Assembly (NCBI GenBank): GCA_003280135.1
Contig: QCFW01000006.1
Span: 1-64,000 of the forward strand
Length of the DNA stretch: 64,000 bases
Reading direction: 5' to 3'
Source: Prochlorococcus sp. AG-363-N16
GTDB taxonomy: Bacteria > Cyanobacteriota > Cyanobacteriia > PCC-6307 > Cyanobiaceae
Part shown: positions 1 through 64,000 of the stretch, piece after piece
How positions within the stretch are numbered: the first letter of the stretch is position 1
How the letters are laid out: each line of letters opens with the position of its first letter
Made by a program: the position numbers and the translations under genes
The notes under the pieces: model-generated
What the model was told of the DNA's origin: nothing
Databases searched by the model: none
The model's input: the letters and a program-made list of their open reading frames with translations, nothing else

Positions 1-38
1 CCTTAGCATATCATTGATAACAGCAAAAAAATATATAT

Positions 39-953
39 CTAATTAATTAGAACTGAATCAATTGTAATGTCAGGCTCACTATTGTCTTTCAAAAGGTAAT
101 CATTCTGATAACTATCTTTGATTCCATCAAACAAACAATAACTAGGTTTCCAGGAGAGTTCTCTTTCTATTCGTGTTACATCTGTAAAAAAATGACTCAG
201 TCTAATTGGAAAGAGTTTTCTTGCTTTAGGATCTAGAAGAGATGAATCAAAGCTTTTTGTATTTAAATTGCTTAGTTTTTTACCACATACATTCGCAAAT
301 ATTTCTATAAGCCCTTTTATAGAAACAACTTCTTTACCTGTACAGTTATATATTCTATTTCTCGCTACCTCATTTTCTATAGACAACAATACACCTTTTG
401 CTAAATCTTTTACATGGCCTAATTGAGTTAGTATTTCACCATCATCAGGAATAGGTATTTTTTTATCATAACAAATTCTGTCGAAAAACCATTTCTCTAT
501 AGGATTATAATTACCTGGACCATATATATATGTAGGTCTAAAACTTGTGAAAGGTATAGAGTTTTCTATTAACCAATTCTCAGTTTCTGCTTTTCCATAA
601 TGTCTACTATTTATATCAACTTGACTTGACTCTAAAAATGGGTACAGACCATGATTCTTATATAAACCTGCAGAGCTAATATATATATAGCGCCAAGAAG
701 GCTTGCCTGTTTTTTGTATAAGACGTTTAGTTTGATCTTTATTCCTTCCTGAGCTATCAATAATGATGTCATATTGTTTACCTACTAATTTGTCTAGATC
801 ATCTGTATCTCTATCTCCTTTTATATGAGTAACTCCTGAAGGTATAGACTTGTTACCTCTAGTAAATAATGTAATTTGATGATTTTGAATTACTAGTTCG
901 TCAACAATTGCCTTGCCTACAAAACGAGTTCCGCCCATTACAAGAATTTTCAA
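39..953 (-). CDS. NAD-dependent epimerase/dehydratase, CSP41-like
   Basis: This 304-residue protein has an extended-SDR Rossmann fold. The N-terminal dinucleotide site GGTRFVG sits at residues 7-13, right after the first beta strand. The usual YxxxK catalytic pair is not evident; instead there is an RHYGKAETE stretch near residue 118, as in the atypical epimerases related to the chloroplast RNA-binding protein CSP41. In cyanobacteria this family is usually annotated as a sugar-nucleotide epimerase, but its substrate is not settled. It could act on a nucleotide sugar or have an RNA-related role. It is divergently transcribed from hisA across a gap of about 95 bases. The family is clear; the function is not. 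Confidence 0.75.
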   Translation of the reverse strand: MKILVMGGTRFVGKAIVDELVIQNHQITLFTRGNKSIPSGVTHIKGDRDTDDLDKLVGKQYDIIIDSSGRNKDQTKRLIQKTGKPSWRYIYISSAGLYKNHGLYPFLESSQVDINSRHYGKAETENWLIENSIPFTSFRPTYIYGPGNYNPIEKWFFDRICYDKKIPIPDDGEILTQLGHVKDLAKGVLLSIENEVARNRIYNCTGKEVVSIKGLIEIFANVCGKKLSNLNTKSFDSSLLDPKARKLFPIRLSHFFTDVTRIERELSWKPSYCLFDGIKDSYQNDYLLKDNSEPDITIDSVLIN

Positions 954-1047
954 GTTTTTAACGCAATTGAATTACTATTCAAGCTCTTATCGTGTTTAGT
1001 CTAAAATTTATTTAACATGAACCTATATACAAAGTTACAAAGTAACC

Positions 1048-1815
1048 ATGGAGCTTATTCCTGCAATTGATCTGCTTAAGGGACATTGTGTTCGATTATT
1101 TCAAGGAGACTACGACAAGGTTACTGAATTCAGTAAGGAGCCAGTTGAACAGGCTCTAATTTGGGAGAAACTTGGAGCCAAAAGAATACACCTAGTTGAT
1201 TTAGATGGTGCTAAGGACGGAAATGGTACTAACCATGAAACCATATTATCTATAGCAAAAGCTCTTTCTATTCCTGTACAGGTTGGTGGAGGCATTAGAG
1301 ACAGTAAAACCGCGATAAAACTTTTAGAAGCAGGTATTGAAAAGATAATCCTAGGTACAGTTGCTATTGAGAATCCAACTCTGGTAAAGGATCTCTCTTA
1401 TGATTTTCCTTCAAGAATATTGGTAGGTATTGATGCAAAAGATGGTTATGTAGCCACTAGAGGCTGGTTGAATAAAAGTGATGTTAAAGCAACTGAATTG
1501 ATCAAGAGCTTATCTTCTTATTCAATAGCAGGAATTATCTATACAGACATTTCTAAGGATGGAACATTAGATGGTCCAAATCTTACTCAATTAAGAAGTA
1601 TAAGTATTGCATCAGAAGTCCCGATAATTGCATCTGGTGGTATTGGTTCAGTCGAAGATCTCCTTGCTCTAAGTAGCCTTGAACCGTTAGGTATAAAATC
1701 TGTAATCATTGGAAGAGCTTTATATGACAAGGCTATTGATCTTAAGGAGGCTATAAAGACTTTACAAAACATAAACTTAGAAGATCTAAAAATCGGAGAC
1801 ACATTTAATGCCTGA
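1048..1815 (+). CDS. hisA: HisA, phosphoribosylformimino-5-aminoimidazole carboxamide ribotide isomerase
   Basis: HisA catalyses the Amadori rearrangement of ProFAR to PRFAR, the fourth step of histidine synthesis, in the cytoplasm. The 255-residue length is normal for this TIM barrel. The first catalytic Asp is at residue 8 in the opening IPAIDL strand, and the second lies in the VGIDAKDG segment near residue 129. Phosphate-binding loops VGGGIR and ASGGIG are both present, which marks the duplicated half-barrel. It is separated from other his genes, as is common in picocyanobacteria. The ATG start gives the expected N-terminus with nothing missing. Confidence 0.95.
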   Translation: MELIPAIDLLKGHCVRLFQGDYDKVTEFSKEPVEQALIWEKLGAKRIHLVDLDGAKDGNGTNHETILSIAKALSIPVQVGGGIRDSKTAIKLLEAGIEKIILGTVAIENPTLVKDLSYDFPSRILVGIDAKDGYVATRGWLNKSDVKATELIKSLSSYSIAGIIYTDISKDGTLDGPNLTQLRSISIASEVPIIASGGIGSVEDLLALSSLEPLGIKSVIIGRALYDKAIDLKEAIKTLQNINLEDLKIGDTFNA

Positions 1816-1918
1816 TCCTCAAAATAAATATTAGTGAATTAAAAAAATATCATTGAAGGGACTGGATTACTTAAAAAAAGATAGTTAAATTTAGATTGTA
1901 ACGCTATCGGACAAGAAC

Positions 1919-3553
1919 TTGGTTGAATCTCAGCCAAAACAAATTTTATTATTAGCCCCTGATCTACTTGGTCAGTCTTTGTCACTTCAACTTTCCTCTG
2001 ATAATCCTTATATTCAAGTTGCCTGTTCCTCTGATACTTTAAAAAGACACCCATCACTTATTATTTGGTCCCTAGAATCCTTAGAATCTACTATATTTAT
2101 AAAAAATGAATTAAGGCATTTAAAAACTAGATGGTCTCCAGCTCCAATATTATTACTTTTACCATCTAAATTAAATATTGATCCAACAGAACTCCTTGAT
2201 TTTCAATGTCTAGGCATTCTTCAAAGTCCAGACATGACTACTTTGAACCAAGCTATTTCAGTCTTACTTGAAGGTGGACGTATCGTTAAATTACTAGATA
2301 ACATAGATCCAGTAAAAAATAGACCAAATCTATTAACCTTATTTCCTAATAGAATTTACAATCAATCAGCAAATGATATAGAGAATGAATTATCTGTTAT
2401 CAACTTATCACTTAAATTTAAATCTAATAATGCTCTATCAAAAATTATATTAAAAGGCAGGAGGAGAGAACTAGAGTCAGCATATTCCTTCCTAAGATTT
2501 CTCTGGTCACCATTTCTTTCTAATACATTAAGTAACCATTCATCCCTGCTTTATCAACAACAAAATATATCTAACGTTTATTCCACTGATATCGTTTTAA
2601 AAGACACTAACAATAAAACTATACTTAATACTTTGTATGCTCAACTTACTCAATCTTTATCAACATTACTAATAAATAATACTTCAACCACACTTGCCTT
2701 CGAGGCTCTAACAGATACAAAACAAAAGCAGTTACTATTATCACTCTTAGATCAACTAACTAAGGCATTAGATAAATTATTAAAATATGAATACAGTCAG
2801 GAATCAGATATGGTTTCAATATGGAACTCTTATCAATCATCAATTAGAAAACAAACTATTTGTAATTTTATAAATAATTATGATCTTCTCTCTTATAAAG
2901 GTAAGCAAACTTCAATTACAGAAACACTTCTGCCTTTACTAGATTTTGAACAAGAGGATGATGAATTACCACATCCAATGATTATGCTGGATCCGTTAAT
3001 ATTAAATAAACCAATAAATATCAATGGCCAATTATTAACTCCTGGAGAACCTAAGGCACTAATTAGATTAAAATTACTTTTATCAAACTGGATTATTAGA
3101 AATACAGAAATTATTTCTAGAGAACTAATAAATGCATGCTCATTATGGCCAGATTTACGAAATTATCTTTTAAAAGAAAATCTAGTACCGACAAGAGAAC
3201 TAGAACGACTAAGAAATCATTTAAATAGTCAATCTAGATACAACTCTCTTATTTTAAAACCAATTCATTTATATGAAAGTAAACGTCCCTTTTACTCCAT
3301 TACAAATGATAAGTTAATTATAAGATACATAACCGAACCAAGAGATGAAGAACTTTTAAAACTTAGTTGGATTCAAAAACAAGTAGCATTACTTATAGAG
3401 GCTAGAGATGCACTAGCTCCACAATTACAATCTCTCGTGAAGTATCTAGGAAATCTTATGGTAATAATATTGACCAATATAGTTGGTAGAGGCCTTGGAT
3501 TAATAGGAAAGGGAATTGCACAAGGAATGGGAAGAACCATTACAAATAAATGA
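1919..3553 (+). CDS. DUF3685 domain protein
   Basis: This 544-residue protein matches my memory of the cyanobacterial DUF3685 family, whose function is unknown. It begins with a receiver-like stretch (ILLLAPDLLGQSL) that lacks an obvious phospho-acceptor signature. A long Leu/Ser/Asn-rich middle follows, then a C-terminal half with several amphipathic helices. The last 50 residues are hydrophobic and glycine-rich (NLMVIILTNIVGRGLGLIGKG), so it may touch a membrane. The start is a TTG codon; no ATG or GTG fits better upstream. It heads a plus-strand run that continues with a lumenal protein. No catalytic residues can be pointed to. Confidence 0.7.
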   Translation: MVESQPKQILLLAPDLLGQSLSLQLSSDNPYIQVACSSDTLKRHPSLIIWSLESLESTIFIKNELRHLKTRWSPAPILLLLPSKLNIDPTELLDFQCLGILQSPDMTTLNQAISVLLEGGRIVKLLDNIDPVKNRPNLLTLFPNRIYNQSANDIENELSVINLSLKFKSNNALSKIILKGRRRELESAYSFLRFLWSPFLSNTLSNHSSLLYQQQNISNVYSTDIVLKDTNNKTILNTLYAQLTQSLSTLLINNTSTTLAFEALTDTKQKQLLLSLLDQLTKALDKLLKYEYSQESDMVSIWNSYQSSIRKQTICNFINNYDLLSYKGKQTSITETLLPLLDFEQEDDELPHPMIMLDPLILNKPININGQLLTPGEPKALIRLKLLLSNWIIRNTEIISRELINACSLWPDLRNYLLKENLVPTRELERLRNHLNSQSRYNSLILKPIHLYESKRPFYSITNDKLIIRYITEPRDEELLKLSWIQKQVALLIEARDALAPQLQSLVKYLGNLMVIILTNIVGRGLGLIGKGIAQGMGRTITNK

Positions 3554-3601
3554 TTTCCTATCCTTTTTACTCATAAAATAGTATTTAATTATTTTAACCA
3601 T

Positions 3602-4159
3602 ATGAAAAATAAAACACTATCTATAATCTTCATACTTTTATTACATCTTTCATTAGCCTCACCAGTTTTCGCTGCTAGAGATACAGATAGTTTTGATGGC
3701 AATATCTTCCCTATATATGCTGGTAATGGTTCATTGGTTCCTCCAGCATCAACACTTGAACAGTCACTTAATAATAAAAGGACTTCAGTACTTGTTTTTT
3801 ATTTAGATGATAATTCAAACTCTAAAATCTTTGCTCCTGTTGTCTCAGGAATAAAATTGCTATGGACTTCTTCTATAGATATTATTCCATTAACAACAGA
3901 CGAATTGCAAGACAATACGACATCAAATCCTACAGAACCCTCTTATTATTGGAGAGGTCATATACCCCAAGTAGTTGTAATAAATGGAGACGGTAAAGTT
4001 ATTCTTGATGAAGAAGGTCAGGTACCAATAGAAGATATAAATCAAGCTATTAGTCAGGCAACAGGGAAAAAACCTCCTGAATTTTCAGTAGTTGTTAAAA
4101 GTTACAATGAATATAATAGTGAGGCATCCAAGAAAGGATATACAGATCCAAGGAAATGA
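3602..4159 (+). CDS. Exported thioredoxin-like-fold protein, probably thylakoid lumen or periplasm
   Basis: The 185-residue product starts with a clear signal peptide: basic residues, a hydrophobic core of Ile and Leu, and an AFA-like cleavage end (PVFAARD) near residue 25. The mature part has a thioredoxin-like pattern. It has a VLVFYLDD strand, then a helix with KIFAPVVSGI, a cis-Pro-like HIPQVVVINGDGKV strand near residue 120, and a final amphipathic helix. The CxxC redox pair is absent, so it is probably not a disulfide enzyme. Similar picocyanobacterial proteins are annotated as thylakoid proteins. Its role is unknown. It sits 48 bases after the DUF3685 gene and 17 bases before the CofE-like gene. 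Confidence 0.65.
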   Translation: MKNKTLSIIFILLLHLSLASPVFAARDTDSFDGNIFPIYAGNGSLVPPASTLEQSLNNKRTSVLVFYLDDNSNSKIFAPVVSGIKLLWTSSIDIIPLTTDELQDNTTSNPTEPSYYWRGHIPQVVVINGDGKVILDEEGQVPIEDINQAISQATGKKPPEFSVVVKSYNEYNSEASKKGYTDPRK

Positions 4160-4176
4160 TTTATTAACTTGTTCTG

Positions 4177-5322
4177 ATGATTATTCTTTACTCAACAATT
4201 GTTCTTTTTCTTATAATAGAGCTTCTACACAACTTACGTCCAAAATCCCCCCTAACAATAAAACCTAGTCAACTTCACATAGATAAGCTGTCTAGTAAAA
4301 CCTGTATTACCTTTTTAGTAACTATTACTAATCCTTCGCTAAGAAAAGAAGTAATGATTCCTGATTTTAAAATTAATTATAAACTTTTAAGTGAACATCC
4401 AATTGACACCAATTCTATAAATATAACAACCTCTCTTAAAACAGAACACAAAGACCTGAAAAATCGAAAAGACAACTATTGGCAAGCATGTATTCTAAAA
4501 TCAAATAGCTCAAGATCATTAAACGTTAAAATTACATTATCAAATGAAAATAATTTCAGCTATTTAGAATTATTAGATACAATATGGGTAGAATTTAATT
4601 GGATAAATTACGGTTCTTTTGGAATTATAAAACGATATAATGCATATACTATACCCTTAAATACCTTTACTAATGAATTTTTATCAGACCAAATTTCTCC
4701 CAATGGAGTTATACCTGTCAAAACACATATACTAGGTATATTTGATGATCCAATTAATACAATTGCTGATTATGTAAATCCATATTTAAAAGAAGGAGAC
4801 ATTGTCACTATTGGAGAAAGCCCTTTAGCAATTATGCAGGGCAACTATATCCATCCATCTAATATAAAAACCACTTTTACATCACGCATACTTAGTTCAT
4901 TTTTTCATCCTACTAGTAGTCTTGCAACTGCATGTGGAATGCAAGTATTATTAGATAAATCAGGACCTACCAGAGTTTTATTTGCATGGTTTATAGGAGG
5001 TTTCTTAAAGTTATTTCAAATCAAAGGCATATTTTATCGCTTAGCAGGTTCCCAAGCACGATTAATAGATGACATTACTGGTACAACGCCACCTTATGAC
5101 CAAACCATTGTTTTAGGACCCTCTGATCCAAGTCAATTTTGTAATGAAGCCTCTATCAAATTAGGCTGTCATTTCGCCATCGTAGATGTAAATGATTTAG
5201 GAAGAGTAAAAATATTAGCATCAGACCAGTATTGTAATCAAAATAAGATTCTTAAGGCTCTAGTGACTAATCCAGCAGGGAATGATGATCAAAGAACTCC
5301 AATAGTTATTATACGAAACTAA
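4177..5322 (+). CDS. CofE-like (F420-0:gamma-glutamyl ligase family) membrane-anchored protein
   Basis: The first 15 residues form a hydrophobic anchor (MIILYSTIVLFLIIE). A beta-rich stretch of about 150 residues follows. From about residue 180 there is a region like the CofE ligase domain, with IPVKTHILG, EGDIVTIGESPLAIMQG and a conserved LDDITGTTPPYDQTIVLGPSDP stretch split by short variable parts. In methanogens and actinobacteria CofE adds glutamate to coenzyme F420. Cyanobacterial homologs exist, but their substrate is not established to my knowledge. It follows the lumenal protein closely, so co-transcription is likely. Confidence is good for the family and low for the reaction. Confidence 0.65.
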   Translation: MIILYSTIVLFLIIELLHNLRPKSPLTIKPSQLHIDKLSSKTCITFLVTITNPSLRKEVMIPDFKINYKLLSEHPIDTNSINITTSLKTEHKDLKNRKDNYWQACILKSNSSRSLNVKITLSNENNFSYLELLDTIWVEFNWINYGSFGIIKRYNAYTIPLNTFTNEFLSDQISPNGVIPVKTHILGIFDDPINTIADYVNPYLKEGDIVTIGESPLAIMQGNYIHPSNIKTTFTSRILSSFFHPTSSLATACGMQVLLDKSGPTRVLFAWFIGGFLKLFQIKGIFYRLAGSQARLIDDITGTTPPYDQTIVLGPSDPSQFCNEASIKLGCHFAIVDVNDLGRVKILASDQYCNQNKILKALVTNPAGNDDQRTPIVIIRN

Positions 5323-5360
5323 TTAGAAAATTCTATTTTAAAATTTATGGTAATAAATAA

Positions 5361-6386
5361 ATGAAAACAATTAGAATCGAAAAACTAAACATCAACAATA
5401 TCAATATTATTCTCTCATTATTAGAAGATAAAATACATAACTCTAATCAAATAGGTTCGCTAGAAGCACTTCTTATTGCTCTACAAAATAGTATAAATAT
5501 GATCTTTAAGAGAATGCCATTAACATATTTTGCAATAGAGGATTCCAGACTAATAGGACTAATACGAACAGAGTCATTTAATAATAATCTATCAACTCGT
5601 ATAATAAATGAGCCAATAATTTTTACTGAATCATCCTCTATTTCTTTATCTTTAATAAAAAAAGAACTTATTAAGGCTCCACTTTCTGACAAGAATATTA
5701 ATCCGATAAGTTGGTTAATTACATCAGACACCCTTAATACTGACCTAATATCATCAGCAAGGCAATTAGGATTTCAACCCTTAAAACAATATTATCGTTG
5801 GAGTCTAACAAATGAATTCTATAAAAATTTAAAAAATAAACCCAAATCTTCATCATATCGAGAATTGAAGTGGCAGCATTATGACAAATCAAATATTCAT
5901 GAATTAATTCGTCTAGATAATCAAGCCATGTCTACACTCTTGAGACAGATTAAGGATTTACGATATCAGGACTTTTTAAACAATAATACTCGCAATTCTG
6001 GTTTAATCGTTTCTATAATTGATTCAAGAGTTATAGGAATAGCAGCTACATTACCATTTAATTTAGTTAACTCTTCATCTTCTTTAATCTTAATTAGAGA
6101 CACTTTATATGATTCGAGAATACCATTGGCAGTAGAGATGATTTTAGAGCAAATTTCTTCGGTCTCTAATCACACATATATAGATACATGTACTGAGGAT
6201 AAGGTACTTTATTCAATAATGAAAAATTATGATTTATATCCTCAGTCTGAAATTATTCTATTAGGTAAGTCTTCATGGAAAAAGAACGAACCTATAATTA
6301 ATAAATTACCCTTAGTAGAAATAGAAAATATATTTAATAATTTAAATCGTGAGATACCACCCTTAGCAAATCCTATTATTTTCTAA
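5361..6386 (+). CDS. Probable GNAT-family N-acetyltransferase
   Basis: This 341-residue protein has two halves. The first contains FAIEDSRLIGLIRTE, typical of the central GNAT strands. The second, from about residue 170, has a RLDNQAMSTLLRQI helix followed by GLIVSIIDSRVIGIAATLPFN, again a GNAT-like strand pair. This suggests a tandem or expanded acetyltransferase fold. No clear Q/RxxGxG/A acetyl-CoA loop is visible, so the second half may be degenerate. It ends 8 bases before ruvX, which suggests co-transcription. The substrate cannot be predicted. Confidence 0.55.
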   Translation: MKTIRIEKLNINNINIILSLLEDKIHNSNQIGSLEALLIALQNSINMIFKRMPLTYFAIEDSRLIGLIRTESFNNNLSTRIINEPIIFTESSSISLSLIKKELIKAPLSDKNINPISWLITSDTLNTDLISSARQLGFQPLKQYYRWSLTNEFYKNLKNKPKSSSYRELKWQHYDKSNIHELIRLDNQAMSTLLRQIKDLRYQDFLNNNTRNSGLIVSIIDSRVIGIAATLPFNLVNSSSSLILIRDTLYDSRIPLAVEMILEQISSVSNHTYIDTCTEDKVLYSIMKNYDLYPQSEIILLGKSSWKKNEPIINKLPLVEIENIFNNLNREIPPLANPIIF

Positions 6387-6394
6387 AACTAAAT

Positions 6395-6823
6395 ATGTCT
6401 TCCCGAAAATCGCAATCACTTTTATCTCTTGATTTAGGTTTAAAACGTATTGGAATAGCAGGTTGTGACAAACTCGGAATAACCGTTACATTACTACCAC
6501 CTTTAACAAGAACAACATTTATAAATGACATAAAGTATTTAAGAAATATTTGCAACCAGAGAAATGTCAGTGGTTTAATTATAGGCCTTCCTCTCGATGA
6601 AAAAGGAATTGAAACTAGGCAATCTAAGTATTGCAAAAAACTAGGTAAAAAGATTGCTTCTTCACTTTCTTTACCATTAGCATGGGTAAATGAACATAGC
6701 AGTAGCTGGGAGGCAGCAACAAAATTCAATTTAAAAGGAGACAGATCAGGAGCACTAGATAGTGCTACAGCAGTTATTCTTCTTGAACAATGGCTTCAAG
6801 AAGGTTCTACAATAAAGCTATAG
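6395..6823 (+). CDS. ruvX: RuvX/YqgF, putative pre-16S rRNA nuclease (Holliday junction resolvase-like)
   Basis: This 142-residue RNase H-fold protein carries the family markers in order. Asp13 is in SLDLGLKRIG, the GLIIGLPLDEKG strand-loop is near residue 65, the VNEHSSSWEA strand with its acidic residue is near residue 100, and the SGALDSATAVILLEQWL helix is near residue 125. In E. coli YqgF is essential and matures the 5' end of 16S rRNA; older annotation calls it a Holliday junction resolvase. It is acidic-residue complete. It starts 8 bases after the GNAT gene and precedes the DUF3727 gene by about 40 to 60 bases. Confidence 0.92.
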   Translation: MSSRKSQSLLSLDLGLKRIGIAGCDKLGITVTLLPPLTRTTFINDIKYLRNICNQRNVSGLIIGLPLDEKGIETRQSKYCKKLGKKIASSLSLPLAWVNEHSSSWEAATKFNLKGDRSGALDSATAVILLEQWLQEGSTIKL

Positions 6824-6883
6824 TGATAAAAACGGATTAATTATTATCTACAACTAAATTTAGTGAACATTCAAACAAATTTT

Positions 6884-7420
6884 ATGTCATCACCCAATAA
6901 CTCAAGGAAAGAAGAAGTACCTACAGTACTAGTTAGAGATACTAAATCATCAGAGCTCCTATGCTACTTAGAACAAATTGTTCCTTTAAATAATATAGAT
7001 TATGTTTTGCTTACCCCTGTAGACACTCCAGTGTCTTTATTTCTTCTAAATGAAGACAGCGATCCAGAATTAATCAAAACAATTGAATCACAAGAACCTG
7101 TATTAGACGTAGCGGATGTCGTTTTACAAGAACATGACTTAAGATTAATTCGTTCTGCTGTCACACTTACCGTTTCTGGGGAACTTGACGAGCCTGAACC
7201 TGAAGATCTAGAAGAGAGTGAATTAGATGAGGAATCTGAACTTTACGAACTACTTGTAAGCTTTAGAGTAAATAACAAAGAATATGGTTTATATATTCCT
7301 TTAGACCCATTCTTTGTTGTCGGTAAATTGATAGAAGGACAAGCCTTTTTGGTTGAAGGGGAAGAATTTGACAACATACAACCTGTTATTGAGTCTGAAT
7401 TAGAAGAAAGGGATTTCTAA
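6884..7420 (+). CDS. DUF3727 protein
   Basis: This acidic protein of about 178 residues matches the DUF3727 family of cyanobacteria and plastids, whose function is unknown. The N-terminal half reads TVLVRDTKSSELLCYLEQIV and has a small beta-sheet pattern. A very acidic linker (EPEPEDLEESELDEESE) runs from about residue 100. The end has FRVNNKEYGLYIPLDPFFVVG and another acidic tail. I chose the ATG at 6884; a GTG at 6863 would add seven residues. Its stop codon overlaps the yqeG start by one base (TAATG), so the two are translationally linked. Confidence 0.7.
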   Translation: MSSPNNSRKEEVPTVLVRDTKSSELLCYLEQIVPLNNIDYVLLTPVDTPVSLFLLNEDSDPELIKTIESQEPVLDVADVVLQEHDLRLIRSAVTLTVSGELDEPEPEDLEESELDEESELYELLVSFRVNNKEYGLYIPLDPFFVVGKLIEGQAFLVEGEEFDNIQPVIESELEERDF

Positions 7421-7929
7421 TGATTAGCAAGCATTTGCTTCTTCCTTGTTGGGAGGTTGATAATGTAATTACGTCAATTGATCACAACGAAATTTATATT
7501 AGGGGATTAAGGTCATTGCTTCTAGATGTAGATGGTACATTATTATCCAAAAACTCATCTTGTTTAGATAAGAACGTTTTCTCATGGGTTCAAAAGCTTA
7601 AAAAAGTACATAAAATATATTTAATTAGCAATAATCCCTCTTTTTCCAGAATTCAAGCTGTAGCAAAAGAATTAGATCTACCATTTATACACAAAGCTCT
7701 GAAGCCACGAACATATTTTCTAATAAAGGCCTTAAATGAAATGGGTTCAGATATTAACGAAGCTGCTATAATAGGTGACAGAATATTCACAGATGTACTA
7801 GCTGGAAATAGAATAGGAATATATACAATTCTTGTCAGATCAATAGAAAAGGGTAATCGTTATAAATATAATAAAACTCATAATGTTGAGAAGTTTATTT
7901 CAAGTATGTTGGGGGCCTATAAGAAATGA
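7420..7929 (+). CDS. YqeG-family HAD phosphatase
   Basis: This 169-residue protein is a short class III HAD hydrolase. The nucleophile motif [10 protein letters not shown] is near residue 38, the SNN motif (YLISNN) is near residue 70, and the third acidic motif [15 protein letters not shown] is near residue 122. The family includes Bacillus YqeG and mitochondrial PGP phosphatases of the Gep4 type, so phosphatidylglycerophosphate dephosphorylation is possible but unproven here. It overlaps DUF3727 upstream by one base and proB downstream by four (ATGA). This tight packing suggests one transcript for DUF3727, yqeG and proB. Confidence 0.85.
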
Positions 7930-9008
7930 GTATAATTGTAATCAAAATAGGAACAAGTGTACTTAGAGGTGATAATAATTATTCTTCTCAAGAAATTATT
8001 AAAAGCTATTCATCAATTATCAGTTCATCCATAAGAGAAGGAAATAAAATTATTATAGTCTCTAGTGGGGCGGTAGGTTTAGGTTGTATTAGACTATCTA
8101 TAAAAAAAAGGCCAACTGATATTAAAACATTGCAAGCAGCAGCAGCTGTTGGCCAAGGCTATTTAATGTCTTTGTATCAGGAATACTTTGATTTATTAGG
8201 ATATAATGTTGCCCAAATATTATTAACAAGATCAGACTTTAGTTCCAAGACATTTTATAGAAATGCATCTAACACAATTAAACGATTATTAGAGCTTGAT
8301 GTTATCCCAATTGTAAATGAAAATGATACAATATCTGATGATGAACTCAAGTATGGAGATAACGATACATTGTCAGCATTAGTTTCAACTGCCATAGGTG
8401 CAGATAAACTAATTTTGTTAACTGATATTGATAAGCTATATAGTTCAGACCCTAAATCTGATCAATTGGCCACACCTATTAATGAGGTCCATAATACCAA
8501 GGAATTTATTCATCTAAATTCAATTAGTAAATCTAATCAATCCTGGGGTACAGGAGGAATAAATACTAAATTAATATCTGCTCGTATAGCTACTGAAAGT
8601 GGAATTGAGGTAACCTTATGTGATGGGAGAGATCCTACAAATTTAAAAGAAATATTGAATGGATTACATTGTGGAACAATTTTCCACCCTCAATCTAATC
8701 CTGTTGGAAGTCATAAAAGCTGGTTAGCCCATGCATTGCACCCTCTAGGCTCCATATATGTTGATCAAGGAGCCTCTGAAGCGATTACAAATAATGGGGC
8801 TTCATTATTATTAGTAGGTATAAAAGGAGTAGAAGGTTTTTTCAATACTAATCAAGCTGTAAGGATTATAGATGTAAATGATATAGAGATAGCTCGTGGA
8901 ATTTCCTCCTTAAGTAGTGAAAAATTATTAAATCTACTCTCAAATGAATCACCATTTAGAAAATCACCTATTGTTATTCATAGGGATGTCTTAGTTCTTT
9001 TAGATTGA
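7926..9008 (+). CDS. proB: ProB, glutamate 5-kinase with C-terminal PUA domain
   Basis: ProB phosphorylates glutamate to gamma-glutamyl phosphate, the first step of proline synthesis. The amino-acid kinase domain starts with [11 protein letters not shown], contains SSGAVGLG near residue 45, and has the VNENDTIS and [11 protein letters not shown] substrate loops near residues 137 and 150. [12 protein letters not shown] lies near residue 212. A PUA domain fills the last 80 residues ([21 protein letters not shown]). The 360-residue length is typical of full-length ProB. The start overlaps the yqeG stop as ATGA. Feedback inhibition by proline is known for the family but cannot be read from the sequence. 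Confidence 0.95.
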
Positions 9009-9035
9009 CATTCCAAATTCACCAACTCTTATATT

Positions 9036-10079
9036 ATGTTATTTACGCACCTTGTTGAAAAACTATCAAATTCTGATTCATCACTTATTGATTCTTATAT
9101 AGGTTCAAACCCTGATATTATTCAGGGTCAATCATTAGATATGGCAACAAAAAATAATATCACTTTTTTAGAAGAAAATAGTTACTTGATGAATAAATTA
9201 GACTTATGTTTAGCTTCTGCCATATTAATACCTGATAATCCTGAAATAAAGAAATTCCTTACAAGCAAATCTATATCATGGTGTTCTTTTCTGAATCCAA
9301 AAATTGCTTTTGCTGAAGTATTAGAAGTGCTCAACCCAAAATTTAATTATCCTCATATGATTCATGAATCTTCTGTTATAGAAGATAATGTAACTTTAGG
9401 TAATGATATCTATATAGGACCGAATGTTTATATTGGATCTAATACAAATATTGGCAACAAATGTATTATTCATCCAGGTGTAGTTATTTACAATAATGTA
9501 AACATAGGAGAAAATTCAGAATTCTATGCAAACTGTGTAATTCATCCTGGTTCAATTATTGGAAATAATTGTATTATTCATTCAAATGTAGTAATTGGTT
9601 CTGAGGGATTTGGTTTTATTCCAACGAAAAGAGGATGGAGAAAAATGCCTCAAACAGGTCACGTTGTTTTAGAAAATGATATTGAAATTGGTTCCTGCAC
9701 AACTATAGATAGACCATCAGTTGGAGTGACATTTATAGGAGAAGGCACAAAGCTAGATAATCTTGTCCAAATTGGGCATGGAGTCAAAATTGGAAAGAAT
9801 TGTGCAATGGCATCTCAAGTTGGCATTGCTGGTGGGGCAATAATAGAAGATGGTGTTATTTTGGCTGGTCAAGTCGGAGTTGGTAATAGGGTCAAAATTG
9901 GTAGTGGTGTTGTAGCAAGTTCTAAATGTGGAGTTCACGCAGACATAGAACCCGGTCAAGTAATAAGTGGTTTTCCTGCTATGCCAAATAAGCTATGGCT
10001 AAGATGTTCAGCAAATTTCAAAAAATTACCTGAATTAGCTAAATCTCTTAAACAAATAAGCCGTTCTGATAGAAAGTAA
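9036..10079 (+). CDS. lpxD: LpxD, UDP-3-O-acylglucosamine N-acyltransferase
   Basis: LpxD adds the second acyl chain to UDP-glucosamine in lipid A synthesis. The 347-residue protein has a short N-terminal uridine-binding domain. A long left-handed beta helix follows, made of hexapeptide repeats (IGPNVYIGSNTNIG and many similar units, residues 105-310). The catalytic His lies in LDNLVQIGHGVKIG near residue 248. A helical tail ends the protein. It lies 27 bases after proB and 26 before leuB in the same direction. Genes for lipid A export (lptB, lptF) occur 23 kb away in this window. Confidence 0.93.
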   Translation: MLFTHLVEKLSNSDSSLIDSYIGSNPDIIQGQSLDMATKNNITFLEENSYLMNKLDLCLASAILIPDNPEIKKFLTSKSISWCSFLNPKIAFAEVLEVLNPKFNYPHMIHESSVIEDNVTLGNDIYIGPNVYIGSNTNIGNKCIIHPGVVIYNNVNIGENSEFYANCVIHPGSIIGNNCIIHSNVVIGSEGFGFIPTKRGWRKMPQTGHVVLENDIEIGSCTTIDRPSVGVTFIGEGTKLDNLVQIGHGVKIGKNCAMASQVGIAGGAIIEDGVILAGQVGVGNRVKIGSGVVASSKCGVHADIEPGQVISGFPAMPNKLWLRCSANFKKLPELAKSLKQISRSDRK

Positions 10080-10105
10080 ATTAAATAGAATTTTATTTCT
10101 TATTA

Positions 10106-11188
10106 ATGAAAGAACACAGAATAGTACTTCTGCCAGGAGATGGTATAGGGCCAGAAATTTCTGAAGTTACAATCAAGATTCTGTTAGCAGTTTCTAGAAA
10201 AAATAACTTTCTCATACATATTGAAGAGAAATTATTTGGAGCTTCTTCTATTCAAAAATATGGTGAACCTTTATCTGAAGATACATTGCAAGCTTGCAAA
10301 GCTTCAGATGCTGTTCTATTAGCAGCTATAGGTGATCCACAATTCGATACTCTTCCCAGAAGCTTAAGACCAGAATCAGGGTTGTTAAAATTAAGATCAA
10401 GTCTTGATCTCTTTGCAAATATTCGACCTGTAAAAGTAATACCAGCATTAATGAGTGCGAGTTCCCTCAAGCAAGAAGTTGTCAAAGATGTTGATTTATT
10501 AGTAGTGAGAGAACTAACTGGTGGAATATATTTCGGAGAACCAAAAGGACTAGTAAAAACTGAACATGGTAAAAGGGCTTTTAATACAATGGTTTATTCA
10601 GATATCGAAATAGACAGAATTGCTAGGGTGGCTTTTGAACTTGCCTGTAGCCGAAGGCAAAAATTATGTTCTATTGATAAAGCTAATGTATTGGACGTTA
10701 GTCAGTTATGGAGGGAGAGAGTTTGTGAAATGGCGAATAAATACCAAACTATTGATGTTAGTCATCAATATGTAGATAACGCAGCAATGCAGTTAGTAAA
10801 AGATCCCAGTCAGTTTGATGTAATACTTACTAGCAATCTTTTTGGAGATATTATTAGCGATGAAGCAGCAATGATTTCTGGGTCTATAGGAATGTTGCCA
10901 TCAGCTTCAATAAATAATCAAGGACCAGGTCTATTCGAGCCAGTACATGGATCAGCACCAGATATAGCAGGACAAGACATAGCAAACCCAATAGCGATGA
11001 TACTTTCAGCGGCAATGATGCTTAGGATTGGTCTTAAAGAAAACAATGCAGCTAAGGATATAGAAAAAGCTGTTGACAAAGTTTTAAATAATGGATTCAG
11101 AACCATCGATATTGCAAATAGCACATCAAAACCACTTGGATGCAGACATTTTGGAGAGGAAATTCTTCAGGTTATTAATTCAATTTAA
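10106..11188 (+). CDS. leuB: LeuB, 3-isopropylmalate dehydrogenase
   Basis: LeuB oxidises and decarboxylates 3-isopropylmalate with NAD in leucine synthesis. The 360 residues include the opening LPGDGIGPEI motif and the substrate-binding ESGLLKLRSSLDLFANIRP stretch around residue 90. They also include the active-site Tyr/Lys segments and the metal-binding SNLFGDIISDEAAMISGSIG region near residue 245. The LFEPVHGSAPDIAG motif near residue 275 distinguishes this family from isocitrate dehydrogenases. Start and length are normal. It is followed 86 bases later by prk. Confidence 0.96.
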   Translation: MKEHRIVLLPGDGIGPEISEVTIKILLAVSRKNNFLIHIEEKLFGASSIQKYGEPLSEDTLQACKASDAVLLAAIGDPQFDTLPRSLRPESGLLKLRSSLDLFANIRPVKVIPALMSASSLKQEVVKDVDLLVVRELTGGIYFGEPKGLVKTEHGKRAFNTMVYSDIEIDRIARVAFELACSRRQKLCSIDKANVLDVSQLWRERVCEMANKYQTIDVSHQYVDNAAMQLVKDPSQFDVILTSNLFGDIISDEAAMISGSIGMLPSASINNQGPGLFEPVHGSAPDIAGQDIANPIAMILSAAMMLRIGLKENNAAKDIEKAVDKVLNNGFRTIDIANSTSKPLGCRHFGEEILQVINSI

Positions 11189-11274
11189 ATAACAAGATCC
11201 AAGAACTGTCTTTATTAATTAAAAAGTTGTGCAGATTACCTGCGAAAATCAATCTGTATTCAATTTAAGCGTAG

Positions 11275-12177
11275 ATGTCAAAGCGTCATCCAGTTGTGGC
11301 TGTAACCGGATCATCAGGAGCAGGCACAAGTACTGTAAAAAGAGCTTTTGAGCATATATTCGCTCGAGAAGAAATTATTCCTGCTGTTGTTGAAGGGGAT
11401 AGTTACCATAGATTTGAAAGGCTCCCAATGAAACAAGCAATGGCAGACGCTCTTGCTCAAGGAGAAAATTTCTCTCATTTTGGACCTGAAGCAAATCTGT
11501 TTGACAAACTAGAAGAACTCTTCAAAGAATATGGAAAAACTGGTGGAGGAAAGAAAAGGTATTACCTACATAGTCAAGAAGAAGCTGAAGAGCATAATGC
11601 GCGTCTTGGAACTGATCTAGGACCTGGGCAATTCACCCCTTGGGAGGAAATACCTAACGGCACAGACGTTCTCTTTTATGAAGGCCTTCATGGTGGTGTG
11701 GTTGGTGATAATTATGATGTTGCTTCAAAGGCAGATTTGTTAGTTGGTGTAGTTCCTATTACAAATTTGGAATGGATACAAAAAATTCATAGAGATAATG
11801 CTGAAAGGGGTTATTCAGCCGAAACAATTGTTGACACGATGTTGCGAAGAATGCCTGATTACATAAATCACATTTGCCCACAATTTAGTAGAACAGATAT
11901 TAATTTCCAAAGGGTTCCGACTGTTGATACTTCGAATCCATTTATCTGCAGAAATATACCTACTCCAGATGAGAGCTTTGTCATTATTCACTTTAGAAAA
12001 GGAGCTAGAGAGAAGTGGGGGATTGATTTCCAATATCTTTTAGGTATGATTAACGATTCATTTATGTCAAGTCCCACAAGTATTGTCGTTAATGGTGGGA
12101 AAATGGGTTTTGCAATGGAGCTGATTCTTACACCAATTATTCATAAAATGATTGAAGAAAAGTCAAGGCTTTCTTAA
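11275..12177 (+). CDS. prk: Phosphoribulokinase, class I (proteobacterial type)
   Basis: This enzyme phosphorylates ribulose 5-phosphate to make the RuBisCO substrate. The P-loop GSSGAGTST is at residues 12-20. Family motifs GDSYHRFER, SHFGPEAN, LFYEGLHGG and NLEWIQKIHRD follow in order. At 300 residues it resembles the short octameric proteobacterial enzyme (Rhodobacter type). It does not resemble the longer plant/cyanobacterial form, whose N-terminal regulatory Cys pair is absent here. Established knowledge says the short type is controlled by NADH and AMP rather than thioredoxin; applying that here is inference. The GTAG-ATG start gives a conventional N-terminus. It follows leuB and may end at a hairpin terminator overlapping its stop. 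Confidence 0.93.
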   Translation: MSKRHPVVAVTGSSGAGTSTVKRAFEHIFAREEIIPAVVEGDSYHRFERLPMKQAMADALAQGENFSHFGPEANLFDKLEELFKEYGKTGGGKKRYYLHSQEEAEEHNARLGTDLGPGQFTPWEEIPNGTDVLFYEGLHGGVVGDNYDVASKADLLVGVVPITNLEWIQKIHRDNAERGYSAETIVDTMLRRMPDYINHICPQFSRTDINFQRVPTVDTSNPFICRNIPTPDESFVIIHFRKGAREKWGIDFQYLLGMINDSFMSSPTSIVVNGGKMGFAMELILTPIIHKMIEEKSRLS

Positions 12178-12190
12178 ACTAGCCTTTTCA
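12165..12190 (+). terminator. Possible intrinsic terminator after prk
   Basis: AAGGCT at 12165-12170 pairs with AGCCTT at 12181-12186 across a ten-base loop, followed by a short T run. The left arm lies inside the last prk codons. The stem is only 6 bp, so this is a weak call. Confidence 0.4.
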
Positions 12191-12519
12191 AAATTTCTAG
12201 ATATAATCAATGTAGATATTTAATCAGATAAATTAAAAATAATTTTTCATTTAAAATACAACATCCACAAGGCAAAGGTTTTAAAAAGCTTTGCTTGGAA
12301 AACCTCTGCAGCTCATTCCTCATAAAAAAATCTAGAATTATTTATTTTAATTATTTGTTAACTCATAAAATTAAAAATAAGCCTTTAGGTGTTGTAATTA
12401 ACCTGAAGGGCAACGGTTACTTGATATTTAGTTCATACACTTTACTACCAAATGAATTATTTGTTCCAATGGATATGATCCTTCCATAAGAATTCGATCC
12501 TTCATATCAGATTCTAATT
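12191..12519. other. Intergenic stretch between prk and the A24 peptidase gene
   Basis: This AT-rich stretch of about 330 bases holds no convincing gene. A 64-codon open frame at 12295-12489 starts with TTG, has no recognisable motif and no ribosome binding site, and could be chance or a remnant. A small imperfect hairpin (GCAAAG at 12272 with CTTTGC at about 12289) lies before it. A promoter for the next gene presumably lies here, but none can be assigned. Confidence 0.5.
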
Positions 12520-13026
12520 ATGAATCAAGTTAATTTATTCTCTAGCTTATTTATATTTATTATTTTGTTTATTATTTCGATCTCTGATATAAAAAAGAAA
12601 ATTATAAATCTCAAATTAGTATTTGTTGCTTATCTTTATATATTATTTGTTTATCCCATATTCGAAAGCTTTCTTCTAGAACATCACTTAATTACCAATA
12701 TTTTAGAAAGATTTTATTCTTCTTTAGTAACACTTTTTTCTTTATTCCTTGTAGAATTTGTAGCTTCAAATTTCCTAAGAAAGGTATCATTAGGTCATGG
12801 AGATATTCTCTTGGCGTCTATGGGGTCAGCTTGGATTGGAATTAAAGGCATATTTATTGCCTTAGCTTTTTCTTTTTTTATAGCCGGTTTAAAGGATTTC
12901 TTCAGGTTAATTTTTTATAAACAAATTAATGAAACGCCCTTTGCTCCCTATCTATCCTTATCTATTTTCGTATTATGGATTTTTGGGGTTGAATTAATTG
13001 ATATGCTAGTCATTAGGTTCTTTTAG
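12520..13026 (+). CDS. Stand-alone A24-family (prepilin peptidase-like) membrane protease
   Basis: This 168-residue, strongly hydrophobic protein resembles only the C-terminal protease half of PilD-type prepilin peptidases. The first catalytic Asp is in SISDIKKKIINL near residue 23. The second is in the GxGD signature GHGDILLASMGSAWIG near residue 93. A TPFAPYLSL segment near residue 144 fits the conserved P-F-x-P-x-L loop. About six membrane segments are expected. The N-terminal methyltransferase domain with its Cys zinc site is missing. It could process type IV-like pilins or other secreted proteins. No pilin genes are in the window. A hairpin terminator follows. Confidence 0.72.
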   Translation: MNQVNLFSSLFIFIILFIISISDIKKKIINLKLVFVAYLYILFVYPIFESFLLEHHLITNILERFYSSLVTLFSLFLVEFVASNFLRKVSLGHGDILLASMGSAWIGIKGIFIALAFSFFIAGLKDFFRLIFYKQINETPFAPYLSLSIFVLWIFGVELIDMLVIRFF

Positions 13027-13043
13027 GCTTAAAAGCCTTTTTA
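13025..13043 (+). terminator. Intrinsic terminator after the A24 peptidase gene
   Basis: AGGCTT at 13025-13030 and AAGCCT at 13033-13038 form a 6-bp stem followed by a T run. It starts within the stop codon of the peptidase gene and lies just before the accD start, so accD mRNA must begin inside or very near it, or rely on read-through. Confidence 0.6.
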
Positions 13044-13056
13044 ATAATTTATTATT

Positions 13057-13932
13057 GTGTCTTTATTCGATTGGTTTGCAGCAAGAAGAAAAGGGCAGTT
13101 TGTTGGGAAGGTTATCCAAGAAACTGAAGAAGGTGATGGTTTGTGGGGCAAATGTCCAGAATGTTCTCTGGTTGTTTACAGAAAGGATTTAATTAGTAAC
13201 GCAAATGTCTGTAGTAACTGTGGCCATCACAATAGAATCAACAGCAATGAAAGAATTGAATTAATTGCAGATCCTGGATCCTTCGAAAACCTTGATCAAA
13301 ATCTCGCTCCAACAGATCCATTAGGCTTTAAAGACAGAAGAGCATATGCTGATCGTCTACGAGAAAGTCAAAGCTCGACAGGAATGAAAGATGGAGTCAT
13401 AACTGGCATATGTACTATTGAAAAGATGCCCCTGGCATTAGCTGTTATGGATTTTAGATTCATGGGAGGATCTATGGGTTCAGTTGTTGGTGAAAAGATT
13501 ACAAGACTCATTGAGAAGGCAACTTCAAAGAAAATTCCACTATTGATTGTTTGTGCTTCAGGTGGTGCTCGAATGCAAGAAGGTATGCTTAGTTTAATGC
13601 AAATGGCAAAAATTTCTGGAGCACTTGAAAGACATAGGAACTCGGAACTTCTTTATATGCCACTTTTGACTCATCCCACAACAGGGGGAGTTACAGCAAG
13701 TTTTGCAATGCTAGGTGATTTGATTCTTGCAGAGCCAAAAGCTCTAATAGGCTTTGCCGGTCGTCGAGTAATCGAACAAACTCTTAGAGAAAAATTACCA
13801 GACAACTTTCAGACAGCAGAATATCTTCTAGAACATGGCTTTGTTGATAAGATAATTCCACGACCAAAGCTTAGAGAGACATTGAAGGTTTTGTTAAGCC
13901 TACATGGAACCAAGACAATAGCTAAATCCTAA
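13057..13932 (+). CDS. accD: AccD, acetyl-CoA carboxylase carboxyltransferase subunit beta
   Basis: AccD works with AccA to transfer the carboxyl group from biotin to acetyl-CoA, forming malonyl-CoA for fatty acid synthesis. The N-terminal zinc ribbon is complete: CPEC near residue 29 and CSNC near residue 48. The crotonase-fold core includes [27 protein letters not shown] near residue 167 and [16 protein letters not shown] near residue 207. The 291-residue length is standard. The start is GTG, chosen because it gives the usual [13 protein letters not shown]-terminus. It follows a terminator and precedes a small secreted protein by about 15 bases. Confidence 0.95.
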
Positions 13933-13948
13933 TAATCTCAATTTGGTT

Positions 13949-14332
13949 ATGTTTATAAAGCAGTTATCAATTAGTTTTCTAATTTTTAATATGTTTATAT
14001 TGATAAATCAATTTATAAACCCATTAGAATCCTATGCATCAAATATAAATAATTGGGTTTCTGTTAGACCATCTAAGAATGGAGAACAATCATATGATAT
14101 TGATTCAATAACAAAAATTAATGAACATAAGATAACTCTTTTTAGTAAGTACATCCCAAAAGGTACTCAAGAAGAAATTACTTATAAAATGAATATAAAT
14201 TGTAATGATAAGCTCTTTCAAGATATATCTATTAATGGATCAAGTGTGATAAAACCTGTTTGGCAGAATTCTCATGGAGATATTTTACTAGAAGAATTAA
14301 TCGATGAAACCTGCAACTTTATAAAAAATTAA
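13949..14332 (+). CDS. Small exported hypothetical protein
   Basis: This product of about 127 residues is not recognised as a named family. It begins with a signal peptide: MFIKQLSISFLIFNMFILINQF followed by a likely cleavage site near SYAS. The mature part of about 95 residues is beta-rich (WVSVRPSKNGEQSYDIDS, KITLFSKYIPKG). Two cysteines (INCNDK and ETCNF) could form a disulfide after export. I use the ATG at 13949; a TTG two codons upstream is the other choice. Its stop codon directly abuts the start of the next oxidoreductase gene, so both are probably on one transcript. Confidence 0.65.
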   Translation: MFIKQLSISFLIFNMFILINQFINPLESYASNINNWVSVRPSKNGEQSYDIDSITKINEHKITLFSKYIPKGTQEEITYKMNINCNDKLFQDISINGSSVIKPVWQNSHGDILLEELIDETCNFIKN

Positions 14333-15454
14333 ATGTCAGCATTAAATTCTCTTTCAAATCAAAAAATTAATGTAGGTCTTATTGGACTTGGTTTTGGGGA
14401 AAAAGTTCACTTACCAGCCTTAATATCAAATAGTAGATTTAATCTAACATCCTTTTTTCATCCAGATAAAGAGAAGGTACTTAATAAATCTAAGTTAAAT
14501 TTATTAAAGGGATATTATGATTGGGAAGAATTTCTAAATGATAAAAATATTCAAGCTCTTGTAATATCAACACCACCAGATACTAGATTCCAACTTGCAC
14601 TTGATGCTTTAAATTGTAGCAAGCACCTTTTCTTAGAAAAACCAGTAGCATTAAAAAGTGATGATATAAGTGTTCTCCAAAAAATAGCACTTAAGAAAAA
14701 GTTAAGTGTAGGAGTTAATTTTGAATATAGATGTGTTCCTCATTTTAATCAAGCGAAAAAAATAATATCTCAAGGTATACTTGGAGATACATGGTTAGTA
14801 AAATTTGACTGGCTAATGAGTAGTCGATCTAGTCCTAAAAGAGAATGGAATTGGTACTCGGATTCAAAAAAAGGAGGAGGGGTTGTAGGTGCTTTAGGTA
14901 CACATGCATTTGATATACTTCATTGGTTAATTGGACCTACTGTCAGTGTTAGCTCTTTACTATCTACATCCATAACTAGTAGAAAATTTCCGAAAAATGA
15001 TTCAAAACAAAAAGTTACTAGTGAAGACACATGTTTTGCACATTTGGAATTACTTGACCAATACAATAATCAAAGAGTTCCATGCCAAGTTGCTCTTTCA
15101 GCAGTCGCTATAAATGGTAGAGGTTGTTGGATAGAAATATACGGTAGTAAAGGTAAATTACTTTTAGGTAGTGACAATCAGAAGGACTATGTACATGGTT
15201 TTGGCTTATGGTTATGTATGAATGGAGAGAGACCAGTTCCTATTACACCAGATAAAGAGTTTATTTTGAAAAAAACATGGGAAGATGGCAGAGTCGCTCC
15301 AATTAAAGAACTACATTCCTTATGGGCTCAAAGTATTATGAAACATCAACCAATAATTCCAGGTCTTTCAGAAGCATATGATAGTCAAATGGTTTGTGAT
15401 CTAATCAAGGAATCTTCATTGAATGGTATAACGATTTCGACTGAATTAATCTAA
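14333..15454 (+). CDS. Gfo/Idh/MocA-family oxidoreductase
   Basis: This 373-residue protein has the two-domain plan of the Gfo/Idh/MocA family. The N-terminal Rossmann site GLIGLGFGEKVHLPAL lies near residue 16. The conserved LEKPVAL motif, whose Lys is catalytic in relatives, is near residue 103. The C-terminal alpha/beta domain contains GGGVVGALGTHAFDILHWLIG near residue 180, matching the family's metal-free His helix. Substrates are usually sugars or inositols, or biliverdin in the BvdR branch, and cannot be predicted here. It abuts the secreted protein upstream with no gap. A non-coding stretch with a dead aldolase gene follows. Confidence 0.85.
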   Translation: MSALNSLSNQKINVGLIGLGFGEKVHLPALISNSRFNLTSFFHPDKEKVLNKSKLNLLKGYYDWEEFLNDKNIQALVISTPPDTRFQLALDALNCSKHLFLEKPVALKSDDISVLQKIALKKKLSVGVNFEYRCVPHFNQAKKIISQGILGDTWLVKFDWLMSSRSSPKREWNWYSDSKKGGGVVGALGTHAFDILHWLIGPTVSVSSLLSTSITSRKFPKNDSKQKVTSEDTCFAHLELLDQYNNQRVPCQVALSAVAINGRGCWIEIYGSKGKLLLGSDNQKDYVHGFGLWLCMNGERPVPITPDKEFILKKTWEDGRVAPIKELHSLWAQSIMKHQPIIPGLSEAYDSQMVCDLIKESSLNGITISTELI

Positions 15455-15830
15455 TTATAATAACAATTATAGATTTTATCTAATTTATCAATAAGATAAT
15501 TATCGATAAGTTATAATAAACATCAAATTTATTAAATGCTCATTCTATCTAAATGTTTCAGAAGAATTATATAAATATTATGGATTAAGTTATAATAATA
15601 ATTAGCTAATTAATAAAGTAACTTTATCACCTTAAAAAAGTATAGCTATTTTAGCTTTAAATGAATCAAATAAAACAATAAGTAAAAGACTTTCTTATAT
15701 AAACATCTAAAATAAAGAAGAGAATAAAAAGCACATAGAGGAATGATTTGTACAACAATAGAATTAGTAAAATTTATGAGTGGAGAAAAAGGACATTCTC
15801 TACCAGTTACATAATGACGTAGCATATATG
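15455..15830. other. AT-rich non-coding stretch before the aldolase relic
   Basis: About 375 bases of very AT-rich sequence with no open frame or recognisable RNA. Short inverted repeats occur but none stands out. It is roughly where the first 110 codons of the decayed aldolase would lie, so it may be eroded coding sequence. I could not match it to that protein's N-terminus by eye. Confidence 0.5.
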
Positions 15831-16574
15831 GTATACAAAACTGAAAACCTTGGAATTATTCAATTTAAAGCTAGATAAGTGACTAATTCATTTACCAGGA
15901 GATGATTATGGTGATGATGTAGAAAAATATTGATCTGGTCTTGATGGACTCTTCGAAATATTTGCTGACTTTCATCAACAAGGAGCATGATTTGATAAAT
16001 AAAGAGTTTATTGCAAATTACAGCTAACGGGTCTCCGTCTAATTTATCAATTAAGGAAAATGCCCTGGGGTTAGATCTATATCCTAGGTCCTTCCAATAT
16101 TCAGGCCTAGTTCCCTTTATTGAACCCGAAATATTAATGGGTGGTTCAAATATAATAGATAAAACAGCCAAATTCCTGAAGAAGTTCTAAAGACTGTCTG
16201 CAAATCATCTCAAGAGAATGGAGTTTTACTAGAGGGAGGATGACTTAAGCCTTCAATGAGATTTCCTTGTAAGGTTTTACTCCCAAAGCTGTAGCAGAAT
16301 TAACTATTAGCACTATTGAGAGATATCTACCTGTAAGTGTTCCTAGAATTTTTTCTTATCCGCTGGATTAAGAGAAGAGTCAGCATCTGTTTATTTAAAT
16401 TTTATGACTCAAAGAAACAGAAAAGCTAGATGAAATATTGCTTTTTCATAAAGAAGAGCTCTACAACATTCATGATTAAAGGGATAGGCTGGAAAAAACC
16501 AAGAAGCAGGGCAAGTAGCTTTTATACCAAGGGCACAAGCCAATTCAGAAGCTTCTATGGATGCATATATATAA
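15831..16574 (+). pseudogene. Decayed class I fructose-bisphosphate aldolase
   Basis: No intact frame exists, but three plus-strand frames together read through a plant-type class I aldolase. Around 15831-15990 the fragments are VYKTENLGII, LPGDDYGDDVEKY and SGLDGLFEIFADFHQQGA, with stops replacing Trp and Thr-like positions. The frame from 16011 to 16187 stays open for 59 codons and contains ENALGLDLYP and GLVPFIEPEIL. The frame from 16181 gives ENGVLLEGG then LKPSM. The frame from 16353 to 16574 gives FLSAGLREESA, RRALQHS, LKG, AGK and RAQANSEASMDAY with four internal stops. The order and spacing match the living family from its substrate loop to the C-terminus. It lies just upstream of the intact class II aldolase gene. 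Confidence 0.85.
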
Positions 16575-16758
16575 GGATCTCACCCTTCATCTGACGAGGC
16601 TTTATTCGTAGCTGGTAATAGCTATTAGTAATTGAAAAATAAATCTAGATAACATTTTTACATTTGGATTGCGTGACATTTCATACCTTCATCTTATAGA
16701 GTCCATAACCCGCGACCCATAAATTAATTATCGGGTCTTATCGCTTTCAGAGAAAAAC
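16575..16758 (+). promoter_or_regulatory. Leader of fba with a hairpin
   Basis: Between the aldolase relic and fba, GACCC at 16714-16718 pairs with GGGTC at 16733-16737. Inner ATAA and TTAT arms extend the stem past a one-base bulge. It ends about 20 bases before the ATG and has no T run, so it is more likely an mRNA leader element than a terminator. Confidence 0.35.
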
Positions 16759-17832
16759 ATGGCCCTCGTTCCCCTAAGGCTCTTACTTGATCATGCCGCT
16801 GAAAACGGCTATGGAATACCTGCATTCAACGTTAACAACCTTGAACAAGTTCAAGCAATTATGGAAGCAGCATCCGAAACTGATAGTCCAGTAATTCTAC
16901 AGGCATCAAGGGGAGCACGAAGCTATGCAGGTGAGATCTTCCTCCGTCATTTAATAATTGCAGCTACTGAAACCTACCCAAATATTCCTGTTGTAATGCA
17001 CCAGGACCATGGTAATGAACCATCAACTTGTTATTCAGCTGCTATAAATGGGTTCACATCTGTGATGATGGATGGGTCGTTAGAAGCAGATGCCAAAACA
17101 CCTGCAAGTTATGAATACAATGTAGAAGTAACTAAAACAGTCGTTGATTTTGCGCATTCAGTGGGTGTAAGCGTAGAGGGCGAATTAGGATGCTTAGGAT
17201 CATTAGAAACAGGTAAAGGAGAAGCAGAAGATGGTCATGGTTTTGAAGGGGAACTTTCAAAAGACATGCTCCTTACTGATCCTTCTGAGGCAGCTGACTT
17301 TGTTGCAAGAACAAAAGTTGATGCTCTTGCTATCGCAATAGGTACAAGTCATGGTGCATATAAATTCACAAGAAAGCCAACTGGAGAAGTATTAGCTATA
17401 AGCAGAATTGCTGAGATTCATAAAGCACTTCCAAATACTCATTTAGTTATGCATGGATCTAGCTCAGTTCCACAAGAATGGCTTGACATGATTAACAAGT
17501 TTGGTGGGGCAATACCTGAAACATATGGTGTCCCTGTAGAAGAAATTCAAGAAGGGATACGCAATGGAGTAAGAAAGGTAAATATTGATACTGACAATAG
17601 ACTTGCCTTTACTGCTGCTGTAAGAGAAGCTGCTGCTGCTGATCCTACGAATTTTGATCCAAGACACTTCAATAAGCCTGCCAGAAAGTATATGAAGCAA
17701 GTGTGTTTAGACAGATATCAACAATTCTGGTGTGCGGGTCAAGCCAGCAAAATAAAACAAAGAAGTACAAATTATTTTGCAGATTTATATGCAAAAGGAG
17801 AATTAGATCCAAAAACAGCTGTCAAAGCCTAA
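16759..17832 (+). CDS. fba: Class II fructose-bisphosphate aldolase (Calvin cycle)
   Basis: This zinc-dependent aldolase joins dihydroxyacetone phosphate with glyceraldehyde 3-phosphate or erythrose 4-phosphate in the Calvin cycle and gluconeogenesis. The 357-residue protein shows [10 protein letters not shown] near residue 21 and the metal/substrate motif [13 protein letters not shown] near residue 80. [16 protein letters not shown], the [12 protein letters not shown] loop near residue 140, [13 protein letters not shown] and [10 protein letters not shown] near residue 226 follow. This is the class IIB (CbbA) pattern. Its codon use is richer in G and C than its neighbours, as expected for high expression. 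With the class I copy dead upstream, it is the only aldolase visible in this window. A strong bidirectional terminator follows. Confidence 0.95.
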
Positions 17833-17833
17833 T

Positions 17834-17866
17834 AAAAAAAAGGTGGGTATATTACCCACCTTTTTT
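17834..17866. terminator. Bidirectional intrinsic terminator between fba and purQ
   Basis: A perfect 9-bp stem, AGGTGGGTA at 17841-17849 with TACCCACCT at 17853-17861, is flanked by an A run on the left and a T run on the right. It can stop transcription from both convergent genes. Confidence 0.9.
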
Positions 17867-17870
17867 GTTG

Positions 17871-18524
17871 TTAACTAATCAAGGACTCTAATATTTTTCT
17901 ACCATCCAGGTTACCAAGATCAGCATCACAAGCTCTTTCAGGATGAGGCATCATACCTAGTACATTACCCTTTTTATTTGTTATACCGGCGATATCAAAT
18001 GTAGAGCCATTAGGATTCGAATGATATCTCAATGCTATGGAGTCATTATCCTGAATTTCTTTCAAAGTATCGTCATCACAATAAAAACATCCTTCTCCAT
18101 GAGCAATAGGTAATTTAATATTTGTTTGTGCTTGGTATTCAGAAAACCAATTGGTTCTTTGACTTTCTATGCAAAGATCAATGTTTTTACATATAAAATT
18201 AAGTTGTTTGTTTCTTATTAAGACGCCTGGTAACAAACCTAATTCTGTCAATATTTGAAAGCCATTGCATATACCCAGTACTTTTCCGCCATCATTAACA
18301 AATTTAATTAACGAAGTTAATGCTGGAGCAAAACGAGCTATTGCGCCACATCTAAGGTAATCCCCATAACTAAATCCTCCAGGTAAAACGATTGCATCGA
18401 TTCCGCTTAGATCAGTTGATTCATGCCAAATAAACTTTGTAGGTATTCCTAGACAACCCTCAGTAGCCCAACGTACATCACGGTCACAATTAGAACCTGG
18501 AAAAACTAAAATCCCAACAGACAT
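17871..18524 (-). CDS. purQ: PurQ, phosphoribosylformylglycinamidine synthase glutaminase subunit
   Basis: PurQ releases ammonia from glutamine for PurL in step four of purine synthesis. The 217-residue class I amidotransferase has the nucleophile Cys in [10 protein letters not shown] near residue 87 and the His/Glu pair in [10 protein letters not shown] near residue 197. The oxyanion region [17 protein letters not shown] is near residue 50. The N-terminus [14 protein letters not shown] is typical. It lies three bases after purS on the same strand, so both subunits are co-expressed. PurL is not in the window. Confidence 0.95.
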
Positions 18525-18527
18525 AAT

Positions 18528-18800
18528 TCAAGCTCCTTGTTGAAGGTCTATATTATTTAGATCAAAAGTCCAATTTTCAATAACAGGATTAGAAAGAAGC
18601 CTATCGCTAAGCATCTCAATATTTTGGATTGCCTCTTCCTTATTAGTAGCCTCTATTTCTACAAGGATAGATTTTCCAATTCTTATTTTATTAACACCTT
18701 GAATTCCAAGTCTTAAGGCTGCTTCTTTAGATGCTTCACCAGCAGGATCAAGAACTGATGGCCGAAGATTGACTGTAATATTGGCTCGAAAAATAGTCAC
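18528..18800 (-). CDS. purS: PurS, phosphoribosylformylglycinamidine synthase small subunit
   Basis: PurS bridges PurL and PurQ and channels ammonia between them. The 90-residue length and the motifs LRPSVLDPAGEASKEAALRLG and VNKIRIGKSILVEIE are characteristic. The C-terminus has NPVIENWTFDL. The protein is a dimer of ferredoxin-like folds in studied species. The gene directly precedes purQ with a three-base gap, forming the usual purSQ pair of bacteria with a small PurL. Confidence 0.93.
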   Translation of the reverse strand: MTIFRANITVNLRPSVLDPAGEASKEAALRLGIQGVNKIRIGKSILVEIEATNKEEAIQNIEMLSDRLLSNPVIENWTFDLNNIDLQQGA

Positions 18801-18857
18801 TTAAAGAAATTAAGGTTATTTATATAAGTATATTTGATATAATTTTTATTTTCATTT

Positions 18858-19055
18858 TTATGTTTTAGTATTTATATTCAATGATTGTCTAATAATTAGT
18901 CCTCTACCAAGACAATTAAGACAAGTATGATAGCAGTTTGGGGAGGTCTTCATATAACCATTTCCTCCACAATCTGAACATACTAAATTACACTGATGTT
19001 CTCCAATGGTTTCTGAATTGGTTAAATCCTGGGTTCTTTTTAAATAAGACGACAA
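18858..19055 (-). CDS. DnaJ-type zinc-finger mini-protein
   Basis: This 65-residue protein has two CxxCxGxG motifs, CSDCGGNG near residue 27 and CLNCLGRG near residue 46. They resemble one zinc-binding unit of the DnaJ cysteine-rich domain. There is no J domain. Similar tiny proteins (BSD2-like in plants, and others in cyanobacteria) assist the assembly of proteins such as RuBisCO or photosystems, but the target here is unknown. The paired cysteines in a short frame argue that it is a real gene. It lies about 57 bases upstream of purS on the same strand and could share its transcript. Confidence 0.65.
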   Translation of the reverse strand: MSSYLKRTQDLTNSETIGEHQCNLVCSDCGGNGYMKTSPNCYHTCLNCLGRGLIIRQSLNINTKT

Positions 19056-19154
19056 TTGTTTAAATAATTCCCTTTTAAATCTTCGCGAACTTTTTCTGAT
19101 TAGACAAGTGTTATTGCAATAAATACTGAATCATTTAATGAAAATCTAATTTTT

Positions 19155-20195
19155 TTATATAAAAGAACCTCTGATCGCGTCTGAGGCTCCTTCCTTCAAG
19201 CTAATAATCACTAAATCAATCCCTTCCTTGGCAGGTCTCCAGCTATCTAAAGGTACTTCTTCAAACCACATTGTTAATCTTTTACCTACCATCTGTACCT
19301 GTAGCGGAATAACTTTATCTTTTAGCCATAGTCTACCCTTTATTCTTAAGGTTTTATATTTCAAACAAACCTCATTTAATACTGATACTAATTTATCTTT
19401 CTCAACAGAAGCCTCTATTTTAATATCTTCACATATTACATCTAGGTGATCGTGATCATGTTCCGTCTCAGAGAGCGTTCTTATATTCCTATTTCTATTG
19501 TTAAACTCTGAATCATTACAATTTAGAAGAATATTAGGATCGATAATCCCATTACTTATAGGTATTAGCGATGTGCCTGGAGTAACTTTATTTCTAATTT
19601 GATATTGTAGTTCTAACATTATTTCTTTATCAATCAAATCAGAGCGACTCATTAATACAATGTCGGCAGATTTTAATTGATTATCAAATAAGTGGTCTAT
19701 AGAATCTATGTGCTCTAAACTCTGATCCTGTTCTCTTTGCTTATCAAAGGATAATAAATCTGCTACAGGACTACCCAGTGACAAAGCTTCGGAATCTACT
19801 AATGTTACAACGCTATTTAAGAAAACCTTGGTCTTAATTTCTGGCCATTGAAGAGCCATAACTAATGGATTAGGTAGAGCTAAGCCACTTGTTTCAATTA
19901 TAATTCCATCTAAGGAACTAGCTCTATTTAATAACCTTTGAATAGTTGGTAAAAAATCGTCCTGAACCGTACAACATAGACAACCGTTATTTAGTTCTAT
20001 TATTCGATAATCCAACTCATCATCTTCACAAAAACCACATTTTTTTACTAAATCACCATCAAGTCCAATTGTTCCAAATTCATTTATGATAACTGCTAGT
20101 TTTAACTTCGATTTAACTAATAATTCTCTTAAAAGTGTAGTTTTGCCTGAGCCTAGGAAACCTGTAATAACTGTTACTGGAAGTCTTTTTTGCAT
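19155..20195 (-). CDS. CobW/COG0523-family metal-chaperone GTPase
   Basis: This G3E GTPase of about 346 residues belongs to the COG0523 metallochaperones. The P-loop GFLGSGKTTLL lies near residue 13, and the metal-binding GCLCC motif is in LNNGCLCCTVQDD near residue 70. The G3 region ETSGLALPNP follows, then a NKxD-like region reading SRSDLID near residue 178. A short His-rich stretch (TEHDHDHLD) near residue 242 may bind zinc or cobalt. The C-terminal CobW domain includes KTLRIKGRLWL. The listed frame could start with TTG at 20207, but the ATG at 20195 fits and avoids overlapping the pentapeptide gene. Likely cargo is zinc or cobalt. Confidence 0.85.
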   Translation of the reverse strand: MQKRLPVTVITGFLGSGKTTLLRELLVKSKLKLAVIINEFGTIGLDGDLVKKCGFCEDDELDYRIIELNNGCLCCTVQDDFLPTIQRLLNRASSLDGIIIETSGLALPNPLVMALQWPEIKTKVFLNSVVTLVDSEALSLGSPVADLLSFDKQREQDQSLEHIDSIDHLFDNQLKSADIVLMSRSDLIDKEIMLELQYQIRNKVTPGTSLIPISNGIIDPNILLNCNDSEFNNRNRNIRTLSETEHDHDHLDVICEDIKIEASVEKDKLVSVLNEVCLKYKTLRIKGRLWLKDKVIPLQVQMVGKRLTMWFEEVPLDSWRPAKEGIDLVIISLKEGASDAIRGSFI

Positions 20196-20200
20196 TTTAA

Positions 20201-20713
20201 TTAACAACCAAGACTATAAATTGTATCTACACCTGATGTTGTATTAGTTCCTGTTGCAAGTGAACATAGTTGTTTTTGTTGTATTCGGCTTATTACTGCG
20301 TCAGTGAAATCTGCTCCATCTATATTTGCTTCTTCAAATGTACTTTCCATTAACAAAGCATTAGTAAAGTTAACATCTGAGAGGTTTGCTTCATCAAAGT
20401 TTGAAGCATATGCAAGTGCATCCTGCATATTTGCACCATGAAAATCACTTTTATTTAGATTACTGTTATTAAAAACAGTACCATTTAGATTTGATTCACT
20501 AAAATCAAAACCTCTTAAATCATACTTTACAAATTCAAGACCATTCAGGTCTTGACCATGCATATCTTGACTAAGATTTAAATCTTCTTGATTACGTATT
20601 TCAGGAGGCCTTTTAGCTAAAGCTGGTGCAGAATAAATAAGAAAGCAAATTAGTAATGTAACGTGAGTGAGATAGCTGAAAACTTTCTGGAGAAGATGGT
20701 TTGTTTTTTTCAT
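20201..20713 (-). CDS. Exported pentapeptide-repeat protein
   Basis: The 170-residue product starts with a hydrophobic signal sequence (VTLLICFLIYSAPALAKRP) ending near residue 34. About 75 residues of A(D/N)LxX pentapeptide repeats follow, such as FSESNLNGTVFNNSNLNKSDFHGANMQDAL. These fold into a right-handed four-sided helix. Such proteins are common in cyanobacteria, often in the thylakoid lumen or periplasm. Their functions are mostly unknown. A C-terminal region has a single Cys and no repeat. It sits directly upstream of the CobW-like gene on the same strand and is divergent from upp. Confidence 0.82.
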   Translation of the reverse strand: MKKTNHLLQKVFSYLTHVTLLICFLIYSAPALAKRPPEIRNQEDLNLSQDMHGQDLNGLEFVKYDLRGFDFSESNLNGTVFNNSNLNKSDFHGANMQDALAYASNFDEANLSDVNFTNALLMESTFEEANIDGADFTDAVISRIQQKQLCSLATGTNTTSGVDTIYSLGC

Positions 20714-20779
20714 AGAGGATAATTAATCCAATTTCTAGTAGTTTATTTATTAATGGTATTGATCCAAAGAAAATTAACT

Positions 20780-21403
20780 ATGGCTATGACACTTCGTATT
20801 GTAATTCCACCACACCCATTAATAGGTCATTGGCTAACCATACTTAGAACTAACACAACACCTCAGGCTATATATGAAACAGCATTTTTTCAAATTGGTA
20901 AATGGCTAACCTATGAAGCCCTTAGAGAATGGATACCAAATACCTCAACAGAAATACAATGTGATAAAGGAACTACACAGGGAACGTTAATAGAATCAAG
21001 TATAAAAATAAATGTAATAGCACAATCAGCTGGGGGACTTGAGCTTTGGCTAGGTGCCAGAGAAATTCTTCCAAATGCAAAGTTAATACTTGGGCCGTTT
21101 TCAGAAAATATTGAAAGTAATTCAGGTGTAATTATTTTTTTGGATCAAATAACAAATGGAGAACAACTAATAAGTGTCCTTAATAGTCTTAATGAGCAAA
21201 ATGTCACTGCAGAAAGATTGAGAGTCATTACAGTTATTGCCAGCAGCAAAGGACTTAAGAATCTTGGAGAGAAATACCCAGATTTAACAATTCATGCCGC
21301 TTGCATAGATGAGGAACTAACTTCTAATAATGAAATTGTCCCTGGAATAGGTAACCCAACAGCAAGACTTAATACTAGAATTAATTATCACCTAAAGCAT
21401 TAG
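20780..21403 (+). CDS. upp: Uracil phosphoribosyltransferase
   Basis: Upp converts uracil and PRPP to UMP. The 207-residue protein keeps the family plan. RIVIPPHPLIGHWLTILR is at the N-terminus, YEALREWIPNTSTEI is in the middle, and a RxxPQ-type uracil-binding end is replaced here by VPGIGNPTARLNTRINY. The usual PRPP loop DPMLATG is not seen; FLDQITNGEQL occupies that region. The activity could therefore be altered, as in the plant plastid homolog, where an assembly role has been proposed. I chose the ATG at 20780; ATGs at 20753 and 20786 are also possible. It starts a short plus-strand run with the next two genes. Confidence 0.75.
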   Translation: MAMTLRIVIPPHPLIGHWLTILRTNTTPQAIYETAFFQIGKWLTYEALREWIPNTSTEIQCDKGTTQGTLIESSIKINVIAQSAGGLELWLGAREILPNAKLILGPFSENIESNSGVIIFLDQITNGEQLISVLNSLNEQNVTAERLRVITVIASSKGLKNLGEKYPDLTIHAACIDEELTSNNEIVPGIGNPTARLNTRINYHLKH

Positions 21404-21421
21404 TAAAAAATTAAATTAACT

Positions 21422-21721
21422 ATGGATCGTTATCGAGAATCCCAAGGTAGCACTCTAGGCTCTCTAATAAGTGGAGCTGTTATTGGAGCAGCTGGTTTGG
21501 CTTGGTGGCTTTTTACAGAGGCAGAAAAAAGACAGCAAACAAAAAAACAAAAGGCAATGCTTTATGCACCTCGGATTCAAGATGGTTCAGAAGCTATTGA
21601 ATCATCGACAAATTCAATAGCTTCACTTAAAAGTGAAAACCTAGAAGAGCGAGTTGAACAATTAAACAACGCAATTGCAGATGTTCGAAGACAACTAGAA
21701 GATCTTGGAGATAACGAATAA
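21422..21721 (+). CDS. Single-pass membrane hypothetical protein with coiled coil
   Basis: This 99-residue protein is not assigned to a named family. It has one glycine/alanine-rich membrane segment (LGSLISGAVIGAAGLAWWLF) at residues 10-29 and a basic stretch after it. An acidic C-terminal helix with coiled-coil character (LEERVEQLNNAIADVRRQLEDLGDNE) follows. This layout suggests a small anchored scaffold. It lies 18 bases after upp and 30 bases before ilvD, so it is probably co-transcribed with them. Confidence 0.7.
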   Translation: MDRYRESQGSTLGSLISGAVIGAAGLAWWLFTEAEKRQQTKKQKAMLYAPRIQDGSEAIESSTNSIASLKSENLEERVEQLNNAIADVRRQLEDLGDNE

Positions 21722-21751
21722 TACTTTTCTAGTCATTAACCCAAAAATCAA

Positions 21752-23422
21752 ATGCTTAGATCGAGTGCAATAACACAGGGCTTACAAAGGTCTCCAAACC
21801 GGGCAATGCTCAGAGCCGTTGGGTTTGGTGATGGTGATTTTGTAAAACCAATTATTGGTATAGCTAATGGCTTTAGCACAATAACTCCATGCAATATGGG
21901 ACTAAATCATTTAGCAACGAGGGCAGAAGAGTCTCTTAGAAAATATGGAGGAATGCCCCAGACCTTCGGAACAATAACTGTAAGTGATGGAATATCTATG
22001 GGTACAGAAGGTATGAAATATTCCTTAGTATCTAGAGAGGTAATTGCTGATTCAATAGAAACAGCATGTAATGCTCAAAGCATGGATGGAGTCTTAGCTA
22101 TTGGTGGTTGCGATAAAAACATGCCTGGTGCAATGCTTGCTATGGCGAGAATGAATATCCCCTCAATATTTGTATATGGAGGAACTATAAAACCAGGAAA
22201 ACTAAATGGAAAGGACCTTACTGTTGTAAGTGCATTTGAGGCAGTTGGTGAATTAGCGAGTGGCAAAATAAATGAATCAGAGCTTTTAGCAGTTGAAAAG
22301 AATTGTATCCCTGGAGCAGGTAGCTGTGGAGGCATGTTTACGGCAAATACTATGTCTGCAGCAATTGAAGCAATGGGACTTAGTCTTCCATACAGCTCAA
22401 CAATGGCAGCAGAAGACGAAGAAAAAGCAATTAATGCGGAAGAAAGTTCAAGAGTCCTTATTGAGGCGATTCAAAAGGATATAAAACCTCTTGACCTTTT
22501 AACAAAAAAAGCATTTGAAAATGCAATAAGTGTTGTTATGGCAGTAGGTGGATCTACTAATGCAGTACTTCATTTGCTAGCCATTGCAAAATCATCGGGA
22601 GTTGATCTAACCATTGACGACTTTGAAGAGATAAGGCAAAAAGTGCCTGTATTATGTGATCTAAAGCCCAGCGGTAGATATGTCACAGTAGATTTACACA
22701 AAGCTGGAGGAATTCCTCAAGTTATGAAAATATTATTGAGTTCAGGTTTATTAGACGGTAGTTGTAGAACAATTGAGGGTAAATCAATTAATGAAGTACT
22801 TCAAGATATTCCAGACCAACCTTCTAATGGGCAAGACGTAATACGTCCTATCAACAACCCAGTCTATAAAAAAGGACATTTAGCAATTTTAAAAGGAAAC
22901 CTTGCACTAGAGGGTTCCGTTGCTAAAATAAGTGGTATAAGAACTCCTGTATTAACAGGGCCCGCAAGGATATTTGAGAGTGAAGAAGAATGTCTAAAGG
23001 CTATACTTAATAAAAATATAAAGGCTGGAGATGTATTAGTTATAAGAAACGAAGGTCCTGTTGGGGGACCTGGAATGAGAGAAATGTTAGCTCCAACTTC
23101 CGCTATTGTTGGTCAAGGTTTAGGAGACAAGGTAGCGTTAATTACAGATGGTCGTTTCAGTGGTGGGACCTATGGATTAGTAGTAGGACACGTAGCTCCC
23201 GAGGCTGCAGTAGGAGGAAACATAGCTCTAGTAGCTGAAGGTGATAGTATTACAGTTGATGCTGAAAATAAATTAATACAGTTGAATGTAAATGAGCTTG
23301 AATTAGAGAAAAGGCGTGAGAAATGGGTAAAACCAAAGCCTAAATATATAACAGGTATTCTAGGTAAGTATTCAAGACTTGTAAGCAGCTCAAGTAAAGG
23401 AGCTGTAACTGATCAACCCTAA
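21752..23422 (+). CDS. ilvD: IlvD, dihydroxy-acid dehydratase
   Basis: IlvD dehydrates dihydroxy acids in the last common step of valine and isoleucine synthesis. The 556-residue protein shows the three cluster-related Cys regions. They are TPCNMGLN near residue 48, GGCDKNMPG near residue 121 and [13 protein letters not shown] near residue 195. [22 protein letters not shown] and [12 protein letters not shown] near residue 470 complete the pattern. The Fe-S cluster makes it oxygen-sensitive in many bacteria. It starts 30 bases after the small membrane protein gene. It ends convergently with the 134-residue hypothetical gene, 10 bases away. Confidence 0.95.
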
Positions 23423-23432
23423 TAGAAGCCAA

Positions 23433-23825
23433 TTAATCATCTACAAAAAGACAGCGAAGTCTACGTACAAATGACTCGTATCTTGAACTATCTAAAGGAG
23501 GTTCACAAATCTTTCCTGTCTCTGAACTCATCCAAAGAGAATAAGTTCCATGCCATAGGATTGGACATTCGGGTAATGAACTTTTTGAAAGAGTAATACT
23601 CAAATCACTTCCACTTTTATAGATTTCTACTTCAAGATCATTATCCGAAGATCTTAAACCTTCACTATTACGCGCTTGAATAACTAAAACTAAATCTTCT
23701 AATAAAGAATTTTCATCATCATTATCAATAGAAATAATTACTGAGTGTTTCCATGGCTTCAAGCATAGATCGGCGGCGACTGCGATCTTCTCAGACAATT
23801 TTTCATAGGCATTACTTATAAACAC
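23433..23825 (-). CDS. Conserved-looking hypothetical protein, no family recognised
   Basis: This soluble protein of about 130 residues is acidic and has an alternating strand pattern (WKHSVIISID, DLVLVIQARN, LEVEIYKSGSDLSITLS) suggesting a small beta-rich fold. The C-terminal half has WHGTYSLWMSS and a terminal helix with two Arg and a Cys. I do not recognise it. The start is uncertain: GTG at 23825 overlaps the upstream CIA30 gene by 14 bases, while a TTG at 23837 overlaps by 26. The overlap suggests translational coupling with CIA30. Confidence 0.6.
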   Translation of the reverse strand: MFISNAYEKLSEKIAVAADLCLKPWKHSVIISIDNDDENSLLEDLVLVIQARNSEGLRSSDNDLEVEIYKSGSDLSITLSKSSLPECPILWHGTYSLWMSSETGKICEPPLDSSRYESFVRRLRCLFVDD

Positions 23826-24351
23826 TGATCGATTCAATTAAAAATTTGATTGAGCCTGAAGTGAAATTGGAATTTAACTCTCCAGAGATGCCAAATTTAG
23901 AGTAAAGCAGTTGAAATTGATTGACCATAGAGGGGTTAAATTTCATTGGAAACAAAAACTTCTTTGCGCGTAAATTAGGTACTAGTGATGCAAAAGGCAC
24001 TTTAACAATGGTAAATCCGTTATCGTTTGTTTTAAATTGAGAAACCCATCGTAGTCCGCCTGAGAAGAAGTCTGAAAAATTAATAAGGCTATCTTTTGTA
24101 GATATAGCAAGTTTAATAGTCCTTCCATAGCCCTTAACCTTAATCTCAAGTCCATTAAATTTAGAGAGGTCTAATGGTGGAGTAAGGTTTCTAGACTTAC
24201 AGCTTATGAATCCCCCATTTTCTTCTATAACAAAACCTTCGATTAACAGACCATAAATAGTAGATACACAAGAAGCTACACTGTTACCTCCCATAATGGT
24301 GTCATTAAGGCATTCCCACTCTTCAAACTTTATAAGATCATTTAATTGCAT
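23812..24351 (-). CDS. CIA30-family protein
   Basis: The 179-residue protein fits the CIA30 family (NADH:ubiquinone oxidoreductase intermediate-associated protein 30), a galactose-binding-like beta sandwich. Markers are WECLNDTIMGGNSVASCV near residue 13, GFISCKSRNL, LSKFNGLEIKVKGYGRTIKLAIS near residue 70 and FTIVKVPFASLVP. In mitochondria the family assists complex I assembly; in cyanobacteria some members relate to photosystem assembly. Its role here is unproven. It is followed by an overlapping hypothetical gene and preceded by pgl on the same strand. Confidence 0.8.
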   Translation of the reverse strand: MQLNDLIKFEEWECLNDTIMGGNSVASCVSTIYGLLIEGFVIEENGGFISCKSRNLTPPLDLSKFNGLEIKVKGYGRTIKLAISTKDSLINFSDFFSGGLRWVSQFKTNDNGFTIVKVPFASLVPNLRAKKFLFPMKFNPSMVNQFQLLYSKFGISGELNSNFTSGSIKFLIESISVYK

Positions 24352-24394
24352 AAAACTTGATATGTATGAAATTAAAATTTATTTTTTAATTTTA

Positions 24395-25117
24395 CTAAAG
24401 ATTTTCAATGAAACTAGAGGCTTCGTAATCTGCAAGAATTTCTATTGGCTTAGATGATTGTATTAACTTTGCAGGAGTACGTATATTGGATTCATTAATA
24501 TCTAATAATCTTGATAGAGCAGTTTGTTTTGATGCTCCAGAAACAAGAAAAAGTATATGATCAGCTGTACTTAGAAAAGAAGCAGTCATAGTTACTCGAC
24601 TATGACCTTTTCCATGACTTACAGTGGTTAATGAATCTTTTACAGCAAGTGAATCAGTAAATGGAAATAATGAAGCTGTATGTCCATCATCTCCTAAGCC
24701 CAAAAGAGCAATGTCAAGCTTTGGTGCTCTATCAACAGACATTTTTTGAATAATCTGTGAATATGCGTAGGCACTCTCTTCAGGAGAGTTACAACCTACA
24801 ATAGGAACCGGATAAAAACTTGCTCTTGAAACTAAATTATCTAACAAAAGCGTTTTATTTATCATTAGAGAATTACTAGACAGAGAAGAAGGCTCAACCC
24901 ATCGTTCATCACCTAATAAAATATCAACTTGTTCCCAAGGTATATTCTTTTCTTTTAAAAGTGAGTATGTATTTTGTGGTGTAGATCCACCAGCTAAAGA
25001 CATCAGGCATCTTGATTTTTTTGTAAGAACCTTCTTAATATAAGAAGCTATCAACTCTGCGGATTTTTGTGCTAGAGGAATAGTACCTTTTTCTCTAGTT
25101 AACTTGTATGTAGTCAT
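24395..25117 (-). CDS. pgl: Pgl, 6-phosphogluconolactonase
   Basis: Pgl hydrolyses 6-phosphogluconolactone in the oxidative pentose phosphate pathway. The 240-residue protein has SLAGGSTPQNTYSLL near residue 40, the LLGDERWVEP motif near residue 66 and GLGDDGHTASLFPF near residue 146, the last being the signature loop. It starts 7 bases after gnd on the same strand, so both pathway enzymes are coupled. G6PDH (zwf) is not in the window. The pathway makes NADPH in the dark, and cyanophages of this host group are known to manipulate it. Confidence 0.94.
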   Translation of the reverse strand: MTTYKLTREKGTIPLAQKSAELIASYIKKVLTKKSRCLMSLAGGSTPQNTYSLLKEKNIPWEQVDILLGDERWVEPSSLSSNSLMINKTLLLDNLVSRASFYPVPIVGCNSPEESAYAYSQIIQKMSVDRAPKLDIALLGLGDDGHTASLFPFTDSLAVKDSLTTVSHGKGHSRVTMTASFLSTADHILFLVSGASKQTALSRLLDINESNIRTPAKLIQSSKPIEILADYEASSFIENL

Positions 25118-25124
25118 ATAAAAC

Positions 25125-26543
25125 CTAATCTATCCAGTTTGTGTGGAAAGAACCTTGCTTGTCTAAACGTTCATAGGTATGTGAGCCAAAGCAATCACGC
25201 ATAGCTTGAACAAGATTCTGAGGTAAACGTGATGTTCGATAACTATTTATGTAATCAAGGGTACTGCTAAAACAAGGAACAGGGACTCCTGCAAGAGCAG
25301 CACAAGAAACAGTTGTAGATAATCCAGCTATTCGTTTTGATACTTGGTTTGAAAACCATGGATCTAGCAAAAGGTTCTGCAGATCCGGATTATTGTTATA
25401 AGCATCTTGTATTCTCTTCAAAAGAGATGATCTAATAATGCATCCACCCTTCCATATCTGAGCTATTGAAGTCATGTCAAGATCATATGAATATTCATCA
25501 GAGGCTATTTTCATGATTTCGATACCTTGTGCATAACTAGCGATACTTGATAAAACAACCGAATCCATTATTGGTCCCATACCATTAGAAGAATTGCCAA
25601 GATCAAAAGTCTTTATTTGAGGTGAATTCAATATTTGTTCAGCGACTTGTCGTTGTGATTTTAATGAGCTCATAACGCGTGCATTCAATGAAGCATAAAT
25701 AGTCGGTACAGAAGCCCCTAGTTCTAAAGCACTGATTACAGTCCATAATCCTGTACCCTTCTGACCTGCCTTATCCATAATTTTTTCTACCAGAGCCGAA
25801 CCATCTAAAGGATCCTTAACTTTCAAGCAAGCCTGTGTAATTTCAACTAAATAAGAAGATAATTCTTCTGTGGTATTCCAAAATTTAAATACATCCGATA
25901 TTTGATTACATTCAAGTCTACAAACTCTTTTCATTAAATCGTATGACTCAGAAAGTATCTGCTCAATCCCATATTCAATGCCGTTGTGTACAGTTTTAAC
26001 AAAGTGTCCAGATCCGCCCGGACCTATATATGTAACGCAGGGACCATCATCTACCTGAGCTGCCATCTTAGTTAATAAGCTTTCTATAGCTGTATAAGAT
26101 TTTTTGGTTCCACCTGGCATCATACTTGGTCCTTCCAGTGCACCTTTAGATCCTCCAGAGACGCCCATACCGATATAACCAAAACTTTGTTTTTCCAATT
26201 CTGCAACTCTGCGTTCAGTATCAGTAAAAAGGGAATTGCCTCCATCTATAAGTAAGTCACCTTCTTCCAAGAAAGGAGATATTTGATTAATAACAGCATC
26301 AGTTGCTTTGCCAGCCTTTACCATCATTAGTATTCTCCTTGGTCGTTCTAACTTATCTACAAATTCCCTAAGATCTTTAGCTCCTGAAATTTTCTTGTTT
26401 AGACCACGTCCTTTTAGAAACTCTTCGGTCTTAGAATATGTTCGATTGTAGACAACACTAGAAAATCCGTTCCTTTCAGCATTTAGGACAAGATTCTCTC
26501 CCATAACACCAAGACCTACTAAACCAAAATGAGCCTTGGACAT
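25125..26543 (-). CDS. gnd: Gnd, 6-phosphogluconate dehydrogenase (decarboxylating)
   Basis: Gnd oxidises 6-phosphogluconate to ribulose 5-phosphate with NADP. The 472-residue length is standard. The NADP site GLVGLGVMGENLVLNAERNG lies near residue 7, MMVKAGK near residue 74, and the substrate motif GVSGGSKGALEGPSMMPGG near residue 130. KTVHNGIEYG near residue 183 holds the catalytic Lys. I start at the ATG of MSKAHFGL; a start three codons earlier is possible. The gene sits between glgC and pgl in a minus-strand carbon cluster. Confidence 0.96.
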   Translation of the reverse strand: MSKAHFGLVGLGVMGENLVLNAERNGFSSVVYNRTYSKTEEFLKGRGLNKKISGAKDLREFVDKLERPRRILMMVKAGKATDAVINQISPFLEEGDLLIDGGNSLFTDTERRVAELEKQSFGYIGMGVSGGSKGALEGPSMMPGGTKKSYTAIESLLTKMAAQVDDGPCVTYIGPGGSGHFVKTVHNGIEYGIEQILSESYDLMKRVCRLECNQISDVFKFWNTTEELSSYLVEITQACLKVKDPLDGSALVEKIMDKAGQKGTGLWTVISALELGASVPTIYASLNARVMSSLKSQRQVAEQILNSPQIKTFDLGNSSNGMGPIMDSVVLSSIASYAQGIEIMKIASDEYSYDLDMTSIAQIWKGGCIIRSSLLKRIQDAYNNNPDLQNLLLDPWFSNQVSKRIAGLSTTVSCAALAGVPVPCFSSTLDYINSYRTSRLPQNLVQAMRDCFGSHTYERLDKQGSFHTNWID

Positions 26544-26677
26544 AATTTTCAATTAGAACTTGGTTAAGTGTGACTAAACCTTTATAAATCTGCTGCCAAA
26601 AAAACCTTAATGTCAGGAATGAAAAATCCACCTATTAATAAATATCATTATTTTTGTTTGGTATTTAATGAATTAGA

Positions 26678-27973
26678 TCAAATAATGGTTCCATCAGAAA
26701 TGGTCGCATTTTTTACAACAACAACTATTCCATTGCGAATATAAAAACCCTCATCAGACCTGTCAGCCTCTTCAACATTATCCTTATTGATTATCGTCAC
26801 GTTGTTTCCAATTCTAGTATTTTTGTCAAGAATTGCTCTTTTAACTGTTGTCGACTCACCTACTCCTAAAGGGATTCCACCTCCTGATCTAAGAGCATTT
26901 CTTTCTTCGGCAGATTCATAAAAATCTGATCCCATAACTAATGTATCTTGAAGTACAACGTCACTTTCAATACGACTTCTTACACCTAGTACACAATGAT
27001 GAATACTACAAGATTTAAGTATTGAACCTTCTCCCACAATAGAATTAGTAATTTGAGCATCTACTAATTTTGAGGGAGGCAAATATCTCGCACGTGTGTA
27101 AATAGGAAATTGTTCATCATAGAAACTAAAAGGGGGTTTAGGTTGTTGAGTTAAAGCAAGATTAGATTCAAAGAAAGCCCCTATGGTCCCTATATCTTCC
27201 CAATAATCATTAAAGACGTAACTTTGAAGTATATCGCCTCTATAAAGGGCATTGGGGATAACTTCCTTTCCAAAGTCAGTATGAGAGGTATTTTCATTTA
27301 GAAGTTCAAATAGAGCCTTCCTGCTAAAAACATAAATACCCATCGAAGCTAGATAAGGCTTTTCTGTAGCTGACTCCTTAGTCAATCCAAATCTTGAAGT
27401 GTCAACAGCCATGGCTTTTAAAGCATCACCTGTTGGTTTTTCACTAAATTCTTGAATTAAACCATCTTTATCTGTTCTCATCAGTCCAAATGATTCAGCT
27501 TGATTTTTATCGACTGGTAAGGCTGCAACAGTTAAATCTGCATTTGTAGAACGATGATGATTCACAAATAAGCTGTAGTCCATCCTATATAACTGATCTC
27601 CCGAAAGAATTAAATATTCATCTACATCCCATTCTTGAAAAATCCATTGGTATTTTCTTACAGCATCTGCAGTACCTTCAAACCATGATGGGCTTTCAGG
27701 AGTTTGTTGAGCGGCTAAAACTTCTACAAATCCTTGACCAAATGGTGCGCTTAGGTTGTAGGTCTGAGAGATATGTCTATTTAATGATGCACTGTTGAAC
27801 TGAGTCAGCACATACATTTTATTTATTCCAGAATTTATACAATTACTAATTGGAATATCAATCAAGCGATATTTTCCTGCTAAAGGGACAGCAGGCTTTG
27901 CTCTCATTTTTGTTAAAGGGTAGAGTCTTGAACCTTTACCTCCACCTAGGATGATCGCTAAAACTCTCTTCAT
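26678..27973 (-). CDS. glgC: GlgC, glucose-1-phosphate adenylyltransferase
   Basis: GlgC makes ADP-glucose for glycogen and is the control point of carbon storage. The 431-residue protein has the nucleotide site [21 protein letters not shown] at residues 10-30 and the catalytic [12 protein letters not shown] near residue 122. The glucose-1-phosphate site EKPTG is near residue 178. A C-terminal beta helix ([21 protein letters not shown]) completes it. Activation by 3-phosphoglycerate is known for cyanobacterial enzymes. It is downstream of hemA with a 127-base gap that could hold its own promoter. Confidence 0.96.
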
Positions 27974-28100
27974 TGAGATCTTTTTTAATTGCCTAATCTA
28001 GAAGAACATACTTGAATAAGAGGTAATAATTAAATTAAATAGACACTTATAAGAGACCACTAACACAAGCAAGTATTAAATAAATAAGCTGATTAATAAT

Positions 28101-29408
28101 CTAATCAGAATCTAAAGGTGTTAAATCAAAAAGTTCTTCAACGATATTCAATGCCTGTCTTCTAGTTGAACTCGGTTGAGGCGAGCGAAGCTTAGTAACT
28201 GGTGTATGAAGAATTTTGTTTATTATGCCTTTAGTCAAAGCTTCAACAACTTTTCGTTCTCGAGCCGAAAAGTCCGGTCCCATTCTACTTAAAGCTTTTT
28301 GTAATTCTTCCTTTCTGATTGTTTCTAGATTTGAGCGTAAAAGATTGATTGTTGGAACTGCTTCTAGGCTGTCCCACCATTCAAGGAACATTTTCCCTTC
28401 TTGTGCTATTAATTTTTCTGCCTCTAAAGCCAACTTTTGTCTTGCTTCTTGATTTCTTGAAACAACTTCCTGAAGATCGTCAACATCATGAGAATCGACA
28501 TTGCTTATTTTCTGAACATCTGAATCAATATTTCTTGGAACTCCTATGTCAATCAATCTTAAAAAGTTCTTCCTTTGGATTGAATTCAACAAGTCAGAGT
28601 TAATAATTGGTTCTTCAGTAGAAGTACTTGTAAATACGAGTGAAGAAGTTTCTAAGCAATTATCTAGTTCCTCAAGTAATCCACATTTTATTGATAATTC
28701 GGGAAAGTCCTTAGAAAGATTTATTGCCCTTGGTAATGTTCTATTTAGTAATGTTAATGAAGAACAACCTTTAGATTGCAAATGTTGAATTAACAAGCGA
28801 CTCATTCTTCCAGCACCTATCACAGCAACCCTTTCAGACTCTAGCGTCATCAAACTGTCAATCCCTTTTGATTGACCAAGCTTTAATTGAGCTAATTCAA
28901 CGGCAGCTGAACTAATTGAAACTGCTCCTGTACCAAGGTTAGTTTCACTCCTTACTCTTTTCCCAGTGCTAACAGCTTGAGTAAGCAGTCTGTTCAGAAT
29001 TGGACCTAAAGCTTGGTTTTCTTGACCTAACCGGACCATTTTTTTAACTTGGGACAGTATTTGGCCTTCTCCAAGAACAAGACTATCTAGACCTCCAGAA
29101 ACTCTCATTACATGAGTTACCGCATCTGATTGATTATTTACAAACAAATGAGGGTATAGCTCCTCTGTTTGTAATTTAGAGTGATTTAATAAGAATTCCT
29201 TAATTTGCTGAATCCCAGGTTCTAAGTCTTTAACTAATGCATAGATTTCTAATCTATTGCATGTACTTAAAATCGAAACTTCAATAATGGAATCCTTACT
29301 TTTAAGTTCGTTAAAAGATTCGTGAATATATTCATCTGATATGCTCAATTTTTCTCGGACTTCCACAGGTGCCGTCCGATGACTAAGTCCGACGACAGCA
29401 ATGTTCAT
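28101..29408 (-). CDS. hemA: HemA, glutamyl-tRNA reductase
   Basis: HemA reduces glutamyl-tRNA to glutamate 1-semialdehyde, the committed step toward heme, chlorophyll and bilins. The 435-residue protein has VGLSHRTAPVEVREKL at the N-terminus and the catalytic Cys50 in LSTCNRLEIY. GGLDSLVLGEGQILSQVKKM lies near residue 105, and the NADPH site VIGAGRMSRLLIQHL near residue 194. A C-terminal dimer domain follows. It lies 31 bases after glpX on the same strand, tying pigment precursor synthesis to a carbon-fixation gene. Confidence 0.96.
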   Translation of the reverse strand: MNIAVVGLSHRTAPVEVREKLSISDEYIHESFNELKSKDSIIEVSILSTCNRLEIYALVKDLEPGIQQIKEFLLNHSKLQTEELYPHLFVNNQSDAVTHVMRVSGGLDSLVLGEGQILSQVKKMVRLGQENQALGPILNRLLTQAVSTGKRVRSETNLGTGAVSISSAAVELAQLKLGQSKGIDSLMTLESERVAVIGAGRMSRLLIQHLQSKGCSSLTLLNRTLPRAINLSKDFPELSIKCGLLEELDNCLETSSLVFTSTSTEEPIINSDLLNSIQRKNFLRLIDIGVPRNIDSDVQKISNVDSHDVDDLQEVVSRNQEARQKLALEAEKLIAQEGKMFLEWWDSLEAVPTINLLRSNLETIRKEELQKALSRMGPDFSARERKVVEALTKGIINKILHTPVTKLRSPQPSSTRRQALNIVEELFDLTPLDSD

Positions 29409-29439
29409 AATGTAATTACCATATAAGGTTAATAGGATT

Positions 29440-30444
29440 TCAATTCAAAGAAATGCTTGTAGCACCATCCTTAATATGAACTGTATTTGTAAAACGTGCA
29501 GTGTTGTCTAATGTACTTATTACAAGACTACTTGTTCGAGTGCAATCCTTTTCGAATTTAACACCATTAAACAGAAGTCCATCAGTGATTCCACTACCAG
29601 CAAAAACTACATTATCTCCAGAAGCTAGTTCATTAGCTTCATAGATACGATCAATATCAGTAATTCCCATCTCATTAAGTCGAGATATATTTCCTTCTTT
29701 CGTATAATCTGCCCATTCTGAAGTCATTGCTATAGCTGGGTCATAGACAAGTTGTCCTTGGAAGTGACCTCCTAATGCTCTCATTGCGGCTGCTGATATA
29801 ACTCCTTCTGGAGCTGCTCCAATACCCATTAAGCAATGAGTTCCTGTGCCTGCAAAACCACAAGCTATGGCAGCCTGAACATCCCCGTCAGAAATTGGCT
29901 GGACTCTCGCTCCCGTGGACCTGATTTCTGAAATCAATTCTTTATGTCTTGCACGATCCATAACAACTATTGTTAATTCACTAATAGAAAGGCCAAGACA
30001 ATCACTAAGAATTTTGATATTTTCTGTTGCTGATTTACGTATATCGACTCTCCCTTTTGCTGCTGGAGGTGCGGCAAGTTTTTTCATATAAAAATCTGGA
30101 GCATTAAATAATCCGCCTCGATCAGAAGCAGCCAATACAGCCATTGAACCTCTTTGATTATTTGCGCAAAGGTTCGTTCCTTCACATGGATCAACAGCAA
30201 AGTCAACTCCTGGCCCAGATCCACTACCTACCTCTTCTCCTATATACAACATAGGAGCTTCATCTCTTTCTCCCTCTCCAATAACAATCTTTCCTTGCAT
30301 TTGAATCTTACCCATTCTTTTTCGCATTGCTTCTACAGCTGCTGCGTCAGCCTCATCTTTTTGCCCCAAACCGGTAAGTTCTGCAGAAGCTATAGCTGCC
30401 TGTTCGACAACCTCGAGAATTTCTTGAATTAGAGTGCGGTCCAC
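29440..30444 (-). CDS. glpX: GlpX-type class II fructose-1,6-/sedoheptulose-1,7-bisphosphatase
   Basis: In cyanobacteria this enzyme dephosphorylates both FBP and SBP in the Calvin cycle. The 334 residues from the GTG at 30444 match the family length. A start 13 codons upstream would add an atypical N-terminus. Motifs are [30 protein letters not shown], the metal site [18 protein letters not shown] near residue 60 and [11 protein letters not shown] near residue 85, each partly quoted. [19 protein letters not shown] follows later. It heads the minus-strand glpX-hemA-glgC-gnd-pgl series and is divergent from rpe. Confidence 0.95.
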
Positions 30445-30635
30445 TTTTAAATGATTTGTAAGAGAGAGGGCTAAGCAAAACAACCCTTAATGGCAGGACT
30501 ATAAATGATCGAAGAAACTCTCTGATCAAAAATATGCCGATTTTTTGTCTTAGAGCATAAAAGTTTATCAGTGTGAGACCTATCACTTAAAAGAACATCT
30601 CTTTTATAGAATAAAAAGTAATTTTTAAAATATCC
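30445..30635. promoter_or_regulatory. Shared divergent control region of glpX and rpe
   Basis: About 190 bases separate the two Calvin-cycle genes, so promoters for both must lie here. The region is AT-rich with a GATCxxAG-type short inverted repeat (TGATCG at 30504 and TGATCA at 30520). No known operator can be named. Confidence 0.4.
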
Positions 30636-31307
30636 ATGAGTTCTAAATCACTTGTCATAGCTCCTTCAATACTTTCAGCAGACTTCGCGAAGCTTGGAGA
30701 AGAAGTTCAATCTATTGATAAAGCTGGAGCAGATTGGATTCATGTTGATGTTATGGACGGCAGGTTTGTTCCGAACATAACTATTGGACCACTAATAGTT
30801 GAGGCTCTGCGGCCAGTAACAAAGAAACCATTAGATGTTCATTTAATGATTGTGGAACCTGAAAAATATGTTGGAGATTTTGCAAAGGCTGGAGCAGATC
30901 ATATTTATGTACAAGTTGAAGCTTGCCCTCATCTTCATAGAAACCTAGGTCAAATTAAGGATTTGGGAAAAAAAGCAGGCGCAGTACTAAATCCAAGCAC
31001 TTCTTTAGACACACTTGAATACTGTTTAGAATTGTGCGATTTAGTGTTGATTATGAGCGTTAATCCAGGTTTTGGAGGACAAAGTTTTATAGAAAGTCAG
31101 GTCCAAAAAATTAGGGATCTTCGCAAAATGTGTGACAAGAAAGGTCTTGACCCATGGATCGAGGTAGATGGAGGAATTAAAGCAAATAACGCTTGGAAAG
31201 TAATAGAAGCCGGTGCAAATGCAATTGTTAGTGGTTCAGGTGTATTTAATCAACCTAATTATGCAGAAGCTATTGAAGGAATAAGAAATAGTAAAAGACC
31301 ACAGTAA
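30636..31307 (+). CDS. rpe: Rpe, ribulose-phosphate 3-epimerase
   Basis: Rpe interconverts xylulose 5-phosphate and ribulose 5-phosphate in the Calvin and pentose phosphate pathways. The 223-residue TIM barrel has [16 protein letters not shown] near residue 9, [16 protein letters not shown] near residue 35 with metal-binding His and Asp, and [25 protein letters not shown] near residue 140 and [10 protein letters not shown] near residue 176 complete it. The length is normal and the ATG start is clear. It ends 11 bases from the convergent ccsA gene. Confidence 0.97.
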
Positions 31308-31318
31308 GTAATCAGAAT

Positions 31319-32284
31319 TCACAAAAACCAACCGTAACTATGTAATCCTATACCTAGTAAGTTAACTCCTATATAACATATAAGAATCACAAATAAACCG
31401 AGAATTGCGATTAAAGCAGGTCTGCGACCTTGCCATCCTTTTGTTATTCGAGTATGTAAGTATGCAGCATATACTAACCATGTAATAAAAGCCCAGGTTT
31501 CTTTTGGATCCCAACTCCACCAAGTTCCCCAAGCTTCATTGGCCCATATTGCCCCACTAATTAAGCCAAATGTTAAAAGTAGGAAACCTAAAGTAATAGT
31601 TCTATAACTCAAACTATCAAGTTGCTCTGTTAAAGAAAATTCAATTGGAAATAGATTAAAAGAGTTGTCATTCAGTTGATCTGACTTATTAAATGCTTCT
31701 CGATATGAACCAACACCATATGAGCTACTTCGAATTTGTAGTTCTTTAGAATTAGATGAAAGCAAAACAGCAGATGATAACAAAGATCCTATAAGCAATG
31801 CGGCATAACTAAGCATAATTACTGTTACATGCATCATTAACCAATTAGATCTTAATGCAGGGACTAACGCGCTTGAATGCTGTAATTCTTGAGGAAGTGC
31901 AAAGCTTGCAAAAGCGATAATTAATAGTGAAAAAGGTGTAAGAATCGCGTTAATAAGAGGAGAGGAAAATAAACGATCTATTAAAATTTGAAATAGAGTA
32001 AAAGACCATGTTAGGAAACATAATGACTCATATAGATTACTCACAGGAAAATGAGAAGTTTCTATCCAACGTATAATTAGTTGAGTAGCTAATATTAGAT
32101 TAGTTAAAGCAATAAAAAAAATTATGATTTGAGACTTTCTAGATATAATTGCAGTCCAAAGGGAAAAGGGAAGAATCACTAATAGAATTAAGAATGCAAT
32201 TGATCCTAAAAGAGATACTGGATCATTAAAGTAATTATTATAAAGACTATTTAAGGCTTCTGGAAAGTAAATAAGTTTATTCAT
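31319..32284 (-). CDS. ccsA: CcsA, cytochrome c biogenesis (system II) membrane protein
   Basis: CcsA carries heme across the membrane and, with Ccs1, attaches it to c-type cytochromes such as cytochrome f. The 321-residue protein has about eight membrane segments. It has the tryptophan-rich [12 protein letters not shown] motif near residue 250 and conserved histidines, including one before the last helix. The start at 32284 is chosen because its ATG overlaps the upstream stop as ATGA; a longer frame would add 20 residues lying inside lptF. This overlap implies translational coupling to lptF. Confidence 0.93.
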
Positions 32285-33459
32285 TTCATTATATATCTTA
32301 AAAGAATTGAACCACCAAATAGTGAAATAAGTACAGGAGACCATGCGGCTATAATCGGATTGAGTGAGCCGCCAACTCCTAAGGAACTGAATGTAAAGCT
32401 TAAAATATAATAAATTAGAATTAAAACTATACTTAATCCAAAGCCTTGACTCTTAGTGGTTCTTATATTTGGTTTAATTCCTAAAGTGGCACCAATCAGG
32501 CTGAAAACAAAACAGGCCATTGGCAAGGTAAACTTTTCTTGTATACGAACCTGCATTCTTCTGGTTTCTTTGAGATTACCTGAGAGCTTGTATAATTTCT
32601 GAGCTTTTAATGCATCACTTAAAGACATGTTATTAGAATCCTTAGGCAATTCTGCTACTTTTTGTGGCCCAGAATCTAAGGGATAAATGTAACTTTCAAA
32701 TTCCAAAGTAACTGTACTTCCATTTGGTGCCAAAGTAAGAATATTTCCATTTATAAACTCCCATGAACTCAGACTATCCTTCCAGCTGGCCTTATCAGAT
32801 TTTAAAACCTGAGTATAATTTGGCTTAGTAAAATCTAGAAGAGTTACCTTTTTCATCTCACCACCACTAAAATCTTTTGCATAAAAAAGATGAGTTAGGC
32901 CCTCTCCTCGCTTTCCTTTCCTAGAATAAACTATATCTTCAGAATGATATGAATGCATTGCGACACCTAATCCTTTTCTGAGTGTTATATCAGCCAGTTG
33001 ATTAGAGTTTGGTACTATTATATTGTTAAATAAGAATGTTCCTATAGTCATAAATATACCTATTGATAATGCTGCAGAAATTATTCTTGTGGGTTGGATA
33101 CCAATACTTAAAAGAGCCTTTATTTCACTATTAGTTGATAATTTACTATATGTAAGCAATGTAGCCATTAAAACAGCCATAGGAAATGAAAGAACCAAAA
33201 ATTCAGGCAATCTAAGAAACAAAACAGCTACTGCTATATTTAAGGAAAGACCCTTTTCAACTATTTCTCTAACCAATTCGAACATTGCTCCTAAAGTAAG
33301 AGAAATTGTTGTAAACGCTGATACAGCAAAAAGAAGAGGAGGTATTAATTCTGCTATCAACCATCTATCTAATAGTGGAACTCTTAGCCAAAGTGAATCC
33401 AGGTAACTTACTAATCTGAAATTCAGCATTTTTTTAGTGAAACTTATTTTATTCATCAT
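32281..33459 (-). CDS. LptF/LptG-family lipopolysaccharide export permease
   Basis: This 392-residue protein belongs to the YjgP/YjgQ family that extracts LPS from the inner membrane. Three membrane helices lie in the first 130 residues ([42 protein letters not shown]). A periplasmic beta-jellyroll region of about 160 residues follows, and three C-terminal helices end with [14 protein letters not shown]. Picocyanobacteria often have one such gene acting as a homodimer. It follows lptB by three bases, so the ATPase and permease are made together. LpxD elsewhere in the window supports an LPS-bearing outer membrane. Confidence 0.87.
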
Positions 33460-33462
33460 TTC

Positions 33463-34191
33463 TTAAAGCCTAAAGCTATCTCCTAAATAATGCTGCTTAA
33501 CAAGTTTATTTTTTGCCACCTCATCTGAAGTCCCTGAAGCCAGAATTTTTCCATTACTGAGAATATAAGATCTATCAGTAATTGCCAATGTCTCTCTAAC
33601 ATTATGATCAGTTATTAAAATTCCCATTCCTGATTCTTGTAGTTTTTTAATCAAACATTGAAGGTCAAATACAGCCAAGGGATCAACGCCAGCAAAAGGT
33701 TCATCTAACAAAAGATATTTTGGGCCTTTTCTACCTAATGAGAGTGCCCTTGCAACTTCACAACGACGTCTCTCGCCACCTGACAATTGAAATCCCTTGC
33801 GTTCAAGGAAACTGCCTAAATTAAATTCATTAATAATTTGTTCTCTTCTTAATCTTCTATGTGATGCATTAGCTATGGTTTGAGATATTGCAATATCTAT
33901 GTTCTCAAGAACACTTAGGTTTCTAAAGATACTTGGTTCCTGGGGTAAATATCCAATACCTAACCTTGAACGGATAGGCATAGAAGTATATGTAACAATT
34001 CTATTTTCAAGAAAGACATCACCATAGTTAGGAGTTAATTGTCCAGAAAAAATATTAAATGATGTTGTTTTACCGGCTCCGTTGGGGCCTAAAAGGCCTA
34101 TAACTTCTCCTGGTTTAACCTCAATCGAAACATCTTTAACAAGTAAGATTCCTTTTATAGAAACAGTAACATTGGCAAGTTGTAAGCTCAT
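33463..34191 (-). CDS. lptB: LptB, LPS export ABC transporter ATPase
   Basis: LptB powers LPS extraction and transport. In the 242-residue protein the Walker A motif GPNGAGKTT lies near residue 36, the Q-loop YLPQEPSIF near residue 84, the signature LSGGERRR near residue 136 and Walker B YLLLDEPFAGVDP near residue 158. The switch His is in LITDHNVRET. The PSIFRNLSVLENI segment is characteristic of LptB. It is three bases upstream of the lptF-type gene. A weak terminator separates it from the DUF309 gene upstream. Confidence 0.94.
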   Translation of the reverse strand: MSLQLANVTVSIKGILLVKDVSIEVKPGEVIGLLGPNGAGKTTSFNIFSGQLTPNYGDVFLENRIVTYTSMPIRSRLGIGYLPQEPSIFRNLSVLENIDIAISQTIANASHRRLRREQIINEFNLGSFLERKGFQLSGGERRRCEVARALSLGRKGPKYLLLDEPFAGVDPLAVFDLQCLIKKLQESGMGILITDHNVRETLAITDRSYILSNGKILASGTSDEVAKNKLVKQHYLGDSFRL

Positions 34192-34204
34192 CTATTTATA
34201 ATAA

Positions 34205-34236
34205 AGAAAAGATAAGCATAATTATTGGCTTATGTA
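34205..34236 (-). terminator. Possible terminator after the typA-DUF309 pair
   Basis: On the minus strand ATAAGC (34233-34228) pairs with GCTTAT (34217-34212), followed by a T-rich stretch CTTTTCTTT. A 6-bp AT-rich stem makes this a modest call, but its place between the two transcription units fits. Confidence 0.4.
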
Positions 34237-34270
34237 AGGTTTTTTTATATTGGTACATTCTGGAAAATAT

Positions 34271-34654
34271 CTAGTAGATATTGATATAAGGAAGTAGTGA
34301 TGATTTAGTAGAATTATTTAGTTGTAATTCACTTAGTTTATAATCAACTGTACTAATCAAGTTATCTATGTCAAACCACACTGATGAAGACAATGAATCT
34401 TTGAGCCTACCTAAAGCTTCTCCATATAAAATTGTTGCTCCTCTTATATTTCCTCTATCAAGATGTAATTGAGCAACAGCAATTTGTAAAACTGCTTGAA
34501 TGATTTTTCTTTCTGGTCCAGATGTTTCATGCCATATTTCCTCAAACAAATCATGAGCCTCATACCATTTCTGAGAATTAAATAGTGAAACAGCCTGCTT
34601 AAATCTAATATCATCTGAAAAATCAAATTTATGAGATTGTGAATTATTAATCAC
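34271..34654 (-). CDS. DUF309 protein
   Basis: This 127-residue all-helical protein carries the DUF309 hallmark HDLFEEIWHETSGPERKIIQAVLQIAVAQLHLDRGN, quoted here as two joined parts around residues 34-70. The FNSQKWYEAHDLFEEIW start of the motif is typical, and conserved His, Glu and Trp could bind a metal or ligand. The function of the family is unknown. Its start overlaps the stop of typA as ATGA, so it is translated together with that GTPase. It lies above lptB on the same strand but with an 80-base gap. Confidence 0.8.
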   Translation of the reverse strand: MINNSQSHKFDFSDDIRFKQAVSLFNSQKWYEAHDLFEEIWHETSGPERKIIQAVLQIAVAQLHLDRGNIRGATILYGEALGRLKDSLSSSVWFDIDNLISTVDYKLSELQLNNSTKSSLLPYINIY

Positions 34655-36453
34655 TTTTTAGAAATTTTTTTTCGAAATAATTTCCTAAGTCTTATAGATT
34701 CTGGTGTAACTTCCAACATTTCATCTGGACCTATATATTCAAGTGCTCGTTCCAATGTCATCTCTATAGGAGACTGCAAAGTATCTAATTCTTCTGCTCC
34801 AGCTGATCGCATATTAGTTAACTGCTTTGTTTTGCAGATGTTTATTTCTAAATCTTGTTGCCTATTATTTTCTCCAATAATCATCCCCTTATAAACCTTA
34901 GTTCCTGGCTTAATAAAATACTGACCTCTGTCTTCTGCATTTTTTAAAGCATAAAATGTAGATACTCCCTCTTCAAAGGAAATAAGTACTCCATTTCGAC
35001 GTGATTCAAATTCTCCAACAGAAGCTCTATATTCAAAAAAAGAATGGCTCATGATTCCTTCACCTTTAGTCGCTCGTATAAATTCTCCTCTAAACCCAAT
35101 AAGGCCTCTTGATGGGACAATAAATTCCAGCTGAGTTCTACCATCATTACTATTAATCATATTTTGCATTTCTGCTTTCCTGACTCCTAGCTTTTCTATG
35201 CATGTTCCTACAGATAATTCAGGTACATCTAAAACCAGGGTTTCAATCGGCTCGCATAAAGTATCATCTATTGTTCTATAGATAACTTGAGGCTGGGAAA
35301 CTTGAAATTCATATCCTTCTCGTCTCATCGTTTCAATTAAAATACCTAAATGCAATTCACCTCTACCACTCACTAGAAATTTATCCGGCGAATCTGTTTC
35401 TTCAACTCTTAAAGCAACATTAGTAAGTAATTCTTTATTAAGTCGTTCTCTTAATTGACGACTAGTAACAAATTTACCTTCTTTGCCAGCAAAAGGTGAG
35501 TCATTAACTACAAATGTCATCCTTAAGGTTGGTTCATCAACCTTAATTAAGGGCAGAGCTTGTGGCTCATCTGGGCAGGCTATTGTTTCTCCAATGTTAA
35601 CATCATCAAAGCCAGCTAGAGCAACTATATTTCCGGCATATGCTTCATTTATTTCTTTACGCTGAAGACCATCAAAACCTAATAATTTAGAAATTTTTCC
35701 CTTTTTAAGGGTCCCATCTTCTTTTATCAAACTAGCTTTTTGGCCATTTTTTATAATTCCATTATGAACTCTTCCAATTATTATTCTTCCTAGAAAATCA
35801 GAATAATCTAAGGTAGTTATTTGTAACTGGAGAGGTTTTGATTTATCTCCTACTGGTGGTGGTACATGTCTGATGATTGAATCAAACAGAGGCTTCATAT
35901 TTTGACTCTCGGTTTTCATATCTGGCTTAGCGAATCCTCCTAATCCACTCCCAAAGAGGTAAGGGAAATCACATTGGTCATCATCTGCTCCTAATTCAAT
36001 AAAAAGATCTAAAACCTTATCAACTGCAATCTCTGGATCTACTCTAGAACGATCAATCTTATTAATAAATACTATAGGTCTTAAGCCTTTTTCAAGAGCT
36101 TTTTTTAAAACAAAACGAGTCTGAGGCATAGGTCCCTCATTAGCGTCTACTATCAATAAACATCCATCAACCATACCCAAAACCCTCTCTACCTCTCCCC
36201 CAAAATCTGCATGTCCAGGGGTATCAACAATATTAATTAGGGTCTCGTTAAAGATTACTGCTGTGTTTTTAGATAGAATTGTTATTCCTCTTTCTCGTTC
36301 AAGGTCATTTGAATCCATAACACAGTTAGGGATTGCTTCATTATCACGGAATATTCCAGACTGAGAAAGCAATGCATCTACAAGCGTTGTTTTTCCATGA
36401 TCTACATGAGCAATGATTGCAATATTTCGAATAGAATTGTCTTTAACACTCAT
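34651..36453 (-). CDS. typA: TypA/BipA, ribosome-associated translational GTPase
   Basis: TypA is an EF-G-like GTPase that helps ribosome assembly, especially under stress. The 600-residue protein has the P-loop IIAHVDHGKTTL near residue 12, the G2/G3 region ERERGITI and DTPGHADFGGEV near residue 75, and G4 NKIDRSR near residue 130. EF-G domain II (GRIIIGRVHNG) follows, as does the C-terminal TypA-specific domain. VSGRGELHLGILIETMRREGYE is around residue 365, where no long part need be quoted. Length and start are standard. It overlaps DUF309 downstream. Confidence 0.96.
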   Translation of the reverse strand: MSVKDNSIRNIAIIAHVDHGKTTLVDALLSQSGIFRDNEAIPNCVMDSNDLERERGITILSKNTAVIFNETLINIVDTPGHADFGGEVERVLGMVDGCLLIVDANEGPMPQTRFVLKKALEKGLRPIVFINKIDRSRVDPEIAVDKVLDLFIELGADDDQCDFPYLFGSGLGGFAKPDMKTESQNMKPLFDSIIRHVPPPVGDKSKPLQLQITTLDYSDFLGRIIIGRVHNGIIKNGQKASLIKEDGTLKKGKISKLLGFDGLQRKEINEAYAGNIVALAGFDDVNIGETIACPDEPQALPLIKVDEPTLRMTFVVNDSPFAGKEGKFVTSRQLRERLNKELLTNVALRVEETDSPDKFLVSGRGELHLGILIETMRREGYEFQVSQPQVIYRTIDDTLCEPIETLVLDVPELSVGTCIEKLGVRKAEMQNMINSNDGRTQLEFIVPSRGLIGFRGEFIRATKGEGIMSHSFFEYRASVGEFESRRNGVLISFEEGVSTFYALKNAEDRGQYFIKPGTKVYKGMIIGENNRQQDLEINICKTKQLTNMRSAGAEELDTLQSPIEMTLERALEYIGPDEMLEVTPESIRLRKLFRKKISKK

Positions 36454-36541
36454 GACTAAAAGGCCTACAAGGATGAACCAAAATAATTATCTCGAAACAA
36501 TATCTCAAATTGAGCTCATTTAGAAAGGAATTAAGCCTCTA

Positions 36542-37276
36542 TTATTTAATTTGAGTCAATTTTTTATTAGCTTTATTAAATTTCTTAAGTGCATCAACTG
36601 TTCCTTCAAATCTCCAGTGCCAAGGCTCAAAACTAACTCCCTGTTGATTATCTTTAGGAAATGACAAAATGAAATGGTATCTTGCTGCATTATTTTTAAG
36701 CCATTTATAAGCAGGAGTTTCTTCAAATTCAACTTCAAAATCTGTATGTCTCATTGACCCATCACCTAAATCAACAGCATATCCTGTACTGTGTTCGGAA
36801 TAACCTGGAGGTGCTGAAACTTTTGCCCTTTCAATGGCAATCTGATTACGTCGTGATTTGTTTTCATAGAAAATTTCTTTTTGCAATTCAATAGATCGGT
36901 AACCACTTAGGAGAATCAATTGAATTCCATCTCTTTCTGCAGAAGAACTCATTTTCATTAAAGCTTTGTAAGTGTCTCTATGGACATCTAGGCCAGGTAA
37001 AACAGTTACAAGATCTTCTGGGTCTACCTCATCGTATTGAAGGTGACCTAAAAGAGAATTATCTGCTGATTGAACATTTATCGTTTGATCTAATAAGGCT
37101 TGAGAAAGTCTTTTTTGTGAAAAAAAGAAGAAAAACAAAAATAAAATAATTGTTATGGAAAATAAAAATAAATATTTCCTGTTTCGTATTGAATTGGATG
37201 CTCGAACTGGGCTATATCTTTTAGCCAAAGGAATTTCTTCTTCTTCCTTGATTCCATTTTTATCTAATCGACTCAC
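36542..37276 (-). CDS. Membrane-anchored D-alanyl-D-alanine carboxypeptidase, VanY-like (M15)
   Basis: The 244-residue protein trims peptidoglycan stem peptides. A cytoplasmic tail of 33 residues precedes one membrane helix (YLFLFSITIILFLFFFFF). The external M15 domain has SGYRSIELQKEIF near residue 126 and the zinc-site SEHSTGYAVDLGD near residue 160, which supplies His and Asp. The final FEPWHWRFEG near residue 218 supplies the last His. All zinc ligands appear intact. It is on the same strand as typA, 88 bases away, and divergent from chlP. A second, VanX-like M15 enzyme lies 6 kb further on. Confidence 0.88.
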   Translation of the reverse strand: MSRLDKNGIKEEEEIPLAKRYSPVRASNSIRNRKYLFLFSITIILFLFFFFFSQKRLSQALLDQTINVQSADNSLLGHLQYDEVDPEDLVTVLPGLDVHRDTYKALMKMSSSAERDGIQLILLSGYRSIELQKEIFYENKSRRNQIAIERAKVSAPPGYSEHSTGYAVDLGDGSMRHTDFEVEFEETPAYKWLKNNAARYHFILSFPKDNQQGVSFEPWHWRFEGTVDALKKFNKANKKLTQIK

Positions 37277-37385
37277 AAAAATTGGGGAAATGTTGTTTCG
37301 ATCGTAACGGGATAGGCAAATTGTTGATACGTAATTTGCCTTAAAGATGTAAGTTTTAAATAACTTCTATTTTTAAAGATTAAAG

Positions 37386-38723
37386 ATGCTAAGGGTAGCA
37401 GTTATCGGTGGTGGCCCAAGTGGATCCTGTGCAGCAGAAATCCTTGCCAAAGCTGGAATAGAGACATGGCTCTTTGAAAGAAAACTCGATAATGCTAAGC
37501 CATGCGGAGGGGCTATACCCTTATGCATGGTATCTGAGTTTGAATTACCAGACTCAATAATCGATAGGAAAGTAAGAAACATGAGAATGATCTCACCTTC
37601 AAATAGAGAAGTTGATATCAGCTTGGATAAGGTTTATGGAAAATCTGATAATGAATACATAGGTATGTGTAGAAGAGAAGTAATGGATGCCTTTATGCGC
37701 AACAGAGCAGCTGATTTAGGGGCTAAATTAATAAATGGCCTTGTCACAAAAATAGATACAGGAGAAAACAAACAAGGCCCCTATAGTCTTACTTATTCAG
37801 ACTTCTCTGAAGGGCAGTCAACTGGAGAGACTAAACAGCTCGAAGTTGATCTCATAATTGGTGCAGACGGAGCTAATAGTCGAGTAGCTAAAGCAATGGA
37901 TGCTGGTGATTACAACGTTGCAATAGCATTTCAAGAGCGCATAAAACTTCCTGAAAAAGAAATGGGATATTACGAGGATCTAGCAGAAATGTATGTAGGG
38001 ACAGATGTTTCTCCTGATTTTTATGGTTGGGTATTTCCTAAATATGACCATGTAGCTGTAGGGACTGGAACAATGCAAAAAAATCAGTCACTTATAAAAG
38101 GATTACAAGAAGGAGTGAGGGAAAGAGCAAAAAAAAGGTTAGTTAATGGAGAAGTAATAAAAGTAGAAGCTCATCCTATTCCAGAACATCCAAGACCTAG
38201 AAGAGTGGTCGGAAGAATGGCATTAGTTGGAGATGCTGCTGGCTATGTAACAAAAAGCTCAGGAGAAGGTATTTACTTTGCAGCAAAGAGTGGTCGAATG
38301 TGTGCTGAAGAAATTGTTAATTGCAGTGACTCTGGAAAAAGAATTCCAACAGAAAGTGATCTAAAAAAATATATAACTAAATGGGATAAAAAGTATGGAG
38401 CAACATACAAAGTTCTTGAGCTTCTTCAAAACATTTTTTATTCAAATGATGGAGCTAGAGAAGCATTTGTAGAAATGTGTGATGATATGGATGTTCAAAG
38501 ACTTACCTTTGATAGTTATCTTTATAAAACAGTTGTAGCAATGAAACCATTACAACAACTTAAGTTAACCTTTCTAACCCTTGGTTCGGTACTAAGAGGG
38601 AGAGCTCTTGCTCCAAAGAAATACAAACCAGTTCCAAGTGCAGTAAGAAAAGAAGAAGAAGTAAATAAGATGCTTGCCGTTAGTACAATTAAAGGAGGAA
38701 TAAAAGTAAAAAGTAAGACATAG
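37386..38723 (+). CDS. chlP: ChlP, geranylgeranyl reductase
   Basis: ChlP reduces geranylgeranyl chains to phytyl for chlorophyll and tocopherol. The 445-residue flavoprotein opens with the FAD site VAVIGGGPSGSCAAEILAKAG and has KPCGGAIPLCMVSEF near residue 38. The GADGANSRVAKAMDAG motif lies near residue 160 and VGDAAGYVTKSSGEGIYFA near residue 282. These mark the chlorophyll-type reductase rather than the archaeal lipid enzymes. It runs alone on the plus strand between two minus-strand genes and ends 12 bases from convergent glyS. Confidence 0.96.
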   Translation: MLRVAVIGGGPSGSCAAEILAKAGIETWLFERKLDNAKPCGGAIPLCMVSEFELPDSIIDRKVRNMRMISPSNREVDISLDKVYGKSDNEYIGMCRREVMDAFMRNRAADLGAKLINGLVTKIDTGENKQGPYSLTYSDFSEGQSTGETKQLEVDLIIGADGANSRVAKAMDAGDYNVAIAFQERIKLPEKEMGYYEDLAEMYVGTDVSPDFYGWVFPKYDHVAVGTGTMQKNQSLIKGLQEGVRERAKKRLVNGEVIKVEAHPIPEHPRPRRVVGRMALVGDAAGYVTKSSGEGIYFAAKSGRMCAEEIVNCSDSGKRIPTESDLKKYITKWDKKYGATYKVLELLQNIFYSNDGAREAFVEMCDDMDVQRLTFDSYLYKTVVAMKPLQQLKLTFLTLGSVLRGRALAPKKYKPVPSAVRKEEEVNKMLAVSTIKGGIKVKSKT

Positions 38724-38734
38724 TATTTATAAAA

Positions 38735-40897
38735 TTACTTCAAGCAGTTGAAGTCAGCTAAAATCAAAGATTGATTCCGTAAAATAGCTAAAAGATTTAG
38801 TCTATTTTTTCTTATTTTTATATCCTTTGACATAACCATTACGCTAGTATCACCATCAAAAAATTCATTTAATATTTCTACTGCTGAGAGCAATATCTCT
38901 ACAAGAGATTCATATCTATTCGCATAGTTATTTATAACAATAGGTTCAATCTTATCAATTAGCTTTAAAACGTTAAATTCTGATTCCTTCTCAAATAAAC
39001 TCTCTTTGATAACAAGATTAGAGCTATACAAATCTTTTGATATTGTGGACTCTGAAGCCAAATTAACTACTCTTGAAAAGACTAATTGAACAGTTTTTAA
39101 TTTACCCGCTGTTCTTAGTTGATTAAGAAGTCTTGCTCTATAAAAAACATCCTTAGGGTTTTCAAGAAGCCTATTAGGATTAATGCTAGAGCCTGCAACA
39201 GCTTGAGCGATATCGTTGTCAATACCCTTTTCTTCTAAAATAAAAAGGATCCTAGTTCTAAAGAATTCTTGTAATTCATTAAAGAGTTTTTGGGAATCTT
39301 TTTTGGTAATTGGTAAGATTGATAACCAGTATTTTGATGATATTAAAAGAAGCTTATTCAAGTCAAAACTATGATTAATGGAGTTAATTATAAGAATAAT
39401 TCCATTTGCGGCCCTTCTTAAAGCATAGGGATCAGAAGAGCCCGTAGGTATAAGTCCTTTTGAAAAAATACTTAAAAGCAATTCTAATTTGTCTGTAATA
39501 GCTAGTAATGAACCTATTAATGAAGATGGTAATTTGGAAGAAGTTGACTTAGGCATATACTGCTCTAAAACAGCTAAGGATATGTCTTTATCAAAACCAT
39601 CTTGATATAAATATTTCGCCCCCATTATTCCCTGAAGTTCTGGAAACTCTGAAACCATGCTACTAACAAGATCATTCTTAGAATAAGAAGCTGAAGTAAT
39701 TAATTTCCTAGATTGGCTTTCGGTTAAGTGCAATAGCTCAATTATTTGCTTAGATAACCAAACAATTCTTTCTACTCTTTCAGTTAAAGTTCCTAAACCT
39801 TCAGAAAAAATAACTTTAGATAATTTCTCATTTCTAGTTGAGCAGCTAATGGCTTTATCTGAATCAAAGAAATATCGTGCATCGGAGAATCTAGCCTTAA
39901 TAACTTTTTCATTTCCTTTGCGTATAATGTTTATTGATCCAGGTAATCCATTAGTTATACACAAGAAAGCTGGAACAAGTATCTTGCTTGAATTTAAAGC
40001 TAATGGGTCAAATTCAGACGAACTAATTTTTAAAGGTATATATCTTTGATGAACTCTCATGACAGTTGAGAGCACCTCGGGTGGTAGAGACAAGTAAGAG
40101 TCAGAAAAATTACATTTAACCAAAGTAGGAGCTTCTACCAAATCTGTTAATTCGTCCAAAAGATTATCTGGCATATCAGCAAAAGTATTTGAATTCTTAC
40201 ATATTTTTTTTACTAAATTGTTTATTAATTGCTTCCTACTATCTCTGTTTACATAGACACCAGATTGTTTCATAAGATCAACATAATGCTCAATTTTGTT
40301 TATTGGTAATGAATCAATAATTAAACGATTTCCCTTAGAGATGTTACTTGCAGTTATTAAGGAATCACTTCCAGGTAATTGAACCGGTAAGACTTCATCA
40401 TTCAACAAACATACCATCCATCTTATTGGTCTTGAGAATCTTAATGAACCCCTAGCCCATTTCATAAATCTTTTTCCTTGAAGACCTTCAATCCATTTAG
40501 GTACATCATTCAAAAAAATGGCAGATAAACTCTGACCTTTTTTGGTGATGCTTAGAAAGACAAAAGCACCTTTATTTGTCTGTTTCTTTTGAAGTTGATC
40601 AATTGAAGCACCGTATCGTCTTGCAAATCCAATAGCGGCGGGTGTGGCAAGCTCATTTTTGAACGCTTGCTCATATGGTGGTCCTTTTATTTCTTGTACC
40701 TGATCCTCAAGCTTAATAGGTAAGCCAGATATGCATAAAGAAATACGCCTTGGTGTGCTGGAACAAGAAATCTCTTTATATCTAATACTTTTCTTACGAA
40801 AGTCTGTTTCAACAAGATCTTTTAGTTGAGGAACTACTAACCTTGCAAAATCAGCGGGGAGTTCCTCTGTCCCTATCTCTAATAAGAAATTTGACAC
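38735..40897 (-). CDS. glyS: GlyS, glycyl-tRNA synthetase beta subunit
   Basis: GlyS pairs with GlyQ in the tetrameric bacterial glycyl-tRNA synthetase and binds tRNA. The 720-residue length is typical. It begins with FLLEIGTEELPADFARLVVP and has EIKGPPYEQAF near residue 90 and GKRFMKWARGSLRFSRPIRWMVCLL near residue 145. The HD-like SEFPELQGIMGAKYL is near residue 418 and LPTGSSDPYALRRAANGI-type sequence near residue 485. The C-terminal anticodon-binding region follows. GlyQ is not in the window. The start ATG is the first of the open frame. Confidence 0.95.
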   Translation of the reverse strand: MSNFLLEIGTEELPADFARLVVPQLKDLVETDFRKKSIRYKEISCSSTPRRISLCISGLPIKLEDQVQEIKGPPYEQAFKNELATPAAIGFARRYGASIDQLQKKQTNKGAFVFLSITKKGQSLSAIFLNDVPKWIEGLQGKRFMKWARGSLRFSRPIRWMVCLLNDEVLPVQLPGSDSLITASNISKGNRLIIDSLPINKIEHYVDLMKQSGVYVNRDSRKQLINNLVKKICKNSNTFADMPDNLLDELTDLVEAPTLVKCNFSDSYLSLPPEVLSTVMRVHQRYIPLKISSSEFDPLALNSSKILVPAFLCITNGLPGSINIIRKGNEKVIKARFSDARYFFDSDKAISCSTRNEKLSKVIFSEGLGTLTERVERIVWLSKQIIELLHLTESQSRKLITSASYSKNDLVSSMVSEFPELQGIMGAKYLYQDGFDKDISLAVLEQYMPKSTSSKLPSSLIGSLLAITDKLELLLSIFSKGLIPTGSSDPYALRRAANGIILIINSINHSFDLNKLLLISSKYWLSILPITKKDSQKLFNELQEFFRTRILFILEEKGIDNDIAQAVAGSSINPNRLLENPKDVFYRARLLNQLRTAGKLKTVQLVFSRVVNLASESTISKDLYSSNLVIKESLFEKESEFNVLKLIDKIEPIVINNYANRYESLVEILLSAVEILNEFFDGDTSVMVMSKDIKIRKNRLNLLAILRNQSLILADFNCLK

Positions 40898-41003
40898 TTA
40901 TAGAAAAATCAATTGATTATCACTTTATTTAAAAAGCAGATAAAAAGTATGATTCTTATATCAAAGATGAATTTTCAAGAAAATTCAAGACAGAATTGAT
41001 ATT

Positions 41004-42782
41004 ATGACAAATCACAATGTCAATACAGATCAATTATTCCCTTGCATTGCTAATGGGAATGACAAGTCCAAATTTGAGGAATTCAAGGCTAAAAGCAATT
41101 ATTTAGAAGATCCATTAAAAATTGAACTTGATAATGAAGAAGACTTTTTTACTAATGATGCAGTACAGCTACTTAAGTTTCATGGAAGTTATCAACAAGA
41201 CAATAGAGAAAATCGAAAAAAAGGGTCAAGTAAAGACTGGCAGTTAATGCTAAGGCTTAGGAGCCCAGGTGGAACAATACCCTCAGAATTATTTAATGCA
41301 TTAAATGAATTGTCAGACGATCTAGGAAACAAAACACTTAGGGCAACTACAAGACAAGCATTTCAAATGCATGGGATTAGAAAAGGCAATTTAAGAGAAG
41401 TAATTAATAGAATTATTAAAGCCATGGGTTCGACTCTCGCAGCATGTGGCGATATTAATAGAAATGTCATGGCACCGGCTGCGCCTTTTAATCACTCTGG
41501 CTATCCAGCAGCACGAAAACTTGCCAATGAAATAGCAGATTTACTAACACCCATAAAAGCTCAAGAAACATATTTAGATATTTGGGTTAACGGAGATCTC
41601 TCTTATAGAATCCAGCCATCAAATAAGGTTAAAGCTGCAAAATGTAGACAATTAGAAGGTGGTGTATTTAGCGGAGACAATAATGAGCCATTATATGGAA
41701 ATACCTATCTGCCAAGAAAATTCAAATGCGCTGTAACAGTTCCTGGTGACAATTCAGTAGATTTACTAACACAAGACATTGGTCTAGTCGCTTTCACTAA
41801 TAAAAAAGGACAATTAGAAGGATGTAATGTATACGTTGGTGGAGGTATGGGTAGAACCCATAATAATGATCAAACATTTGCAAGAATAGCTGAAGAACTT
41901 GGATATGTCTCACATATTCATATATTGGATCTTATACAGTCAATTCTTGCATTACAGAGAGATTACGGAGATAGAAAGACTAGAAGGCATTCAAGAATGA
42001 AGTACCTCATTCATGAAAAAGGTATAGAATGGTTCAAAAACAAATTAAAATTAGATTATTTTCCTCACACATTAAGTGAGCTTAAGAAAGAGCCAAAGGC
42101 TAAGTTATATGATTACCTAGGTTGGCATCGTCAGGCAAAAGGCCTATCATTTGTAGGTGTTCCACTCTTAGCAGGCAGGCTAAAAGGTCCCTTAAAAGAA
42201 TTATTAAACAATATTGTACAGAAATATCAATTAGAGGTTCGTATAACTCCCAATCAAGATCTCTTATTATGCAATATCGGAGATTTCCAGAAGTCATCAA
42301 TTAGAGCCGAATTAACCACAATTGGTTTTTCTAATCCAGAACAATATGACCCAATAAAAAGACATGCAATTGCATGTCCTGCTTTACCTTTATGTGGGCT
42401 TGCGATAACAGATGCAGAAAGATCACTTCCAGAAATTCTGAGCCGAATTGATAAAGAATTACAAAAACTCCAAATTACTAAAACAATTCTAGTAAGAATG
42501 ACTGGTTGCCCTAATGGATGTGCAAGACCTTACATGGCAGAATTAGCTTTAGTTGGAAGTGGTGTAAATCAATATCAACTCTGGCTTGGAGGTAGCGAAA
42601 ACCTTCAACGTCTAGCAAAACCATATTTACAAAAAATGCCATTAGAAAATCTAGAAAAAACGCTTAAGCCTCTATTAATGAGCTGGCGAGAATCTTCACA
42701 CAAAATAGGTTTTGGGGATCACATAAATAAACTTGATGATCAATTTGTTTCGCAATTACTCGAAGAGTCGCAACTTCCATAG
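41004..42782 (+). CDS. sir: Sir, ferredoxin-dependent sulfite reductase
   Basis: Sir reduces sulfite to sulfide with six electrons from ferredoxin, supplying cysteine synthesis. The 592-residue protein has two siroheme-fold halves. TRQAFQMHGIRKGNLREVI lies near residue 115 and NVYVGGGMGRTHN near residue 280. The [4Fe-4S]-siroheme cysteines are in ACPALPLCGLA near residue 456 and MTGCPNGCARPYMAEL near residue 500. The ACPALPLCGLA-TDAERSLP form separates it from the ferredoxin nitrite reductases. Its 3' end overlaps the convergent VanX-like gene by 43 bases. Confidence 0.93.
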   Translation: MTNHNVNTDQLFPCIANGNDKSKFEEFKAKSNYLEDPLKIELDNEEDFFTNDAVQLLKFHGSYQQDNRENRKKGSSKDWQLMLRLRSPGGTIPSELFNALNELSDDLGNKTLRATTRQAFQMHGIRKGNLREVINRIIKAMGSTLAACGDINRNVMAPAAPFNHSGYPAARKLANEIADLLTPIKAQETYLDIWVNGDLSYRIQPSNKVKAAKCRQLEGGVFSGDNNEPLYGNTYLPRKFKCAVTVPGDNSVDLLTQDIGLVAFTNKKGQLEGCNVYVGGGMGRTHNNDQTFARIAEELGYVSHIHILDLIQSILALQRDYGDRKTRRHSRMKYLIHEKGIEWFKNKLKLDYFPHTLSELKKEPKAKLYDYLGWHRQAKGLSFVGVPLLAGRLKGPLKELLNNIVQKYQLEVRITPNQDLLLCNIGDFQKSSIRAELTTIGFSNPEQYDPIKRHAIACPALPLCGLAITDAERSLPEILSRIDKELQKLQITKTILVRMTGCPNGCARPYMAELALVGSGVNQYQLWLGGSENLQRLAKPYLQKMPLENLEKTLKPLLMSWRESSHKIGFGDHINKLDDQFVSQLLEESQLP

Positions 42783-43471
42783 ATAGCCTTCTTAGATTTA
42801 GTAAACCATGCCCACATCTGATCTCCAAAGCTATAATGCCACCATTCAAATGGATGTTGTATAAACCCAGCTTGAGTCATTACGTTTTTCAGAAGCTCTC
42901 TTCTTGAATGATATTTTGAGGAAAAAGAAGACAATTCATTATTCAATGCATGCATTTGATAATAGTCAGGAAAAGCCTCATCACCAATCTCATCAATAGC
43001 ACTTCCCATATCTAATGCACCAGACGAATCAGCCAAAGTCAAGTCAACTGCAGCTCCTGTACTATGCGGAGGAGGCGTTAAGGGATCCATACTTGGAAAA
43101 GCCCAAAAGTGTTCAACTTTTTGGATTATTTCAGTGTATAAGTCATTGTCTTTATCTATAGCGAAGTCAATACCATGCTTAAAACACTCAGTTTTTATTG
43201 CGTGGTTAAACATATATTCCTGAACATGTATGGGTCTCCAAGCATCAAAAATTGCAAGTCTGATACTGCTATTTTTTGCTAATAATAATCCCTGAGCTAT
43301 TAATAAACGATCAATTACTCCTTCTCTTAGCATCCAAGGGTTTTCCTTATCTCCATAAGGAGCTCCTAAAACTAAATATGGATGAGGTTCAAGCCTTAGC
43401 AAATCAGCAGGGATTTCTACAATTCGTTCATTTTGGTTACTGATAGGAATCTTGCTCCAAGGTCTATTCAC
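42740..43471 (-). CDS. D-alanyl-D-alanine dipeptidase, VanX/DdpX-like (M15D)
   Basis: The 243-residue soluble protein resembles VanX-type dipeptidases, which cleave D-Ala-D-Ala. The basic helix LAIFDAWRPIHVQEYMF lies near residue 92. The zinc motif STGAAVDLTLAD lies near residue 139, with SxHxxGxAxD altered to HSTGAAVD. FEWWHYSFGDQMWAWF near residue 212 contains Glu and His ligands. No signal peptide is visible, so it may work on cytoplasmic dipeptides during wall recycling rather than vancomycin resistance. It overlaps the end of sir convergently by 43 bases, an unusually long overlap for this genome. Confidence 0.85.
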   Translation of the reverse strand: MNRPWSKIPISNQNERIVEIPADLLRLEPHPYLVLGAPYGDKENPWMLREGVIDRLLIAQGLLLAKNSSIRLAIFDAWRPIHVQEYMFNHAIKTECFKHGIDFAIDKDNDLYTEIIQKVEHFWAFPSMDPLTPPPHSTGAAVDLTLADSSGALDMGSAIDEIGDEAFPDYYQMHALNNELSSFSSKYHSRRELLKNVMTQAGFIQHPFEWWHYSFGDQMWAWFTKSKKAIYGSCDSSSNCETN

Positions 43472-43818
43472 AAGAAATCTCCTTTAGAAAAAATTTCCAC
43501 AACAGATGTGTGTTTTTCCACAGTTATAATCTCGTTTTCAAGCAAGGCTAAAGGAATTCTTTACAAACATTTAATCTTTAATTGAAAAAAATTATTGATC
43601 TTTAACAAGATCACGATTGATTAAATTATTTATAAACAAATTACCGATAACAATACGTTGTCATTGGGATTAGAAAGAATAATTACATTAAATAACAGGA
43701 TTATAAAATAAATTTTAATAATTTATGAATTACATATTTATGTAATCTGGTATACAAATTACAAAGGTTGGTCCCAATTCTGTCCCATACGAGACTCATC
43801 GGTGTGGAAAAGTGTCAA
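43472..43818. promoter_or_regulatory. Intergenic region with DnaA-box-like sites
   Basis: About 350 bases with no gene separate the VanX-like gene from the end of recG. Two exact TTTTCCACA 9-mers (43514-43522 plus; 43803-43811 minus) and one near match (43494-43502) are present. This 9-mer is reported as a cyanobacterial DnaA box. A single exact copy inside a coding gene near 50803 shows that chance hits occur. Nothing else here indicates oriC. Confidence 0.35.
43729..43746. promoter_or_regulatory. Perfect 18-bp inverted repeat
   Basis: ATTACATA at 43729-43736 and TATGTAAT at 43739-43746 form a perfect dyad with a two-base centre. This is the size and symmetry of a dimeric repressor site. 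No matching regulator is identified, and it lies downstream of recG on that gene's strand. Confidence 0.35.
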
Positions 43819-46245
43819 CTAGTTCAAGTGTGTATTTTGTTCGAATCTAGATTTTCTAGATTCAAGATGCTCTCGTAAATATTCATTCTTTTCAAGGAAA
43901 GGATCCCTTTGTAAAATGGATAATGCTTCCTTTCTTGCTAAATCAAGAACAGATATATCATCCATGAGACTTGCTAATGCAAAATCGGGTAACCCAGATT
44001 GCCTTGTACCCAACACCTGACCAGGACCTCTAATTTCTAGATCTAATTCCGATATTTCAAAACCATCATTTGAATTAACCAGAATTTCAAGCCTTTTTTT
44101 AGCTGAAGTACTTTTACAAGAATCAATCAAAATACATTTAGAAGATTGAAATCCTCTGCCTACTCGTCCTCGTAATTGATGTAATTGGGCTAATCCAAAA
44201 CGATCAGCATTGTCAATGACCATTAATGTAGCTTGAGGAACATCAATGCCAACTTCAATAACTGTTGTAGAAACAAGTATTTGAAATTTACCCGCATAAA
44301 ATTCGCGAATAACTAATTCCTTCTCTTTAGGAGTCAATTTTCCATGAAGCAATCCAACTTGGGAATCCTTAAAGGGCCCTATGGTTAATTCATGATAAAC
44401 ATCTATAGCTGACCTGAGATCTAGTTTTTCAGATTCTTCTACTAAGGGAAGGACGTAATATACCTGTTGGCCTAAAGATACTGTCTCTTCCATAACCTTA
44501 TATACTTTGTTCCTCTGAGAAGTTGTAAATATTGTCGTTTCGATTGGACTTCGTCCAGGAGGTAGTTCGTCAATTTGACTTATATCAAGATCTCCATGTA
44601 CAGATAAAGCTAATGTTCTTGGTATAGGTGTTGCTGTCATAGATAATAAGTGAGGTTGAGATCCCTTATTAAGTAGATAATTACGTTGGTTAACCCCAAA
44701 GCGATGTTGCTCATCTACAACAACAACTCCTAAACGATTAAAAACAACAGAATCCTCAATTAAAGAATGAGTTCCAACAATTATTTGTAATCCTCCTGAA
44801 GATAAATTTGCAAGTATCTCTCTCTTTTTTGCCTTTGATGTGGATCCTGTAAGTAAATCAACAGTGATGTGCAATTCTGGTAGCCATTTACACAAGTTTT
44901 GATAATGTTGTTGAGCCAAGACTTCAGTAGGAGCCATCAAGGCTCCTTGGCAATCTGATTGAACAGCCTTTAATAAGGTAGTAATAGCTATAATTGTTTT
45001 TCCACTTCCAACATCACCCTGTACTAATCTTGCCATGGGCTCAGAAAGAGCGAGGTCATAGTCAATTTCCTTTAAAACTCTTTGTTGTGCACTTGTAAGT
45101 TGAAACGGAAGTAAATTTAAAAAATTGTCTACTAAGCTATTTTTACTCCTTGAAGCTACAAATAAAGGAGTTGCATTCTTTTTGAGTTGATTTCTTCTAA
45201 GTAATAAACTTAATTGGAGGAATAAGAACTCATTAAATACAAGCCTTTTACGAGCTGCAGTTAATGAATCTTGATCTTTAGGCTTATGAATATGGAATAA
45301 GGCCTCACTAGTTGTAATAAGGTTTAATGCTTGGCAACGACTAATGTCTAAAGGTTCCTTCCAAGCAGAAGTAAAAGGCAAAGCTAAATTGATAATGTTT
45401 CTAAAACGTTCTGAGGTGACTCCAGATGTAAGAGCATAAACTGGAATTAATCTACCAATAGTATTTGACTTAATAGTAGATGTATAACTATCTAAAAGCT
45501 CAATATTTGGATCGTTAAAACTCTTTCCATAAGGTCCCTCCTTCACTGCTCCACTAACTGCTATAAGAGAGCCAATTGGATAATTAGACTGTTGCTTCTT
45601 CAGGAAAGAATAATTACTTAATCTTTTACCTACGAAGAACTTAGTAACTTGTACTCTTCCTGTTTTATCTTGAATCTGAATATTTAAAATGGAAAGTTTC
45701 CTATTACGAGGACTGACAAAGGAATTACATTTTCTTATTCGACCTATTATTGTAGATGTTTCTCCTGATTGGAGTTCATAAATATTCTTAACCTTAGAAT
45801 AATCCAAATAATCTCTAGGAAAATATAATATCAAATCCTTTATCAGATAAATTCCTAACTTTGAAAGACTCTCTACCAATTTCGGACCTACTCCCGGTAA
45901 ATTAATAAGGTTATCGTTAAGAGAAAATTGATAGGATTGCTTTCGATAATTGTCTATATTAGATAATCTTAATTGGTAACTATTTTCTTCGTGAATTTTA
46001 CTATAGAGCTGGGTTATCTTGTAAAGAACCTTTCTTGTATTAACTACTGCTTGTATTCGTTGAGTTTTATTCAATAAATCATAATTGGAAAAAGAGTGAC
46101 CTAACTTCTCTAACTTATCAAAAGAATATTTATCAATATACTCTTTATCTATATTTTCTATTTGCCTTGATACAAATTCATTGAAGTATTCGTTTTTTCC
46201 AAAAATATTTTGAAATCCTTTTTCTGCTTCTAATGTTAAAGCCAT
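43819..46245 (-). CDS. recG: RecG, ATP-dependent DNA branch-migration helicase
   Basis: RecG reverses stalled replication forks and migrates Holliday junctions. The 808-residue protein has a cyanobacterial N-terminal extension. A wedge domain follows (LPGVGPKLVESLSKLGI near residue 118 and an OB-fold). Walker A is GDVGSGKT near residue 415, the DEQH box is VVVDEQHRFG near residue 515, and motif III is SMTATPIPRTLA. Motifs V and VI are STTVIEVGIDVPQA and QLRGRVGRG near residue 690. All helicase motifs are intact. The gene precedes the DnaA-box-like intergenic region and follows a 398-residue hypothetical gene. Confidence 0.96.
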   Translation of the reverse strand: MALTLEAEKGFQNIFGKNEYFNEFVSRQIENIDKEYIDKYSFDKLEKLGHSFSNYDLLNKTQRIQAVVNTRKVLYKITQLYSKIHEENSYQLRLSNIDNYRKQSYQFSLNDNLINLPGVGPKLVESLSKLGIYLIKDLILYFPRDYLDYSKVKNIYELQSGETSTIIGRIRKCNSFVSPRNRKLSILNIQIQDKTGRVQVTKFFVGKRLSNYSFLKKQQSNYPIGSLIAVSGAVKEGPYGKSFNDPNIELLDSYTSTIKSNTIGRLIPVYALTSGVTSERFRNIINLALPFTSAWKEPLDISRCQALNLITTSEALFHIHKPKDQDSLTAARKRLVFNEFLFLQLSLLLRRNQLKKNATPLFVASRSKNSLVDNFLNLLPFQLTSAQQRVLKEIDYDLALSEPMARLVQGDVGSGKTIIAITTLLKAVQSDCQGALMAPTEVLAQQHYQNLCKWLPELHITVDLLTGSTSKAKKREILANLSSGGLQIIVGTHSLIEDSVVFNRLGVVVVDEQHRFGVNQRNYLLNKGSQPHLLSMTATPIPRTLALSVHGDLDISQIDELPPGRSPIETTIFTTSQRNKVYKVMEETVSLGQQVYYVLPLVEESEKLDLRSAIDVYHELTIGPFKDSQVGLLHGKLTPKEKELVIREFYAGKFQILVSTTVIEVGIDVPQATLMVIDNADRFGLAQLHQLRGRVGRGFQSSKCILIDSCKSTSAKKRLEILVNSNDGFEISELDLEIRGPGQVLGTRQSGLPDFALASLMDDISVLDLARKEALSILQRDPFLEKNEYLREHLESRKSRFEQNTHLN

Positions 46246-46322
46246 TTGAATAGGCTTTATAGTATTAGTTAAAGTATTTAATTTTTCAATTGTAATTTTT
46301 TTGATAATAAAACAATATTAAT

Positions 46323-47519
46323 TTAATTACGCCACCAATCTGTATTTAAGTGATCTTCCAGTTTCCTGGCTTCCCAGTAAGATTGTTTATTAACTAGAGT
46401 TAGTAATATCTTTCTATATTTATTGAGCCTTGATCGACATTGTTTTAATTTGAAATTTTCAAACTCTAATTCAAAGGGGGTAATATAAATACATGTTACA
46501 TCAACTATATTATTAGATGAACTCTCGTTGATTGGTAGACGCAGTCTTACTATGTTTGGAGGCGAGTCCATTGTGTTCATATGACCTGAAACAATAGAAT
46601 CCAATAGACTAACAGGAACAAAATTTGTGATTAATCCACTTTTAAGTAGCTCAATATTTATAACATGTGAAAGTTTTCCTAATCTTTTTTGAAGAGAGTT
46701 CTCTAATGAATTAAGCCAATCATATAGTTGATGAGGTGTCTTTGGAAAAGTAGAATCAATCTCTTCTTGAGAATCTTCTAGATTATTGTATTTAGAATTA
46801 TTAGAATTATTAGAGTTATTAGAATTATTAGAGTTATTAGAATTATTAGAGTTATTAGAATTTATTGAAAATTGATTTTTAGAAAGTGTCTTTTGTGCAA
46901 GTTGAAAAATTGAGCTCAAAATGTCTCTATGGTTGTCTTCTGTATCTAATCTATCTTCATTATTAATGTCAATAATTTCTTCGTTAATTCCATAATCTAT
47001 ATCTTCATTATGTGTGATCTTTTCAGAATCATATTCAATATCACTAGTAAATAAGTCATTATCTATATTATCCCAGTGATTAACATTAATCTTGTTTTCT
47101 AATGGTAATGACATATCTAAAGTTATAGATTTTTTATTGCCAGGATCAATAAATCTGTCTTCTTCAGCGTTATCATTTTTGTCTATAAGTTGTTTAGCCT
47201 TTTCTACAAATAAGTCTTGTTCGAGTTCAATGCTTTTTGCATATTCAAGAAGTTGTTCAATAGTAAGAAGTGATGTTGTTTCGGACAGAATATTAAATAT
47301 TTTTTCTTGAAATATTTTCTGTTTACTTTTCTTGGGCAAATCATCTATATCTTGTTTCGTAATAGTAATCAACTTTAAAATAGACTTCTGAGTAGAGTTT
47401 GATATTATTTCTCTTAATACCTGAAGATAAAGAGCGTAAGCCTTATATAGGTCCAGGCGAAAATTATCTCCTTGAGATTCTAAAAGATCTAACTGGTTCT
47501 GAGGTTGCAATGAAGTCAA
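46323..47519 (-). CDS. Hypothetical protein with Asn/Ser repeat linker
   Basis: This 398-residue protein is not assigned to a family. Residues 1-110 are helical, with LYKAYALYLQVLREII and LTIEQLLEYAKSIE. Residues 130-215 are highly acidic and rich in Asp, Asn and Ile. A low-complexity NNS repeat covers about residues 220-243. The C-terminal 140 residues form a more ordered domain (PHQLYDWLNSLENSLQKRLGKLSHVIN ... EARKLEDHLNTDWW, quoted in parts). This end looks conserved, while the middle looks like a flexible spacer. The gene lies between recG and tsf on their strand, 12 bases after tsf. Confidence 0.65.
   Translation of the reverse strand: MTSLQPQNQLDLLESQGDNFRLDLYKAYALYLQVLREIISNSTQKSILKLITITKQDIDDLPKKSKQKIFQEKIFNILSETTSLLTIEQLLEYAKSIELEQDLFVEKAKQLIDKNDNAEEDRFIDPGNKKSITLDMSLPLENKINVNHWDNIDNDLFTSDIEYDSEKITHNEDIDYGINEEIIDINNEDRLDTEDNHRDILSSIFQLAQKTLSKNQFSINSNNSNNSNNSNNSNNSNNSNNSKYNNLEDSQEEIDSTFPKTPHQLYDWLNSLENSLQKRLGKLSHVINIELLKSGLITNFVPVSLLDSIVSGHMNTMDSPPNIVRLRLPINESSSNNIVDVTCIYITPFELEFENFKLKQCRSRLNKYRKILLTLVNKQSYWEARKLEDHLNTDWWRN
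46792..46863. repeat. Short tandem repeat, 9-bp unit
   Basis: Eight 9-bp units of TTAGAATTA or TTAGAGTTA (last one TTAGAATTT) run head to tail. From the second unit they mostly alternate, giving an 18-bp higher period. They lie in frame in the hypothetical gene and encode Asn-Asn-Ser. Confidence 0.9.
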
Positions 47520-47531
47520 GTAATCGATTAA

Positions 47532-48188
47532 TTAATTTGATGAAATAGAGGCTACCTCTTCAGCAAAATCTACTTGATCTACTTCTATTCCCTCACCCAA
47601 GGTGTATCGTGTAAACCTTCTAACCTTTACGTTTTCTCCAATCTTTCCAGCTACTTGCTTTATTAATTCTTGAAGGGTAACAGAACTATCTTTTATAAAA
47701 GGTTGTTCTAACAATGCTAATTCCTTTAATCTCTTACCAATTCTTCCATCAACTATTTTTGATTTAATCTGATCAGGTTTACCTTGTAAATCATCTCTAC
47801 CCATCTCTATCTTCCTTTCCCTATCAACAATATCATCAGGGATATCATCTACAGAAACATATTCAACATTTGGACAAGCGGCTACCTGCATTGCAACATC
47901 TCTAAGTAGACCTTTAAAGATATCTCCTCTGGCAACAAAATCAGTCTCGCAATTAATTTCCAAGAGTACTCCTACTCTCGCCCCTGTATGGATATAACTA
48001 CCTATTGAGCCTTCAGCTGCTACACGACCTAATTTTTTCTCTGCACTTGCAATTCCTTTTTGCCTTAACCATTCAATAGCCTTATCCAGATCTGCTGAAG
48101 TTTCGGATAATGCTTTCTTACAATCCATCATGCCAGCTCCTGTTTTGTCCCTTAGATCCTTAACAAGTTTGGCTGTAATTTCAGGCAT
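47532..48188 (-). CDS. tsf: Tsf, elongation factor Ts
   Basis: EF-Ts recycles EF-Tu by releasing GDP. The 218-residue length matches the short cyanobacterial form. The N-terminal UBA-like domain has [20 protein letters not shown] near residue 8 and [16 protein letters not shown]. The nucleotide-exchange core has the [13 protein letters not shown] motif near residue 78. It follows rpsB by 56 bases on the same strand, the usual rpsB-tsf operon, so it would share the rpsB leader control. No terminator is evident between the two. Confidence 0.96.
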
Positions 48189-48244
48189 TTTTTTTTAAAT
48201 AAAGTGTTTAAGTAAAATTAATTAATAAATTATTTTTTTATTCT

Positions 48245-48967
48245 CTAAGAATACCTATTCCTATTACCTGAGCGTTGATCATTAGAACCTTGTCTGCCTT
48301 CGTTTATGGCATCGGCTAATCGTCCAAGCACTAATTGGACTGATCTAACAGCATCATCATTACAAGGAATTGGAACTTCACAAAGATCTGGATCACAATT
48401 GGTGTCCAACATAGAAACAAGTGGTATGTCTAATTTACGGGCCTCCAGAACAGCATTAGACTCTCTTCTTTGATCAACCAAGACGACAACATCAGGAAGT
48501 CTTTTCATGCCTTTTAACCCACCAAGATATTTTTGGAGACGCTCTAATTCGTGACGTAATACAGAAGCCTCTTTTTTAGGTCTCATTGCTATTGCCCCAC
48601 TTGATTCCATTCTTTCGAGATCCTTAAGGCGATCGATACGAGCCTTCATAGTCGTCCAGTTAGTTAGCATTCCTCCCAACCATCTTTGATTGACATAAGC
48701 AGCTCCGCATCTATTTGCCTCTTGAGCTACTACCTCGGAAGCTTGTTTCTTAGTACCGACAAATAAGAATCTCTTACCACTTTTTGCGGCATTTCTAGTC
48801 CACTTGTATGCAGTATTCATGCATAAAGCTGTTTTAACTAGGTCAATAATATGTACACCATTTCTCGCGCAATATATATAGCGAGACATTTTAGGGTTCC
48901 ATCTTCTAGTCTGATGCCCAAAGTGGGCACCAGCTTCCATCATCTCAGAAAGAGTTACAACAGCCAT
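48245..48967 (-). CDS. rpsB: Ribosomal protein S2
   Basis: S2 binds late to the small ribosomal subunit and is needed for S1 binding in bacteria that have it. The 240-residue protein has [19 protein letters not shown] near residue 9, [24 protein letters not shown] and [12 protein letters not shown] near residue 92. [16 protein letters not shown] near residue 160 and [13 protein letters not shown] follow. The C-terminus is a short basic tail. It begins the rpsB-tsf operon. Its start codon is preceded by a GGAGG too far away for normal use and by a pseudoknot-forming leader, which suggests autogenous control. Confidence 0.97.
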
Positions 48968-48975
48968 TTGTTAGG

Positions 48976-49047
48976 GTTTCGGGTTAGCCTCCACCTGATA
49001 GGAAAGAAAAAAGTTTGAAAATTTTTCTCACCCGAAACATTCAGGTG
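48976..49047 (-). promoter_or_regulatory. rpsB leader pseudoknot, probable S2 autoregulatory element
   Basis: Reading the minus strand, CACCTGA (49047-49041) can pair with TCAGGTG (48998-48992). GTTTCGGGT (49038-49030) can pair with ACCCGAAAC (48984-48976). The two stems, of 7 and 9 perfect bp, interleave as an H-type pseudoknot. The second stem ends eight bases before the rpsB ATG. A GGAGG (48992-48988) lies at the junction. E. coli rpsB-tsf is known to be repressed by S2 through a structured leader; its use here is inference. Confidence 0.7.
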
Positions 49048-49088
49048 TGCGGTTTAATTTACCTAAACAATTTATCAAAAAAGATGCA

Positions 49089-50021
49089 TTAATGTATACC
49101 TTTTTTTGCGGCTTCTTTAAAAATCTCTCTAACACAGATTAGATTTAGAGGTATTCTTAGGATTTCATTAGCAATAGAAGCATACCCATTTTTGACTAAT
49201 AGATCTAAGACTGGTTTAATTCTTGATGTATTAATAATTCCGAAAATCGTCAAAATCTCCCATAGTATTCTGTGAACAAAGGTAAACTGAATCATTAGTC
49301 TAACCCTTAATGAAGGATGTTTTAAAAAGAATGTTAGACCCATCTTTGCTCTTTCCTTTTCGACCCTAATTAAGTGTGGGATTTGTTCTGTAGAAAAAGC
49401 AGGATGCCAATGATAACCTTTCGCCTTGGGACATTTAATTAATTTAACACCCATGAGCCTCAATCTCTCACCCAGTTCAAGATCTTCCCAGCCATACAAT
49501 CTAAATTCTGGATCAAACAAGCCAGAAGCCTTCAACACATTCTTATCTATAGCTACATTACCTGTTGCAAAATATGCCCAAGAAATATCACTAAATTTAT
49601 ATGGCTCGATCGTAGGATTTTCAAAATTTGCTGTGTTAATTACTGAACCATAAGTAAAGCAAAGTTTATTATTACTAGTTTTCCATGAATCAATTAAAAA
49701 CTTAGCATGGTAATTAAGAAACGATTCTGTAACAACTAGGTCACTATCTATAAAAACTATTACATCACCATTGGCTCTAGAGACGCCATTATTTCTTGCT
49801 GCACCTGCTCCAAGATGATTTTGCAATATTAATTCTACATGTGGAAATTCATCTTTGTTTTTAGATAAATATTCCTTAGTACCATCAGTAGATCCATCAT
49901 CAACAACAATTACTTCATAACGATCTATGCGAGATGATAGTTGCTGCTTTTCTAACGCATATAAACACTTCTTTAGAATAGGAAAGCGATTATAAGTTGG
50001 TATAACTACACTGATAAACAT
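49089..50021 (-). CDS. Family 2 glycosyltransferase
   Basis: The 310-residue protein is a GT-A fold sugar transferase. The N-terminus has VVIPTYNRFPILKKCL, the first nucleotide-binding Asp is in VVDDGSTDGTKEYL near residue 40, and the metal site is in VIVFIDSDLVVT near residue 90. The acceptor-side ED pair is in YGWEDLELGERLRLMG near residue 180. No transmembrane anchor stands out before the C-terminal hydrophobic helices. The likely role is in outer polysaccharide or LPS synthesis; sugar and acceptor are unknown. It stands alone near rpsB, and no glycan cluster surrounds it. Confidence 0.85.
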   Translation of the reverse strand: MFISVVIPTYNRFPILKKCLYALEKQQLSSRIDRYEVIVVDDGSTDGTKEYLSKNKDEFPHVELILQNHLGAGAARNNGVSRANGDVIVFIDSDLVVTESFLNYHAKFLIDSWKTSNNKLCFTYGSVINTANFENPTIEPYKFSDISWAYFATGNVAIDKNVLKASGLFDPEFRLYGWEDLELGERLRLMGVKLIKCPKAKGYHWHPAFSTEQIPHLIRVEKERAKMGLTFFLKHPSLRVRLMIQFTFVHRILWEILTIFGIINTSRIKPVLDLLVKNGYASIANEILRIPLNLICVREIFKEAAKKGIH

Positions 50022-50075
50022 TAATTGGTCCTGATGATTAATTAATTAAATACTGAATCAAGTATTTATTTAAAT

Positions 50076-50225
50076 TTAATCAGCAGCACCTCCATTATTT
50101 GCTGTCCCTGTAACTCCATTACCGGCTCCTTCACCAGCTGAACGTAATTTACGTTTTTTAAATTTTCGTGCATAAGCCCTATTTCTCTCATGTTTCTCTT
50201 TTTTTAAATTTCTTCTTTTAGACAT
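50076..50225 (-). CDS. Small basic protein, 49 residues
   Basis: An open frame from the ATG at 50225 to the TAA at 50076 encodes a 49-residue protein. The first 30 residues are very basic (MSKRRNLKKEKHERNRAYAR then KFKKRKLRS), followed by a Gly/Ala/Asn-rich tail with GEGAGNGVTG. Such composition resembles small ribosome-associated proteins. Similar short proteins occur next to other genes in picocyanobacteria, as far as I recall, but I cannot name a family. It fits the gap between the glycosyltransferase and the DevA-like gene. RNA binding is inferred from charge alone. Confidence 0.65.
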   Translation of the reverse strand: MSKRRNLKKEKHERNRAYARKFKKRKLRSAGEGAGNGVTGTANNGGAAD

Positions 50226-50260
50226 TGATCAGAAAAGTTTTATATATTTTACCAATGTAC

Positions 50261-50947
50261 TCAATTATTGGTAAGTATTGATCCATCTTCCATTTTTAAG
50301 AGACGATCTGCCACATCAAGAATTCTAGGATCATGAGTGACAATAAGTACAGAGCATGATTGCTCTAGTGCTAAACGTTTTAATAAAGATACAATTTCTC
50401 TGCCAGTGGCACTATCCAAAGCAGCTGTTGGCTCGTCTGCTAGCAACAGTTTAGGCCGAGCAGCTAAAGCCCTAGCTATTGCTATACGTTGTTTTTGACC
50501 TCCAGATAGATTTTGAGGCAGCTTGTGAGATTCATCTGATAGCCCTACTTCATTTAACCACTTACGAGATTGTTGCCTACGGAACATATAAGTTTGGTTA
50601 GGAAGTAGATCTGCTCCCATTTGTACATTTTGTTCTGCCGTCAAACAACGCAAGAGATTGTGACCCTGAAAAATCATACCTATATTTCTTCTTAATTTTT
50701 GACGAGTATTTCTTGTTGAATTCCTTAATTGTTTTCCAAAAACATATAAGTCGCCTTCCTGAATATTTCTTAAAGCTCCAATAAGTGTTAAAAGAGTTGT
50801 TTTTCCACATCCAGATGGTCCAGTTAACAAGACAACTTCTCCTGGCTTAATTGTCATAGAAATTGAGTGAAGAACTTGTTTCTTCATAGAACCCTCTCCA
50901 TACCAATGTGAAAGTTTCCTTATTTCTACTGTTAATAATTCTTTCAT
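50261..50947 (-). CDS. DevA-like ABC exporter ATPase
   Basis: This 228-residue ATPase pairs with the DevC-like permease and DevB-like fusion protein next to it. Walker A GPSGCGKTTLL lies near residue 42, the Q-loop IFQGHNLL near residue 91, the signature LSGGQKQRIAIARALA near residue 144 and Walker B LLADEPTAALDS near residue 165. The LolD/MacB-type family suits lipid, peptide or drug export. The founding DevBCA of Anabaena exports heterocyst glycolipids, but a unicellular cell has no heterocysts, so the cargo must differ. It lies 31 bases after devC on the same strand. Confidence 0.85.
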   Translation of the reverse strand: MKELLTVEIRKLSHWYGEGSMKKQVLHSISMTIKPGEVVLLTGPSGCGKTTLLTLIGALRNIQEGDLYVFGKQLRNSTRNTRQKLRRNIGMIFQGHNLLRCLTAEQNVQMGADLLPNQTYMFRRQQSRKWLNEVGLSDESHKLPQNLSGGQKQRIAIARALAARPKLLLADEPTAALDSATGREIVSLLKRLALEQSCSVLIVTHDPRILDVADRLLKMEDGSILTNN

Positions 50948-50978
50948 ATGTTAAGAAATTAAAAGGTTAAATAATCAC

Positions 50979-52151
50979 TTAAAAGATATCTGCAGGATCA
51001 GCATCAACTAACCTTCGCATTGCTAATGTAGCTGATCCCATACACATTATTAGAATTAAAAAGAAAACTGTAAATGCTCTACTAAGATCCATGGAAACTG
51101 GCAGTTTGGTTGAAATCCTAACCAGTGAATAAAGAAATTCTCCTGCTATATAAGCAGGAATGTAACCCAATATTGAAAGAAATAAAGCTTCTCGTGCAAC
51201 TACTGCTAGGAGAGTCTTAATTTTATATCCCATTGCAAGTAATGTTGCATATTCTGGTAAATGATCACTAACATCACTATAAAGAATTTGGTAAACTATT
51301 ACACATCCAACTATAAATCCCATAGCTGCACCAAGTGTAAATATAAAGCCTATAGATGTACTATTTTTCCAATAATTCTTTTCAAAATTAATAAATTGAT
51401 CTGATGTTAAAACTCTTACATCATTAGGTAGGCTCTTTTTTAATGATTCAACAACCTTATGAGGTTCAACATTATCTTTTATTCGAATTAATCCAATTTC
51501 TATACTCCCTCTGGGCAATCTAGGAACTAAATCTAAATAAGTCTCTCTACTAGTAATTAAATTTCCATCAGCACCAAATGAGGGTCCAAGAGTAACTAGT
51601 CCCGCTACTCTAATTCTCTTTCCAGCAACTTCAGTCTCAACTAATTTTCCATTAGTAAACCATTCTTCTATTGGGCCAAACTCTCTCCTAGATAAGACAT
51701 CAAAAAGAACGCGTCCTTTTATCTTTAATAAAGTAGATTTTTCTTTAAAATCTGGGTCATTTAATAAAGGATCATTTGGTTCAAATCCTAAAGCTAGAAT
51801 AGATCTTGTAGATAGAGTCTCTGGGTTTCGCCAAAGAAGAAAATTCCAATTTACGGGTGTTATTCCAATAACATCTGGATGAGCCATGGATTGAACAAGC
51901 CTTCTTCGCGGAAAGCCACTCATGGCTATCGAACTCATAGATCGAGGACTCATTAATACTAGATCTGCGTCAAATAGCCTATGAACAGTTACACTTGCAT
52001 CAAATAAACCATCCCTAAAGCCTAATTGCATAAACATAAGTATTCCAGCGAAACAAATTCCTGCCAAAGCGACAAATAACCTTAAGGGCTGTCTAGAAAG
52101 CAACAACCAAGCAAGTGGTATACGCCTAAACTTAAACGAATTAAATATCAT
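50979..52151 (-). CDS. DevC-like ABC exporter permease
   Basis: The 390-residue protein has the FtsX/MacB-type layout. One N-terminal membrane segment (LFVALAGICFAGILMFMQLGF) is followed by an outside domain of about 230 residues. Three C-terminal helices (IGFIFTLGAAMGFIVGCVIVYQIL, SILGYIPAYIAGEFLYSLV, AFTVFFLILIMCMGSATLAM) are quoted in parts. The AxRRLVDADPADIF tail is typical of DevC. Its start overlaps the DevB stop by four bases. Together with DevA and DevB it forms a complete tripartite inner-membrane exporter needing an outer-membrane channel not in the window. Confidence 0.85.
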   Translation of the reverse strand: MIFNSFKFRRIPLAWLLLSRQPLRLFVALAGICFAGILMFMQLGFRDGLFDASVTVHRLFDADLVLMSPRSMSSIAMSGFPRRRLVQSMAHPDVIGITPVNWNFLLWRNPETLSTRSILALGFEPNDPLLNDPDFKEKSTLLKIKGRVLFDVLSRREFGPIEEWFTNGKLVETEVAGKRIRVAGLVTLGPSFGADGNLITSRETYLDLVPRLPRGSIEIGLIRIKDNVEPHKVVESLKKSLPNDVRVLTSDQFINFEKNYWKNSTSIGFIFTLGAAMGFIVGCVIVYQILYSDVSDHLPEYATLLAMGYKIKTLLAVVAREALFLSILGYIPAYIAGEFLYSLVRISTKLPVSMDLSRAFTVFFLILIMCMGSATLAMRRLVDADPADIF

Positions 52152-53110
52152 TTTGGCTGAAATCTGGCAATAACCTTCATACCTGTAAAGTTAGTAACTT
52201 TATCAGAAGATTGTTTTTCTAAAGTTACTATTACTTCAACTATTCTTGCATCTGCATCACCTGTTGGATCTGTAGATAGGACCTTTCTTTGTTCTATTTT
52301 TGGGCTTATTTTATGAACAGTACCAGTCAAGTTACCTTCAAAGCCTCCATTCTCACTTATCAATGAAACTTCTTGACCAAGATAAACTCTATTTATATCT
52401 GACTCATAAACTTCAATCAAGGCCTCCATTAAATTAGTTCGTCCAACCTGTAAAACACCATCTGCTCCAGGGCGTTCACCCTCTCTATAGTTAATCTTAA
52501 GTACTATTCCATTAATTGGACTCATTAAGGTCGTTTTATTTAAATCTATTTCTAATCCTTCTATTTCTAAAACTAATTGCTTCTGCTTTCCTTTTAACTG
52601 ATTTAATTTATCTTGCTCAAATTCGAGTAAATTTATAGGAGTAGCTCCCTGATCTGCAGCCTTCTTATAACGTGAGACTTGAACTTCTTGAAAAATAATA
52701 TTGTTTTCTAGCGACTCTAATCTAGCCATGGAAATATTTAAATCTGATAAAACACTGTCTTGATTATCAAAAATTACTAGAGATTGTCCTATCTGAATAG
52801 AATCCCCTTCTTCAACTAGAAGTTGATCTATTCTTGGGATTCCACCTGTTCTTAAGTTAGGGGCTGCTAAAAATCTTGTTTCACCTATAGGTCGAATCTG
52901 ACCTAGAGCAGCTACTGCCTCAAGAGGTCGCTCTATTTCTAAATAATCCTTTGATGGCAAATTCGGCTGAATAACTTTTCTATTAAATGAAAAATAACTA
53001 CCTAAAGATAAAATTCCAAGAACTGATAATACAAAAACTTTTAATTTGTTAGGCTTTAAAATTGATCTGGGCAGTCGAATAAAACCATATCTATATATTG
53101 ATCTGCCCAC
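52148..53110 (-). CDS. DevB-like HlyD-family membrane fusion protein
   Basis: The 320-residue periplasmic adaptor has one N-terminal membrane segment (VFVLSVLGILSLGSYFSF). A long alpha-helical hairpin follows (LESLENNIIFQEVQVSRYKKAADQG and KLNQLKGKQKQLVLEIEGLE, in parts). A barrel/lipoyl core with GDSIQIGQSLVIFD and SPINGIVLKINYREGERP completes it. The start is uncertain. The GTG at 53110 gives a 55-base overlap with pcyA; a longer form from 53173 gives 118. Overlap with pcyA suggests shared transcription. It connects DevA and DevC to an outer-membrane channel. Confidence 0.78.
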   Translation of the reverse strand: MGRSIYRYGFIRLPRSILKPNKLKVFVLSVLGILSLGSYFSFNRKVIQPNLPSKDYLEIERPLEAVAALGQIRPIGETRFLAAPNLRTGGIPRIDQLLVEEGDSIQIGQSLVIFDNQDSVLSDLNISMARLESLENNIIFQEVQVSRYKKAADQGATPINLLEFEQDKLNQLKGKQKQLVLEIEGLEIDLNKTTLMSPINGIVLKINYREGERPGADGVLQVGRTNLMEALIEVYESDINRVYLGQEVSLISENGGFEGNLTGTVHKISPKIEQRKVLSTDPTGDADARIVEVIVTLEKQSSDKVTNFTGMKVIARFQPK

Positions 53111-53793
53111 TTTGGACCAAATATTTTTGATAGTACACCTCGCGTCTTGTCGTTGCATTTTTGTTGCTGACAATAATTTCTTTGATGTTTATACCTTTCA
53201 ATGGTAATAGGTGATTGGTCAGAATTAGGCTCAATGGAATCGGAGTGAGATATTAAAATATTTATAAAATCATCAACTGTATTAAAAAAAAGAGTTGATT
53301 CATCAAAATCGTGAGGTTTTATAAATTGGACATATGGTGAAAAAATAGTTCCCCAATTCGGTAAGGGTCTCTTATTTGTAAATTTAGGAATATCAAGGGA
53401 AGATAATTTCTTATCTATAGAACTGGGAAGAGATTTATTAACAGGTGAGAGATCAACTATCGCTGCTGAAATACCATCTATTGTAGAGACTATATCAACA
53501 CCAAAAATAGGTAAATCATAGCTAGGTTCTGGGAAGAAAACACTATGTAAAATTTCTAATGAAGAACCTAGTTGAGCTATTTCTAAATGAATTTTCCTAA
53601 AACCTCTAGCCTTAAAAAATTTGTTAACAATGAAAACTTCATCTCCAGCCAGCTCTCCATATACATTTATCAACTCTGGGTTCAAATTGATCACAACGAG
53701 ATCTCTAAGGCCATTAGTTTTTTGGCAAATAAGATCTGATACTGAGTTAATAAGTTGATTCAGTGGGGAATTACCAAAACAAGTAATCAACAA
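53056..53793 (-). CDS. pcyA: PcyA, phycocyanobilin:ferredoxin oxidoreductase
   Basis: PcyA reduces biliverdin by four electrons from ferredoxin to phycocyanobilin. The 245-residue protein keeps the bilin-reductase core. VNKFFKARGFRKIHLEIAQ carries Glu71, LEILHSVFFPEP carries His83, and LPIFGVDIV carries Asp100. These match Glu76, His88 and Asp105 of the Synechocystis enzyme with a constant offset of five. ISAAIVDLSPV and the tail YCQQQKCNDKTRGVLSKIFG are also typical. In a cell without phycobilisomes its product may serve a phytochrome-like sensor or residual phycobiliprotein; which is unknown. Confidence 0.92.
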   Translation of the reverse strand: MLITCFGNSPLNQLINSVSDLICQKTNGLRDLVVINLNPELINVYGELAGDEVFIVNKFFKARGFRKIHLEIAQLGSSLEILHSVFFPEPSYDLPIFGVDIVSTIDGISAAIVDLSPVNKSLPSSIDKKLSSLDIPKFTNKRPLPNWGTIFSPYVQFIKPHDFDESTLFFNTVDDFINILISHSDSIEPNSDQSPITIERYKHQRNYCQQQKCNDKTRGVLSKIFGPKWADQYIDMVLFDCPDQF

Positions 53794-53836
53794 TATGCGA
53801 AAAGGGAGCAGAATGGTATTTTGATAAAAAAACTTG

Positions 53837-55084
53837 GTGAAAGAACCTGTTACAGAAAAATGGATATTAGAAGGAGGAGCTCAATGCATATCTGCTTTGG
53901 TCCCTAATGCCCCTTTGCTATGCCTAGACATATGGTGTAAAGCGGGAAGTATCAATGAAAAGAAAGGAGAAGAGGGACTTGCACATTTTTTAGAACACAT
54001 GCTTTTCAAAGGAAGTGGCAAATTGGCTAAAGGTGACTTTGACCTCAAGATTGAATCCATTGGTGGCAGTAGTAATGCAGCTACTGGCTATGATGATGTT
54101 CATTATTATGTTTTGATACCTCCAGATAAAATAGATCAAGGAATAGATCTACTTGCACAACTTGTACTTAATCCTCTTTTTGATAAAAAGGAATTTGATC
54201 TTGAAAGAGAAGTTGTTTTAGAGGAAATAGCACAGCAAAATGATCAGCCAGACGAAACAATATTCCAGAGTCTTCTCGAAGAATGTTGGAGTAATCAACC
54301 ATATGGAAGACCTATATTAGGTAGTGAATATAGTCTAAAGGGAACTAGTTGCGATAGTATGAAAAGCTTTCATGAGAGATTATATCTAGCTAGAAATATT
54401 GTCCTTTCTATTGCTGGTAATGTTCCAACTAATATTAAAGATATCGTACAAAATAGTGAATTTGGTGCTCTTACCAAAAACATCACTAAAAACATCGATA
54501 CAATAAATCAATCAGATCATATTTTTTACACTGGATATAAAGAGTTAAAGGTAGAGAGGCTAGAGAGTTCTCGTATTATAATTGGCTGGGAGTTACCACC
54601 TACAAAAGATGAATTTAATTCAATAGGGGCCGATATAATAAGTTCACTTTTAGCTGAAGGTAGAAAAAGTCTACTCGTAAATACACTTGTAGAGAAGTTG
54701 CGTTTAGTAAACAATATAGATGTAGATGTAACTACTCTTGAAAAGGGAGGAGTTCTTATTTTAGAGGCTTTGTGCGAAGAAAAGAATATTATCAAAGTAG
54801 AGCAGCATATTCATGCACTTATATCAGATATAGGTAAAAATGGTATTTCTAAAGAAGACTTCAACAGAGCTAAGAAACTAGTTTTAAATAGTCATTGCTT
54901 TTATCAAGAAACACCTAGACAAATTGCAGGATTAAAAGGCAATCAACACTTATGGGGAAGAAGCACAAGTTTGTCAAAAGAGAAAGAAATAGCTGACAAA
55001 TGGACACCTAATAAACTAAAAGATAGAATTATAAATAATTTTATACCTGAAAATAGTTTCACAATTATAGCAACACAAAAATAG
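53837..55084 (+). CDS. M16-family zinc peptidase (active subunit)
   Basis: This 415-residue pitrilysin-type protease has the inverted zinc motif HFLEH in GLAHFLEHMLFKGSGKLAKG near residue 49. The downstream Glu is in EREVVLEEIAQ near residue 130. It has SIGGSSNAATGYDDVHYYV and the C-terminal regulatory repeat. Members of this size degrade or process peptides, often as heterodimers. The start is GTG at 53837; a TTG one codon earlier is possible. It is divergent from pcyA with 43 bases between and is followed after six bases by a second M16 gene. Confidence 0.88.
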   Translation: MKEPVTEKWILEGGAQCISALVPNAPLLCLDIWCKAGSINEKKGEEGLAHFLEHMLFKGSGKLAKGDFDLKIESIGGSSNAATGYDDVHYYVLIPPDKIDQGIDLLAQLVLNPLFDKKEFDLEREVVLEEIAQQNDQPDETIFQSLLEECWSNQPYGRPILGSEYSLKGTSCDSMKSFHERLYLARNIVLSIAGNVPTNIKDIVQNSEFGALTKNITKNIDTINQSDHIFYTGYKELKVERLESSRIIIGWELPPTKDEFNSIGADIISSLLAEGRKSLLVNTLVEKLRLVNNIDVDVTTLEKGGVLILEALCEEKNIIKVEQHIHALISDIGKNGISKEDFNRAKKLVLNSHCFYQETPRQIAGLKGNQHLWGRSTSLSKEKEIADKWTPNKLKDRIINNFIPENSFTIIATQK

Positions 55085-55089
55085 AAAAA

Positions 55090-56325
55090 ATGATAAATAG
55101 TAATTTAAATCTAGAGTTCTGCGAGAGCACAAACATTGTTGTTGCAAAAGCTTGGATAAGAGAAGGCAGTAGGTCTGATCCAAAGAACAAAAAAGGATTA
55201 CATCAACTTCTAGCTGCTTCTTTAACAAGGGGTTGTGGAGAATATGATAGCGATCAAATAGCAGATATTATAGAAAGTTCAGGCGCTTATCTAAGATCAG
55301 ATGCTAATGAGGATGGTATTTTAATTAGTATGAAATGTACGCAAGAAGACCATTTGAAATTACTTCCTATAATCAAACTAATGATTAGTTCTCCAAAACT
55401 AAATAAAGAACAGATTAAACTTGAAAAAGAACTAACTATACAAGCTATAAAGAGACAGAAAGAGAATCCATATCAATTAGCTTATAAAAGTTGGAAAAAA
55501 TTAGTTTACAATAAAACTGACTATGAACATGATACTCTTGGTACTATTTATGATATAGAAAATACAACATTAAATGACCTAGAGTGCTTGGCTAAAGAAT
55601 TAATTTGTAGGGAGAAAGTTATAGTAATAAAAGGAGGAATAGACAAGAAAGGAGTTGAAGAAATTTTTGGAGATAGCAATAAAAAAAATAATAGAATAAA
55701 GGTAAGCGACACTACCTTACAACTGAGTAAAGTTAATTCAATTGAAGACTCTAAGATAACATTAGAAACGATAGACTCATCACAAGTAGTTATAATGTAT
55801 GGAAATAAAAGTACAAATCATTCCAACAATGATGATATTAATCTGAGGGTATTATCTTGTCACCTAGGAAGTGGAATGTCTAGTGTTTTATTTAAAAGAC
55901 TAAGAGAGCAAAATGGTCTGGCTTATGATGTAGGTATCTATAATCCAATTAGGGAATATAATACACCTTTTATTATACATTGCTCAACCAATAAAACAAA
56001 AGCTGTTGAAGCCTATAAACATATTAAGGATAGTCTGCATAAAACCTTCTCTAACGAATTAACTAATGAACAACTGGAATTAGCAAAAACAAAACTAATA
56101 AGTAGTATTAACCATCATTCTCAGACTATTGCACAGAAATCGGAAAGAATGGCTATCTTGTTAGGTTATGGAATGAAAGAAGACTTTGACGTAAGTTGTA
56201 TAGAACACGTAAAGTCATTAACAAGTAAGGATATAATGGATACTGCAAATAAATACCTAGATGAACCATACCTAAGTTTATGTGGATCAGAAGAAGGACT
56301 ACAGTTAATTAAAAATAATTTATAA
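55090..56325 (+). CDS. M16-family protein (inactive partner subunit)
   Basis: The 411-residue protein has the same fold as the gene before it, but the zinc site is lost. The segment matching HFLEHMLF reads LHQLLAASLTRGCG near residue 38, without HxxEH. The DIIESSGAYLRSDANEDGILISMK region follows as in active relatives, as does GSGMSSVLFKRLREQNGLAYDVG near residue 261, the R/Y substrate-binding signature. Active/inactive M16 pairs are known to form heterodimers in bacteria and mitochondria. The six-base gap implies equal expression. Confidence 0.87.
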   Translation: MINSNLNLEFCESTNIVVAKAWIREGSRSDPKNKKGLHQLLAASLTRGCGEYDSDQIADIIESSGAYLRSDANEDGILISMKCTQEDHLKLLPIIKLMISSPKLNKEQIKLEKELTIQAIKRQKENPYQLAYKSWKKLVYNKTDYEHDTLGTIYDIENTTLNDLECLAKELICREKVIVIKGGIDKKGVEEIFGDSNKKNNRIKVSDTTLQLSKVNSIEDSKITLETIDSSQVVIMYGNKSTNHSNNDDINLRVLSCHLGSGMSSVLFKRLREQNGLAYDVGIYNPIREYNTPFIIHCSTNKTKAVEAYKHIKDSLHKTFSNELTNEQLELAKTKLISSINHHSQTIAQKSERMAILLGYGMKEDFDVSCIEHVKSLTSKDIMDTANKYLDEPYLSLCGSEEGLQLIKNNL

Positions 56326-56334
56326 ATAAATATT

Positions 56335-56553
56335 CTAAGACTTTAATTCTGACTGCAAATGTACAGTAGGTATAAGAAAGCTACCTCGTCTGAATCTAAC
56401 TTCAACAACATCAAATGATTTTATAGCTATAACATCACCAAACTCTTCCAGCGAAACCAGATCTGGGGGCCTAAGCATAGGCATTGGGTCTGAACTCTTC
56501 AAGTAAGGCAAAGGAACTTTAAGGCTAACCTTGTCTCCAATTGAGAATGACAT
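56335..56553 (-). CDS. sipA: SipA-like (DUF3148) regulatory partner of NblS
   Basis: The 72-residue SH3-like protein matches SipA, which binds the essential sensor kinase NblS and affects high-light and nutrient responses. Markers are FSIGDKVSLKVPLPYLKSSDPMPMLRPPDLV, in parts, then GDVIAIKSFDVVEVRFRRGSFLIP. The start at 56553 gives the usual MSFSIGDKV. An eight-codon longer frame is unlikely. It is convergent with the second M16 gene. NblS itself is not in the window. Confidence 0.8.
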   Translation of the reverse strand: MSFSIGDKVSLKVPLPYLKSSDPMPMLRPPDLVSLEEFGDVIAIKSFDVVEVRFRRGSFLIPTVHLQSELKS

Positions 56554-56680
56554 ATCCTTATAAAGCAATGATAACAATCTAAAAACATTAGATTAATATT
56601 TTAATCATTATAATGTCCTCAATCAAAGCCCTAATGACATTTTCAAGAAAAAACATGTTTAACTAAATTTAAGGAGATAA

Positions 56681-57262
56681 ATGGGTAACCTTCTGAATCA
56701 GATACTGGCATTAGCTTCTTCCTTTACTGGGTTAATGATTTTAATCATTGGAGCTTTCCTGCCTACTGCAATATTGTTTCCTGGCAATGACCTAACAATA
56801 AGAATTATAGATCTGCCAATAACATGGCAAGTATCAAGTGTAATTTTGTGTGCATTGATATTTGAGCAAGCAACTGCTTTAATTGCAATTATAGCTTATT
56901 TAACTATTGGATTATTTTACTTACCAGTTTTTCATGGTGGTGGCAGTATAGGTTATATTTCAGCACCTGCCTTCGGATACCTAATAGGTTTCATACCAGC
57001 ATCATTAATAATAAGTACTTTAAAAGAAAGAAAGAAAGGGAACAAGTTAATAACATTAATATCTATTGCTATTATAGGTGTTATTATTATTCATATAGTT
57101 GGAATTATAAATTTAATTGTTTTATCAGTTTTTAATAAAGTTGGCACAGATATATTTACATTGATCTATAGTTTCACCTTATCGCCTATTGTTCTTCAGA
57201 TAATGGTCTGTCCAAGCATAGCAATATTAGCAAAGTTTTCTAATAAAATATTAATTCAATGA
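56681..57262 (+). CDS. bioY: BioY, biotin transporter substrate-binding subunit
   Basis: BioY is the membrane S component of an ECF transporter for biotin. The 193-residue protein has about six membrane helices with FLPTAILFPGNDLTIRI near residue 27, ALIAIIAYLTIGLFYLPVFHGGGSIGY near residue 67 and SAPAFGYLIGFIPASLI near residue 93. The GLFYLPVFxGGG-GY-PxxGYLIGF pattern is the family signature. A good AAGGAG ribosome site precedes the ATG by six bases, rare in this genome. It overlaps lspA by four bases (ATGA). No ECF ATPase genes are in the window. Confidence 0.9.
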   Translation: MGNLLNQILALASSFTGLMILIIGAFLPTAILFPGNDLTIRIIDLPITWQVSSVILCALIFEQATALIAIIAYLTIGLFYLPVFHGGGSIGYISAPAFGYLIGFIPASLIISTLKERKKGNKLITLISIAIIGVIIIHIVGIINLIVLSVFNKVGTDIFTLIYSFTLSPIVLQIMVCPSIAILAKFSNKILIQ

Positions 57263-57777
57263 TATATAAGAGAAATAAAAAAAGAATAGAATTTTTTATT
57301 TTGGCTATATCTATTGTAGTATTAGATCAAACATCAAAGATTCTACTTACTAAAATATTAAATCAAGGTTATATACTTGAAATATTACCTAGTTTTTTAA
57401 ATTTTTCACTCGTTTATAACTATGGAGCAGCATTTAGTATACTTAGTAATCAGTCAATTTTACTTAAATTTATAAGTCTTTTCGCTTCTATATTATTAAT
57501 ATTAATATTATTTTTAAAACCTATTAAGAATAATTACCAATACCTAAGTCTATCATCTCTAATAGGAGGAACTATTGGTAATGGAATAGATAGATGGACA
57601 TATGGTTATGTAATTGACTTTATAGATTTACAATTTATAGATTTTCCTATCTTTAATATAGCAGATATAGCTATCAACATAGGTGTTATACTATATTTAA
57701 TTCACTTAGCACTTAAAAAGTATAAAAAGAACCATAGATCTAATACTATTTCTTACCAAGAAACTAAAAATAAATAA
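57259..57777 (+). CDS. lspA: LspA, lipoprotein signal peptidase
   Basis: LspA removes signal peptides from prolipoproteins in the inner membrane. The 172-residue protein has four membrane helices. VVLDQTSKILL lies near residue 20 and SLVYNYGAAFSIL near residue 50. The two catalytic Asp are in GNGIDRWTYGYVIDFIDL near residue 115 and FNIADIAINIGV near residue 135. The tail is short and basic. It is translationally coupled to bioY through ATGA and starts three bases before the GTPase gene downstream. Confidence 0.95.
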   Translation: MIYKRNKKRIEFFILAISIVVLDQTSKILLTKILNQGYILEILPSFLNFSLVYNYGAAFSILSNQSILLKFISLFASILLILILFLKPIKNNYQYLSLSSLIGGTIGNGIDRWTYGYVIDFIDLQFIDFPIFNIADIAINIGVILYLIHLALKKYKKNHRSNTISYQETKNK

Positions 57778-57779
57778 TC

Positions 57780-59324
57780 ATGACAATACCCAACTCTAAA
57801 AGTCTTTACAAAATTTCAATAATCTTTTTTTTGATATTAATAATATCAGGTCTGATATCAGCTTTTATAAGGCTTATTAGTATTGAGGCCATATTAATTT
57901 TTATAGTGATTATAGTTATTACAATTAGATCAAAAAATATTAAATGGATTAAGAAACTTATTTATAAATCGTTAGAAGTAGGGTCTTATTATAAACACAG
58001 AAAATCTCCCCCAAATAATCCAAAAGTTGCAGCAAAAGAAAGCCTCAAAAGTATAAGCTACTTAATATCAAAGATTCAAAATGATGTTTCCTATAAAGCG
58101 TTAAAAATACAAAAGAAAAGGATCGAGGACGAATTGCTTAGAGGTGATTTTATTATAGCAATATTTGGTCCTGGATCAACAGGGAAGACCTCACTTGTGC
58201 GTTCCTTGCTAAAGGAAGTTGTAGGCAATGTCTCTCCACTTATAGGAGCTACAGATAGTAGTACTATTTATAGAATGCGCCTTAAAGGAATAGAACGAGT
58301 TATTCAGATAATAGATACACCTGGTTTATTTGAGAGCGGAGATATAGGAAAGCTTAGAAAAAAGGATTCGCTATACAGAGCAACTAAAGCTGATCTAATA
58401 ATTGTTGTTATAGATAATGATTTAAGAGCATTAGAAATGGATTTAATTATCAGCCTTTCTGAAGGAGGAAAAAGAATGTTAATTGTGCTGAATAAGTGTG
58501 ATCTTCGGGGTGAAAAAGAAGTGAATCAATTAATTTCAATAATTAGGACTAAAACTCAAGGTTACGTTAAGCCCGAGGATGTCATAGAAGCAACTTCTTC
58601 CCCACAATCTATACCTAGGCCAGGATCAGCTCCGTTTCAACCATATCCAGAAATAGATAGACTTATAAGAAGGATTGCAAAGGTATTACATGAGGAAGGA
58701 GAAGAACTTATTGCAGATAATATTTTAATTCAATGCCGAAACCTAGGTCTTTCAGGAAGAAGATTGCTAAATAAACAGAGAAAAGATAAAGCTGTTAAAT
58801 GTATTGACCGCTATTCGTGGATAAGTAGTGGAGTAATAATGATTACACCACTGCCAGGGATAGATTTCTTAGGTACAGCAGCTGTAAATGCTCAAATGGT
58901 CGTTGATATAGCTAATATTTACGGTGTTGACATAAATATGTCAAGAGCAAAAGAACTTGCATTATCAGTAGCAAAAACATTAGCTGGTTTAGGAATAGTC
59001 AAAAGTGGCTTATCTTTCATAAGTAATGCTTTAAGTATTAATTTACCCACATTACTTGTTGGCAAATTTTTTCAAGCAATTTCAACTGCATGGCTAACAA
59101 AAGTTGCTGGTGAAAGTTTTATAACATTCTTCAGTCAGGATCAAGATTGGGGTGATGGCGGAATTCAAGAAGTAGTCCAACATCATTTCAAGCTAAATTC
59201 ACGTGATTCAAGTCTCAAAAGATTTATAGAAATTGCATTAGAGAAAGTAGTTGAGCCGCAAAATATTAGAGAAAAGATTCAATTACCACCACACCAAAAG
59301 CTTCAGGAGGAGGAGGAAGAATAG
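57780..59324 (+). CDS. Membrane-anchored GTPase with DUF697 domain
   Basis: This 514-residue protein has two N-terminal membrane helices, then a TRAFAC GTPase. P-loop FGPGSTGKTSLV lies near residue 130, G3 IIDTPGLFESGD near residue 178, and G4 LNKCDLRGEKE near residue 240. A DUF697 domain follows with TPLPGIDFLGTAAVNAQMVVDIANIYG near residue 360, also found in Era-like YcjF/slr1462-type proteins. Some relatives lie on thylakoid or plasma membranes. The role is unknown. It starts three bases after lspA, and its tail overlaps a small convergent gene. Confidence 0.85.
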   Translation: MTIPNSKSLYKISIIFFLILIISGLISAFIRLISIEAILIFIVIIVITIRSKNIKWIKKLIYKSLEVGSYYKHRKSPPNNPKVAAKESLKSISYLISKIQNDVSYKALKIQKKRIEDELLRGDFIIAIFGPGSTGKTSLVRSLLKEVVGNVSPLIGATDSSTIYRMRLKGIERVIQIIDTPGLFESGDIGKLRKKDSLYRATKADLIIVVIDNDLRALEMDLIISLSEGGKRMLIVLNKCDLRGEKEVNQLISIIRTKTQGYVKPEDVIEATSSPQSIPRPGSAPFQPYPEIDRLIRRIAKVLHEEGEELIADNILIQCRNLGLSGRRLLNKQRKDKAVKCIDRYSWISSGVIMITPLPGIDFLGTAAVNAQMVVDIANIYGVDINMSRAKELALSVAKTLAGLGIVKSGLSFISNALSINLPTLLVGKFFQAISTAWLTKVAGESFITFFSQDQDWGDGGIQEVVQHHFKLNSRDSSLKRFIEIALEKVVEPQNIREKIQLPPHQKLQEEEEE

Positions 59325-59430
59325 GCCCTCTTGAATCAAGAACAAATGTCAGTCCTAAATAGATTACTGCTATAAGAACTGAAAAGATAGATGCGATGAT
59401 TGCAATAATTTTTTTATTATCAAAATTCAT
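59266..59430 (-). CDS. Small single-pass membrane protein, 54 residues
   Basis: A frame from the ATG at 59430 to the TAA at 59266 encodes one hydrophobic helix (IIAIIASIFSVLIAVIYLGL at residues 8-27). A short linker with a proline-rich turn (PILPPPPEAFG) follows, then an apolar tail. The basic residues NKK before the helix put the N-terminus inside. Small one-helix proteins like this are common in photosynthetic complexes. The last 59 bases overlap the convergent GTPase gene. I do not recognise the family. Confidence 0.55.
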   Translation of the reverse strand: MNFDNKKIIAIIASIFSVLIAVIYLGLTFVLDSRGPILPPPPEAFGVVVIESFL

Positions 59431-59452
59431 TATTAGTTAAATTAATATTTTA

Positions 59453-60859
59453 TTATTTTAATGAATGATTAACAATATCAACCAAATGGTCTAGATGAGC
59501 TAGTGTAGTATGAGGGTTGCCAAAGACAGCTTTTAAGAAAAATCTGTCTTTATAAAAAGGAGATGAAAGCATAAATTTATTTTTTAATAAAATTTCTCTC
59601 GTGTTGATTGACCAGTTAAAAGAATCTTCTTTACTAAGTTCTTTAGGTCTAAAAGATAAAAGATGCAATGGTCCATTAATTAAGTTCAATCTATCTAATT
59701 TCAGTCCTTCTAGAAAGTAATTTTTTCTAGTAAGGGAATTATCTAGAATCCTAGAAATACCATCAATGCCTAGTTGACGTAATCCTAACCAAAGTTTAAG
59801 TATTTCCGCTGATCTAGAACCTTGTAATCCAAGTTCACCTCGTTGATAGTCATCTTCATTTGACTGTTCTAGATAAGGAAAACCTGTCGAAAAACATTCA
59901 TATAAGTCTCTTGTATTAGATACAAGAAGTAAAGAAGAAGTTTTGGCTATTCCTAAAATCTTCTGGGGATTAATTGTTATTGAATTAGAACGAGAGATCC
60001 CATTTAGAAGATAATTTGTTGAATCAGATAAAGCATAGACACCACCTATTGAAGCATCAACATGAAACCAAATATTATTAGCCAAGCAAAGATCTGCTAT
60101 TTCTGATAAAGGGTCAATTGCACCACTGACAGTCGTGCCAGCTGTCGCAACAATAGCAATGCACCTGAGATTCTTTATTTGTATGGAAATTAGTGCATTT
60201 TTAATATCATCAATTAATAGTTGGCCGTTATCATTAGTTTCAACGTGATAAAGAGATGTTTCTGGTATTCCCATAATTTTTAATGCTCGAGATATAGAGA
60301 CATGTGCATCAGAACTAGCAATAATTGCAATATCTTTTTCATATAAGCATTCAGATTTAAACCTCGCCAAAACCAATGCCATAAGATTGCTAATACTGCC
60401 TCCACTTGCTGCAACCCCCCCCGAGAATTCAGACATTCCCAATTGAGAAGCAAACCATTTACATATATTTTTTTCTAAACTTGACAAAGATGGCGAAAGT
60501 TCTTTTGCCAACAAATTATTATTAAGGCCAGCAGCTATTAGATCCCCAACAATAGAAGAAGTTAAAGGTGGAGGATCTAAATGAGCTAATGCACCAGGTG
60601 ACGAAGGCTGGAAAGAACCATCAATTATTTCTTTAAGTTCTTCAAATAAAGTTTCTTTTGAAATTCCATTTAATGATAGGGAGAATTCTGATTTATTAAA
60701 ATAACTTGGTGAAGGGTTAGCCTTATCTGCTTTTGCAAGCCAATCACAAAGGATACTTGAGGCTTCATCCAATAGAGACCGTAGATTTGAATCTAAATTG
60801 CTTGGAGATGCAAATAGATCCATAGAAGGGTCTTGATTAATATCCTTAATATCAATCAA
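59453..60859 (-). CDS. PLP-dependent group II amino-acid decarboxylase
   Basis: The 468-residue protein is a fold-type I decarboxylase. ALAHLDPPPL near residue 91 and GVAASGGSISNLMALVLARF near residue 150 contribute to cofactor binding. The motif WFHVDASIGGVYAL near residue 266 precedes the PLP Lys in TINPQKILGIAKTSSLLLV near residue 298. Relatives act on glutamate, tyrosine, diaminobutyrate or sulfur amino acids. The substrate cannot be chosen from sequence reading. It is divergent from tadA with about 70 bases between. Confidence 0.83.
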   Translation of the reverse strand: MIDIKDINQDPSMDLFASPSNLDSNLRSLLDEASSILCDWLAKADKANPSPSYFNKSEFSLSLNGISKETLFEELKEIIDGSFQPSSPGALAHLDPPPLTSSIVGDLIAAGLNNNLLAKELSPSLSSLEKNICKWFASQLGMSEFSGGVAASGGSISNLMALVLARFKSECLYEKDIAIIASSDAHVSISRALKIMGIPETSLYHVETNDNGQLLIDDIKNALISIQIKNLRCIAIVATAGTTVSGAIDPLSEIADLCLANNIWFHVDASIGGVYALSDSTNYLLNGISRSNSITINPQKILGIAKTSSLLLVSNTRDLYECFSTGFPYLEQSNEDDYQRGELGLQGSRSAEILKLWLGLRQLGIDGISRILDNSLTRKNYFLEGLKLDRLNLINGPLHLLSFRPKELSKEDSFNWSINTREILLKNKFMLSSPFYKDRFFLKAVFGNPHTTLAHLDHLVDIVNHSLK

Positions 60860-60931
60860 GACTTAACTTTGTAAAAGGTTTATTTTCCATCTTCAAAGTT
60901 TTTTGAATCAATGATTAGTTAAATTCTAATT

Positions 60932-61432
60932 ATGCAATCAATCAAAACAGCCCCACTAAGTAAAAAAACAATAGAAAGTTGGATGGAAAAACTTATTAAG
61001 CGTGCAAATGAAGTTGGAGAACAAGGCGAAGTTCCAGTCGCAGCAGTAATTATTGATTTTAATGGTCATTGCATTGGTCATGGAAGGAACACAAGAAATA
61101 AATCTTTTAATCCTCTCGGTCATGCAGAAATAATCGCGCTTCGTCAAGCTTCCTGGATTAAAAAAGATTGGCGTTTTAACGATTGCACGTTAATAGTCAC
61201 TCTTGAACCATGTCAAATGTGTGCAGGAGCAATTGTCCAAGCAAGAATGGGTAAGGTTATTTTTGGGGCAAATGATTTTAAAAGAGGAGGTTTAGGAGGA
61301 AGTATTGATTTATCAACTCATAAGAGTGCTCATCACAAAATGATTGTAGAAAAAGGAATATTAGAGAACAAAATTAAGGATCAAATTGAATTATGGTTTA
61401 AAAAGAAACGTTCTAAAAGAATTACAACTTAA
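60932..61432 (+). CDS. tadA: TadA, tRNA-specific adenosine deaminase
   Basis: TadA converts adenosine 34 of tRNA-Arg(ACG) to inosine. The 166-residue enzyme has GEQGEVPVAAVII near residue 32, the zinc/catalytic HAEIIAL near residue 68 and the LEPCQMCAGAIVQARMGKVIFGA region near residue 90, with both zinc cysteines. A C-terminal helix follows. The gene is essential in most bacteria. Its end overlaps the convergent aminotransferase gene by 11 bases. Confidence 0.94.
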   Translation: MQSIKTAPLSKKTIESWMEKLIKRANEVGEQGEVPVAAVIIDFNGHCIGHGRNTRNKSFNPLGHAEIIALRQASWIKKDWRFNDCTLIVTLEPCQMCAGAIVQARMGKVIFGANDFKRGGLGGSIDLSTHKSAHHKMIVEKGILENKIKDQIELWFKKKRSKRITT

Positions 61433-62588
61433 ATTTAGATAGATCTGTTTTAAAGACATCAAGAATTTTCTCTACATTTTCGATCCTTGAGTTATAACCC
61501 ATCAAACCGATTCTCCAAACCTTACCTCCTAAAGTCCCTAGTCCTCCTCCTATCTCAATACCATGATGATTTAATAAATGACTCGCAAATGCTTTTGAAT
61601 CAATGCCATCAGGTATTTGAACAGTAGTTAAAGTAGCTAATCTAATTTCAGGCTTTACATGCATCTTCATACCTAGTTCTTCTAATCCTTGCCATAAGAT
61701 TTCTGCATTAGATCTATGTCTATCCCAAGAAGCCTCTAAGCCCTCCTCTAATAATAATCTTAATGCTTCTCTAATTCCAAAATTCATATTAACTGGAGCA
61801 GTGTGATGATAAACACGATCACTTCCCCAATATTTATTTAATAAAGAAACATCTAGATACCAATTTGGAACCTTGTCCTTTCTATTTAATAACTTTTCTT
61901 CTGCTCTTATGTTCATTGTAAAGGGGCCTAATCCAGGTGGGCAACTTAGGCCCTTCTGACTGCAACTGTAGGCTAAATCAATTTTCCAGTCATCTATATA
62001 TAAAGGAACACCACCTAGAGAAGTTACGGTGTCTACAATCAAAAGACAATTATATTGTCTGCAAAGTTCTCCAATACCTTCCATTGGCTGGCAAACGCCT
62101 GTTGATGTTTCTGCATGAACAAGAGCTAATACATCAGGTTTATATTTTTTTAAACCATTTTCCAATTCTTCGAGAGAAAAAGCTTCTCCCCATTGTTTTT
62201 CAATAGTATGAACTTCTGCTTTATATCTACTAGCCATATCTGACAATCTATTCCCAAAATATCCCTTGATTGCAACCAATACCTTATCTCCAGGTTCAAC
62301 AATATTGGCAATAGTTGCTTCCATGGCTGCACTACCAGTGCCACTCATTGGAAGCGTCAATCGGTTATTTGTTTGCCAGGTATATCTCAGTAGATCCTGC
62401 ACTTCAGCCATCAGTTTGATATAAAAAGGATCTAAATGACCTACAGGTTGCAAAGCCAAGGCCTTAAGAACATTGGGATGAGAATTAGAAGGTCCAGGAC
62501 CTAATAAAAGTCTTTCTGGAACGCTTATGGGAGAACAAGCGATACCAAGATTTTTATCAATAGAAGAGATTGCTTGTGAAGTCGACAA
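61422..62588 (-). CDS. Class V aminotransferase, alanine/serine-glyoxylate type
   Basis: The 388-residue PLP enzyme fits the alanine- or serine-glyoxylate aminotransferases that remove glyoxylate made by photorespiration. Markers are LLLGPGPSNSHPNVLKAL near residue 28, MSGTGSAAMEATIANIVEPGD near residue 81 and HAETSTGVCQPMEGIGELC. LLIVDTVTSLGGVPLYID near residue 185 precedes the PLP Lys in YSCSQKGLSCPPGLGPF near residue 205. Older records call such genes soluble hydrogenase subunits, which is a misnomer. It is divergent from glnA across a 234-base region, so a glyoxylate/ammonia gene and an ammonia-assimilation gene share control space. Confidence 0.88.
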   Translation of the reverse strand: MSTSQAISSIDKNLGIACSPISVPERLLLGPGPSNSHPNVLKALALQPVGHLDPFYIKLMAEVQDLLRYTWQTNNRLTLPMSGTGSAAMEATIANIVEPGDKVLVAIKGYFGNRLSDMASRYKAEVHTIEKQWGEAFSLEELENGLKKYKPDVLALVHAETSTGVCQPMEGIGELCRQYNCLLIVDTVTSLGGVPLYIDDWKIDLAYSCSQKGLSCPPGLGPFTMNIRAEEKLLNRKDKVPNWYLDVSLLNKYWGSDRVYHHTAPVNMNFGIREALRLLLEEGLEASWDRHRSNAEILWQGLEELGMKMHVKPEIRLATLTTVQIPDGIDSKAFASHLLNHHGIEIGGGLGTLGGKVWRIGLMGYNSRIENVEKILDVFKTDLSKFKL

Positions 62589-62757
62589 GACCCTAAAAAA
62601 GCTTATTTATAAATGAGCCTAAACACCTAAAGGCAACGTCGTGAAATTTCAGTTAGGTATTGCAACGGGTAATTACTTTTTTTTGACGTATTTTTTTTGA
62701 TTTAGAACCTAAAAATCTTGAATACATAAGACTTCTGAAGCAAATTCCTCAAAAAAG

Positions 62758-62799
62758 GTACTATTTGATACAAAACTAGTTTCAAACGCTCACTAACTT
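62758..62799 (+). promoter_or_regulatory. NtcA-dependent promoter of glnA
   Basis: GTACTATTTGATAC at 62758-62771 is an exact GTA-N8-TAC NtcA site. TAACTT at 62794-62799 fits the TAN3T -10 box, and the gap between them is 22 bases, the classic spacing for NtcA-activated promoters. It lies about 24 bases before the glnA start. Confidence 0.85.
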
Positions 62800-62822
62800 T
62801 AAAGCAGGTTAAAAAAAGACCA

Positions 62823-64000
62823 TGACTAAGACCCCAAAAGAAATCCTGAATCAAATCAAAGACGAAGGAATTGAGTTGATAGACCTAAAATTTACTGACA
62901 TTCATGGTAAATGGCAGCATCTAACTGTTACATCAGACATGATTGAGGAGAGTTCCTTTAAGGAAGGACTAGCTTTTGATGGATCATCAATTCGTGGTTG
63001 GAAAGCAATAAATGAATCTGACATGTCAATGGTTCCAGATGCTTCTACTGCTTGGATAGACCCTTTTTATAAGCACAAAACATTGAGCATGATATGTTCA
63101 ATTCAAGAGCCAAGAAGTGGCGAACCTTACTCAAGATGTCCAAGAGCATTAGCTCAAAAAGCCTTGAGATATCTTGAAAGTACAGGTTTAGCCGACAGTG
63201 CATTCTTTGGACCAGAACCTGAATTCTTTATCTTTGATGATGTTAGGTACACTTCAAGTGAAGGTACTTCCTTTTACAGTGTTGATACAATAGAAGCACC
63301 ATGGAATACAGGAAGAACTGAAGAAGGTGGAAACTTAGCTTATAAAATTCAATATAAAGAAGGTTATTTCCCAGTATCGCCAAACGACACTGCTCAAGAT
63401 CTCAGATCAGAGATGTTGCTTTTAATGGGTCAATTAGGGATACCGATTGAAAAACATCACCATGAAGTTGCAGGACCTGGCCAACACGAATTAGGCATGA
63501 AATTCGCATCACTTATTAGTGCAGCAGATAATGTAATGACCTACAAATATATAGTCCGTAATGTTGCTAAAAAGTATGGTAAAACCGCAACATTTATGCC
63601 TAAACCTGTTTGGAATGACAATGGAACAGGTATGCATGTCCATCAAAGCTTATGGAAAGGTGGACAACCACTATTCTTTGGTGAAGGGTCTTATGCAAAT
63701 TTATCTCAAACTGCAAAGTGGTATATAGGAGGAATACTTAAGCACGCCCCTTCATTCCTTGCATTTACTAATCCAACAACTAATAGTTATAAAAGATTAG
63801 TACCTGGTTTTGAAGCCCCAGTAAATCTTGTTTATTCTCAAGGCAACAGATCAGCTGCAGTTCGTATTCCTCTTACAGGTCCAAGTCCAAAAGCAAAAAG
63901 ATTAGAGTTTAGATCAGGTGATGCTCTTGCAAATCCATACTTAGCGTTCTCCGCGATGATGATGGCAGGTATTGATGGAATTAAAAATCAAATAGATCCT
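62823..64000 (+). CDS. glnA: GlnA, type I glutamine synthetase (3' end beyond window)
   Basis: GlnA fixes ammonia onto glutamate and is the main nitrogen entry in cyanobacteria. The visible 392 residues start with [20 protein letters not shown] and hold [12 protein letters not shown] near residue 52. The metal-site [11 protein letters not shown] lies near residue 129, [16 protein letters not shown] near residue 211 and [14 protein letters not shown] near residue 264. [26 protein letters not shown] lies near residue 320. The frame is open at the window edge; about 80 residues, including the usual Tyr397 region, are missing. An NtcA promoter precedes it. Confidence 0.97.

Follow-up and report, generated by a model that had tools for sequence, protein, structure and literature searches.

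The phosphoribulokinase (PRK) gene prk occupies positions 11275..12177 on the forward strand of the window, by which we mean the whole 64,000-nucleotide stretch that was analysed. Its frame of 903 bases is complete and open throughout, from the ATG at 11275 to the stop at 12177, and the 300 aa product is of the bacterial PRK class by profile, closest structure and fold. In profile searches it scored 491.5 bits against NF011997 (PRK15453, an equivalog with cut-off 362) and 62.9 bits against the plant/cyanobacterial NF005655 (PRK07429), which is below the cut-off of 236, while PF00485, the superfamily common to both kinds, scored 224.3 bits. The closest solved relative by sequence is the Rhodobacter sphaeroides (Rs) enzyme 1a7j (335 bits). 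It also ranks first when structures are compared with the fold predicted for the protein (mean pLDDT 84.9), at TM 0.85 across the query and 52% identity. The P-loop GSSGAGTS (residues 12-19, 11308..11331, +) is free of cysteine, whereas the loop of the plant type reads SGCGKS, and the residues aligned with Rs H45, K165 and R168, described as catalytic in a passage of PMC5241800, are present as H45, K170 and R173. Because C201 and C225 are the only cysteines in the protein, there is no N-terminal Cys pair, and the full plant-type PRK genes that we fetched have open frames of about 335-353 aa. With the bacterial-type enzymes the protein shares its curated class, its fold and length, the residues of catalysis and the missing cysteine pair. 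A first-pass annotation of the gene had described it as a shorter, proteobacterial-type PRK without the N-terminal regulatory Cys pair. Its wording that the enzyme closely follows the Rhodobacter type is right for the class but not for nearness, since identity is 55.6% (about 56%) to R. sphaeroides and about 70% to rows from Ectothiorhodospira, Thiobacillus and Chromatiaceae.

That alpha-cyanobacteria have a bacterial-type PRK, the main point of that annotation, is already known. Passages of PMC9978339 and PMC9199185 list alpha-cyanobacteria, alongside proteobacteria, among the holders of this type, the enzyme of the window corresponds to class III of Wilson et al. 2019 as relayed in PMC9199185, and distinct alpha and beta PRK clades are reported in a part of PMC6946739. 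Three structures released in 2026 under the title "cyanobacteria specific PRK" (PDB 9qkn, 9qko and 9qkp) are a further PRK type, with 19-22% identity to the window enzyme in fold alignment.

Upstream of prk lies a leuB-like gene (Iso_dh, 10106..11188, +), and downstream a prepilin-peptidase-like frame is followed by accD. The leuB-like gene was found upstream of prk in all 37 named alpha-cyanobacterial loci and in 0/49 other loci; leuB and lpxD are near prk in 37/37 and accD in 34/37 of the former, again with 0/49 among the others, so prk sits at a place shared by the alpha-cyanobacteria. Unlike in bacterial-type loci, prk is not beside other cbb genes: no direct neighbour is another Calvin-cycle gene, and fba is at 16759-17832. 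The Peptidase_A24 (prepilin-peptidase-like) frame between prk and accD (12520-13026, +) had no tblastn counterpart in the flanking DNA fetched for the 37 named loci.

The source genome is 81.7% complete and amounts to 1.4 Mb in 42 contigs. It has one PF00485 match above cut-off, the prk of the window; five further matches, considered as a second PRK, were rejected as they fell below cut-off and covered 20-29 positions. A second, plant-type prk had been set beforehand as the finding that would speak against a replacement, and the profile search returned none in this 81.7%-complete genome. None of 200 relatives of the order had a plant-type PRK above cut-off, with at most 10 candidates being scored in each, and the bacterial type was present in 198 of the 200 (all except G169 and G197). 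The cell thus probably has no other PRK.

In the Rs enzyme, NADH and AMP reportedly act at an arginine-rich interface of R30, R31, R221, R234 and R257 (Kung et al. 1999). We take the positions aligned here with R31, R221, R234 and R257 to be this allosteric cluster and compared them in 69 alpha-cyanobacterial, 7 other cyanobacterial class I (bacterial-type) and 47 proteobacterial rows (42 gamma/beta and 5 other); the 69 are interrelated and include near-copies, with at least one probable duplicate (L018/L086, whose contigs are equally long). All four arginines are retained in 42/42 gamma/beta and 5/5 other proteobacterial rows; R30 varies among proteobacteria as well and is little informative. 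In the window enzyme the cluster is incomplete. R31 (11365..11367, +) is kept in 69/69 alpha-cyanobacterial rows, and R226, the equivalent of Rs R221 (11947..11952, +, together with the adjoining C225), in 68/69. H239 (11989..11991, +) replaces Rs R234, and S266 (12070..12072, +) replaces Rs R257, both arginines belonging to the allosteric cluster. The R234 position is H in 69/69 alpha-cyanobacterial and 7/7 other cyanobacterial rows and R in all 47 proteobacterial ones; at R257, the alpha-cyanobacterial rows have S (68) or T (1), and R is found in 7/7 other cyanobacterial and 47/47 proteobacterial rows. A further difference from the Rs type is an insertion at residues 240-250 (11992..12024, +): the segment 236-254 has 19 residues in the 69 and 7 cyanobacterial rows versus 15 or 17 in the 47 proteobacterial rows. 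The broken arginine cluster concerns regulation, not membership of the bacterial PRK class.

Descent and spread of the class I enzyme

The PRK tree comprised 82 sequences (28 alpha-cyanobacterial, picked from the 69, 7 other cyanobacterial and 47 proteobacterial), with R. sphaeroides and four enzymes from plasmids as the root. The other 42 proteobacterial rows are chromosomal, one of them labelled Rhizobium; they were taken from the best 80 of at least 576 matches and are the nearest relatives, not a fair sample. With all columns included, the cyanobacterial class I enzymes form one clade (100/96) within the gamma/beta-proteobacteria, with weak support for its exact sister (82/74). By tree and by identity, the nearest proteobacterial enzymes in this nearest-match sample are from gamma/beta-proteobacteria, not Rhodobacter, and the replacement by transfer that had been suggested for the alpha-cyanobacterial line fits this position.

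Whether the cyanobacterial enzymes have a single origin depends on the columns used. When 31 trait-related columns were removed, the alpha-cyanobacterial and the other cyanobacterial groups separated in the free trees, the quick tree included, and the proteobacteria formed one side of a branch in 14% of the bootstrap trees. This would be expected if alpha-cyanobacteria and Pseudanabaena/Picosynechococcus had gained their enzymes separately from proteobacteria, with R234H and the insertion arising twice. We regard such a double gain as rather doubtful, although it is the strongest of the alternatives that we consider, because the full data join the groups firmly, the clade retains SH-aLRT values of 94 and 91 when only the Arg sites or only residues 240-250 are dropped, and even the reduced data favour the tree in which the groups are held together (likelihood better by 5.28, p-AU 0.678).

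Carriage of the alpha-cyanobacterial enzyme by mobile elements was considered and rejected. Three phage-collection records matched, all Salmonella-labelled; two pattern matches among viral contigs held no relative in a search for close relatives only; and the 40 listed among 133 matching plasmid records were all proteobacterial. Some of these records are probably mislabelled, namely OR851030.1 (H41), a 3.3-kb "phage" record taken up largely by a match to class I PRK of enteric type, and NZ_CP141089.1 (H12) and NZ_OL790812.1 (H36), "plasmids" of 4-5 Mb that resemble chromosomes.

Among 292 genomes drawn from the phylum, class I PRK was found in 42, of which 36 belong to the family of the source genome and six come from three other families, with Picosynechococcus and Pseudanabaena among them. 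Five of these six also have a plant-type PRK above cut-off, and G448 has none. Compared with the RuBisCO large subunit of G213, a genome with plant-type PRK only, theirs show 88.5-93.9% identity, and compared with that of the window genome 72.3-76.4%; for two controls from alpha-cyanobacteria, identity to the latter is 94.3% and 97.9%. The six are form IB-like, a label assigned by comparison. The first-pass annotation had likened the transfer of PRK to that of the alpha-cyanobacterial RuBisCO and carboxysome. The likeness is incomplete, since the six cyanobacteria pair a bacterial-type PRK with a form IB-like RuBisCO, and the spread of this PRK is thus not bound up with the form IA set.

G282 matches a plasmid of Picosynechococcus PCC 7003 at 100%, and G467 and G476 match, also at 100%, plasmids of P. 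galeata CCNP1313 and Pseudanabaena sp. ABRG5-3, both of them two-enzyme strains. A table passage of PMC6950573 lists two prk genes for Picosynechococcus PCC 7002, with transcripts measured for both; the two genes of this strain are A2665 and A2857. The family of G448 comprises 38 genomes, 26 of them in one Pseudanabaena genus (g79). Within this genus class I PRK is present in 25 genomes and plant-type PRK in 17, eight genomes have class I only, and G482 (82% complete) has neither. Seven of the eight are at least 95% complete (G469 is a single contig), and G485 is 76% complete. The 12 family members outside the genus divide into 11 with plant-type and no class I PRK and one with neither (G488, 77% complete). 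The class I enzymes of all 25 genomes have R234H, keep R257 and carry a hydrophobic residue at the R31 position. One of these genomes, G464, shows 6% contamination, with a duplicate class I PRK (L270, L271) and a fragment with an internal stop; one copy was used.

CP12 alongside the bacterial-type PRK

The C-terminal part of CP12 binds GAPDH, and the AWD_VEEL region and the N-terminal part bind PRK, as summarized in a passage of PMC11257934. A CP12 of 72 aa is encoded in the source genome, a likeness to the plant/cyanobacterial PRK-CP12-GAPDH system that goes with a shared PRK reaction; the protein has the C-terminal Cys pair only, and neither the N-terminal Cys pair nor the AWD_VEE of the canonical (N/C) form. 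Within the order, CP12 was found in 100/101 genomes (the exception is G082). The motif set comprised 31 proteins, the 30 best-scoring places plus the source genome's own; in 31/31 there was neither AWD.VE nor a cysteine ahead of the C-terminal pair, and the pair itself was kept in 31/31. The loss of the PRK-binding motif and of the N-terminal Cys pair throughout this set lends support to the earlier suggestion that no CP12 switch acts through this enzyme. That the classical form is missing from marine picoplankton was already noted in a part of PMC3906501. Absence of the N-terminal pair alone is compatible with binding, as the CP12 of S. elongatus PCC 7942, which lacks it, still makes a ternary complex (reported in a passage of PMC9406205). 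As CP12 is still encoded, with the GAPDH-binding C-terminal half kept and the N-terminal module lost, a CP12 switch acting on GAPDH only is likely in alpha-cyanobacteria.

The six class I genomes from other families show AWDAVEEL in the five with two enzymes and AWDHLGEL in G448. In the Pseudanabaena genus the motif AWD.VEEL is intact in 17/17 two-enzyme genomes (altered in 0/17), and of the eight class I-only genomes five have an altered motif (G448, G464, G465, G472, G474) and three an intact one (G468, G469, G485). For G465 the shorter of two CP12 frames was scored, the longer being likewise altered; for G468 and G469 longer second frames are altered and were left out of the count. Alteration of the motif is associated with loss of the plant-type PRK in a Fisher test that ignores ancestry (p = 0.0011 for 25 genomes; p = 0.0005 for 24 genomes without G485). 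The PRK tree requires 7 changes for presence of the plant-type enzyme and 5 for the CP12 motif. An ancestry-aware test on three independent pairs on starred branches, fewer than the six or more informative pairs that it requires, was not significant (on average 1.8 pairs changed the same way, 0 the opposite way and 1.2 showed no difference). The co-occurrence of two-enzyme and class I-only beta-cyanobacteria with a matching decay of CP12 is the unexpected part of this analysis, and it is suggestive.

Some beta-cyanobacterial genomes have additional frames, about 205-209 aa long, that bear CP12 (L192, L202 (G330), L289 (G465), L293 (G469) and L294 (G468)), perhaps as CBS-CP12 fusions; AWD_VEE is altered in those of G465, G468 and G469.

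Control of RuBP synthesis

Judged from sequence, we consider it fairly probable that the sole PRK is an enzyme of gamma/beta-proteobacterial descent that is neither redox-gated nor strongly gated by NADH or AMP, and that the brake on RuBP synthesis in darkness lies elsewhere. The enzyme would convert Ru5P and ATP to RuBP, feeding RuBisCO. The enzyme lacks the N-terminal cysteine pair of the plant type, the cell's CP12 is without its PRK-binding module, and R234H and R257S break the NADH/AMP arginine cluster. In the dark, RuBP formation would then be held back at GAPDH through the C-terminal half that CP12 retains, by the ATP supply or by expression. GAPDH would, we infer, be a control point for RuBP synthesis.

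The first-pass annotation had instead proposed control by NADH or AMP, and the replaced arginines cast doubt on this part of it. An altered effector site could persist, with R31 and R221 kept, and because these two are retained the loss of the NADH/AMP response is something that we infer. A PRK that still answers both effectors through such a remodelled site would also suit a full-length class I enzyme with responsive proteobacterial homologues; in the anoxygenic-type PRKs, AMP inhibits and NADH activates (stated in a passage of PMC4806589). We nevertheless find a remodelled site unlikely, as R234 and R257 are replaced in 69/69 alpha-cyanobacterial and 0/47 proteobacterial rows. Least probable is a switch of the enzyme's own, by a C201-C225 disulphide or another modification: C201 (codon 11875..11877, +) is present in 69/69 and C225, beside the R221 equivalent, in 63/69 alpha-cyanobacterial rows, versus T201 in 41/42 and A, T or S225 in 42/42 gamma/beta rows, but C225 is missing in 6/69, and C201 also occurs in 4/5 other proteobacterial rows and so is not tied to light control. 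The sequences argue for a loss of known control sites over an exchange of one for another, and the predicted regulation of an ungated alpha-cyanobacterial PRK is unlike both known kinds.

Taken together, and held tentatively at somewhat less than even chances, class I PRK may have reached the cyanobacteria by a route unconnected with form IA RuBisCO. Pseudanabaena would show a replacement in progress, in which the bacterial PRK was gained, both enzymes were kept, the plant-type enzyme was lost several times and the PRK-binding motif of CP12 then decayed; alpha-cyanobacteria would represent the end state, with a PRK free of thioredoxin, CP12, NADH and AMP control. In the literature passages searched we found no description of class I PRK in Pseudanabaena or of the arginine replacements, which is no proof of absence, and the passages of PMC9978339 and PMC9199185 make no mention of class I PRK in Picosynechococcus/Pseudanabaena or of these replacements.

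In the sea, at least 25% of primary production is due to picoplanktonic Synechococcus and Prochlorococcus, according to a part of PMC11257934. If neither the plant nor the purple-bacterial mode of control applies to their PRK, how RuBP synthesis stops at night becomes a question. One genus with both one- and two-PRK genomes, including strains with named plasmid records, makes the order of events testable. Finally, the target of cyanophage CP12 may be GAPDH alone in hosts with a bacterial-type PRK.

Follow-up and report, generated by a model that had tools for sequence, protein, structure and literature searches.

A putative S2 operator in the rpsB leader of Prochlorococcus and other Cyanobiaceae has a nine-base-pair pseudoknot and no Shine-Dalgarno sequence before the start codon

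In Escherichia coli, excess ribosomal protein S2, helped by S1, represses translation of rpsB-tsf, and the ribosome binding site lies outside the operator (reviewed in PMC10931766). An 'rpsB motif' was described by Meyer et al. 2009 (PMC2704228), which consists of P1, a variable P2 and P3, and a pseudoknot connecting the P2/P3 junction to a 3' extension of P1. Its carriers are Alpha- and Gammaproteobacteria, a few others, Firmicutes and, explicitly, Cyanobacteria, in which P2 is short or absent; the cyanobacterial and proteobacterial forms were aligned as one motif, and a few of the motifs sit directly before the EF-Ts gene (PMC2704228). In a published scan of the untranslated regions of Prochlorococcus MED4 against Rfam no conserved elements were reported (PMC3898218). 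Prochlorococcus leans little on Shine-Dalgarno (SD) pairing and may use S1 (PMC5607370). The results below put the rpsB leader of picocyanobacteria on firm comparative ground, an element that Rfam scans overlook.

The window analyzed here comprises 64,000 nt of Prochlorococcus sp. AG-363-N16 (GCA_003280135.1, contig QCFW01000006.1, positions 1-64,000, given in forward-strand numbering). On its minus strand lie rpsB (48245-48967; Pfam PF00318, Ribosomal_S2, E = 2.6e-91), encoding S2 as the presumed repressor and the regulated product, with its ATG at 48967-48965, and as second gene after it tsf, encoding elongation factor Ts (47532-48188; Pfam PF00889, E = 6.1e-34). All elements of the leader are likewise on the minus strand. 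Two interleaved helices, P1 of 7 bp and PK of 9 bp, were read from the sequence at 49047-48976 in the order P1a-PKa-P1b-PKb. In P1, which was also recovered in the cyanobacterial alignment, CACCTGA (49041-49047) forms seven perfect pairs with TCAGGTG (48992-48998). In PK, GTTTCGGGT (49030-49038), an arm supported by the relatives and by covariation as well, forms nine perfect pairs with ACCCGAAAC (48976-48984). The 31-nt stretch between the PK 5' arm and the P1 3' arm contains an AT-rich 7-bp hairpin in the predicted fold, AGAAAAA (49022-49028) pairing with TTTTTCT (49011-49005), which is the counterpart of P3 in the rpsB motif. The whole leader reads CACCTGA-AT-GTTTCGGGT-31 nt-TCAGGTG-GAGGCTA-ACCCGAAAC-CCTAACAA-ATG, with CCTAACAA (48968-48975) as an 8-nt spacer between knot and start codon. 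According to the rules for H-type pseudoknots both helices should be able to form at once, with a loop 1 (L1) of 2 nt across PK and a loop 3 (L3) of 7 nt across P1; as L1 has only 2 nt, there is no P2. Two perfect interleaved stems of 7 and 9 bp, ending eight bases before the rpsB ATG, had been proposed in an earlier note on this DNA, and were confirmed with exact coordinates.

To follow the element through the cyanobacteria, rpsB was located in 55 of 60 relatives and then in wider family and phylum samples. The element was present at the same place and with the same layout in 72 of 72 Cyanobiaceae leaders and in 44 of 44 leaders of Cyanobacteriia outside that family (116 in total). Membership of the family and of the class was read from sequence and genome size. 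Stems were parsed in 71 Cyanobiaceae and 42 other cyanobacterial leaders by an anchored stem finder that demands GGGT/ACCC; in the per-pair PK counts this requirement predetermines the four core pairs and leaves pairs 5-9 free. The finder skipped leader L019, with a G-U pair in PK, and misread P1 of leader L051; these two leaders, one per group, were read by eye. In an alignment of 53 cyanobacterial leaders 96.1% of 874 cells were paired, and 11 pairs showed two-sided changes compared to 6.0 ± 1.0 in shuffles, with none of 500 shuffles equalling any observed measure. When partners were slid by one column, pairing was at most 52% of cells (about 50%). All eight aligned pairs of P1 changed on both sides (e.g. 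CG:27, UA:22; 97.2% of cells paired), P1 being one pair longer in most relatives than the 7 bp of AG-363-N16. Across the class three of the nine PK pairs varied on both sides, two of these via a single sequence each, and the GGGT/ACCC core was nearly invariant. Within the Cyanobiaceae PK was almost invariant, with G-U changes only, so the covariation of PK comes from the class at large. The alignment of rpsB upstream regions that had been suggested as a check hence bore out both stems, with compensating changes in all pairs of P1 and in three pairs of PK. Leader L051 (of genome G055) appears to carry an insertion between P1 and PK, possibly the P2 hairpin that the phylum otherwise lacks.

Located directly upstream of rpsB, with a covarying P1, a pseudoknot, and P3 in the absence of P2, the element is, as judged from these sequence features, a cyanobacterial member of the known 'rpsB motif' (Rfam t44 in enterobacteria). 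It has in common with the motif of Meyer et al. 2009 the place before rpsB, P1, the absent P2, P3, the pseudoknot layout and the cyanobacterial carriers. It differs from the text of Meyer et al. 2009 in that PK in Cyanobiaceae is an invariant 9 bp, whereas about 5 bp are predicted there outside Firmicutes, and in the lack of an SD between knot and AUG. With the E. coli rpsB-tsf leader (t44/tff, RF00127) it shares the series CACAC-P1-GGGGT-P3-P1'-GGAGGC-UAACCCC; E. coli, however, has a 5-bp PK and AGAGG downstream of the knot, while Cyanobiaceae have a 9-bp PK and no SD there. A covariance model (R1) was built from the cyanobacterial alignment only, its structure including P1 and not PK. In the AG-363-N16 genome the rpsB leader was the only credible match of R1 (63.7 bits). 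R1 also found the E. coli leader L055 (positions 576-668; E = 1.2e-5, 24.4 bits). Of 13 further enterobacterial rpsB leaders in the sample it matched 12, 11 at E < 0.01 and one at E = 0.32. The enterobacterial operators were aligned at the exact place, with CACAC, GTGGAGGC and UAACCC in common. That a model made from cyanobacteria alone finds the E. coli operator shows that the two elements are homologous. This direct comparison covers enterobacteria, the only group obtained from a contig scan seeded with E. coli. Among the non-photosynthetic relatives within the phylum, R1 matched one of 20 leaders (L116), and some others resemble remnants. L116, L128, L130 and L131 of this group seem to have the same leader, with a knot of the GGGGT/ACCCC type. 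The earlier note had pointed to S2 control of the E. coli rpsB-tsf leader, in agreement with the review cited above (PMC10931766), and its reading of a pseudoknotted rpsB leader, with an E. coli-like S2 operator as a plausible function, stands. Its further suggestions, a new lineage for this control or an independent solution, were not borne out, as motif and pseudoknot in Cyanobacteria had already been given by Meyer et al. 2009 (PMC2704228) and the E. coli operator was recovered by R1.

The Cyanobiaceae leaders form a distinct version. PK comprises 9 bp in 71 of 71 parsed leaders, compared to 5-10 bp, mostly 7-8, elsewhere. All 71 have G-C as pair 9 and U-A as pair 8; in the other cyanobacteria roughly one third of the leaders pair at position 9 and about 60% at position 8. 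A 4-nt SD match past the PK core was found in none of the 71 Cyanobiaceae leaders; in 42 of 42 other cyanobacteria an SD follows PK, mostly AGGAG or GGAG and often abutting it. An SD outside the operator and downstream of the knot, as is typical of E. coli, is hence missing in the family of AG-363-N16. The loss of the SD is lineage-wide and not peculiar to rpsB, since an SD-like 4-mer preceded tsf in 0 of 29 Cyanobiaceae and in 10 of 17 other cyanobacteria, and was found for 6 of 55 genes of the window, with 3.6 expected by chance. These counts agree with the weak reliance of Prochlorococcus on SD pairing described before (PMC5607370). The AG-363-N16 genome has an intact anti-SD end of the 16S rRNA and encodes S1-domain proteins. 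The SD-less form with a 9-bp PK has apparently not been described previously. Set beside the SD-dependent form of other cyanobacteria, it offers a natural contrast within one ribosomal-protein operator that can be used to study initiation control in organisms with little SD pairing.

We regard it as probable that the element, a homologue of the E. coli rpsB leader, is an S2-responsive translational operator, which takes an SD-less form in Cyanobiaceae. From the analogy with E. coli we infer S2-dependent repression in AG-363-N16. S2 in excess of free 30S subunits, probably together with S1 as in E. coli, would bind and stabilize the pseudoknot, in which the PK helix joins the P1/P3 junction to the 3' extension of P1. 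The knot stops 8 nt short of the AUG, which would place it inside the footprint of the initiating 30S subunit, and its stabilization would block initiation at rpsB and lower tsf via the shared message. An unoccupied knot would be opened by the initiating ribosome. In the Cyanobiaceae PK has grown to a constant 9 bp, and initiation would proceed with no SD after the knot, presumably by way of S1 or of a start region free of structure, as has been proposed for Prochlorococcus in general. Since the ribosome binding site of E. coli is outside the operator, repression in the Cyanobiaceae may take another route. A more far-reaching version of this reading is that the S2 operator was rebuilt in Cyanobiaceae as an SD-independent switch, where the SD was lost and a fixed 9-bp PK that ends within the 30S footprint then became the main gate for rpsB-tsf, with S1 and S2 opening and closing it; we put this forward tentatively and consider it rather doubtful.

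The leader also contains a GGAGG (48988-48992, minus strand), which the earlier note had placed within or beside the stems as a ribosome site that folding could mask or reposition. The placement was correct, as the first G is the final base of P1 and the remaining bases lie in loop 3; its role as ribosome site is doubtful. GGAGG is common to E. coli (GTGGAGGC in L055) and the SD-bearing cyanobacteria, which keep it beside a separate downstream SD. It probably does not serve as the main ribosome site, because it lies 20 nt from the ATG, has its first base in P1 and is replaced by GGTGG in 5 of 71 Cyanobiaceae leaders, including members of two genera (g30, g75) that also hold GGAGG members. It is an ancestral operator element rather than a normally spaced ribosome site. 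Alternatively, the pseudoknot could act as a start aid in Cyanobiaceae, with the loop-3 GGAGG serving as SD and the folded PK arm shortening the 20-nt spacer to the AUG. Such a function would fit with the lack of any other SD in all 71 leaders, with a PK fixed at 9 bp in Cyanobiaceae only and with the complementarity of GGAGG to the intact anti-SD. However, GGAGG is no less conserved in E. coli and in leaders with a genuine downstream SD, its first G is tied up in P1, GGTGG takes its place in the five leaders mentioned, twice beside GGAGG congeners, and SD use is weak in the lineage anyway. We therefore judge a start aid to be improbable.

The S2 operator reading was further compared with a leader that acts on transcription or mRNA stability, by attenuation or RNase shielding, or that senses S1 or EF-Ts instead of S2. 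S1 could be the ligand, or the knot could affect mRNA stability only; S1 is required alongside S2 in E. coli (PMC10931766), and a few rpsB motifs are situated directly before the EF-Ts gene (PMC2704228). On the other hand, no terminator-like hairpin followed by a T run was apparent by eye between knot and ATG, and the E. coli data favor an action of S2 on translation (PMC10931766). These possibilities are likewise judged improbable.

An Rfam search had been proposed as a check as well, and proved uninformative in cyanobacteria. Rfam t44 (RF00127) had no match in the 64-kb window even at E = 10, and none of 78 genomes of the phylum scored above the cut-off, so the rpsB leader of AG-363-N16 is outside the t44 family as modelled. 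The E. coli rpsB leader (annotated as tff/T44) scored 83.5 bits; two cyanobacterial leaders were hit at the right place below threshold (28.2 and 25.7 bits, gathering cut-off 44 bits). The cyanobacterial leaders are missed because the Rfam model is too narrow, enterobacterial in scope. Rfam scans of the window, whether at gathering cut-offs or by E-value, yielded nothing of use; other weak matches, among them rliD and, on the opposite strand, L20-leader, were well below the cut-off and were dismissed as AT-rich chance hits. The failure of t44 to pass its cut-off in any of the 78 genomes and a PK that exceeds the E. coli length of 5 bp might suggest that the cyanobacterial regulator arose by convergence and has no kinship with the S2 operator of proteobacteria. 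This is contradicted by the R1 matches to the enterobacterial operators, with their shared motifs at the exact place, and by the joint alignment of both forms in Meyer et al. 2009 (PMC2704228), which leaves convergence very improbable. Taken alone, the single rpsB leader sequence is suggestive only: when the 113-nt leader was shuffled with dinucleotides preserved, 119 of 20,000 versions (0.6%) contained interleaved perfect stems of 7 and 9 bp, as did 18 of 6,390 sliding windows (0.3%, windows over the rpsB leader site included), and the nested folding energy of the leader was ordinary (z = -0.95). The significance of the element comes from its conservation and covariation, and although equal stems arise in shuffles and the energy is unremarkable, functionless chance stems are refuted by its occurrence in all 116 Cyanobacteriia leaders with compensatory changes in both P1 and PK.

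Upstream of P1, an extended -10 box, TGATAAATT (49069-49077, minus strand), was predicted from the consensus TGnTAnnnT. This consensus was found within 55 nt of P1 in 71 of 71 Cyanobiaceae leaders (5.3 expected) and in 36 of 41 other cyanobacteria (1.9 expected), and its distance to P1 in Cyanobiaceae was near-constant (22 ± 2 nt, range 18-24 nt). The transcript likely starts about 6-8 nt further on, near 49062 and upstream of both stems, which would probably give a 5' leader of about 95 nt. From the position of the box upstream of P1, a start downstream of 49030, which according to the earlier note would speak against the element, looks unlikely. The predicted -10 box follows the end of a gene for a family 2 glycosyltransferase (49089-50021, minus strand) at a distance of about a dozen nt, so that the -35 region of rpsB would fall inside the glycosyltransferase coding sequence. 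At the other end of the locus, downstream of tsf, the open reading frame 47519-46323 (minus strand) encodes an unannotated protein of 398 aa with no Pfam match. At 46792-46862 a 9-bp repeat, present in about eight copies, encodes Asn-Ser-Asn runs, which is odd for a streamlined genome.
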